A stretch of 33,588 nucleotides of DNA from a virus. The translations under genes were made by a program, and so were the position numbers. Shown here piece by piece: positions 1 through 33,588 of this stretch (positions are counted from its first letter, which is position 1; each line of letters opens with the position of its first letter). The notes under the pieces were generated by a model, which worked only from the letters and a program-made list of their open reading frames with translations, made no database searches and had not been told where the DNA came from. The stretch spans positions 1-33,588 of IMG/VR virus record IMGVR_UViG_3300036791_000712, one strand, 5' to 3'.

Positions 1-239
1 TCGGAGTTCCGCTTCGCTTTCGCGACGGACTTCTGCGCCTTCTTCTCGGCGCTCTTCTCCTTGCGGGCGGCGATTTCGGCCTGCCGGAATTCACGCTTCA
101 CAGCGTAACCGGCTTTCCGAGCGCCGAACACAACGCCGACGAATTCCGACGCGTCCTCGAGCGGGAGAGTAATCGTCTGCTCTCCGTAAGCGAGGGTGAC
201 TTCGTTGCCGGAATCGGACACGGTGAAAGATCCGTTCAT
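1..239 (-). CDS. Unknown small basic protein, 5' part only
   Basis: Reads from an ATG at 239 down to the window edge with no stop (79 codons visible), so the C-terminus is missing. The start is set by a strong SD (GGGAGGTAAC) a few bases upstream on the minus strand. The visible N-terminal half (MNGSFTVSDSGNEVTLAYGE) is mixed and looks beta-rich. The end is a Lys/Ala/Glu-rich, probably helical, basic tail (EKKAQKSVAKAKRNS). No family recognised. It contains two GAATTC sites, part of the local excess described in the findings. The SD and clean frame make the gene likely; the function is unknown. Confidence 0.72.
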   Translation of the reverse strand, partial: MNGSFTVSDSGNEVTLAYGEQTITLPLEDASEFVGVVFGARKAGYAVKREFRQAEIAARKEKSAEKKAQKSVAKAKRNS

Positions 240-303
240 TTTTGTTACCTCCCTGGTAACTAGTAGGTATTAGCCACGGAATGTGGCGTGCGCGAATTCA
301 CAC

Positions 304-352
304 GAATTCTCGCGTACAACGCGCTGCTAGAGTGCGTTCTACGCGAGAATCC
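304..352. repeat. Long near-perfect hairpin
   Basis: ATTCTCGCGTA at 306-316 pairs perfectly with TACGCGAGAAT at 340-350. After one C/C mismatch (317/339), AACGC at 318-322 pairs with GCGTT at 334-338, leaving an 11-base loop. That is 16 pairs with one mismatch. On the minus strand the stem extends by one wobble and one GC pair to 304/352. No T-run follows on either side, so it is not a typical terminator. It lies 65-110 bases upstream of the minus-strand gene that starts at 239, so an operator or leader structure is possible. Confidence 0.75.
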
Positions 353-613
353 CGAAGGATTCCCGCGCCCAGAGAGGGAGGTTCCTATTCGGGTAAATGG
401 CCGCGATAGCTAGAGCCGTTAACCTAGCACTTCCGACGGTTTATCCGCCTAGCAGAGTTCTTCGGAGATTACGCTCCGATCTGCCCTAAGTCTTGGGAGA
501 ATCTTCGTGAATTCCTCTAGCCCGATTTCCGCGCGCCGGACGTCTCTACCGCCTAGAATTAACCGCTAAAGCCCTACTAACGAATTCGCATCCGCGTTGG
601 CAACCGTAGCGAT

Positions 614-658
614 TAACCGGAAGAGATTTCCGAGTAGGATTCGGACTTCTTCCGGTTA
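614..658. repeat. Two-part hairpin
   Basis: TAACCGGAAGA (614-624) pairs with TCTTCCGGTTA (648-658), 11 perfect pairs. Inside it, TCCGA (629-633) pairs with TCGGA (641-645) around a 7-base loop. The architecture (outer stem, small internal loop, short inner stem) recurs at 964-992. Confidence 0.75.
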
Positions 659-963
659 CTAAGGGGTAAATAGCCGACTAAAGTCGTCGGAGCCACTACC
701 GATAGAAATCCCCCTAAAACTCGGGAATCCCTACGATAACCCATCCGTTTTCCGATTTAGCTAGATGCCCGGGAATTTGCGGCCGCGATCTTCCCCGCTA
801 AACCTACGCGCTAGGGAAAACGTTCGTCTAGGCCATCTGTACATTCTAGTACCGGAATTCGGCTTGTAATCTTGCCAGGATTACCGGGACCTACCGCTAA
901 GAACCCGTAAAACGCCCCAGAATTACCGAGATTTCCGGATCGGAAAGAGATCGGAAGAATTCA

Positions 964-1094
964 GGGAACTAGGCTCCGTTCGGAGTATTCCCACCGGATT
1001 TCCGACTCTACCCGCTGCGACGGGGAATCCGGAACCGGCCGCCCGGCGGCTATGGGGCCGGGCGGGAGCGGGTTAAAACCGCCGCTCCGCGGCG
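964..1094. repeat. Cluster of four adjacent hairpins
   Basis: Four stems follow one another almost without spacers: GGGAA/TTCCC (964-968/988-992) enclosing CTCCG/CGGAG; CCGGATTTCC/GGGAATCCGG (994-1003/1023-1032, one G-T wobble); CCGCCCGGC/GCCGGGCGG (1039-1047/1057-1065, perfect 9 bp); and GGAGCGG/CCGCTCC (1065-1071/1082-1088). An alternative CGCCGC/GCGGCG stem at 1080-1094 competes with the last. Confidence 0.7.
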
Positions 1095-1137
1095 AAGTCT
1101 ACCGGGTTGTCACACCGTTTAGGCGTTTACTAGATAG

Positions 1138-1163
1138 AAAACGTCCGCAAATTGCGTGTTTTT
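1138..1163. terminator. Weak terminator-like stem
   Basis: AAAAC (1138-1142) can pair with GTTTT (1158-1162) around a short CGCA/TGCG stem, with T-rich DNA on the 3' side. The stem is interrupted, so this is a weak candidate only. Confidence 0.25.
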
Positions 1164-1354
1164 CGTTCGGTCGCACCTAGGGGGACACTGCATCTGTGCA
1201 GCGGCGAGGGAAGTCCGAGTAAGGTAGGGGTAAGGGTAGGCGGTAGGCGGCTGTTACGGACGATTTGGAGGGCCTTGCAGAGAGGATTTGAGGCTAGGCG
1301 GCTCTACGCCTAGGAACGCTACCAGGAGGGATTTCCGAGTGAATTCCTGGCAAG

Positions 1355-1385
1355 AAAAAGGCCCCAAGTTTCTGGGACCTTTTCC
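1355..1385 (-). terminator. Rho-independent terminator
   Basis: On the minus strand, AAAAGGTCCCA and TGGGGCCTTTT form a stem of about ten pairs around a GAAACT loop and run into a T-tract (CCTTTTTCTT). It begins about 22 bases after the stop of the minus-strand gene 1408-1599, exactly where that gene's transcript should end. Confidence 0.8.
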
Positions 1386-1407
1386 TTACCGGGGTGTGGG
1401 TTGGTTG

Positions 1408-1599
1408 CTAAAAGCTCCGAATTTCCTCCTCCGAGAATTGGTAGCGCAGGGCTGGCTTACCAAGCAATTCTACCCAGTAAAGCGTGGGCAGGATTTGGCT
1501 GGGAATTACGTGGTGCGGTGCGCTAGGCGTGGCGATTTTGATAACGCCTACTTCGCCGGTTTTGTTGACCACGATTTTCTGGCCGACTTCGTAACGCAT
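1408..1599 (-). CDS. Small SH3-like protein of unknown function, 63 aa
   Basis: Starts at an ATG preceded by a strong SD (AAAGGAGGAAGAAA then ATG) and ends just before a strong terminator, so it is a complete monocistronic unit. The sequence opens MRYEVGQKIVVNKTGEVGVI and ends with YQFSEEEIRSF. The pattern of a hydrophobic beta strand, G-x-x-G-x-V turns and a final S-E-E-E-I resembles small SH3/KOW-like beta-barrel proteins common in phages, which often bind nucleic acid or proteins. That resemblance is by pattern only. It is the only confident gene within about 2 kb of hairpin-rich DNA and is transcribed in the same direction as the left-end gene. A plus-strand frame over the same bases (1288-1617) is judged a shadow. 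Confidence 0.82.
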   Translation of the reverse strand: MRYEVGQKIVVNKTGEVGVIKIATPSAPHHVIPSQILPTLYWVELLGKPALRYQFSEEEIRSF

Positions 1600-1667
1600 T
1601 TTCTTCCTCCTTTATAGGTGGCTTTTGCTACCAGGGTAAGTGTACCTGCCCAGGAGAGAGTGGAGCG

Positions 1668-2177
1668 GTGCACCGACGATGGTGTTGTCGAGAGAGGCCG
1701 ATTTGTGTGGTGAATTCGGAAGGTAAAAACTCCGATTTCGTATTCTCTGCGGACTACGTTTACCGTTCCGTAAACGGACGTTTTCCGCGTAGTAAACGCT
1801 CGTACAACTCGGAATCTCTGTTGAGCAGGGGTTTTCCGATCGGGTCCGAAGTACGGCGTGTAGGGTCTGTGCTAAGGCGAGGAAGTCGGAGCCCAGGTAA
1901 GGGGTTGGGTATAGGCTCCGGTGGGCGTTACGGACGATTTCCCCTGCTAATAGGAGAATTTGGAAATTCGGTAGGAAGTCTACGTGCCTATAGCGGTGGG
2001 GTCTACTTCGTAGTCCGGGTGGTAAACGGAATCTACCGGGTGTGGGCAGCGGGTAGGAAGGGCAGATATAGGCTTCAATTAAAACCTCCGATTAGCAGGG
2101 GTTTTTCCGAACTGTGCGGAAGAAGGGAGGCTAAACCCGGATTTCTGTTCGCGTCTTTTTACCCAGGTTTTGCCTAG
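1668..2177 (+). CDS. Doubtful 169-codon open frame
   Basis: A GTG-started frame with a possible SD (AGGAGA) about 12 bases upstream. About 20 stop triplets lie on this strand over the interval and all fall in the other two frames, which is unlikely by chance. Against coding: the product is very rich in Arg, Gly, Ser, Tyr and Val with no recognisable domain, third positions are not GC-biased as in the surrounding phage genes, and the interval is full of hairpins. It may be a fast-evolving or decayed gene, or chance. Confidence 0.2.
   Translation: MHRRWCCRERPICVVNSEGKNSDFVFSADYVYRSVNGRFPRSKRSYNSESLLSRGFPIGSEVRRVGSVLRRGSRSPGKGLGIGSGGRYGRFPLLIGEFGNSVGSLRAYSGGVYFVVRVVNGIYRVWAAGRKGRYRLQLKPPISRGFSELCGRREAKPGFLFASFYPGFA
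2081..2106. terminator. Bidirectional terminator-like hairpin
   Basis: AAAACCTC (2081-2088) pairs with GGGGTTTT (2098-2105) around a 9-base loop, giving an A-run on one side and a T-run on the other, so it could stop transcription from either side. It is followed at once by the TTTTTCCG/CGGAAGAA hairpin. Confidence 0.4.
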
Positions 2178-2393
2178 TGCAGCACGAACTCGAACTAGAA
2201 GTCCTTGATAATGTATATGAAATTGATACAAGAACTCGTGCTCATATGTTTAAACACATAATTCAGTGCAATTACTAGAATTTCTTAGGATTCCTTCCGT
2301 GCGACGGCGCTCCACAAGATTTCTCACTCAAAACACTCAAGTTTTTCAACTACCACACAAGAACTCCCATGGACGACCAAAAACTTCTTCCGT

Positions 2394-2700
2394 GAGAATC
2401 TCGCGCGCGTGGGTAATGCATTGCATCTAAGATCTCGCGCGCGTGCATACGCGACCCCAACCGACTACCACCGTGGATCCTTCGTGATCGCGCTAGCGTA
2501 AGCGCGCGGCTATAAGGAAGAACAAAAGATCTCTTTAATAAAGATAGTAGATCTTAAGATCTCGCGCGTACTCGCCAGCGCTAGCGGGATCACGAGCAAT
2601 CCATCCGCATCCAGTCCAGCCTCGCGTAGCGCGCGGAGATTGTTCAAGCCTCAATTCACAATAAGTAGATCTAAAGATCTCCGCGTGCATGCGTACGCGC
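2394..2700. other. Candidate replication origin with iteron-like repeats
   Basis: The 14-mer ATCTCGCGCGCGTG occurs exactly at 2398-2411 and 2432-2445, with shorter relatives at 2557-2570 (AGATCTCGCGCGTA) and 2675-2688 (AGATCTCCGCGTGC). AGATCT occurs six times (2430, 2527, 2549, 2557, 2667, 2675). Two arms of a 17-base inverted repeat with one mismatch, 2482-2498 and 2579-2595, flank an AT-rich core at about 2511-2560. Iterons, an AT-rich melting region and a large palindrome in a gene-free gap are typical of phage and plasmid origins. A packaging site or regulatory hub is an alternative. No initiator gene is visible in the window. Confidence 0.4.
2482..2595. repeat. 17-base inverted repeat around AT-rich core
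   Basis: The left arm TCGTGATCGCGCTAGCG (2482-2498) and right arm CGCTAGCGGGATCACGA (2579-2595) are reverse complements at 16 of 17 positions. They are separated by 80 bases that contain the AT-rich core and three AGATCT sites. Confidence 0.8.
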
Positions 2701-2793
2701 TACGCGAGGATTTGAAACACGCTATGCTCACGGTTAGGCCGATCGCCGTTAGCCACCTTCTTGAAGAAGCAAGTTCGTTGTCCGGCGCTGGCA

Positions 2794-2967
2794 ATGTCTG
2801 ATCGCCCCGAGGAGCGGCAGCATCCGTACGCCCAGGTTGTGGAGCTTCGCAGGTACTTGCGCCTCGCCGGTAAGCCTGATCTGGTGCGGGAGTACTGTTC
2901 GGGCTGCGGCTGTAAGCTGCCGAACTGGGAGCACAGGGTCTATATCTCAAGCTGGCCCTTTGAGTAG
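2794..2967 (+). CDS. Small Cys-rich putative zinc-binding protein, 57 aa
   Basis: The frame shows strong G/C third-position bias, as in the neighbouring phage genes, which supports coding. It holds a cysteine cluster, YCSGCGCKL, near residues 34-42, of the kind that can bind a metal, and is otherwise charged. No family recognised. The ATG at 2794 is chosen because bias begins there; an in-frame TTG at 2761 would add eleven residues. Neither start has a clear SD. A -10-like TATGCT at 2723-2728 lies upstream. It is the first plus-strand gene after the candidate origin. Confidence 0.55.
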   Translation: MSDRPEERQHPYAQVVELRRYLRLAGKPDLVREYCSGCGCKLPNWEHRVYISSWPFE

Positions 2968-2997
2968 AATCCTAAAAGCCCTGCTCACCATGCCTAT

Positions 2998-3030
2998 TAG
3001 CCATCCATCGCGGGATCCGCTATGCTTACG
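2998..3030 (+). promoter_or_regulatory. Putative promoter, copy 1 of shared element
   Basis: A 33-base stretch aligns without gaps at 24 positions to 5123-5155. Shared blocks are TAGCCATC, GCGGGAT, TATG and ACG. TAGCCA and TATGCT are 17 bases apart, the usual -35/-10 spacing. The predicted transcript would start near 3033, about nine bases before the GTG of the membrane peptide gene. Confidence 0.45.
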
Positions 3031-3041
3031 AGGCACACGCG

Positions 3042-3200
3042 GTGACACAGGCGGGCTGGTCCGTTCGGGTGGTCGGACTGGCTCGCCTTCTAAACCACCC
3101 CACCACCCGGCAGTCCGCTATCTTGCCTGACCAGACACCACTCTTCTTCCTGGGGTTCGCCCTGTTGGTCGTTCTTCTCTACATGTTGAGGATCGGTTAA
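3042..3200 (+). CDS. Small single-span membrane protein, 52 aa
   Basis: Starts at GTG (MTQAGWSVRVVGLARLL) with GAGG about nine bases upstream. Residues about 33-49 (PLFFLGFALLVVLLYML) form one clear transmembrane helix, after a basic N-terminal segment of about 30 residues, and the chain ends RIG. A basic segment before the helix predicts an N-in orientation. The next gene begins seven bases after the stop. No family recognised. Possible roles are superinfection exclusion or membrane docking of a phage complex. Its distance from the endolysin argues against holin. Confidence 0.55.
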   Translation: MTQAGWSVRVVGLARLLNHPTTRQSAILPDQTPLFFLGFALLVVLLYMLRIG

Positions 3201-3207
3201 ACCACGG

Positions 3208-3483
3208 ATGCCACTGTTCAAACGCAAGTCTCGCCCAGAGAACGACCCGCGCTACGAGTACATGGTAGGGCGGCTGGTGGGCGCATCTGAGTTGATGTCC
3301 CTGTACATGTACATTCACGGTGACTCTGAGGCTCGCGACATGGCCGAGCGCGTTCATGTCATCCTGAGCTTCTTCATGAAGGAGCACCCCGACAAGTCTG
3401 CCGCCATCAAGCTTCCTCCACGCCCACGTGGTGAGGAGGATACGCTCATCCTATCACCGAAGGAGGTGGAAGCATACAAATGA
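3208..3483 (+). CDS. Unknown phage protein, 91 aa
   Basis: The ATG lies seven bases after the membrane peptide stop and the SD is weak. The protein is charged at both ends (MPLFKRKSRPENDPRYEYMV; C-terminal EEDTLILSPKEVEAYK). The centre (GASELMSLYMYIHGDSEARD, then MAERVHVILSFFMKEH) is predicted helical and soluble. No catalytic motif or known family. Third-position bias and a 4-base ATGA overlap with a downstream mini-frame support translation. Confidence 0.75.
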   Translation: MPLFKRKSRPENDPRYEYMVGRLVGASELMSLYMYIHGDSEARDMAERVHVILSFFMKEHPDKSAAIKLPPRPRGEEDTLILSPKEVEAYK

Positions 3484-3545
3484 GAGGGATCCGCGTCGTC
3501 CGGCAGCCTGGAGGACTCTACACCACGAAGGGAGGCAACAACTAG
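3480..3545 (+). CDS. Possible 21-aa peptide
   Basis: A short frame overlapping the previous stop (ATGA), with AAGGAGGTGG about 13 bases upstream. It reads MRGIRVVRQPGGLYTTKGGN plus one residue and ends one base before the next ATG. Its 3' end also supplies the SD (AAGGGAGG) of the next gene, so it may simply be leader sequence. Confidence 0.35.
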   Translation: MRGIRVVRQPGGLYTTKGGNN

Positions 3546-3546
3546 C

Positions 3547-3747
3547 ATGTTCAAACTGACGGGAAAATCTGGCCGCAGGAACGCCAGCCCTGGCGGGGGA
3601 GCCACTCAGGCAACAGGCAGGATCGTCAGTCCCTACAACAAGTTCCGCAACACCGTTGCTCCAGGACCGCGCACCGTGGCGTTCATGCCCGATACGCAGC
3701 AGGAGCACGGCTTCGACAACGACAACGGCCCACGGATCGACGAATAA
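3547..3747 (+). CDS. Unknown small protein, 66 aa
   Basis: ATG start with AAGGGAGG eleven bases upstream. The product is basic at the N-terminus (MFKLTGKSGRRNASPGGG), rich in Gly, Pro and polar residues, and ends in an acidic tail (NDNGPRIDE). It looks largely disordered. No family recognised. It lies directly ahead of the HPI-repeat gene, whose SD follows the stop. Confidence 0.65.
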   Translation: MFKLTGKSGRRNASPGGGATQATGRIVSPYNKFRNTVAPGPRTVAFMPDTQQEHGFDNDNGPRIDE

Positions 3748-3758
3748 GGAGGAAACAC

Positions 3759-4421
3759 ATGGCAAGGATTGCTGGCCCAGTATGGGTCGTAGCGCCAGAC
3801 GGTGATGGTGTCGTCGGCGATGCTCATCCGGAGCACCCGATCGTGCTACCGCCGGACACCCCACCGGAGATCTGGGGAGACATCGAGCTGCCGACGCACC
3901 CGATCGTCATCCCAGATCCGGGCGGCGGTGAACACCCGGAGCATCCCATCGCTCCTGGTGGTGGTCCGTCGCATCCCATCGTTCTACCGCCGGACGCGAT
4001 CTGGCCTCCCGGCTCGGGGATCGACATGCCCGACCAGGGTCTGCCAGGTGAGCAGCCGCATCCCGACCAGGGATTGCCGGGCGACCAGCCGGGTGTCAGT
4101 CACCCGATCGCGCCAGGTGGCGGGCCAACGCATCCGATCGTGCTGCCCACCCCGCCCGACGGCGGTGGCGGCCCGGAGGCTGCTGGCGATCTGGACTTCT
4201 ACCAGCGCAAGACGCTCGGGTTCAACTGGGATCCGGGCTTCGACGAATGCGCGGTCGTGGGCGTTCAGGCAGGCACGACGGCGGACGACCTGATCACGGT
4301 GCGGACGGTCGCGAACAACGGCACATCGTCCGTGACGTACCCGCAGGACTTCAAGGGGAAGGTGCTGATCCGTGTCAACGGTCAGAGCGCCTACCTCGAG
4401 GGCTCGGCGACCATCAAGTAA
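3759..4421 (+). CDS. Pro/Gly-rich HPI-repeat protein, 220 aa
   Basis: The start is fixed by AAGGAGGAAACAC then ATG. Residues about 22-135 carry six His-Pro-Ile units (HPIVLPP, HPIVIP, HPIAPGG types) mixed with DQGLPG units, a low-complexity, extended, proline-rich segment. Residues about 143-220 look like a compact beta domain (FNWDPGFDECAVVGVQAG; C-terminal KVLIRVNGQSAYLEG). Repeats of this style occur in uncharacterised phage proteins, as far as I recall. A flexible linker-plus-domain build suggests a virion surface or cell-wall binding role, but nothing in the sequence proves it. The gene sits in the early accessory block, not with structural genes. Confidence 0.8.
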   Translation: MARIAGPVWVVAPDGDGVVGDAHPEHPIVLPPDTPPEIWGDIELPTHPIVIPDPGGGEHPEHPIAPGGGPSHPIVLPPDAIWPPGSGIDMPDQGLPGEQPHPDQGLPGDQPGVSHPIAPGGGPTHPIVLPTPPDGGGGPEAAGDLDFYQRKTLGFNWDPGFDECAVVGVQAGTTADDLITVRTVANNGTSSVTYPQDFKGKVLIRVNGQSAYLEGSATIK

Positions 4422-4422
4422 C

Positions 4423-4551
4423 ATGCCAGCCCGGAGTCAAGCACAGCGGAGGTGGGCCTTTGGCGTGAAGGGTGCCGCATGGGCCCGTAAGCATCATTTC
4501 GCGAATAAGGGCAAGCTGCCGAAGCGCGTCAAGCGGAAGGGCAAGCGCTGA
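4423..4551 (+). CDS. Small highly basic protein, 42 aa
   Basis: Begins one base after the previous stop (TAACATG). It reads MPARSQAQRRWAFGVKGAAW and ends in a Lys/Arg cluster (KLPKRVKRKGKR). Short proteins opening MPA(R/K)S-x-AQRR and followed by a W-A-F-x-x-K-G pattern are frequent in phage genomes and are of unknown function; the charge suggests nucleic acid binding. Its stop overlaps the probable CTG start of the RuvC-like gene, so the two are likely translationally coupled. Confidence 0.7.
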   Translation: MPARSQAQRRWAFGVKGAAWARKHHFANKGKLPKRVKRKGKR

Positions 4552-5081
4552 ACGTCGGCATCTTCGCCTGCGACCCTGGGGGAGCCACGGGGTTGGCGTG
4601 GGGAGTATTTGACCCTCACGCCGACCTCGAGGCGTCCCTCCGGGGACGCACCCACGAGGGCAGCGCGACGGTTGATGGGGATATCCGCAATCAAATCAGG
4701 GTCGTTTCAACACGCTGGCGCTCCTTCTACCAGGTCTGCGTACAGGAGGCTCTACTTCCGCATGACCACGTGTGGTACGTCTGTGAGAACTTCATCTTTC
4801 ACGGCAACTACGGCGGTGATTCGGCGGTTGTCTCAACTGCGATCATCTGGGGAGTTGAGGGATACCGCATGGGCCGCGCCGACCAGTGGGCGGCAGGTCA
4901 CGGCCGCAGACAGATTTCGGTTCCACCTGCAGTTTTGCAGACAGCAGGCGACGCCAAGTCATTTGCATCTGATGCCAGGCTCAAAGATTGGGGGCTTTGG
5001 ATCAAGGGCAAAGACCATGAGCGAAGTGCATGGCGTCACTTGGCGCTGTTTTTGAAGAAGTACCAGATTCAACACACTTGA
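4548..5081 (+). CDS. RuvC/RNase H-fold nuclease, putative Holliday junction resolvase
   Basis: Motif I is complete only if translation starts upstream of the first conventional start (TTG 4593): the frame reads NVGIFACDPGGATGLAWG, with the D-P-G-x-x-T-G signature of the RuvC superfamily. The only available start is CTG 4548, overlapping the previous TGA, with GGAAGGG six bases upstream; the frame is closed by TAA at 4506. Later acidic positions fit: Glu in CENFIF (second strand) and D-H-E-x-S-A-x-R-H-L near the C-terminus. The 177-aa length matches RuvC-like resolvases, which cut branched DNA, here probably before or during packaging. The fold is quite secure; the exact substrate is inferred. 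Confidence 0.8.
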   Translation: MNVGIFACDPGGATGLAWGVFDPHADLEASLRGRTHEGSATVDGDIRNQIRVVSTRWRSFYQVCVQEALLPHDHVWYVCENFIFHGNYGGDSAVVSTAIIWGVEGYRMGRADQWAAGHGRRQISVPPAVLQTAGDAKSFASDARLKDWGLWIKGKDHERSAWRHLALFLKKYQIQHT

Positions 5082-5122
5082 GCCTCTCGCGCCCGCGCGT
5101 GCAGTGTCCCAAACGAAGGGAC

Positions 5123-5155
5123 TAGCCATCAGCCGCGGGATAGCGTATGATCACG
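5123..5155 (+). promoter_or_regulatory. Putative promoter, copy 2 of shared element
   Basis: Gapless 24/33 match to 2998-3030: TAGCCATC, GCGGGAT, TATG and ACG are shared, and TAGCCA is 17 bases from TATGAT. A partial second copy of its upstream half (CATCAGCCGC, then GGGATAGC) follows at about 5163-5185. It would drive the packaging and head genes, with transcription starting near 5158. Confidence 0.45.
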
Positions 5156-5160
5156 CCCCA

Positions 5161-5373
5161 GTGCATCAGCCGCAGCGGGATAGCATCGCTGGAACCCCTA
5201 CCCAAGTCTGGGAGGACATACCCCTCGGGCCAGGTCAGACACCTGGCCTATATGGCCCAGGCGATTGGCAGTGGACACCTGACGGCGAGCCAATGTTCGC
5301 CCAGGACATTCAGAGAACGCCAGGTCGTGACCATGCCTGGGTTGTCCACCGCCCATGGGAGAACCCAGCCTGA
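5161..5373 (+). CDS. Unknown small protein before terminase, 70 aa
   Basis: The frame is open from GTG 5104, but the putative promoter occupies 5123-5155, so the GTG at 5161, right at the predicted transcript start, is preferred. With the earlier GTG the product would be 89 aa. Neither start has an SD. The protein is rich in Pro, Gly and Trp (GPGDWQWTPDGEPMFAQD) and ends VVHRPWENPA. No family recognised. Its stop overlaps the terminase small subunit start by one base (TGATG), which supports real translation and coupling. Confidence 0.55.
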   Translation: MHQPQRDSIAGTPTQVWEDIPLGPGQTPGLYGPGDWQWTPDGEPMFAQDIQRTPGRDHAWVVHRPWENPA

Positions 5374-6116
5374 TGCCGCGCGGAACTCGTGTGCCGAAGG
5401 ATACCAGCGGTGCTCGTGCAGCCAAGAAGGGTGAGCCCAGCGCATACGCCAGGATGCAGGAGACGATGCGCAAGAATGAGTCGAAGGGGGCTCGCACCCA
5501 CCGCGCCAACAAGAAAGGTCGGGATCACACCGGCGTCCCGCTGTGCGCTGCCAAGACAAGAAGTGGCGCCACATGCATGTATCGCGCAGGCTGGGGAACC
5601 AACCACTACGGCATCGGCCCTTGTAAGCACCACGGCGGAACCACGGCCAACCACAAGAAGGCTGCTGCGAAGTTCTACGCGCACGAGCTGCTCGGTACGC
5701 CCATCGACATGAACCCGTTTGACGCGATCCTCTGGTGCATCCGCATCCGTGCCGGCGAGGTACAGTGGCTGAGTGAGCAGATGGCCACGATTGACAAGAA
5801 GGACTGGATCGAGAACACCATGATCGGCAAGCAGTTTCACCTGTTTGCGCGGGAACGGCAGAAAGCCCTGCAAGACCTCACGAAGTTCTCGGCCCTGGCT
5901 GTCAGCCTCGGGATCGCAGAGCGGGCGGTCAAGCTGGCAGAGACCTACGGTGAACTTTTGGCGATGTACACCAAGAACCTTCTTCAGGACTTGTGGCCGC
6001 ACTTGGACGAGGAAGGTAGAGCCAAGGCACCCCAGTTTGTACGGATGCGCCTTGTGCAGCTGGACCAGGGCCGGGAGCTGGAAGTCAAAGAGCTACCGAA
6101 GGCGGCTGCCGCATGA
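5373..6116 (+). CDS. terS: Putative terminase small subunit, 247 aa
   Basis: It would recognise phage DNA and hand it to the large subunit. After a basic N-terminus, residues about 58-89 show Cys58, Cys68, Cys84 and the segment CKHHGG, a short Cys/His motif typical of phage DNA-binding proteins encoded just before terL. The rest is mostly helical, with coiled-coil-like stretches (residues 125-200), as in small terminases that form rings. It starts at ATG 5373 in TGATG with the preceding gene; an in-frame ATG at 5355 lacks an SD. It lies one tiny gene upstream of terL. Position and motif support the call. Confidence 0.68.
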   Translation: MPRGTRVPKDTSGARAAKKGEPSAYARMQETMRKNESKGARTHRANKKGRDHTGVPLCAAKTRSGATCMYRAGWGTNHYGIGPCKHHGGTTANHKKAAAKFYAHELLGTPIDMNPFDAILWCIRIRAGEVQWLSEQMATIDKKDWIENTMIGKQFHLFARERQKALQDLTKFSALAVSLGIAERAVKLAETYGELLAMYTKNLLQDLWPHLDEEGRAKAPQFVRMRLVQLDQGRELEVKELPKAAAA

Positions 6117-6301
6117 CGTTCGTGATCTGCCCAGTACTTGCACAAGGAACATACTTCGTCATGAACAGAGGCTTGTACTACGTCGTCGACGTCGAGTACT
6201 CACACGATGTCTGGCTCATTGAGAACTGCAAGACCGACGAGTGCTTCTGGATGCCGTCAGAAGAGCTGATTGATGACATTGAGGTGATCGGACACACGTG
6301 A
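6113..6301 (+). CDS. Small acidic protein between terS and terL, 62 aa
   Basis: Overlaps terS by ATGA and terL by GTGA, so it is coupled to both. The sequence (MTFVICPVLAQGTYFVMNRG; then YVVDVEYSHDVWLIENCK; ending EELIDDIEVIGHT) predicts a compact beta-rich domain with an acidic C-terminus. No family recognised. Co-translation with terminase genes suggests a packaging accessory, but this is inference. Confidence 0.75.
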   Translation: MTFVICPVLAQGTYFVMNRGLYYVVDVEYSHDVWLIENCKTDECFWMPSEELIDDIEVIGHT

Positions 6302-7833
6302 CCGCTACCGCCAAACGACCGCGCAAGAAGGAGCAGGAAGAGACCGGGTACAGGTCTCTACTGCCTCCTGGGACCGTATCTGCTGCGCTCAGCAAGCTCT
6401 ACCCACCAGAGAACAGGTATCTGTGGGACCCGGTGACCTGGGCGCGCGAGAAGGTCAGCCTGTACATGTGGTCAAAGCAGGTAGAGATCCTCGAGTCGGT
6501 CAAGACCAACCGCTTCACGGCTGTGAAGTCTTGCCATGGACCGGGCAAGTCATTCACGGCGGCTACGGCAGGAGCGTGGTGGTTGGACCCGGAGACGCAC
6601 ACTCTAGGAGATGCGTTTCTTATCACCACAGCTCCGTCGTGGCCGCAGGTAGAGGCAATCCTCTGGAAGGAAATCCGGCGTCGCCACTACCAGGGCAAGC
6701 TGGCAGGCCGTATCACGCGGGAATGTCAGTGGCTCATGGGTGAGAAGGGCACGCAGCGGCTGCACGAATCTGAAGAGATCATCGGCATGGGCCGCAAGCC
6801 GCAGGACTACGACGAGAACACATTTCAGGGAATTCACGCTCGCTTCCTGATGGCCATCCTCGACGAAGCCAACGGTATCCCGGAGGCACTCTGGGACTCC
6901 GTGCTGGCTCTGGCCACAGGTAAGAATTCCCGCATCCTTGCCATCGGCAACCCCGACGACCCCAACTCACGCTTCGCCAAGGTGTGCAAGCCAGGCTCAG
7001 GCTGGAACGTCATCAAGATCTCTGCCTGGGACGTACAGGACGCCATCAAGGCAGAAGGCATACCCAACGATGTCGCCGAGCAGCTCACTTCGCTCGAGTA
7101 CATCGAGACGGCACGCCGAGAGTGGGGAGAGGGATCCCCACGCTGGCAATCCAAGGTCGAGGGTGAGTTCCCCGACATCTCGGATGAGTTCCTGATTTCG
7201 CCAAGCCTCATCGAAGAGTGTACCCAGCGCAGCTTGCCCGGACTTGACATCGGGCGCTATGGCGCGGACGTCGCCCGCTACGGGCAGGATAAGAGCGTAC
7301 TGTACCGAAACCGTGACGGCGTGATCAGGCTGGTGGCCTCTTGGGCGAAAGAGGACACGATGCAATCTGCCGGAAGAATTGCACGTGTGCTCTCATCGCA
7401 TGGGGGCAAGAGGCCGCCAGCAAATATCGACATCATCGGTCTGGGCGCGGGTGTGTTCGACAGGCTACGTGAGTTGCGCTACAACGTTGCGCCGTATCAG
7501 GGCAGCCAGCGTGCTCTCAACCCTGCCAAGTTCAAGAACAGGCGCTCTGAGACATGGTGGACGTTCAAAGAACTAGCGGAGGAGGGTCTCATCGACCTGG
7601 AGCCGGGGGACGAGACCCTTGCCGCCCAGCTGACGAGTGTCAAATGGAACACGGACTCGGCTGGGCGGATATATGTGGAGACCAAAGACGACATGATGTC
7701 GCGTGGTCTACCCTCCCCCAACCACGCCGACGCTGCGATCATGTCAACTGTCTCCGCAGGGGCAGTGGCGGAACGATCGATCCGCACGCAATCGCGTTCC
7801 GTCACTGCCGATATCATGAAGAAGGTGTGGTAG
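6298..7833 (+). CDS. terL: Terminase large subunit (packaging ATPase-nuclease)
   Basis: Pumps DNA into the prohead and cuts it. The N-terminal ATPase has a Walker A-like SCHGPGKS (residues 78-85), a Walker B LMAILDE (184-190) and a GNP coupling segment (217-220). The C-terminal RNase H-fold nuclease shows GADVARYGQD with Asp324, a second acidic strand around NIDIIG (Asp378), and PNHADAAIMS with Asp478. At 511 aa it has the usual length. It starts at GTG, overlapping the preceding gene, and its TAG overlaps the endolysin GTG. All key residues look intact. Confidence 0.95.
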   Translation: MTATAKRPRKKEQEETGYRSLLPPGTVSAALSKLYPPENRYLWDPVTWAREKVSLYMWSKQVEILESVKTNRFTAVKSCHGPGKSFTAATAGAWWLDPETHTLGDAFLITTAPSWPQVEAILWKEIRRRHYQGKLAGRITRECQWLMGEKGTQRLHESEEIIGMGRKPQDYDENTFQGIHARFLMAILDEANGIPEALWDSVLALATGKNSRILAIGNPDDPNSRFAKVCKPGSGWNVIKISAWDVQDAIKAEGIPNDVAEQLTSLEYIETARREWGEGSPRWQSKVEGEFPDISDEFLISPSLIEECTQRSLPGLDIGRYGADVARYGQDKSVLYRNRDGVIRLVASWAKEDTMQSAGRIARVLSSHGGKRPPANIDIIGLGAGVFDRLRELRYNVAPYQGSQRALNPAKFKNRRSETWWTFKELAEEGLIDLEPGDETLAAQLTSVKWNTDSAGRIYVETKDDMMSRGLPSPNHADAAIMSTVSAGAVAERSIRTQSRSVTADIMKKVW

Positions 7834-8747
7834 TGACAAACTGGTGGGAAAAGGGATACCCAGGTGGAAAGATGGTTGCGGTTCGCGGCTTCCCACGGCC
7901 GCTGTATCCGCCGGATGCCAAGTCAAAGGGCCATCAGCCCAGCGTAGACGGCAGCGATGTCGAAGGGTACAAGCGCACCGTTAGCAGGGCAGGACGCTGG
8001 GAGTGGCAGGCGTTCGATCAGGCGTTCAGCAACGGCTTCTCGCACGGCCTGGCTGGCGGTAACGTTCCCGATACCGGCATTGCTGGCATTCAGCGCCAAG
8101 GCGGTATCAGCCCGGATACCGGCTACGTTGGTGAGAAGACATTCAATCTGCTGCGTTCCATCATCATTCCTGAGGGACTGCCGCACGCGGGTGAGTACGC
8201 GATGGACGCGCGCAGCGTTGAGTTGGTCAACGCCGCATGGGATCGCTTCAAGGGCAAGGAGCCACCGCCGCCAACACAGTCAAGCGCAGCGCTGAAGCGT
8301 CTACAGAAAGCTACCACACAGATCGGCGTCAAGGAGTCGCCCGACAACTCGAACCAGTGCAAGTTCACCGAGTGGTACGGGATGATTGGTCCGTGGTGCG
8401 CGATGTTCGTGACCTGGAGCGATCAACTCAGTGGGTCACCGACGAGCAGCTTCAAGAAGGGCAGCCGCTACGCCTACGTCCCCTTCATCGTCACCGACGC
8501 GCGGCTCGGGGCGAACGGCCTTGCCCTCACTAGCAGTCCGAAGCCGGGCGACCTCGTCTGCTACGACTGGGGCTGGGACGGAGAGTTCGACCACATCGGC
8601 ATCTTCGAATCCGGCAGCCCAAGTTCGTTCAAGGCGATCGAGGGCAACACGTCGAACTCGAACAACTCAAACGGTGGCGAGGTCATGCGCCGCACGCGTT
8701 CGAAGAGTGAAGCGGACATCTTGTTCGTGAGGGTGAGAGAACCCTGA
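7833..8747 (+). CDS. Endolysin with C-terminal CHAP amidase/peptidase domain
   Basis: Degrades host peptidoglycan at the end of infection. The GTG start at 7833 overlaps the terL stop (TAGTG), with AAGGTG upstream; the longer frame upstream is a shadow of terL. Residues about 45-110 resemble a peptidoglycan-binding-like module (GIAGIQRQGGISPDTGYVGE, then KTFNLLR). Residues about 150-304 look like a CHAP domain: Cys189 in GPWCAMFVTW, His254 in FDHIGIF and AIEGNTS behind it form the expected triad region. A PPPP linker separates the two. Two small membrane proteins follow directly. Its place between terL and portal is unusual. Confidence 0.88.
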   Translation: MTNWWEKGYPGGKMVAVRGFPRPLYPPDAKSKGHQPSVDGSDVEGYKRTVSRAGRWEWQAFDQAFSNGFSHGLAGGNVPDTGIAGIQRQGGISPDTGYVGEKTFNLLRSIIIPEGLPHAGEYAMDARSVELVNAAWDRFKGKEPPPPTQSSAALKRLQKATTQIGVKESPDNSNQCKFTEWYGMIGPWCAMFVTWSDQLSGSPTSSFKKGSRYAYVPFIVTDARLGANGLALTSSPKPGDLVCYDWGWDGEFDHIGIFESGSPSSFKAIEGNTSNSNNSNGGEVMRRTRSKSEADILFVRVREP

Positions 8748-8924
8748 GTGATTGCTCTGACCTGGTCATCGGCCATAGATTTGGCAGGAGCTCTCGCGAG
8801 TCTTTTGCTCTTGATTGTTCTGCTGGCAGTGATCCGCATTCTCTTCAGGGCCAGCAAGCAAGACACCAAACATTTTCGTGTCGGTATGTATATCGATCGT
8901 AACGGGAAGGATGAAGAGGAATGA
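8748..8924 (+). CDS. Putative holin, 58 aa
   Basis: A GTG start abuts the endolysin stop, with GAGGGTGAGAG upstream. Residues about 8-34 form one strong transmembrane helix (AGALASLLLLIVLLAVIRIL) followed by a charged cytoplasmic tail (RASKQDTKHF; final KDEEE). Size, topology and position directly after the endolysin fit a class III-like holin or an antiholin. It overlaps the next membrane peptide by ATGA. Function inferred from context. Confidence 0.68.
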   Translation: MIALTWSSAIDLAGALASLLLLIVLLAVIRILFRASKQDTKHFRVGMYIDRNGKDEEE

Positions 8925-9010
8925 ATTTCCGGACGGCCACACTCGGCGAGTTTGCGATGGTGGGTATCTTCGTCGTTCTGCTACTCGGTCTCATCCACTT
9001 CTGGTCGTAG
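8921..9010 (+). CDS. Very small membrane peptide, 29 aa, possible second lysis protein
   Basis: Overlaps the previous gene by ATGA, with GAGGA upstream. It reads MNFRTATLGEFAMVGIFVVL and then LLGLIHFWS: a short soluble head followed by one transmembrane helix. Paired small membrane proteins behind an endolysin often act as holin and antiholin. It is too short for a spanin and has no lipobox. Confidence 0.55.
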   Translation: MNFRTATLGEFAMVGIFVVLLLGLIHFWS

Positions 9011-9018
9011 GAGGCAAC

Positions 9019-9129
9019 ATGGCAAAGAAAGGCACGAAGAAGGTCACCGGCGCCAAGAAGGGTGCCAGCAGCCACACGAACATGGCTGCGGTTCCCAACG
9101 CACCGAGGATGGCCCACAAGGGCAAGTAG
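9019..9129 (+). CDS. Small basic protein, 36 aa
   Basis: AGGAGG six bases before the ATG fixes the start. The product opens MAKKGTKKVTGAKKGASS and ends MAHKGK: strongly basic, low complexity and probably disordered, as in nucleic-acid-binding or capsid-associated peptides. The portal ATG follows the stop with no spacer. Confidence 0.65.
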   Translation: MAKKGTKKVTGAKKGASSHTNMAAVPNAPRMAHKGK

Positions 9130-10665
9130 ATGCCGCCCGTAGGACGCCCACGCACGAGGACCAACCAGGGTTCTCGTGCGCCCACACAAGAACTAGGAGT
9201 ACCCGACAACTACCTCGGTGGCAGAGGCGTTACGGGTCCCGCCATTGGCCTTGGCGCCTATGGCATGGGCCCGTGGCACATGTACATCGACGAGTGGGAG
9301 TACGTTCCGGAACTCCGCTGGCCACTCAACGTCTTCCTGTACGATCAGATGCGCACCGACTCACAGCTGGCTGCGTTGATGACCGGAACCATGTGGGGCA
9401 TCACGCAGCTGCGCTACGTCATCGATCCCAACGGCTGCCCGTCGACACTGGTCAAGGAGATCAGCGAAGACCTGGGTGTGCCGGTCATGGGTGAGGATGA
9501 GCAACCACTCGGGCGCATGAAAGGTAAGTTCGTCCACTCTGCTCACATCAGACAGGCTATGCTGGCCGTTCTGTACGGTCACATGTACTTCAACATCGTG
9601 GGCAAGATCATCGACGGGAAGTGGCGGCTGACGAAACTGGCCCCACGCATGCCCCAGACCATTCGGCAGATCAACGTTGCCGATGATGGCGGGCTTGTCA
9701 GCATCCTACAGTGGGGACCAGCCGGAAATCTTGGTATGAGTTCGACCGGAGCACAGATGTATACAGAACTGTACCCAGAGATTCCGGTAGACAATCTCAT
9801 CGGCTTCATTTTCGAGCGCGAGGGTGCTAGCTGGACCGGACGCTCGATGCTGCGCGATGTCTATCGAGACTGGATCGCCAAAGATAGGCTGATGCGCATT
9901 GAGATGATCAACCACGAACGTGCCGGCGGCGTTCCTTATGCGACGGGCGCACCCGGTATGACGGTTGATGAGATCACAGACCTTGATCAGATGATGCAGC
10001 AGTTCCGCATCGGCGATACCTCAGGCGGTGCTCTGCCTTCCGGGGCTGAGCTTCACATCGCCAAGGGTACGGGCAGTGACGTCGATCGCACCATCAAGCG
10101 AATTGACGAAAGCATGGCTCGCCGATTCCTGCTCATGCTGGTCAACCTGGCCCAGGGTGGTCAGCACGTAGGCTCCTATGCTCTTGGGGAGACCTTCGAA
10201 GATTTCTTCATCGTAGGGCAGCGTAACATCGCTGAGTGGTACTGCGACACGGTGACCGAACATCTGATCGAGAACATCGTGGACTGGAATTACGGTGAGG
10301 ATACGAAGCTGACTCCCAGGTTGACTTGGGAGCGAAGCAGCGAGGACAGTCTTGGTACTGATCAGCTGTCGCAGCTTGTTCAGCGTGGTGTGATCTCGAT
10401 GGACGATGAGACCGAGAACTGGGTACGCTACCGCTACCGCATGCCGCAGAAGACGGAGCCGCGTCCTGAGATCTCTCCTGGTGGTCCGCGCCAGCCATAT
10501 GAACAGCAAGCGCAGCGTCAAGGTGCTGAGAGCGGGACAATCCCGGGCGACACACCTACAGTACAGACTGGAGCGCAAGCTGCGGGGGACTTGGGGTCGG
10601 GTGCTCCCTCCCTCCCGTCCCCCGCAGAAGTATCTGGCATCCGTAGATTGCTGAGGCGAAGATGA
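9130..10665 (+). CDS. Portal protein
   Basis: Forms the ring at the capsid vertex through which DNA passes and to which the tail joins. At 511 aa it has typical portal length. Features fitting the portal family with similarity in style to Mu gp29 (DUF935) are: an N-terminal segment DQMRTDSQLAALMTGTMWGI (residues 76-95), a beta-rich middle, a helical DLDQMMQQF segment, ARRFLLMLVNLAQGG, and a long C-terminal helix entering a Pro/Gln-rich tail. It lies between the lysis cassette and the protease, and its stop overlaps the next ATG (ATGA). The family call rests on pattern and position. Confidence 0.82.
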   Translation: MPPVGRPRTRTNQGSRAPTQELGVPDNYLGGRGVTGPAIGLGAYGMGPWHMYIDEWEYVPELRWPLNVFLYDQMRTDSQLAALMTGTMWGITQLRYVIDPNGCPSTLVKEISEDLGVPVMGEDEQPLGRMKGKFVHSAHIRQAMLAVLYGHMYFNIVGKIIDGKWRLTKLAPRMPQTIRQINVADDGGLVSILQWGPAGNLGMSSTGAQMYTELYPEIPVDNLIGFIFEREGASWTGRSMLRDVYRDWIAKDRLMRIEMINHERAGGVPYATGAPGMTVDEITDLDQMMQQFRIGDTSGGALPSGAELHIAKGTGSDVDRTIKRIDESMARRFLLMLVNLAQGGQHVGSYALGETFEDFFIVGQRNIAEWYCDTVTEHLIENIVDWNYGEDTKLTPRLTWERSSEDSLGTDQLSQLVQRGVISMDDETENWVRYRYRMPQKTEPRPEISPGGPRQPYEQQAQRQGAESGTIPGDTPTVQTGAQAAGDLGSGAPSLPSPAEVSGIRRLLRRR

Positions 10666-12194
10666 AGCTTCGCACCGTCAAGAATGTGACGATCATGGAG
10701 GCTGGGGTTCAGTACACCCTGAGCTCTGGCCCAGCGACGTTCACACCGGAAGACCTTGCCGACGCCGTTGTTGCGGCAAACGAGGATCCTTCGATCCCTA
10801 CCCCACGCCTGAAGCTGGGGCACACCGATCCGCGTTACAACGACGATCAGCAGTTCGATGGTAACCCCGCTTTCGGCAGGGCTTCCAACCTTCGGCTCAA
10901 CGAAAACGGCATGGAGGTCATCGCCGATTTCGTTGGAGTGCCGGAGTGGCTCGCAGAGATCATGCCCGCTGCGTTTCCTTCGCGAAGCATTGAGGGGCAC
11001 TGGAACATCCCGAGCCATGCAGGCAAGCACTGGCGGTTTGTACTGACCGCTTGTTCACTCCTCGGCGTAACCTGGCCGGGGATCACGCAGCTGGATGATC
11101 TCCCGCTGCTTCAGCACATGTACGGCAGCGAGGTTCCTCCGGGTGTGGAGATCGCTCCGGAACTCGCGGGAGGTGATGCGATGAGGCTCTTCGCAAAGAG
11201 GAGCGCTGCTTCGGCGAATCTGGATGACATCCGTCGGGCATTTTACAACGACTTCGTCCCCAACCGGGATGAAGCCAACTGGTGGTGGGTCAGAGCAGTG
11301 ATGACTGATCCGAACCAGCTGGTGGTCGAGGATGACGAGAGCGGTCAGCTGTTCATGATCGACTTCTTGTCTGATGGGAAAGGGTCGGTCAGCTTTGGCG
11401 AGCCGGATCCCGTTCGCATCGAGTACGTCCCTGATCAACGGGACGCGCAGAAAGCCGCGTCGGAGCACCTCGCGGCGGCGCTGGTCACAGGTAGGGAAGT
11501 TGTGGCCAGCTGGCCATCCCGGGTGGAATCTCGCCCGGAAGCAAAAGCAACAGGAGGTGTCATGGGCCCAAAGGAGGTCCGCGATGCACTCGGCCTGCCG
11601 GAGGATGCGTCCGAAGAGCAGGTTCACGAGGCACTCCTGGCCAAGGCTGGCATCACCGGCGAAACACCGCCGGATCCCACGCCTGCGCCGGAGATCACTC
11701 CCGTCGTAGAGCCGACTCCCGCCGTGGAGTTGACCCCTGCGCCGGAGAGGCAGCCGGTTGCCGCAAGCAACCTGCCGCCCGGTACGGTTCTCGTCGACGA
11801 GCAGACATGGGAGAGCATGCGCGCTGGGCTCGGCCGTGTCGACAAGATGGTCGAAGAGAACGACAAGTCCAAGCGAGAGACGTTGGTCATGGCCGCAATC
11901 GCGGACGGCCGCATCCCGCCTGCTCGCAAGGATCACTGGCTCACATATCTCGAGAAGGACATGGACGGCGGGGTAGAGGTTCTTTCTTCTCTCCAGCCCA
12001 ACATCGTCCCGCTCGAGGAGCGTGGTCACGCTCGCACGGCTGACCTGGTTGACAACCAGGCTGTCGATGGCGATACCGTGACGCGCTGGTCTGAGCAGCT
12101 GTTCCCGGAAGTTCGCAACCGCAACGCGGCTCTGGCTTCCGGTCAGCCTGTCAAGCGAAGTCGCATCCAGGCGGATGCGGCAGGTCGGGGGTAG
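10662..12194 (+). CDS. Prohead protease fused to scaffold (Mu gpI/Z-like)
   Basis: Residues about 1-165 resemble the Mu-like capsid protease: GHTDPR around residue 48, NPAFGRASNLRLNENGMEVI, FPSRSIEGHWN, then HWRFVLTACSLLGVTWPGI. His48 and Ser in the SRS segment are candidate catalytic residues. Residues 180-270 form an extra alpha/beta segment not needed for the protease. From residue 301 the chain looks like scaffold: acidic helices, a Pro-Thr linker (ITPVVEPTPAVELTPAPE) and a coiled-coil region (VDKMVEENDKSKRETLVMAA). The protease is expected to cut the scaffold during maturation. A strong internal start at 11562 probably yields the scaffold alone. Confidence 0.82.
   Translation: MKLRTVKNVTIMEAGVQYTLSSGPATFTPEDLADAVVAANEDPSIPTPRLKLGHTDPRYNDDQQFDGNPAFGRASNLRLNENGMEVIADFVGVPEWLAEIMPAAFPSRSIEGHWNIPSHAGKHWRFVLTACSLLGVTWPGITQLDDLPLLQHMYGSEVPPGVEIAPELAGGDAMRLFAKRSAASANLDDIRRAFYNDFVPNRDEANWWWVRAVMTDPNQLVVEDDESGQLFMIDFLSDGKGSVSFGEPDPVRIEYVPDQRDAQKAASEHLAAALVTGREVVASWPSRVESRPEAKATGGVMGPKEVRDALGLPEDASEEQVHEALLAKAGITGETPPDPTPAPEITPVVEPTPAVELTPAPERQPVAASNLPPGTVLVDEQTWESMRAGLGRVDKMVEENDKSKRETLVMAAIADGRIPPARKDHWLTYLEKDMDGGVEVLSSLQPNIVPLEERGHARTADLVDNQAVDGDTVTRWSEQLFPEVRNRNAALASGQPVKRSRIQADAAGRG
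11562..12194 (+). CDS. Internal in-frame scaffold protein, 210 aa
   Basis: ATG 11562 is exactly codon 301 of the protease gene and is preceded by a perfect AGGAGGT four to five bases away, better than the SD of most genes here. The product, opening MGPKEVRDALGLPEDASEEQ, is acidic and helical with a Pro-rich linker, as scaffolds are. Nested scaffold starts are established for Mu Z within I and lambda Nu3 within C; use here is inferred from the SD and frame. Confidence 0.62.
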   Translation: MGPKEVRDALGLPEDASEEQVHEALLAKAGITGETPPDPTPAPEITPVVEPTPAVELTPAPERQPVAASNLPPGTVLVDEQTWESMRAGLGRVDKMVEENDKSKRETLVMAAIADGRIPPARKDHWLTYLEKDMDGGVEVLSSLQPNIVPLEERGHARTADLVDNQAVDGDTVTRWSEQLFPEVRNRNAALASGQPVKRSRIQADAAGRG

Positions 12195-12200
12195 ACAGCA

Positions 12201-12650
12201 ATGCCTGCCAACGAATGCATCCCGTACTACGAAGGTCCGTACACGCAGACCCTCACCGTTCATGCCGGGTACGCAATCACCGGCAAGACGTTCGTGGGTC
12301 CGTTGACGGGATACCAGTCACAGGGTCCGGCTCTGGCCAACGATCCTCTGGCTGCGAACGACGGTGGCAACCTGATCGCAGCAGCCGCACCTGTGGCTGG
12401 CGGTCTGACGAGCGGCGTCGCAACGTGGGACGTCGGTACACCGGGCAAGGTCGTCCTTCTGCGCGGTGCCGGCACGATCGTTCCTGTTACGGCAGGAGCG
12501 GCTGTGGCTGTAGGCAACGAGTTGCAGGTTGATGGGACAGGGCGCGTCGTTCCGTTCACCACTGGCCGCAGGGTTGGCATCGCTCACAGCGTTGCTGCTG
12601 CTGCCGGAACGGACGTCGTCGTCGAACTCTATGCCGTGGGTATGGCATAA
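12201..12650 (+). CDS. Capsid decoration protein (DUF2190-like)
   Basis: A 149-aa beta-rich protein, full of Gly, Ala and Val, between scaffold and capsid genes. Segments such as ITGKTFVGPLTGYQSQG, KVVLLRGAGTIVPVTAGAAV and GNELQVDGTGRVVPFTTGRR match the pattern of DUF2190 proteins, which stabilise the capsid surface in phages with this gene order. ATG start with CGGGGGTAG upstream. The major capsid gene follows after 25 bases. Confidence 0.75.
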   Translation: MPANECIPYYEGPYTQTLTVHAGYAITGKTFVGPLTGYQSQGPALANDPLAANDGGNLIAAAAPVAGGLTSGVATWDVGTPGKVVLLRGAGTIVPVTAGAAVAVGNELQVDGTGRVVPFTTGRRVGIAHSVAAAAGTDVVVELYAVGMA

Positions 12651-12675
12651 GGACCGGAGGAAAGGAGGAAAGAAC

Positions 12676-13767
12676 ATGAAAGAAACCGTGCTCCAGATCG
12701 ACCATGGCTCTCGGGTCAGTTACAGCCCCGATACCATGGACAGCCTGGTCGCGGCAGGACGCATGGACCCGGAATTTGTGCGGGAGGACATCCGCGCGAT
12801 TCTCCGTGGTCTGGCACCTGTTCGTGCTCGGTTCGAGCCTGCTGGTACACCTCCGGTCGCAGCTGCGCCGTATCCCGGCGCTGTGGTGAACCCTCTGGGT
12901 CCGCCGACGATTGCCGGGACGGTGTTCTCGATCGACATCGCGTTGCAGAACCCGACTCGAGTGATCACGCCGATGATCCTGGACCTGACGATTCAGCGGT
13001 TCTTCGTAGACCGCGTGTTTACGTCAGCTGGCGGGGTCACCGGCGGAGCGGTCATCTACGACGTGGTGGTCTACCCCGATCTGTACGCTGACAGAGACAT
13101 TCAGCGTGTAGAGCCGGGTTCGGAATTCCCCGAGATCGCATTCAGTCGGCGCGCTCCGGCAGCTGCGATCGTGGAGAAGTGGGGCGGCAAATTCCGCTTC
13201 ACGGATGAAGCGCGTGACCGCAACCAGGTGACAGAGTTCACCAAGGCCATGCGTCAGCTGGCGAACACGATCGTACGCAAGATCAACCAGCGTGGCGTCC
13301 AGACACTGGAGGCTTTCATCACGTCGACCGCACGGACGTTCGTCGGCGTCTCCTGGGGAAGCGTCAACACGACATATGCCGCAGGGTCCAACTGGCCTCT
13401 GTTCCCGGCACGAGACTTCGCCAAGGCGGATCTCATCGCGGAGCAGGACGAGATGGACATGGACTACAACCTGTGGATCCTCAACCCGAACGAGATGTTC
13501 AACCTGGAGGGGATCTACGGGGACAAGCTCGGAGCACTCCTCGACTCGTACGATATCGACATCTTCGTGACCAATCGTCAGACCGCAGGCCAGGCCTACG
13601 CGCTGGCGGAAGGGCAGGTCGGTGAGATGCGTGTCGAGCAGCCGCTCACCACGGAGACGTGGCGCGATCCGAACGGTAAGCAGCAGACGTGGGTGCAGTC
13701 AAGCGTGCGTCCGCTGTGGTTCGCCAACAACGCCTTCGCAGTCCTGAAGGTCACCGGTCTCACATAG
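12676..13767 (+). CDS. Major capsid protein
   Basis: Builds the icosahedral shell. The 363-aa product starts at ATG 12676 behind AAAGGAGGAAAGAAC, the strongest SD in the head module, as expected for the most abundant protein. The segment PTRVITPMILDLTIQRFFVD (residues about 93-112), the long helical DEARDRNQVTEFTKAMRQLA (176-195) and the C-terminal WVQSSVRPLWFANNAFAVLK are typical of HK97-fold capsid proteins in Mu-like modules. An N-terminal Pro-rich part may be processed. Position after decoration protein and before connector genes supports the call. Confidence 0.85.
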   Translation: MKETVLQIDHGSRVSYSPDTMDSLVAAGRMDPEFVREDIRAILRGLAPVRARFEPAGTPPVAAAPYPGAVVNPLGPPTIAGTVFSIDIALQNPTRVITPMILDLTIQRFFVDRVFTSAGGVTGGAVIYDVVVYPDLYADRDIQRVEPGSEFPEIAFSRRAPAAAIVEKWGGKFRFTDEARDRNQVTEFTKAMRQLANTIVRKINQRGVQTLEAFITSTARTFVGVSWGSVNTTYAAGSNWPLFPARDFAKADLIAEQDEMDMDYNLWILNPNEMFNLEGIYGDKLGALLDSYDIDIFVTNRQTAGQAYALAEGQVGEMRVEQPLTTETWRDPNGKQQTWVQSSVRPLWFANNAFAVLKVTGLT

Positions 13768-13777
13768 GAGGTGGGAA

Positions 13778-14272
13778 ATGCCTGAAGTCATGATCAAGGT
13801 CCGCCTCTTCACATGGTTCCAGGACAATGCCTCAGCGGCAAATCCTGACGAGACCGTCCGCATGGAGAAGATCTCCGTGCTGGGTGAAGTGGTTGACATC
13901 GACGACGATGCCTCGTACCAGCGTGGGCAGGATCTCGATGCCTTCTTCACGGACGAAGAGCGGCAGCAGGTCGAAGACGGAACGTACACCGGCCCAGGGT
14001 ACCAGGGCGTCTACGCCTTCCTGGGGCACAATCCTCCGGAGTCAGTGGTTGAGCCCCTGGAGGGAGAAGGCACGTCCGGCATGACCACCGAAGAGATGGC
14101 TGATCACATCAAGTCCAACAGGCTCACCGTCGAGGAGACGGTAGCACTCGCGGGCGACGATGCGGACAGCATCAACAAGGTGCTTGACGCCGAAAACATC
14201 GCGACCGACAACGACCCCCGCAAGGGAGTCGAAGCGGCGCTCGAAGCGAAGCTCGCGGCTGCTCAGTCGTAG
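13778..14272 (+). CDS. Unknown head-associated protein, 164 aa
   Basis: ATG behind AGGAGGTGGGAA. Acidic. The N-terminal part (MIKVRLFTWFQDNASAANPD) looks beta-rich, and EVVDIDDDASYQRGQDLDAF is a short domain seen in proteins encoded next to capsid genes. The C-terminal third (TTEEMADHIKSNRLTVEETV) is helical and resembles a small Rho-N/HeH-like helix-extended fold. Probably a connector or head accessory; not assigned to a family. Confidence 0.72.
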   Translation: MPEVMIKVRLFTWFQDNASAANPDETVRMEKISVLGEVVDIDDDASYQRGQDLDAFFTDEERQQVEDGTYTGPGYQGVYAFLGHNPPESVVEPLEGEGTSGMTTEEMADHIKSNRLTVEETVALAGDDADSINKVLDAENIATDNDPRKGVEAALEAKLAAAQS

Positions 14273-14282
14273 GAGGTGAGGG

Positions 14283-14735
14283 GTGCCGGCATCGGATTAC
14301 ACACCAACTCTTGACCAGGTGGCAGCGCACATCATGGCCAGAACGGTCAACCAGTATGGCGTCCGCCAAGGCACCTTCACTCCTGACACCACACCAACTG
14401 ATACGGAAGCCACAGCCATCATCGCTGAGACCATGAATGAGATCGCAGACATCGTCGGCGACGATATCCCTGACTTCTTCTGGGATGACGCCTCTAGCGT
14501 GGCTGCGATCAAGGTGGCTTCCCAGATCGAGCTTTCCTTCTACCCAGAACAGGTACAGACCAACCGCAGCCCGTACGACAGGCTGTTGGCGAAGTACGAA
14601 GAGGCCATGGTCAATCTCGCCAAGCAGGTAGCTGGTGCAGACGACAGCAGCACTGGTGCCGTCGTCTCAGGGCCGTCGGCCACCCCGCAGTGGTCATACC
14701 CGCAGGATGGCGGCTGGCTAAGCAGGGTGTGGTGA
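14283..14735 (+). CDS. Head-tail connector protein (adaptor, Mu gp36-like)
   Basis: GTG start behind AGGAGGTGAGG. The 150-aa, mostly helical product (DYTPTLDQVAAHIMARTVNQ; then ATAIIAETMNEIADIVGDDI; then KVASQIELSFYPEQVQ) follows the pattern of adaptor proteins that bind below the portal. Its place after the capsid gene and before the gpG-like gene matches the Mu-like layout. The stop overlaps the next start (TGATG). Confidence 0.68.
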   Translation: MPASDYTPTLDQVAAHIMARTVNQYGVRQGTFTPDTTPTDTEATAIIAETMNEIADIVGDDIPDFFWDDASSVAAIKVASQIELSFYPEQVQTNRSPYDRLLAKYEEAMVNLAKQVAGADDSSTGAVVSGPSATPQWSYPQDGGWLSRVW

Positions 14736-15187
14736 TGGAGTATTTCCTGGAAGCATTCGGGTTCAAGGAGATGCAGACACGCTTCACGAGAATGGGCATG
14801 GCTGCCATCGACGCAGAGCCGGCAATGGTCACGATCCTACACCGGATGATGGAAATCATCGACGCGACATTCGAGAGTCAGGGTAGGCGTGGCGGCGGCT
14901 CCTGGAAACATGACACACAGGAATGGCTCGAAAGGAAGCAGCGTCTTGGTCTTGACCCCCGCATCGGACATGCTACGCTCGCGTTGCGGAACTCTCTGAC
15001 CAAAGAGGGTGAACCGGGTGGGGATCACGAGACAGGGCCGAACTTCGCAAGGGTCGGGTCATTCTTGCCGTACGCAGAAACGCAGCAGTACAATCGCCCG
15101 TTCATCAAGCTCATGAAAAGTGATCGGGCGGAACTACGTGACATCGTTCGTCGGTATCTGATCGCAGCCTGGAGGACGGCGGTATGA
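14735..15187 (+). CDS. Virion morphogenesis protein (Mu gpG / neck-like)
   Basis: 150 aa, starting at the ATG inside TGATG; an upstream in-frame GTG lies inside the previous gene and is not used. A long helix (FKEMQTRFTRMGMAAIDAEP) is followed by RRGGGSWKHDTQEWLERKQR, LTKEGEPGG and FLPYAETQQYNRPFIKLMKS. The order "helix, SW-x-x, loop, Y-A-x-x-Q-F-G/N-R-P" is that of phage virion morphogenesis/tail completion proteins. It overlaps the next gene by ATGA. Confidence 0.75.
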   Translation: MEYFLEAFGFKEMQTRFTRMGMAAIDAEPAMVTILHRMMEIIDATFESQGRRGGGSWKHDTQEWLERKQRLGLDPRIGHATLALRNSLTKEGEPGGDHETGPNFARVGSFLPYAETQQYNRPFIKLMKSDRAELRDIVRRYLIAAWRTAV

Positions 15188-15822
15188 GCTCTCTCTTCGA
15201 CACCATCATGGTTGCCGATGACCTTGAGAGTGCTGTCGTGTCAAACCTCGAGGACTGGTTCCCGGTCTACATCAGAGAGATTGAGCTTCAGTCTCCTGCT
15301 GCTCCTGACCCAAGGAACATCCCCGCTGACTCCCTGCCCCTGCCGCGCTCGTACCTAACGGCAGATCAGATCGATAGGGACGCAGCAAATCAGCTACCGA
15401 GCATCGTGGTTGTCAGCCCTGGCTTGAGTAGTAGGGCTGCCCCACAACAGGAAGGTGACGGTTCCTTCAACGTTGCCTTCAGCATCGCGGTGGGTGTCTT
15501 CGTTTCTTCAGATACACGGAAGCATACCATCCGCCTTGTGAGGCTGTACACGGCTATCGTCCGCGCGATCATGATCCAGAAGCAATCCCTGGGCGGAATG
15601 GGCGCAGGTACTTACTGGCTCGATGAAAGCTACGATGACAGCTTCACCTTCATGGACGATCAGACCATCAGCGCCGGACAGGTCATCTTTGAGATCTGGG
15701 TCGGTCAGGTACTCAACCGCTACGGTGGACCAAATCCGCCGCCTGATCCTGCTACCCAGCCGGGCAGCAACTGGCCAGAGGCTGAGACTGTGATCGTAGA
15801 AGTAATGCCCAAGGAGAGCTAG
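15184..15822 (+). CDS. Tail terminator-like protein (Mu gp37 position)
   Basis: 212 aa. The N-terminal helix, DLESAVVSNLEDWFPVYIRE, is followed by a beta-alpha core (FNVAFSIAVGVFVSSDTRKH; TIRLVRLYTAIVRAIMIQKQ; QVIFEIWVGQVLNRYGG) typical of tail terminator folds that cap the tube and join it to the neck. It ends with a Pro-rich stretch and VIVEVMPKES. Placement just before the small gp38-like gene and the sheath supports this. No direct family proof. Confidence 0.7.
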   Translation: MSSLFDTIMVADDLESAVVSNLEDWFPVYIREIELQSPAAPDPRNIPADSLPLPRSYLTADQIDRDAANQLPSIVVVSPGLSSRAAPQQEGDGSFNVAFSIAVGVFVSSDTRKHTIRLVRLYTAIVRAIMIQKQSLGGMGAGTYWLDESYDDSFTFMDDQTISAGQVIFEIWVGQVLNRYGGPNPPPDPATQPGSNWPEAETVIVEVMPKES

Positions 15823-16017
15823 ATGACGGAATACAAGCACGTCGGCAAGCATGCCGAAGAGCTCGCTGGGGGAGTGATGCTGGGTCCCGGCGAGACGACA
15901 GACCTGAGTGGTGAGCAGGAAAAGGAGAACGAGAGACTCATCAAGGATGGCATCCTCGTTCCTGCGGGCAGCCAGAAGACTGGCTCCAAGAAGAAGGAGG
16001 AGACGTCGAGTGAGTAG
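15823..16017 (+). CDS. Small pre-sheath protein (Mu gp38-position)
   Basis: 64 aa, starting directly after the previous stop. It reads MTEYKHVGKHAEELAGGVML, then GPGETTDLSGEQEKENERLI, and ends with a Lys/Glu tail. A short protein of this kind, with a P-G-E turn and a final lysine-rich tail, regularly precedes the sheath gene in Mu-like tails. Function unknown. It supplies the sheath gene's SD (AAGGAGG) and overlaps it by eight bases. Confidence 0.68.
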   Translation: MTEYKHVGKHAEELAGGVMLGPGETTDLSGEQEKENERLIKDGILVPAGSQKTGSKKKEETSSE

Positions 16018-17458
16018 CACGGCCCTACGGCCTGGCACTCAGGTCATCGTCAAGACGACTCCGAATCCACGAGGCGTCCAGGTTGGCACGGGGATCTGGT
16101 ACATTGCCGGACTCACCGATGCCGGCCCGGTAGGAGAAGTGATCTACATCAACAGCACGGATGATGCGGATCTACTTCTCGGTGGAAGAGTCGCCTACTC
16201 AACCCTGTGGGACGCGCTCGACGCGTACTTCAGGGAAGGTGGGTCAACTGCTGTTGTCAGCCGCGTCGTTGGTCCGGCGTCTGTCACGGCAACTCTGGTC
16301 CTACACGACAACGCAGCGGCACCGTCTCTCGACGTTTCCGGTCTTGGGCCTGGTGCCTACTACGACAACATTCACGTAGCGGTCCTGGCGGGTCTCGCGT
16401 CAGGTTACCGTTTGCAGGTCACGGACCAGAACAGCAACATCCTCGAGACCTCAGCCGATCTTCAGTCACAGACAGACGCTGTGGCCTGGGGACAATTCTC
16501 CAACTACATCTCGATCGCGCTCGGCACCTCAACGCTTCCTCCGGCTGTCGCAGCGCCAGCGCCGCTGGCCGGTGGGGTTGATGACCGTGCGAACATCACC
16601 GACGCGCAGTGGTTGAGTGCTCTGAACGCGCTGGGCAGTGATGCTGGTCCTGGTCAGGTCTCTTGCCCGGGAGCAACGTCAGCAATTCGCCACCAGCAGT
16701 TGCTCGACCACGCTGCCGCCAACAACCGGGTTGCTCTTCTGGACCTGCCCGACTCAGGGTCGGCGGCAACGCTTCTGTCGGCGACGGCTACCGATGGGTT
16801 CAGTCACTACGGTGCGGCGTTTGCACCGTGGATGGTCTGTCCAGGCGTGGTGTCAGGCACGACCCGTACTATCCCGCCCAGCCCGTTTGTGGCCGGCAGG
16901 ATCTGTAAGGTGGACCCGGAGTACGGTGCGGGTACACCGGCAGCAGGAGCGAAGGGCATCCTGGTGTTCCCGACGGCTCTCAGCCAGCCCGGCTGGGACG
17001 ATGTCACCCGGGATCAGCTGAACACCGGCCGCGTCAACGTCATCCGTCAGTTCGGGAACAGCTTCCGGATCTACGGCTGGCGCTCCTACGCGGATCCGGT
17101 CAACGATCCGGACTGGGTCAACCTCGGGGTGCCACGTGTCATCATGTCCATCGTGAGTGACGCCAGTGACATTTCGGAGTTGTACGTCTTCTCGGTCCTG
17201 GATGGAACGGGGCATACGATCGCGGCATTCGGCGGCGCACTGGCTGGCGCAGTTCTGGCGTACTACACGTCAGGCCTGCTCTACGGTAGCTCTCCGACGG
17301 ATGCGTTCAACGTGGATGTCGGCCCGACAGTCAACACACCGGCGAGCCTGGCCAACAACGAGCTCCGGGCAGAGATCTCTGTTCGGTGTTCACCTGATGC
17401 GGAGCTCGTCACGATCACCATCGTGAACGTTCCGATCACGGAGGCGGTGGCACCATGA
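16010..17458 (+). CDS. Contractile tail sheath protein
   Basis: Subunit of the outer tail tube that contracts during infection. The GTG start at 16010 sits about ten bases after AAGGAGG; the longer open frame is a shadow. The 482-aa chain has sheath hallmarks: an N-terminal RPGTQVIVKTTPN, VGTGIWYIAGLTDAGPVGEV, a central variable domain, and a conserved C-terminal half with GILVFPTALSQPGWDDVTRD, NVIRQFGNSFRIYGWRSYAD and a final strand VTITIVNVPITEAVAP that can exchange between subunits. It overlaps the tube gene by ATGA. Confidence 0.9.
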   Translation: MSSTALRPGTQVIVKTTPNPRGVQVGTGIWYIAGLTDAGPVGEVIYINSTDDADLLLGGRVAYSTLWDALDAYFREGGSTAVVSRVVGPASVTATLVLHDNAAAPSLDVSGLGPGAYYDNIHVAVLAGLASGYRLQVTDQNSNILETSADLQSQTDAVAWGQFSNYISIALGTSTLPPAVAAPAPLAGGVDDRANITDAQWLSALNALGSDAGPGQVSCPGATSAIRHQQLLDHAAANNRVALLDLPDSGSAATLLSATATDGFSHYGAAFAPWMVCPGVVSGTTRTIPPSPFVAGRICKVDPEYGAGTPAAGAKGILVFPTALSQPGWDDVTRDQLNTGRVNVIRQFGNSFRIYGWRSYADPVNDPDWVNLGVPRVIMSIVSDASDISELYVFSVLDGTGHTIAAFGGALAGAVLAYYTSGLLYGSSPTDAFNVDVGPTVNTPASLANNELRAEISVRCSPDAELVTITIVNVPITEAVAP

Positions 17459-17916
17459 GTAGCGTCAACCTCCACCCGACCCGTCAGGATACCTGGCTCA
17501 TCAGCGTTCACATCGAGGACGTGAACAGCGGGAACATCCTCGACTACGGCACCTGGGACAAGATGACAGGTGGCGTCAAGCAGGCGTCAGCAACCACCTA
17601 CAGGCCCGGTGGCATGCAGCCGCCGATCTCCTTGGGTGGCGTACCTGTGGTGACCAACGTTGTCGTCTCGCGTAACGCCAGGATGGTACGTGACCTGCAG
17701 AACGTACAGCAGTTGCTCGATGGCGTCGGCAAGGCAGCCATGTCCGTCACGCGCACGCCGTTGGACTTCGACGGTCACCCGCTGCCTGGGGTGCCCGGTA
17801 CGGTCTACAACGGTACGCTCGATCGTGTCACACTTCCGGATATCGACTCGGAAGGTACAGCGGCGGCACTTCTCGAATTCGAGATGGTCGTCGATGGCTA
17901 TCCGTCTCATACATAG
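17455..17916 (+). CDS. Tail tube protein
   Basis: 153 aa, ATGA-coupled to the sheath gene, the normal sheath-tube pair of contractile phages. Beta-rich: MSSVNLHPTRQDTWLISVHI, TWDKMTGGVKQASATTYRPG, a helix around RNARMVRDLQNVQQLLDGVG and the final VTLPDIDSEGTAAALLEFEM strand. This is the tube fold pattern of a small beta sandwich with one helix. It forms the inner conduit for DNA. Confidence 0.85.
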   Translation: MSSVNLHPTRQDTWLISVHIEDVNSGNILDYGTWDKMTGGVKQASATTYRPGGMQPPISLGGVPVVTNVVVSRNARMVRDLQNVQQLLDGVGKAAMSVTRTPLDFDGHPLPGVPGTVYNGTLDRVTLPDIDSEGTAAALLEFEMVVDGYPSHT

Positions 17917-17945
17917 ACGGTGGCCGCAATGGGAGGGAGCACAGA

Positions 17946-18506
17946 ATGACCGATAGCGAATACGAGGTTGCCCCGACTCCGGTCGAGGAAGCCGTTGAGG
18001 AAGAGGAGCAGCCGGACAGCTTGCTGGAGCAGCTGGCGGCCAAGCGTCGTGAGATCTCTGAGACGCGGGAAACAAACGTCCCGGTCCCTGGCTATGACGT
18101 AGAACCGCCACTGCTCCTGATCCGGTACAAACTGCTCGACGGTCAAGACCTCACCAGGATCGGTGAGAAGATTCGCCGGCAAAGCAAGGAGCGGTGGGTT
18201 CGCGCCCTGAATGCAGCCATCGATACTTTCGTTGCTGCCTGCGTTGGCTTCTACGTTGACATGGGGGACGGCGAGCCTGTACCGCTCACCTATCACGGTG
18301 AGCACATCAAAGGCTTCACGCTGGAGCTCGCTGATGCTCTACAGTTCAGGAGTGAACTGCCGGACCCGCCATCGACGCGCAGCATCGTGCTGGCTCTCTT
18401 TGCCAACAACGATGTTGCAATCACCCAGCATTCGTTCATGTTGAACCGCTGGTTCCAGAACACGTCCGTTGATGTCAACCAGGAGTTGCTGGAGGGAAAC
18501 CTCTAA
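17946..18506 (+). CDS. Tail assembly chaperone, short form
   Basis: 186 aa with GGGAGGGAGCACAG before the ATG. An acidic N-terminal tail (EEAVEEEEQPDSLLEQLAAK) leads into a helical domain (YKLLDGQDLTRIGEKIRRQS; ADALQFRSELPDPPS; NNDVAITQHSFMLNRWFQN). It lies between the tube and tape measure genes, where chaperones that coat the tape measure protein are always found. Its 3' end carries the slippery sequence GGGAAAC at 18494-18500, six nucleotides before the TAA, for making the long form. Confidence 0.85.
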   Translation: MTDSEYEVAPTPVEEAVEEEEQPDSLLEQLAAKRREISETRETNVPVPGYDVEPPLLLIRYKLLDGQDLTRIGEKIRRQSKERWVRALNAAIDTFVAACVGFYVDMGDGEPVPLTYHGEHIKGFTLELADALQFRSELPDPPSTRSIVLALFANNDVAITQHSFMLNRWFQNTSVDVNQELLEGNL

Positions 18507-18706
18507 GGCACGACGAGATCGCCGCTGCCGCTGAGATAGCAATCATGCTAGGATACGGAGCCGCTCAACAGTTCTTGCGCGCCAAGACCACAGATGAGCG
18601 GAGCATGATACAGGCCTTGTCTCATGCGGCTAGAGAGGTTGAACGCCAACACGATCTTGAGCGTGCCAACCAGATAGCCAACCAGGTAGGGAAGCTCTTC
18701 GGCTGA
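17946..18706 (+). CDS. Tail assembly chaperone, -1 frameshifted long form
   Basis: Reading G GGA AAC and slipping back one base gives GGG AAA and continues CCT CTA AGG CAC through the -1 frame to the TGA at 18704-18706, adding 68 residues after residue 185 (about 253 aa in all). The extension reads LGYGAAQQFLRAKTTDERSM and ends ANQIANQVGKLFG, helical and without an own start. The arrangement matches lambda G/GT and Mu gp41 and is nearly universal in tailed phages. The extension's stop overlaps the tape measure ATG (TGATG). Confidence 0.85.
18494..18500 (+). promoter_or_regulatory. Slippery heptamer for -1 frameshifting
   Basis: GGGAAAC reads as G GGA AAC in the chaperone frame, a canonical X XXY YYZ site close to lambda's GGGAAAG. 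The zero-frame stop follows six nucleotides later, and the -1 frame stays open for 68 codons up to the next gene. Confidence 0.85.
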
Positions 18707-21096
18707 TGGCGGGCGAAAACGTCCAAGAAGTCCTGGTCATCGCTAAGCTGGCGGGGACCAATGCATTCCTGAGGGACAACGAGAAGCTCGTCGGCGCGAA
18801 CATGCAGCTGGCAGCCTCTACGAGAGAAGCCGGTCTCGCTATGGAGGAGACCGGCAAGCGTGGTCTGATCATGACCCAGATGATGTACACGCTGCGGCGC
18901 GGTGTGTACTTCGGAACTCTGGCTCTTGTCGGCTTCGGGGTTGAAGCCCTTAAGATGGGCTACAATTTCGACACCGCGATGCAGACAGCGACTGTAGCTC
19001 TGCGTCCGTTCTTCAATAGCACACAAGCGCTGAACCGTTCTCTGAATCAGCTCTGGACCATCGCGAAGTATTCGCCGTTCCAGATCAAGGACATGACGCT
19101 GGCGTTCCGAGCGATGTACCCGGCGTTCAGACAGCTGGGTATATCGGCAGATGATACGGTCGGCACCATCAAAGCCCTGGTTGATGCGCTGGCGGTCTCC
19201 GGTAAGACCACTCCGGCTTCTCTGAACCGTGTGAGCGTTGCGCTTCAGCACATGGCCTTTCTGGGGCACGTGACAGGGCAGACCGTTAACCAGCTCGCGC
19301 GTGACGGTATCCCGATCTTCAACATCTTGACCAAGGAGCTCGGTCTAACCGGAGACCAGATCCACCGCATCGGAACGCTGGGCATCCCCTCGATGGTTTT
19401 GCTGAAGGCTTTCCGGCAATACATCGAGACGACACCCGGTTACATGAACGCTGCCTATCGGCAGTCAACCCAGACCCTACACGGTCTCTTCACCACGTTC
19501 AAGGACAACATCTCGCGTTTGTTCGGCGCGCTAGAGATGGGCGGCTTCGGCAGCGTACAGCAGGCGTTCAAAAGGCTAGATGACTTCTTCAATGGATTCT
19601 TCGCCAAGTTCCCGGGGCGCTCTGTTACGATACACCAGTTTGTACAGTATGCGTTTGGCTCGAGTGCTGCTACGCTGGTTGATCACTTCGTAGAGAGCCT
19701 GAAGCTTCTGGTGAGCATCCTTGAGAATCTAGCGAAACAGATCATTCACAACAAGCTGTTGTGGGGAACGTTCTACTTGTTGCTGGCTCTTCTTGTGCCG
19801 CTCTTGAAGCTGGTCAACTGGTTCGTGAAAGATTTTGGGTTCTTGCTCTACATCTTGATCCCGCTGCTGATTGCCTGGAAGATCCAGCAGATGTACGTGA
19901 ACCTCATGATTCAGCGGGCGATCTTCTACGAGGCGGCACAGAAGATCGCTACCAAAGAGCTCACCATCTGGCAGGTGCTACTCAACAAAGAGCTCTTCAC
20001 GTACAAGATTGTGATGTGGGCGGTTACGGGCGCTCAGAAAGCGTACAATGCTGCCCTGATCTTCTACACGGCCATCAGCACAGGCGTTGCGAGAAACGCC
20101 AACGGGACCTTCCGTGCCTTCACGCTGCTTGAGACAATCACCCTCAAACTCAAGTATGCCTTCCTCGCTCTGATGCGCGGAGAGTTTGTCCTGTTCTGGG
20201 GTGAACTGACTACTGCGATCGGCTTGGCCAGAAAGGCTCTCGTAGATTTGGCCACCACGCTCTGGGAGAGAGTGGTCCCTGCAGAGGTAGCGGCATGGAT
20301 CGCCGGGCTTGGCCCGATAGCTTGGATCATCGCTGCGGTCGTGGCGCTGATAGCAGTACTGGTCGTCCTGTACTTCAAGTGGAAAGCGTTCCACGATCTA
20401 GTCAACGCCACAGTCAAGTTCCTGTGGGACCACCCGATCTTGCTTGTCCTTGTCCCGATCGTTGGCTGGATCGTTTTCATCATCAGGATGCTCTGGTACT
20501 TCAAGGCTCAGTGGAAGGAAGTCTGGGACTTCATCGCTGACCAGGCCGAGAAGGTCTGGCACAAGATCACGCAGCAGTGGACATCTTTGAAGCACGACTT
20601 CAACGATCTTGTGCAGTTCATCAAGGACGTCTGGGGCAGTCTGGAGCCTGCTCTCATCTGGCCGTTCAAAGAAATGTGGCGTCGCATCTCGCCGATTATC
20701 AACTGGATCGTCAGCAAGCTCAGCTGGGTCGGACACCATCTTGGCTGGCTCGGCCACATCCCAGGAGAGCACTTTGTCGGCAAGTACCTGCTCGGCCTTG
20801 CAGATGGTGGGACAATGCGGCAGCCCGGTATGGCGCTAGTAGGCGAGCGCGGTCCGGAACTACTGCTGCTGCCGGGAGGGGCCACCGTGCTGCCGCTTCC
20901 CGCCAATACGGTCAACGCAAATCTGGGCGGTGGGCATGCAACTGCTGATCCTCTCAAGCGTGACTTCAGGGCTGGTTACTTTGCAGCCCAGGATGTAGCT
21001 CCGGATAGGCCACTGGTCATTCAACTGATGCTGGACAAGAAGGTGCTCGAGGAGGTGACTGTGACCAGCCTGAACAAGAGGGTGGCGAGACGCTGA
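18706..21096 (+). CDS. Tape measure protein
   Basis: Sets tail length and helps form the channel for DNA entry. At 796 aa it is the longest gene here and sits in the canonical place after the chaperone. Residues about 60-290 form the conserved N-terminal tape measure domain (YNFDTAMQTATVALRPFF; ISADDTVGTIKALVDALAVS; LARDGIPIFNILTKELGL). Hydrophobic spans lie at about 352-393, 532-556 and 577-599, between amphipathic, Trp-rich helices. The C-terminal motif ADGGTMRQPGMALVGERGPE is typical of the family. No lytic domain is present; such domains are in the hub gene instead. ATG in TGATG. Confidence 0.92.
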   Translation: MAGENVQEVLVIAKLAGTNAFLRDNEKLVGANMQLAASTREAGLAMEETGKRGLIMTQMMYTLRRGVYFGTLALVGFGVEALKMGYNFDTAMQTATVALRPFFNSTQALNRSLNQLWTIAKYSPFQIKDMTLAFRAMYPAFRQLGISADDTVGTIKALVDALAVSGKTTPASLNRVSVALQHMAFLGHVTGQTVNQLARDGIPIFNILTKELGLTGDQIHRIGTLGIPSMVLLKAFRQYIETTPGYMNAAYRQSTQTLHGLFTTFKDNISRLFGALEMGGFGSVQQAFKRLDDFFNGFFAKFPGRSVTIHQFVQYAFGSSAATLVDHFVESLKLLVSILENLAKQIIHNKLLWGTFYLLLALLVPLLKLVNWFVKDFGFLLYILIPLLIAWKIQQMYVNLMIQRAIFYEAAQKIATKELTIWQVLLNKELFTYKIVMWAVTGAQKAYNAALIFYTAISTGVARNANGTFRAFTLLETITLKLKYAFLALMRGEFVLFWGELTTAIGLARKALVDLATTLWERVVPAEVAAWIAGLGPIAWIIAAVVALIAVLVVLYFKWKAFHDLVNATVKFLWDHPILLVLVPIVGWIVFIIRMLWYFKAQWKEVWDFIADQAEKVWHKITQQWTSLKHDFNDLVQFIKDVWGSLEPALIWPFKEMWRRISPIINWIVSKLSWVGHHLGWLGHIPGEHFVGKYLLGLADGGTMRQPGMALVGERGPELLLLPGGATVLPLPANTVNANLGGGHATADPLKRDFRAGYFAAQDVAPDRPLVIQLMLDKKVLEEVTVTSLNKRVARR

Positions 21097-21845
21097 TGGC
21101 AACGAAGAAGCCCCACAAGAAAGCCAAGAAAGTTCCGCCCATCAAGAAGCTGCCCGTCGCTCCGTATCATATCAAATTCACAGCACCGGGTTTCAGCGAT
21201 GTGACCGTACTCTTGGACGAGACACCCATTCAGGTCAGCAGTGGCTATGGCGGCTGGACCGTAACCTCGCGCCTACGTCGCACCGGCCTGACGATGTGGA
21301 CCGGCAAGGATCCTTTGCGCATGTCAGTTCCCATACTCTTTGATGGGTATCTCACAGACACCAGTCAAGAGATCCCCATCAGTCGTCTGAGCCGCATGGG
21401 GCTGCCGCCGACGAAAGGTATTAGCGGCGGAGACCCGACGATCGTGCAGATTTCCGGCAACGCTGTGCCGCCAGCCGGGCCAAAGAACTGGGTGATCGAG
21501 AACATCGCGTGGGGGACCAACGTTGTCTGGGACACCGACCAGAATGGCGCGCTCTCGAGGATGCGGCAGGATGCTGTGGTCAACTTGCTCCAGTACGTGG
21601 CCGACGACCTGGTGGCTTTCTCGCGGATCCCCGTTGGGCAGGCTAGTGGGAATCCTTCTAAGCCCGGCACCAAGGGTTACCAGAAGAGCGTCCGGCTCAA
21701 GAAGGGTGAGACCCTGAGGCAGCTTGCCAACCGTGTCTACAAGAGCCCCAAGCCCAACGATTACAGGCTGATCACTGCCGCCAACGGTATCCGCGATCCT
21801 AGGTCAGTCAAGCCTGGTACGCTACTGAGGATCCCCAAGAAGTAA
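21096..21845 (+). CDS. LysM-containing baseplate/tail protein
   Basis: 249 aa. After a Lys-rich N-terminus, residues about 22-190 form a beta-rich domain (IKFTAPGFSDVTVLLDETPI; MSVPILFDGYLTDTSQ). Residues about 196-247 are a LysM-like module (RLKKGETLRQLANRVYKSPK; LITAANGIRDPRSVKPGTLL), here probably for protein or glycan contact at the hub-tube junction. LysM proteins between tape measure and hub are common in contractile tails. TGATG with the tape measure, TAATG with the hub. Confidence 0.82.
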   Translation: MATKKPHKKAKKVPPIKKLPVAPYHIKFTAPGFSDVTVLLDETPIQVSSGYGGWTVTSRLRRTGLTMWTGKDPLRMSVPILFDGYLTDTSQEIPISRLSRMGLPPTKGISGGDPTIVQISGNAVPPAGPKNWVIENIAWGTNVVWDTDQNGALSRMRQDAVVNLLQYVADDLVAFSRIPVGQASGNPSKPGTKGYQKSVRLKKGETLRQLANRVYKSPKPNDYRLITAANGIRDPRSVKPGTLLRIPKK

Positions 21846-23920
21846 TGCCGACGACAATCAAGCCCACTACACCTACCGCTCGCGAGAAGCTCACGCCGTC
21901 CGTTCTGCGGCAGACGCAGCTAGAGCTCATGGGCGAGGATGTGGATCTCACGAGGTTCTACCTCAAGATGACCACTAGGAAGCAGGGCTTCAATGCCGTT
22001 GAGGCAATCTCCGATATCCAGATCGAGCGTACCATTCAGGGTGCGTCAACGGTAACGGTGACGGTAGAGGACAGAGAGGGCATTCTGCTCAACTCAGGAC
22101 AGCTGGCTGCTAGGAACGACGTTGAGATCGATGGGTTGTTTTTCAGGCTTGTGTCTATCGCCAAGAGTGGACAGGAACTGACGCTGACCTTCGAGGATCG
22201 TGAGGTCTCCCTGCTCCGCACCTACGCCAAGCCCATCAAGCAGTCGCTGGCCACGGCCCGCACCCGGATCACCCGCGCGCAATTCGTGCTGCGCATGATC
22301 CGTGAGGTGAAGGAAGAGAAGATCGCCTGGGTCATCCCGGAGCTCACCCAGCGGCAGGCCATTGATACAGCCGCCAAGCTACCGCCGGACCAGGTCAACT
22401 TCACGCAGAAGGGTGCGGGTATACCGGCAGGCACCTTCGCCACGGTCAAGAATGTTCAGATGTCTGCGGCGCAGCGTAAGAACGCCAACACTATCTGCCA
22501 GGTTGGCCTCTCGATGCACCTACCGCGTGAGTATCTGGTCATGGCGATCATGTGCGCTACGCAGGAGAGCTCGATCAACAACCTCAAAGCGGCAACGGAT
22601 CCCAACGCCTACAACTTCCTGGGTGTTGATCCCAACGGTAATCCTGTCGGTTGCTTCCAGCAAATCAAGAAGTGGGGATGGCCCGCGTCGCGAGACGTGG
22701 CCAAGGATGCTGCCGCATTCTACCAGCACCTCATCCCGGTCGTACAGAAGAATCCCACTCAAGCCTACGAGGATTCAATTGAGGCCGTACAGCGTTCCGG
22801 CAACCCCACAGGCTACGGGCAGTGGCGGGATGAGGCAGAGCGCACGGTCACAGCCTTCGGCGTCACCACCGGGCCGTCTACCTTGGCCAACTCACAGTGG
22901 CGCGCTAACACAGCTTCCCCTACCTATGAGTTCTACCGTGGTCTGCCGCCTTCGGGCAAGGTCCGCAAGCAGAAGTATGGTGGGCGCTGGGGACCAGAGA
23001 ACAGCTGGGACTGCATTCAGCGGCTGGCGCAAGAGGTACAGTGGCGCGCTTTCTTCGTGAGCGGCACCTTCTACTTCATCTCAGAGGACGACCTGTTCAA
23101 GAGCCAGCCCATCGCGATCATCGACGAATTCACCGCAGGCGTTGACTCAATAGACGGCGACTACGATGAGGGCAGCAAGGTGGCAACGCTGACCGTCAAT
23201 TGCCGCATCAAGCGCTGGGCAGCACCGCCTGGGTCAGTCATCGAAGTTAGGAACATGGGCCCTTGGAATGGACGCTGGCTGGTGAACGACGTGACGCGTT
23301 CTGCGTTCAGTACGTCTGGGCAGATCACACTCAAGAAGCCGCTGCCTAGGCTGCCGGAGCCGTCCCAGAGCAACCTGGTCAGCAGCCAGACAAACTCCCA
23401 GACGTGGCATCTTGCTCAGACGCCCTCGGGTGTCCCGGGACAGGCTTTCATCCCCAACACCAACAAGACCGGCATTCAGTCTATCGACAAGGCTTACGAG
23501 GAAGCCCTACAGATCAACGCACAGAAGCTTCCGTACGTATGGGGCGGTGGTCACGCTTCCGCAGGGACGCCGGACGGTGGACACCTGGGCGGGCCTGGCG
23601 GCGGCATCGGTCTCACAGGCTACGACTGCTCTGGCGGAACTGGCGCTGTGCTGGCTGCTGGCGGTATGGGCTACAACTGGGGAGGTTACATCCCTGGTTC
23701 TACCGACATGGAATCTTGGGGCGCTGCTGGTCCCGGGAAATACATGACCGTCTACGCCAACAGCGTACATGTGTTCATCGTATTCACGATCCCGCCCAAC
23801 AAGGCGCAGCACTTCGGCACCGGGCAATGGGGCGGCAACAAGACTTGGAGTGGGCCAGGATTCCAGGCTGAGCTACATCCGACTGCGGGCTTCGTCGCGC
23901 GCCACTGGCCGGGCACCTGA
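21845..23920 (+). CDS. Baseplate hub with two muralytic domains
   Basis: 691 aa. Residues about 30-170 and 375-500 look like the two parts of a gp27/gpD-type hub ([20 protein letters not shown]; later [20 protein letters not shown]). Inserted between them, residues about 205-340 resemble a lysozyme/soluble transglycosylase-like domain with Glu241 in CATQESSIN and [15 protein letters not shown]. The C-terminus (about 550-691) is NlpC/P60-like: [20 protein letters not shown] with Cys595, and His642 in [10 protein letters not shown]. The protein would open the host wall at injection. Domain borders are by eye. It precedes the spike gene. Confidence 0.82.
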
Positions 23921-25371
23921 TGGACTTTCGCGACACCCTAGAAGAGCATCAAGACCAGGCACCGCTGTGGTACGGCATCGTGGCCAAGGCTGTTACAGAC
24001 TTTGACCAGGAAGTCTCGGTCATCATCCCGGCATTTGACACTCAGCTGGAGTGGGGACCGTGCCGCTGGAACCGCAGGGTTGATACGCTGCCCAACCGGG
24101 GCGACCAGTGTATCATCGGATTTGATGATGAGCGCAATCCCTGGGTTATGGCGTGGTGGCCCATCGCCGGAGACACCGACATTCCCACCGGAGGCTCGGT
24201 CTCCTATACTGGGCACTGGTCCTTTCAGGCAGGCACCGGGGCACCTGCGACGGGACGTATCAATATTGATACGACAGCCTGGTCTACCGCAACACACATT
24301 CTCGTCAACAAAATTGATACAGCGGGCACCGATGTGTCGCGGATGCTTGAGACGATCAATGTTGGGGATGATGTTGAACTACAGACGGCAGCCAACTCTG
24401 GTAACTGGGGCCGTTACAACATTTCGGCACTCCCGACCGACAACGGTACGTATCTGTCGTTCCCTGTCACCTACACCGATGGTGCCGGGACAATTCCCGG
24501 CAACAACGCAGACACAGTACTCACGCTGATCACGCAGGGTGCCGTAGCGGGGCCACCTGGTCCCACTGGACCCGCTGGTCCCGCCGGACCGCCCGGACCC
24601 GCAGGCCCGACCGGATCAACGGGTGCAATCGGACCACCCGGCGCCACCGGACCCGCCGGACCTACTGGGCCAGCCAGTACGGTTCCCGGCCCAGCCGGTC
24701 CTACGGGCCCAGCCGGTCCTACTGGCGCCACAGGCTCTCAAGGACCCGCAGGCCCAACTGGTCCCCAAGGCACAGCGGGTGAAGGATGGTACACCGGCTC
24801 GGGCGCTCCGGCAGCTGGTCTGGGTGCTGTCAACGACTGGTACCTGGACAACGCATCGGGTAACTTCTACGAGAAGACATCCGCCAGTAACTGGACCCAA
24901 CGCGGCAACCTACAGGGTCCCATGGGAGCTACAGGACCAGCAGGTGCTACTGGTTCCCAGGGTCCGATCGGCCCAGCAGGTCCAACTGGCCCGACGGGAG
25001 CAACGGGTGCGCAAGGCCCAAAGGGTGATACAGGTGCCACAGGCCTGACAGGTCCGATAGGTCCCGCAGGTCCTACCGGCCCAACTGGTCCGGCCAGCAC
25101 TGTCCCGGGCCCAGCGGGTCCGACAGGCCCAACAGGTGCCACAGGTTCCCAAGGTCCGCAAGGACCCACTGGTCTTACAGGTGCGACTGGGCCTGCCGGT
25201 GCTACAGGCGCAACAGGTCCGGCTGGTCCTACCGGCGCGGCCGGTGTGATGGCAGTATATGATCAGGCAGCCGAGCCTGTAGGCGCACCGCTGGGTGCCA
25301 TCTGGATCACGCAGGATGCGCCGCCTGTTTCCGTCGGAATCAAGCCGGTCCACTACGACGACCTGGTATGA
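23920..25371 (+). CDS. Baseplate spike (gpV/gp45-like) fused to collagen-like repeats
   Basis: Residues about 15-85 match the OB-fold of spike proteins ([40 protein letters not shown]). Residues 100-205 are a beta domain of the kind found in fibres. Two Gly-X-Y tracts follow, at about 211-287 and 333-443, mainly GPTGPAG and GATG units, separated by a non-collagen module ([37 protein letters not shown]). A duplicated unit, [15 protein letters not shown], occurs in both tracts. The C-terminus is a short globular tip. Position after the hub fits the spike; the long collagen rod is unusual there. It overlaps the next gene by ATGA. Confidence 0.8.
24548..25245 (+). repeat. DNA encoding Gly-X-Y repeats
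   Basis: Two runs of degenerate 9-base units (GGTCC-type codons for Gly-Pro-Ala/Thr) at about 24548-24780 and 24916-25245, with near-duplicate segments around 24665-24740 and 25085-25155. Such DNA is prone to unit gain and loss. The antisense open frames here are by-products. Confidence 0.85.
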
Positions 25372-26834
25372 GCGAAATAGTCGATCCCCGTGCCACGATT
25401 GACCCGCCGCGTGCGATTCGCGTCAAGACCTCCACGGGCTGGGCAGATCTCGTCATAGAAGGGCCAGCAGGCGCAGCCGGTCCGGCAGGAGCTACGGGTC
25501 CAGCAGGACCCGCAGGCGCAGCAGGGCCAGCAGGTCCCGGTGTGCCGGTAGGCGGTGCGGCCGGCACGGTACTCACCAAGAACACCCCAACCAACTACGA
25601 CACACTCTGGGCGGCTGCCGCTCCTGCGACTGACTTGGTGTACGAAGGTGACTACGTTGCCGGTAGCTACACGGATGGTGACATCGTTATCTACCAGGGT
25701 GTCAGCTACATGGCGGTGCGCCCGACCAGCAACCCGCCGACGCCGTGGCCACAGCAGGGTGGCCTCGCGATTCCACAAAGCGCACTTGTCCCGATCGCAG
25801 ACATCAAGCTTGCGACGTCGCAGACGACGATCGACATTCCGGGCATCCCGCAAGGCTTCGCGCACCTGCACATGCTCGTCTCGGCACGCGACACGGCCGC
25901 CACCGCCGAGATACTCGGCATGCAGTTCAATGGCGACGCAGGGACGAACTACAACTACGAAGTGTCGACTGCGGCGGCGACGACACAAACGAACGCAGAG
26001 ACACTCAACGGCACATACGGGCGCATCGGACGGTTTCCGGGAACCAATGCGCCCGTCGGCGCGTTCAGCTCGAACGTCGTCGACATCAACGACTATACGA
26101 ACGCGACGAATCACAAAACCGTCACTGCTCGCACCGCGTCGCGCGAAGGCACGGGGTCGGGCAGCATCACGGTCGAGAGTAATTCGTTTTCATGGTCGCC
26201 CGCCACGCCCGTCCCCGTTACGCGGATCACGCTCACAACGTCAGGCTTCCAGTTCGCGGCGGGGACGCGTGTCACGTTGTATGGCGTTCTCGGCACGTTG
26301 CAGTCGTCGATCGCGGCGCTGACAATTCCCGTCGCTGCCACGACACTCCCGGTGTCGCCGTCAGACGGCCAGCAGGCAATCCTTGTTGACAACACTGCAG
26401 CGCCAACGTACTCATGGCTCTTGCAGTGGAGCGCGACCGCGTCGCGCTGGCTGTTCATCGGCGGTGCGCCCGGTTTTTCCGAAGTGATCCCTCTCGACTC
26501 GACGGCTGTTCAGACTTATGGCAACTTGACGAACGTCGGACCTCAGTTCACATGCCCGCGTGCAGGATTGTATGAAGTAAGTTGGGGTATGCAAGGTGAT
26601 CCTAATGGTGTCGCCGGAAACCAGGCATTGATGACGATCAAGGTCGGCGCAGCTGCCGCGACCGACGCGAACATCGTCACGTCACGTAGCTCAGACCTGG
26701 AGTCGGTCGCACGTACGAGCCGCTTCACGATCGTCAATCCCGGCGACGCTCTGCTTGCGCAATACCGCGCGACGGGCGGCACCGTACGCTTCCAGATGCG
26801 CTGGCTCAATGTCAAGCCGGTGTACGTGACATGA
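25368..26834 (+). CDS. Tail fibre / receptor-binding protein A
   Basis: 488 aa. An N-terminal segment ([20 protein letters not shown]) leads into a short Gly-X-Y run (residues 32-58) and a linker ([20 protein letters not shown]). A beta domain follows at about 138-320 ([36 protein letters not shown]), then [18 protein letters not shown] and a C-terminal domain ([18 protein letters not shown]) that resembles C1q/TNF-like trimeric heads by pattern. It shares its middle domain with the next gene. Codons from about 25800 are rich in ACG, TCG and GCG, unlike the flanking tail genes, suggesting separate ancestry. Confidence 0.8.
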
Positions 26835-28003
26835 GCGGCGTCGACGATCTTCTCGCGCCACGTGCGACGCCGCCACCTGCGTCGACAGATTGGGTTCCGA
26901 TATGGAATCTCGGCGCACCCGCAGGCGTACCGACAGGTGCACTCGTGCCAATCGCGGACATTGTTCTCTCATCGTCGCAGCCGTCGATCGACCTGCTGAA
27001 CATCCCGCAGACCTTCTCGCATCTGATGCTCAAGATCGTCTGCCGCAGTGACGCACCCTCCGGGAACACGACGCTGCTGCTGCGCTTCAACGGCGACAGC
27101 GGCGCGAACTACGACCGCGAACTTCTGTTCGCGAGTGCTGCCGCTACCGGCGCGCAGGAGCAGCTTGGGGCGACGAGCATGGACGTCGGCTGGGGATCGA
27201 TCATCCCGACCGCCAGTGCTCCTGCCGGGAGATACGCGATGTTCGACGTCAGCATCCCTTCGTACGTCAGTGCGCTTGTCAGCAAAACGGTGCGCGCCGT
27301 TGGCGGCAATAGCTTCTCGACCGCGTCAGGCGCGACGTACGTGTCCGACTACTTCGGGTTTTGGCGCAGCACCGCGCCGATCAACCGCATCACGCTGACA
27401 CTCGGCGCGGGCAACCTCGTCGCCGGTACGCAAGTGACGCTGTACGGGATGCTCGGCACGTTGCCAACGACAGTTGCGCCGCCTGTCACTGCAGCTGTGC
27501 CCGCAACGACGCTCCCTGGATCACCTGTTGACGGGCAGCAGGCGATCCTCGTTGACTCGACGAGCGCGCCGACCTTCTCGTGGCTGCTACAATGGAGCGC
27601 TGTTGCAGCCAAATGGATCGCGATCGGTCCGGGCACGCCGCTTGGGAATGAATTGCTAACTAGCAATGCTCTTGCCAACGCGGGCACTACCGCTTATGTA
27701 GCATTGCCAACTGCTACGCCTACGATTACAATTCCACGATCAGGAAGATACGACCTCACATTTGGGGCTCAGTTGCAGGGCGGCGCAGTTAACGTCGCTC
27801 TCAACAGTGCAAACCTGACTCCGAATGATGCAGACAGTCTCTCAGTTTCTCAATCTACTGGTATGTTTGCCTATTGTTCGCGTACCCTATACAATAGACA
27901 ATGTGCAGCGGGAGACGTAGTTACGCTTCGTTACAAGGGCAACCTCTCGGGGTGGGCCATCCCCAACTGCTCAATCGCCGCTATCCCGATCTGGGTGACA
28001 TAG
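26831..28003 (+). CDS. Tail fibre / receptor-binding protein B, paralogue of A
   Basis: 390 aa, ATGA-coupled to fibre A. It repeats fibre A's middle domain: LVPIADIVLSSSQPSIDLLN, then FNGDSGANYDRE, then [31 protein letters not shown] and [17 protein letters not shown], but has no collagen run. The C-terminal domain (residues about 280-390; RSGRYDLTFGAQLQGGAV) is again C1q-like in pattern but is encoded by AT-richer DNA (from about 27650) than the rest, suggesting that the tip was swapped independently. A duplicated fibre pair suggests host-range diversification. Confidence 0.78.
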   Translation: MSGVDDLLAPRATPPPASTDWVPIWNLGAPAGVPTGALVPIADIVLSSSQPSIDLLNIPQTFSHLMLKIVCRSDAPSGNTTLLLRFNGDSGANYDRELLFASAAATGAQEQLGATSMDVGWGSIIPTASAPAGRYAMFDVSIPSYVSALVSKTVRAVGGNSFSTASGATYVSDYFGFWRSTAPINRITLTLGAGNLVAGTQVTLYGMLGTLPTTVAPPVTAAVPATTLPGSPVDGQQAILVDSTSAPTFSWLLQWSAVAAKWIAIGPGTPLGNELLTSNALANAGTTAYVALPTATPTITIPRSGRYDLTFGAQLQGGAVNVALNSANLTPNDADSLSVSQSTGMFAYCSRTLYNRQCAAGDVVTLRYKGNLSGWAIPNCSIAAIPIWVT

Positions 28004-28011
28004 GAGGCTCA

Positions 28012-28341
28012 ATGGCAACTACTGTGATCCCGCACTTCGACATGCCGTTCCGGCTCAGCCCTGACCACCCGGCAGAGGTTGAGCAGGATTCAATCGAGGA
28101 CGTCACCAACTGCGTTGAGTGTATCGTCCGCACGACCGTAGGGTCTCGGCCAGAGCTACCGGACTTTGGCATCGAAGACCTGACCTTTGATACACAGCCT
28201 CTGCCGACGGCAGATCAGATGGTAGCTGTCGCGCAACAAGAGCCGCGTGTGGCCACGGCCTGGGAGCAGGAGCCAGACCCGGCTGACTCCCTGGTGGCTA
28301 ACGTCCTCATCAAGGTTGCGGAAGTTGAGGTGATGACCTAG
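28012..28341 (+). CDS. Baseplate wedge protein, gp25/W-like
   Basis: 109 aa. ATG 28012 behind TAGGAGGCTCA; an earlier in-frame start lies inside the fibre gene. The core (QDSIEDVTNCVECIVRTTVG, SRPELPDFGIEDLTF) is the gp25-like signature, with the P-x-F-G turn. It connects the baseplate wedge to the sheath and starts its polymerisation. The J-like gene follows with TAGTG overlap. Confidence 0.87.
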   Translation: MATTVIPHFDMPFRLSPDHPAEVEQDSIEDVTNCVECIVRTTVGSRPELPDFGIEDLTFDTQPLPTADQMVAVAQQEPRVATAWEQEPDPADSLVANVLIKVAEVEVMT

Positions 28342-29510
28342 TGTCAGACATCTACATCGAACTGCCGATCGATACCGATCCGGAAGACGTACTAGCAGAC
28401 GCCTACGCTCAGCTTCAGGACATGATCCCAGGCTGGCAGCCTGCCTCCGGGAACCTAGACGTCTGGATCCTCATGGCTATCTCGGCGACCGCAGCCGAGT
28501 CCCGCGAAGTTGTGAGCACAGTCTCCAAGTCGATCTTCCGCTGGTACGGTAACAGCCTCGTCAACATCCCGCCTGTAGACGCTGCGCCTGCCTATGCTAC
28601 AACTACCTGGACCGTCGTAGACGCCAACGGATACTTCATCCCTGGCGGTACGCAGGTAGGAATCTCCGATCCCGACACCGGCGAAGTTATCCCGTTTGAG
28701 ACGCAGGCTGACTACACCGTACCACCCGGTGTAACCATGACCCCTGCCGGTGACATTCAGATCATCGCCACAGACCCAGGAGCAGACGGGAACAGTCTGG
28801 GGCCAGACGTTGAACTGATTGATCCCCTGAACTTCGTGACCAGCATCGTCACGGTAGCGCCCACCTCAGGCGGGCAGGATGCTGAGTCGGATGACGACTA
28901 TCTGAATAGGCTGACGGCTGAATTGCAATTGATGGCACCGCGTCCTATTCTGCCGAACGACTTCGCAGTCTTCGCTCGCGATATCCCTGGTGCCTGGCGT
29001 GCGCTGGCCATCGACCTGTACAACCCTGGCCCGCCTCCAACAACGAACACACCGCGCTGCGTAACGATCATTGCGGTTGATCAGAACGGCCAGCCCGTAT
29101 CGTCAACCGTCAAGGCAGCGATCGATGCAGACCTACAGGCTCGGCGTGAGGTCAACTTCCTGGTGTTCGAGGCTGACGCCACTCTCACACAAATCGACGT
29201 GACCTATACGGCTGTGGCCCTGGCAGGGTATGATAAGCCCACCCTGATGGGCAGCATCAATACAGCGCTACAGAGTTACCTCAGCCCGGCGACATGGGGA
29301 ACGTTGCAGAATGACACTCGAGCCTGGCGCCAGATCACCGTGGTGCGGTATCTGGAGATCGCCCAAGTCATCAACGACACGAACGGCGTAGACTACATCT
29401 CTACGCTTACACTAGGAATTCACGGCGGTAGCATGGCCTCGTCTGATGTCAATCTTCCTGGGCTCGCACCGCTGCCCGAGTACGGGACGATCACAGGTAC
29501 TGTGAACTGA
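28341..29510 (+). CDS. Baseplate J-like wedge protein
   Basis: 389 aa, GTG start. The pattern is that of the Baseplate_J family: an N-terminal helical domain (VLADAYAQLQDMIPGWQPAS; SREVVSTVSKSIFRWYGNSL), a central part with VPPGVTMTPAGDIQIIATDP, then SGGQDAESDDDYLNRLTAEL and DFAVFARDIPGAWRALAIDL, and a C-terminal ferredoxin-like part (INTALQSYLSPATWG). It forms the wedge arms that respond to receptor contact. TGATG with the next gene. Confidence 0.9.
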   Translation: MSDIYIELPIDTDPEDVLADAYAQLQDMIPGWQPASGNLDVWILMAISATAAESREVVSTVSKSIFRWYGNSLVNIPPVDAAPAYATTTWTVVDANGYFIPGGTQVGISDPDTGEVIPFETQADYTVPPGVTMTPAGDIQIIATDPGADGNSLGPDVELIDPLNFVTSIVTVAPTSGGQDAESDDDYLNRLTAELQLMAPRPILPNDFAVFARDIPGAWRALAIDLYNPGPPPTTNTPRCVTIIAVDQNGQPVSSTVKAAIDADLQARREVNFLVFEADATLTQIDVTYTAVALAGYDKPTLMGSINTALQSYLSPATWGTLQNDTRAWRQITVVRYLEIAQVINDTNGVDYISTLTLGIHGGSMASSDVNLPGLAPLPEYGTITGTVN

Positions 29511-30142
29511 TGGCGGAACCTACGCTTGAGAGTTTCGCGCAGGCACTGTACGACTCTCTAGAGCCGATGCAGTACGCTGAGGTGGACACGGACTACGCGC
29601 TCGCCAAGTATCTGGCGGGCATCGGCGCAGAGTTCCAGATCACAGAGGATGCCGGCCGTGACCAAGGGGATGTTCCTGGCTGGGCCAACATGCTGGACCC
29701 GGATCTGTGCCCGAGCTACGCGCTGGGTTGGCTGGCACAGTTCGCAGGCGTCATGCTGGACCCTGCGCTTGATGACGCCGACCAGCGTGCACGCATCAAA
29801 TCTGCGGATGGCTGGAAGCGCGGCACCGTCGCGGCGATGAAGGGTGCGGTCAAGGCATACCTAACCGGCACCCAGACGTTCGCATTCCGGGAACGGTTCG
29901 ATGTCAACAACCCCAGCATCGACTCACCGTACTACATGGACATCGTGACCAAGACATCCGAGACCCCGAACCCTACGGCTGCCCATGCGGCGATCCTCTC
30001 GCAGAAGCCTGCGGGCATCGTCCTGACCTATCGGCAGCTGGCCGGGAATGACTACATTGCCGTCAAGACCAACAACGCCACCTATGCGGTCGCCAAGACT
30101 AACTACCCGCAATATGCCAATATGCTGACAGGGCCACCGTAG
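29510..30142 (+). CDS. Tail protein I-like baseplate component
   Basis: 210 aa, following J in the P2/Mu order W-J-I. Segments such as YALGWLAQFAGVMLDPALDD, QRARIKSADGWKRGTVAAMK and AVKAYLTGTQTFAFRER match P2 gpI-like proteins, which tie the J wedge to the fibres. The C-terminus (AVKTNNATYAVAKTNYPQYA) is repetitive and may contact the fibre. ATG in TGATG. Confidence 0.85.
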   Translation: MAEPTLESFAQALYDSLEPMQYAEVDTDYALAKYLAGIGAEFQITEDAGRDQGDVPGWANMLDPDLCPSYALGWLAQFAGVMLDPALDDADQRARIKSADGWKRGTVAAMKGAVKAYLTGTQTFAFRERFDVNNPSIDSPYYMDIVTKTSETPNPTAAHAAILSQKPAGIVLTYRQLAGNDYIAVKTNNATYAVAKTNYPQYANMLTGPP

Positions 30143-30152
30143 AGGAGGGATC

Positions 30153-30908
30153 ATGGCTCACACAACACCGACCTATGCTCTGCCGGTCCCAGACGAGACC
30201 GATACAGCCGACGTCCCGAGAGACATCTCTGCGTTGGCGGTTCAGCTGGACGGAACAACGCTACCGCTATTCGAGACGCTGGCCCACAAGGCTGTCGCCA
30301 GCGGCTACGCATCACTTGACGCAACGGGCAAGGTTCCGGCTGCCCAGCTACCCGCTGCTGCTGCCAGCGGCGCTACCGTAGCCAGCACGATTGCAGGCCT
30401 GGGCGCTGGTGTCGACGGTAAGATAGGCCTGATCGTCACAGGCACCGAAATTCTGTACCTCATCTACTCTGCTACGGCAGGCAAGTGGATCAGCCCGCCG
30501 GTCGTCGCAGGCAGCCCGACAGGGCAGCAGGCAACGAGTGGCGTGAACTGGGTGGGGCTGAACCACGACCTGCGCTTCCCATGGTCAGCCCTACAGATTG
30601 CTGGCCTGAAGGTGCAGGCACGCGGCCTGATTGAGGGTGTAGATACACAGAACGATCAGAACGGCTGTAATGGGCGCTTTGTTCGCTACACAAACTCGGT
30701 GCCTGCGGCGGCAAACGGCGTTAGTGTTGCTCAGACAAACTTCGGGGCTATGAACTACCTAGCGCACCAGTCGGGCATGATCGACTGGACAGACTTGGCA
30801 ATGCCGGCCGCCAACTACGCCATGGTGCAGCTGCAAGCCTCAACACAGGACAGCAACAACCACAGTGGCGCGTTCTGGGGTACGCTCTGGATGAGGTTTA
30901 CTTCCTAG
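30153..30908 (+). CDS. Tail fibre protein C
   Basis: 251 aa with GAGGAGGGATC before the ATG. The N-terminus, ALPVPDETDTADVPRDISAL, and the segment YASLDATGKVPAAQLPAAAA are standard fibre attachment and repeat motifs. The C-terminal half is a Gly/Asn/Gln-rich beta domain (NYAMVQLQASTQDSNNHSGA; FWGTLWMRFTS), probably the receptor-binding tip. It ends the plus-strand tail operon, and its TAG shares four bases (CTAG) with the stop of the convergent minus-strand gene. Confidence 0.78.
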   Translation: MAHTTPTYALPVPDETDTADVPRDISALAVQLDGTTLPLFETLAHKAVASGYASLDATGKVPAAQLPAAAASGATVASTIAGLGAGVDGKIGLIVTGTEILYLIYSATAGKWISPPVVAGSPTGQQATSGVNWVGLNHDLRFPWSALQIAGLKVQARGLIEGVDTQNDQNGCNGRFVRYTNSVPAAANGVSVAQTNFGAMNYLAHQSGMIDWTDLAMPAANYAMVQLQASTQDSNNHSGAFWGTLWMRFTS

Positions 30909-31306
30909 CGGCGCATCGCATACGCAAGGAAGCTGATCTCACCGTTGATCCTGGTTAGAACCCGGTTGCGTATCTTGCGGTCTGCTATGGTTTCTATGGG
31001 CCACTCTTCAACCGTGGCCCGTCGTTCAAGTAGCTGGGTGTGGTAGGCCGACCACCAGATCTCCCAGTCTATCGCGGCAGCCTCTTCCCGTATCTTCTCC
31101 GGGGAGCTGCCGTCTACAACTTCCGACCAGCCGGTAAGAATACTTCTAGCCGCATGCTCAAGGCGTCTACAGCGCTTTTTGTCTAAGGCTAGTTCCTGCC
31201 GATCAGCCTTGCGCAGTCTTCTAGGAATTGTCCGTGCGGCTTCCGCCAGGAGGTAGACCTTGTGTAGCCGCTCCATCTCAGCACGCTCAAATTCTTCACG
31301 GTCCAC
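30905..31306 (-). CDS. Unknown helical protein, 133 aa
   Basis: The GTG at 31306 is chosen because GAGGAGG lies eight bases upstream; an in-frame TTG at 31357 would add 17 residues with a poorer site. The product is strongly charged and helical (VDREEFERAEMERLHKVYLL; RRLRKADRQELALDKKRCRR; IDWEIWWSAYHTQLLERRAT). No family recognised. It is last in the right-arm minus operon, about 165 bases after the glycosyltransferase gene. Confidence 0.72.
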   Translation of the reverse strand: MDREEFERAEMERLHKVYLLAEAARTIPRRLRKADRQELALDKKRCRRLEHAARSILTGWSEVVDGSSPEKIREEAAAIDWEIWWSAYHTQLLERRATVEEWPIETIADRKIRNRVLTRINGEISFLAYAMRR

Positions 31307-31470
31307 GCTTAACGCCTCCTCACCTAGTTGAAGCTGGGTGGACAGCCTTCCCTGCAACTCCCTAAGGATTTCTTAGCGGTGAACCCTTACCTTTTACTGT
31401 ACCGCTTTTGTGGAGTTGTACGGACGATGCAGTGGCTCCAGGCACGAGTAGGGGTCAAACAGGGGTAGAT
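31307..31470. other. Intergenic gap with small repeats
   Basis: Contains a CTAAG/CTTAG hairpin (31362-31366/31372-31376) and AGCGGT/ACCGCT arms (31375-31380/31401-31406). A GGTCAAA/TTTGACC pair (31453-31459/31481-31487) straddles the end of the glycosyltransferase gene and encloses the direct repeat GTAGATTT (31465, 31475). No clear promoter or T-run terminator is seen. Confidence 0.4.
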
Positions 31471-32334
31471 TTACGTAGATTTTGACCTGCCAAACATGCG
31501 CAAGGCCGGTGCCACGCGGTCCTCCGGGTAGGACCGGGATTCTTTGATAGCCTCTGCTGCCTTGGGGCCGATGAAGTCCTCGGCCATCCTTAGCCACCTG
31601 GTTGACATTCGCTTGGGTGGCGCGCTGATGTAGCGTGGGCCCCACAGCTTGAAGGTCAACTCATGATCCTTGCGGCCCTGGGCAGCCCGCTCTTCCTCTG
31701 TCTGGTACAGTGCCTGAATTCCGCCAGGGTCGCGGGGCTTGTTGACCATGGCGATGTGGCAGCCGGTATGAATGTACCACAGATGACCTGCCCTCAGGCC
31801 GCGCCGGTTCATCTCCTGAGTGTCTAGCCAGCGTAGGCCAGGGTGAAAGTTGCCCGCTGCTAGGCAGAGCTGGGTGTTGATGGCCAGCACGCGGTCCCGC
31901 GCACCGCCGCAGGGGATCACCAGGTTGTCGTGGTTCTTGAGCTCGTTGCCGTTAGGCACCCACAGCCCGTAGTTGGACATCCAGCCGCCGCAGATGATCG
32001 CCTTACCGGCAGCCACAAAGTCTAGCAGCTTGCGGGGATCACCCTTGGTAATCTTCATGTCGTCGTCGGCCATGATGAACGCGTCGACGTTGAAGTTGCC
32101 CGCTATCTCTACTGCCCGCTTGCGTGCGTAGCCGATACCCTTGTTGCTGCGCCTGTGTCCGGACACAAGAATCTCTCTGCCGATGCCTAGCTCCTTGAGC
32201 AGTGCTCTGTGCGTCTGTACCTGACTAGGCTCGGTGAGTAGCAGCATCGGAAGGTTGTGCTCTAGCCAGAGCGGCAGCGTCTTGCGTAGAATGTCAATTC
32301 GATCACGTGTTGGGATGATAACTGCGTAGTTCAA
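31471..32334 (-). CDS. GT-A type glycosyltransferase
   Basis: 287 aa. The N-terminus, MNYAVIIPTRDRIDILRKTL, is the nucleotide-sugar-binding Rossmann-like start of family 2-style enzymes. A basic KGIGYARKRAVEIA helix (residues 65-78) is followed by the metal-binding DxD in FIMADDDMKIT (Asp90-92). Later segments IICGGWMSNYGLWV, HPGLRWLDTQEMNRRGLRAG and YIHTGCHIAMVNKP fit the acceptor side. It starts at TTG, overlapping the HTH gene stop (TTGA). The acceptor is unknown: it could be phage DNA bases, a virion protein or a host surface glycan. Its pairing with ThyX makes DNA modification worth testing. Confidence 0.72.
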   Translation of the reverse strand: MNYAVIIPTRDRIDILRKTLPLWLEHNLPMLLLTEPSQVQTHRALLKELGIGREILVSGHRRSNKGIGYARKRAVEIAGNFNVDAFIMADDDMKITKGDPRKLLDFVAAGKAIICGGWMSNYGLWVPNGNELKNHDNLVIPCGGARDRVLAINTQLCLAAGNFHPGLRWLDTQEMNRRGLRAGHLWYIHTGCHIAMVNKPRDPGGIQALYQTEEERAAQGRKDHELTFKLWGPRYISAPPKRMSTRWLRMAEDFIGPKAAEAIKESRSYPEDRVAPALRMFGRSKST

Positions 32335-32645
32335 TATCCCGCCAGCCTCTCTATGTTGTCCTCGAGTTTGGCCTGATCCCTTTTGGCTTTGATCAGCCGT
32401 TGGTTGACGCTGTAGTTCTTACGGTCCTCTTCACGTCTACGCTCTAGGGCCATCAAGATCTTGCGCGCTGTGGCCATCTGTATGCGCTCGTTGGCGCCAT
32501 TGTAGATCCTGGCTATGGTAGACTTGCCGATGCCCGCGTACTCGGCAGTCTCCTGCCAGTTGCCGCAGCGTCGAACAAGCTCGATGGCATGCGGCCTGAT
32601 CTGCTTGGCGTCCACCGTTCTTTTCTCATACGGCTTGTAGCTCAT
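32331..32645 (-). CDS. Small HTH DNA-binding protein
   Basis: 104 aa, overlapping both neighbours by four bases. Residues about 17-60 form a helix-turn-helix (AIELVRRCGNWQETAEYAGI, then GKSTIARIYNGANERIQMAT). The C-terminal half is a long charged helix (KILMALERRREEDRKNYSVN). It could regulate this operon or act in replication; the sequence gives no target. The ATGA overlap with ThyX shows co-expression. Confidence 0.8.
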   Translation of the reverse strand: MSYKPYEKRTVDAKQIRPHAIELVRRCGNWQETAEYAGIGKSTIARIYNGANERIQMATARKILMALERRREEDRKNYSVNQRLIKAKRDQAKLEDNIERLAGY

Positions 32646-33550
32646 TCAGGCGGTCTCGGGTTGTCCTCCGTGGTAATGCCGGCGAACGGGCTGGCCATCC
32701 ACTCTTCAGGTTTGATCTCATCAAACCTGCCTTCGTTGACGCGCTCTCGGATCGTACAGCCACGGTCAAGGTGAGACATGAACGCGCACTTGCCCAGCCG
32801 GTAGCAGATAGGTGTGAACGTGTAGTCCTTGGGCTGTGCGATCATGTCCCACTGCCAGCCCTCTCTGACATTTCCGTTCTTGTAGTCAGCGATCGCCTTG
32901 ATGATGCCCATGAAGACAGCACGCCACTCAAACTGCGCCTGTGTACAGAGCCGGTTCCCTGCCATCTCGAATAGGGCGCGGAGGTTCGTCGTGTAGATGA
33001 TGCGAGTGGTTGTTGCGTGCGGTAGCAGCCCTCGCGCTTCTTCGGCAGGGATGCCGTGATCGATGAGGGCATTGTAGACGGTCTCAATGCTGTCTATCAT
33101 CTCGTACCAGAGCTTACTGGCTGCCTCATCGTTGGCCACGAATGGCGGTAGCGCTGCCTCCTTGGCCAGTCCTCGCTTGACGGCGAAGCGTAGGCTCTCC
33201 TGTACGTAGTAGGCACCCACGCGCTGCCGTACCATCTGATGCGTGAAACTGCGTGTCACAGCCTCGATCATGAACTTGAGTTGTACACCCTCGAGCGGCG
33301 TGTTGAGCTTGGTCTTGCTGAGCTCTTCCCAGGCCCACATCCGTTGCTCGTCGGTGATTTCGTCAAGGCTGTATACAGGATCTCCCCTGTACATGCGCAT
33401 GTCGATTGCCAGCGTACCCAGCGGATCCGGTGTTGCGTTGAGGAGGAACACCCGAGGTTCAACTCGGGTGCCCTCCTCCTGCAACATCGGCTGGGATTCG
33501 TACATGGCGTCATCTGCCCAACGGATGATGTCTTTCCCAGCCTCTGACAT
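32642..33550 (-). CDS. thyX: ThyX-like flavin-dependent thymidylate synthase
   Basis: ThyX methylates dUMP to dTMP using FAD and NADPH. The core is recognisable: THQMVRQRVGAYYVQESLRF (residues 103-122), GIPAEEARGLLPHATTTRII (about 165-184), then TNLRALFEMAGNRLCTQAQF. The ThyX signature RHR with a downstream Ser appears as RQR (108-110) with Ser119, so the central His is Gln. At 302 aa it is longer than usual, with N- and C-terminal extensions including a Cys-containing PICYRLGKCAFMSHLDRGCT segment. Start: ATG behind AGGAAGGGG. It may be a normal thymidylate synthase or a relative acting on another pyrimidine nucleotide. Confidence 0.82.
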   Translation of the reverse strand: MSEAGKDIIRWADDAMYESQPMLQEEGTRVEPRVFLLNATPDPLGTLAIDMRMYRGDPVYSLDEITDEQRMWAWEELSKTKLNTPLEGVQLKFMIEAVTRSFTHQMVRQRVGAYYVQESLRFAVKRGLAKEAALPPFVANDEAASKLWYEMIDSIETVYNALIDHGIPAEEARGLLPHATTTRIIYTTNLRALFEMAGNRLCTQAQFEWRAVFMGIIKAIADYKNGNVREGWQWDMIAQPKDYTFTPICYRLGKCAFMSHLDRGCTIRERVNEGRFDEIKPEEWMASPFAGITTEDNPRPPE

Positions 33551-33552
33551 GA

Positions 33553-33588
33553 CTACCCCTTCCTCTTCGCGACGGCTTTACCGGCTGA
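33553..33588 (-). CDS. 3' end of an upstream gene (fragment)
   Basis: Eleven codons (SAGKAVAKRKG) and a TAG, open to the window edge, two bases from the ThyX ATG. Close spacing and a basic tail are consistent with another operon member, but the fragment is too short to be sure. Confidence 0.3.
   Translation of the reverse strand, partial: SAGKAVAKRKG

Follow-up and report, generated by a model that had tools for sequence, protein, structure and literature searches.

In SD-sequestering operon leaders, for example those of ribosomal proteins, an anti-Shine-Dalgarno (anti-SD) strand of the leader pairs with the first Shine-Dalgarno sequence (SD). GOLLD and ROOL are large, elaborately folded phage RNAs, and in GOLLD the 3′ part is constant and the 5′ part variable (PMC12286853). 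For most phage RNAs of large size, no function is known. According to PMC10470900, which cites Mai et al. 2019, the mycobacterial small RNAs 6C and B11 repress expression by binding, with C-rich unpaired loops, to G-rich sites close to start codons, B11 doing so via C-rich loops that act on a G-rich 5′ UTR. In cluster K mycobacteriophages, a stereotyped extended SD named SAS, which goes beyond 16S complementarity, precedes many non-structural genes; in 2011, one reverse-orientation copy was noted in K1 phages, and the reader of SAS was proposed only as 'either RNA or protein' (PMC3203893).

The window, i.e. the whole 33.6 kb virus record analysed here, carries a rightward structural gene cluster with portal and capsid genes (Pfam) and a terminase-like gene at 6298 similar to terminases of cultivated phages; in a DNA comparison of the region with cultivated phages, the terminase gene alone matched. 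At the left end lies the first gene of a leftward operon (3-239, minus strand, 79 aa, SD CCAGGGAGG), inside which the contig ends. The stretch between this gene and the rightward cluster, 240-2760, is almost gene-free. The first-pass annotation had recognised no credible long gene in 240-2180 except a 63-aa minus-strand open reading frame (ORF) at 1408-1599, and this holds. The ORF has a canonical SD, AAAGGAGG, and no family match, and its protein has no close homologues in viral contigs. Together with a terminator-like hairpin, AAAAGGTCCC..GGGGCCTTTTTC (~1383-1352), it forms a minus-strand cassette at 1352-1640. As the relatives examined have no such ORF at the same place, the cassette looks like an insertion into the RNA locus, found in the window phage only. 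At the other end of the record, a 287-aa protein (31474-32334, minus strand) weakly matches a family of glucosyltransferases (phrog_842, E 2.6e-5) and possibly has a role in DNA modification.

Dense stems had been reported in 240-2180, and a strand-neutral scan of the RNA region (240-2310) bears this out, with 75 helices vs. 39.5 in dinucleotide shuffles, about a twofold excess. Among them are a perfect 11-bp pair of arms, 614-624/648-658, and longer-range pairs such as 1941-1961/2081-2101 and 870-880/1345-1355. Folding against dinucleotide-shuffled controls, a check proposed at the same time, turned out positive: on the minus strand, 240-1390 is more stable than 40 of 40 shuffles (z -6.4, vs. 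-3.4 on the plus strand), 1600-2180 has z -3.9 (plus strand -1.8), and 240-2180 as a whole has z -6.3. Only the minus-strand values stand out, since coding controls reach about -3 on the sense strand (0 on the opposite one). A local scan of 150-nt segments was mostly unremarkable, with a few outliers, mainly at 226-375 (z -6 to -7), so the folding signal is partly long-range. The strand, which the first-pass annotation left undecided, is most likely the minus strand; counts of G-U vs. A-C oppositions, a measure of wobble asymmetry, were uninformative in this respect. A promoter scan gave no excess over shuffles.

Related loci were sought among IMG/VR contigs via the terminase and a neighbouring 162-aa protein; relatives of the latter were found neither in GenBank (cultivated) phages nor in GTDB genome contigs. 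Removal of near-identical contigs left about ten lineages: the window, L003, L005/L007, L009, L014, L015, L017, L027, L034, and L029/L048. In every lineage the gene-free stretch has a palindrome-rich region on its 5′ side; on its 3′ side, where the contig reaches that far, the leftward operon begins, its first gene being in most cases homologous to the 79-aa gene. All complete loci have a long gene-free stretch, from ~0.6 kb in L034 to ~1.7-1.9 kb in L003 and the window. The sequences of these stretches are mostly unalignable between lineages; a conserved core is common to L005/L007 and L029/L048, and other blocks are common to the window and L003. The core of L005/L029 is absent from the window, which indicates that the interior is modular. 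The leaders of seven relatives fold better than shuffles, the plus strand being nearly as strong in several of them. We consider it very probable that the locus is real, conserved, structured and non-coding, and likely that it represents a minus-strand leader RNA.

From folding, helix density and the recurrence of the same gene-free locus in about ten lineages, this leader is placed at 240-2310 on the minus strand, with its 3′ end at the start codon of the 79-aa gene and an estimated 5′ end. It probably extends to ~2310, where a GUCGCAC box is common to L005 and L007; the full box, GTCGCACGG (2297-2305, minus strand), recurs in L005 and L007, and in L003 as CCCGCACG. An inverted repeat of 10 pairs including two G-U pairs, GCACGAGTTC (2241-2232) / GAGTTCGTGC (2191-2182), spans 2182-2241 on the same strand. 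The adjoining divergent region of the window (2398-2740) is rich in CTCGCGCGCGTG repeats and AGATCT palindromes and has counterparts in relatives: dense CTCGCGCGCGTAC(ACGCGC) and AGATCT palindromes are seen in the window, L003, L005, L007, L009, L014, L015, L017 and L029. They may possibly be operators, an origin or partition sites.

Near the 3′ end of the leader, one element is present in every lineage that reaches there, and it is near-invariant. This sole common element, ACCUCCCUCCCU(G/A), is conserved in L003, L005, L009, L014, L017, L029, L034 and L048; the window has the version ACCUCCCUCUCUG, within the single copy of the anti-SD motif CCUCCCUCUCUGG at 369-381 (minus strand). Each of six records, among them those of 61, 52.5 and 63.7 kb, has a single ACCUCCCUCCCU copy, and a scan of 2.9 million viral contigs for exact 19- and 22-base versions of the motif gave matches in this group alone. 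ACCUCCCUCCCU is exactly complementary to (C)CAGGGAGG, the stereotyped SD of the operon directly downstream. This SD precedes 6-9 leftward genes per locus and essentially no others, rightward genes being without it. In each relative, leftward-strand CAGGGAGG sites are followed by 6-8 ORFs of at least 30 aa, and the plus strand usually holds one CAGGGAGG copy, which is the motif itself. In the 52.5 and 63.7 kb records, the ~7-7.5 kb that directly follow the motif contain, on its own strand, 11 of 11 and 10 of 10 ACCAGGGAGG sites; this search, with ACMAGGGAGG, does not cover the ACAGGGAGG genomes (G001, G005), for which only the individual loci count. The operon-wide relation is thus seen in relatives and not in the window, which holds only one leftward gene of the operon. 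As in SD-sequestering leaders, every lineage whose 3′ domain is complete has a leader strand that is the complement of its operon's SD.

The predicted duplex energies of the motif with the operon SDs range from -15.5 to -20.3, as compared to -10.9 to -13.3 for the 16S tail with the same SDs. With the canonical SD the motif reaches only about -11, and this SD is predicted to favour the 16S tail over the motif. For the 16S tail and the canonical SD we took the general actinobacterial consensus. Minimum-free-energy folds of single sequences pair the motif with the first SD; in the ensemble, this pairing is highly probable in four of eight lineages, with 7-9 expected pairs in L003, L009, L014 and L029, and of low probability in the window, L005, L017 and L034, with 0.1-2.5. 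The motif is constant whether the local SD is CCAGGGAGG, ACAGGGAGG or AGGAGGU, and hence no co-variation between motif and SD is seen. The first SD of the window lies in a hairpin, GUUACC-AGGGA-GGUAAC (244-260, minus strand). In CC-type genomes the SD occupies such a small hairpin, NNACC-AGGGA-GGUNN, the arms of which match better than shuffled arms (p 0.0004); in AC-type genomes the SD is not within such a hairpin. In L017 (3100-4000, minus strand), successive leftward genes have near-identical hairpin leaders ending in ACAGGGAGG (CTAGCGGATGGG..GGTAGC..CCGGCTACC).

The 3′ domain, bounded by the anti-SD motif and the first gene's SD (249-381, minus strand, in the window), is strongly structured throughout the group. 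Its minus-strand z is -5.8 in the window, -9.6 in L003, -8.4 in L005, -4.2 in L009, -5.5 in L014, -5.4 in L017, -5.3 in L029 and -5.4 in L034, with none of 200 shuffles as stable in each case, and -5.7 in L048. The minus fold is stronger than the plus fold in eight of the nine sequences tested. Directly behind the motif, a 12-bp helix, H2, is present in the window (UCUCGCGUAGAACGC, 348-334 / GCGUUGUACGCGAGA, 322-308; minus strand), L003, L005 and L014, with letters that differ between lineages. Double changes affect 8 of its 12 pairs and 95.8% of cells are paired; its covariation is 0.736 vs. 0.288 in shuffles (0 of 500 as high) and drops to 0.18 or less when slid. A further helix, H1 (CGCGGGAAUCC, 367-357 / GGAUUCUCGCG, 352-342; minus strand), is read from the sequence of the window, and an equivalent can be read in L003, L005 and L014. 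H1 and H2 are mutually exclusive since both use one common strand. A second covarying helix, located in the core of L005/L007 and L029/L048, scores 0.861 vs. 0.291 (0 of 500). These covarying helices were picked after inspection. Automatic covariation over the whole RNA is weak, not significant in L005/L007 and with some signal in L027/L034, and in L029/L048 most substitutions within predicted pairs disrupt pairing. The covariation that the first-pass annotation proposed to look for in related contigs is therefore present in individual helices and weak in whole-RNA tests; as the signal from pairwise alignments is weak or not strand-specific, no global fold is claimed.

The best reading of these data is that the large structured leader RNAs form a new class and control translation of the operon via pairing with its SDs. 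We infer the strand and the transcription of the RNA, the direction of regulation and the switch as follows. A long structured 5′ leader would be transcribed leftward from near 2310 toward the 79-aa gene at 239, and its 3′ domain would present one ACCUCCCUCCCU copy to the (C)CAGGGAGG SDs of nearly every operon gene. In the minimal version, the motif would pair in cis with the first SD; pairing may also extend to further SDs, on this transcript or on others. Given a single-copy motif and a many-copy SD, such multi-SD or trans pairing is an extension that the data invite and do not prove. Pairing would compete with the 16S rRNA tail, so that translation of the operon could be repressed or timed, and the exclusive helices H1 and H2 beside the motif may expose or hide it. 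Overall, we lean modestly towards anti-SD control of the operon by its leader RNA. More tentatively, the operon might have a private start code, in which one giant phage leader RNA recognises the non-canonical SD that marks the operon throughout; a single RNA element would then control translation of the operon separately from structural and host genes.

Among the alternatives, a leader acting by attenuation or antitermination appears rather unlikely. Here, terminator-like hairpins and complementary loops would control read-through into the leftward operon, and the C-rich motif would be secondary. Repeated AAAA-CCCC..GGG-UUUU hairpins do occur in the 5′ half of the leader in the window, L003, L005, L009 and L014. 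The example in the window (1941-2106, minus strand) is a terminator-like hairpin, AAAACC..GGUUUU, with arms 2081-2101/1941-1961, whose loop, CCCCUGCUAAU, is complementary over 11 nt to a later segment, AUUAGCAGGGG at 1951-1941; the leader, moreover, sits just downstream of a divergent promoter region. However, a terminator scan found 4 candidates with 4.0 expected from shuffles, and the hairpin units are not seen in L017 and L034, whereas the anti-SD motif is present in every lineage whose 3′ end is covered. Several copies of another small hairpin, GTAGTCCGCCCGGACTACG, occur in L005 (5209-5531, minus strand), within the leader RNA of L005/L007/L003.

A free-standing ornate RNA of the GOLLD/ROOL type, processed from the leader and serving as a scaffold or cage, with the 3′ motif binding ribosomes or SDs incidentally, would fit the size, the phage origin, and the fairly constant 3′ end next to a variable 5′ part, as in GOLLD (PMC12286853). 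Nevertheless, this is improbable, as the leader continues into the start codon without a terminator, its length varies threefold between relatives, and the window has no tRNA genes. Rfam searches of the window and nine related loci gave no matches at the gathering threshold and only weak matches at chance level with a relaxed E-value. Membership of GOLLD, ROOL or HEARO, the covariance models of which the first-pass annotation had proposed to search, accordingly finds no support, there being no match at any threshold used. Of its broader proposal, a large structured RNA, either ornate or of a new class, the new class remains probable in the light of the folding controls, the locus in about ten lineages and the covariation of individual helices; the RNA is probably a leader of the leftward operon rather than free-standing.

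That the palindromes act as DNA, as a replication origin or a packaging or recombination site, is likewise improbable. The palindromic repeats adjoining at 2398-2740, the terminase gene a few kb away and the nearly equal plus-strand folds of several relatives are in line with it, and compensatory changes would preserve cruciforms too; but against it stand the single-copy complement of the operon SDs, the stronger minus-strand folds of the 3′ domain in eight of nine lineages, the multibranch structures in place of simple palindromes, and the fact that in most lineages the stretch directly adjoins the first gene's SD. A plus-strand RNA titrating ribosomes or SD-binding factors with an SD mimic (CAGGGAGGGAGG) is hardly credible, since minus-strand folds are the stronger ones in the window and most 3′ domains and a plus transcript would run into the palindromic region and not into a gene, even though the plus strand, too, beats shuffles in all loci.

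Returning to the leader RNA with its anti-SD motif, it represents a family of very large phage RNAs not described so far, and one whose partner, the stereotyped SDs of an operon, is concrete and can be put to the test. GOLLD and ROOL, which form homo-oligomeric RNA complexes, are closest to it in size and origin. Unlike these RNAs, often located near tRNA islands, it is linked to the start of an operon and an anti-SD motif, in a window that lacks tRNA and tmRNA. It is far longer than SD-sequestering leaders and differs from them in that SDs throughout the operon are matched by one complement. As with 6C and B11, a C-rich stretch would, on complementarity and predicted energies, bind G-rich start sites. 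In contrast to these small host RNAs with their hairpin loops, the element is a phage leader of 0.6-1.9 kb, and its one C-rich motif is specific to a non-canonical SD. An actinobacterial setting for these phages is plausible.

A cultivable parallel in logic may be found in some cluster K mycobacteriophages. The leftward operon does not itself carry SAS: the 13-bp GGGATAGGAGCCC was not found upstream of its starts, where the SD is (C)CAGGGAGG. In both systems many genes are marked by a stereotyped extended SD, which has one counterpart in reverse orientation (within cluster K, in K1 phages). In Anaya this counterpart, like the motif described here, falls in structured sequence that is gene-free, a 385-nt gene gap (z -6.3), in the predicted loop of GCGCGG-CCUCCUAUCC-CCGCGC. 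The gap (L040:31683-32067; JF704106 59682-60066) is conserved, mostly unannotated and near the right end of cluster K genomes; it has homologues in 177 Mycobacterium phage records, and the anti-SAS loop hairpin is present in part of the cluster. By eye, Niklas, Ekdilam, Biglebops, Ximenita and Cain show compensatory changes in the hairpin stem. The loop is the exact 10-nt SAS complement in Anaya, Niklas and Biglebops and has two mismatches in Ekdilam, Ximenita and Cain; co-variation of SAS and loop was not found, SAS being unchanged in Ekdilam and Cain with the loop two bases off. Since the exact loop complement occurs in only part of the cluster and the hairpin was not found in Keshu, Yuna, Scarlett and Pixie, the parallel should be taken as a lead rather than as proof. 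Unlike in the operon described here, the SAS genes, marked by GGGATAGGAGCCC, are scattered and not gathered in one operon behind an RNA, and there is no long leader. If the private start code exists, its logic would extend to cluster K mycobacteriophages, with SAS as the mark and the anti-SAS hairpin as the element that recognises it. This points to a possible answer to the question, standing since 2011, of what reads the cluster K SAS; cultured phages on M. smegmatis offer a way of testing it.
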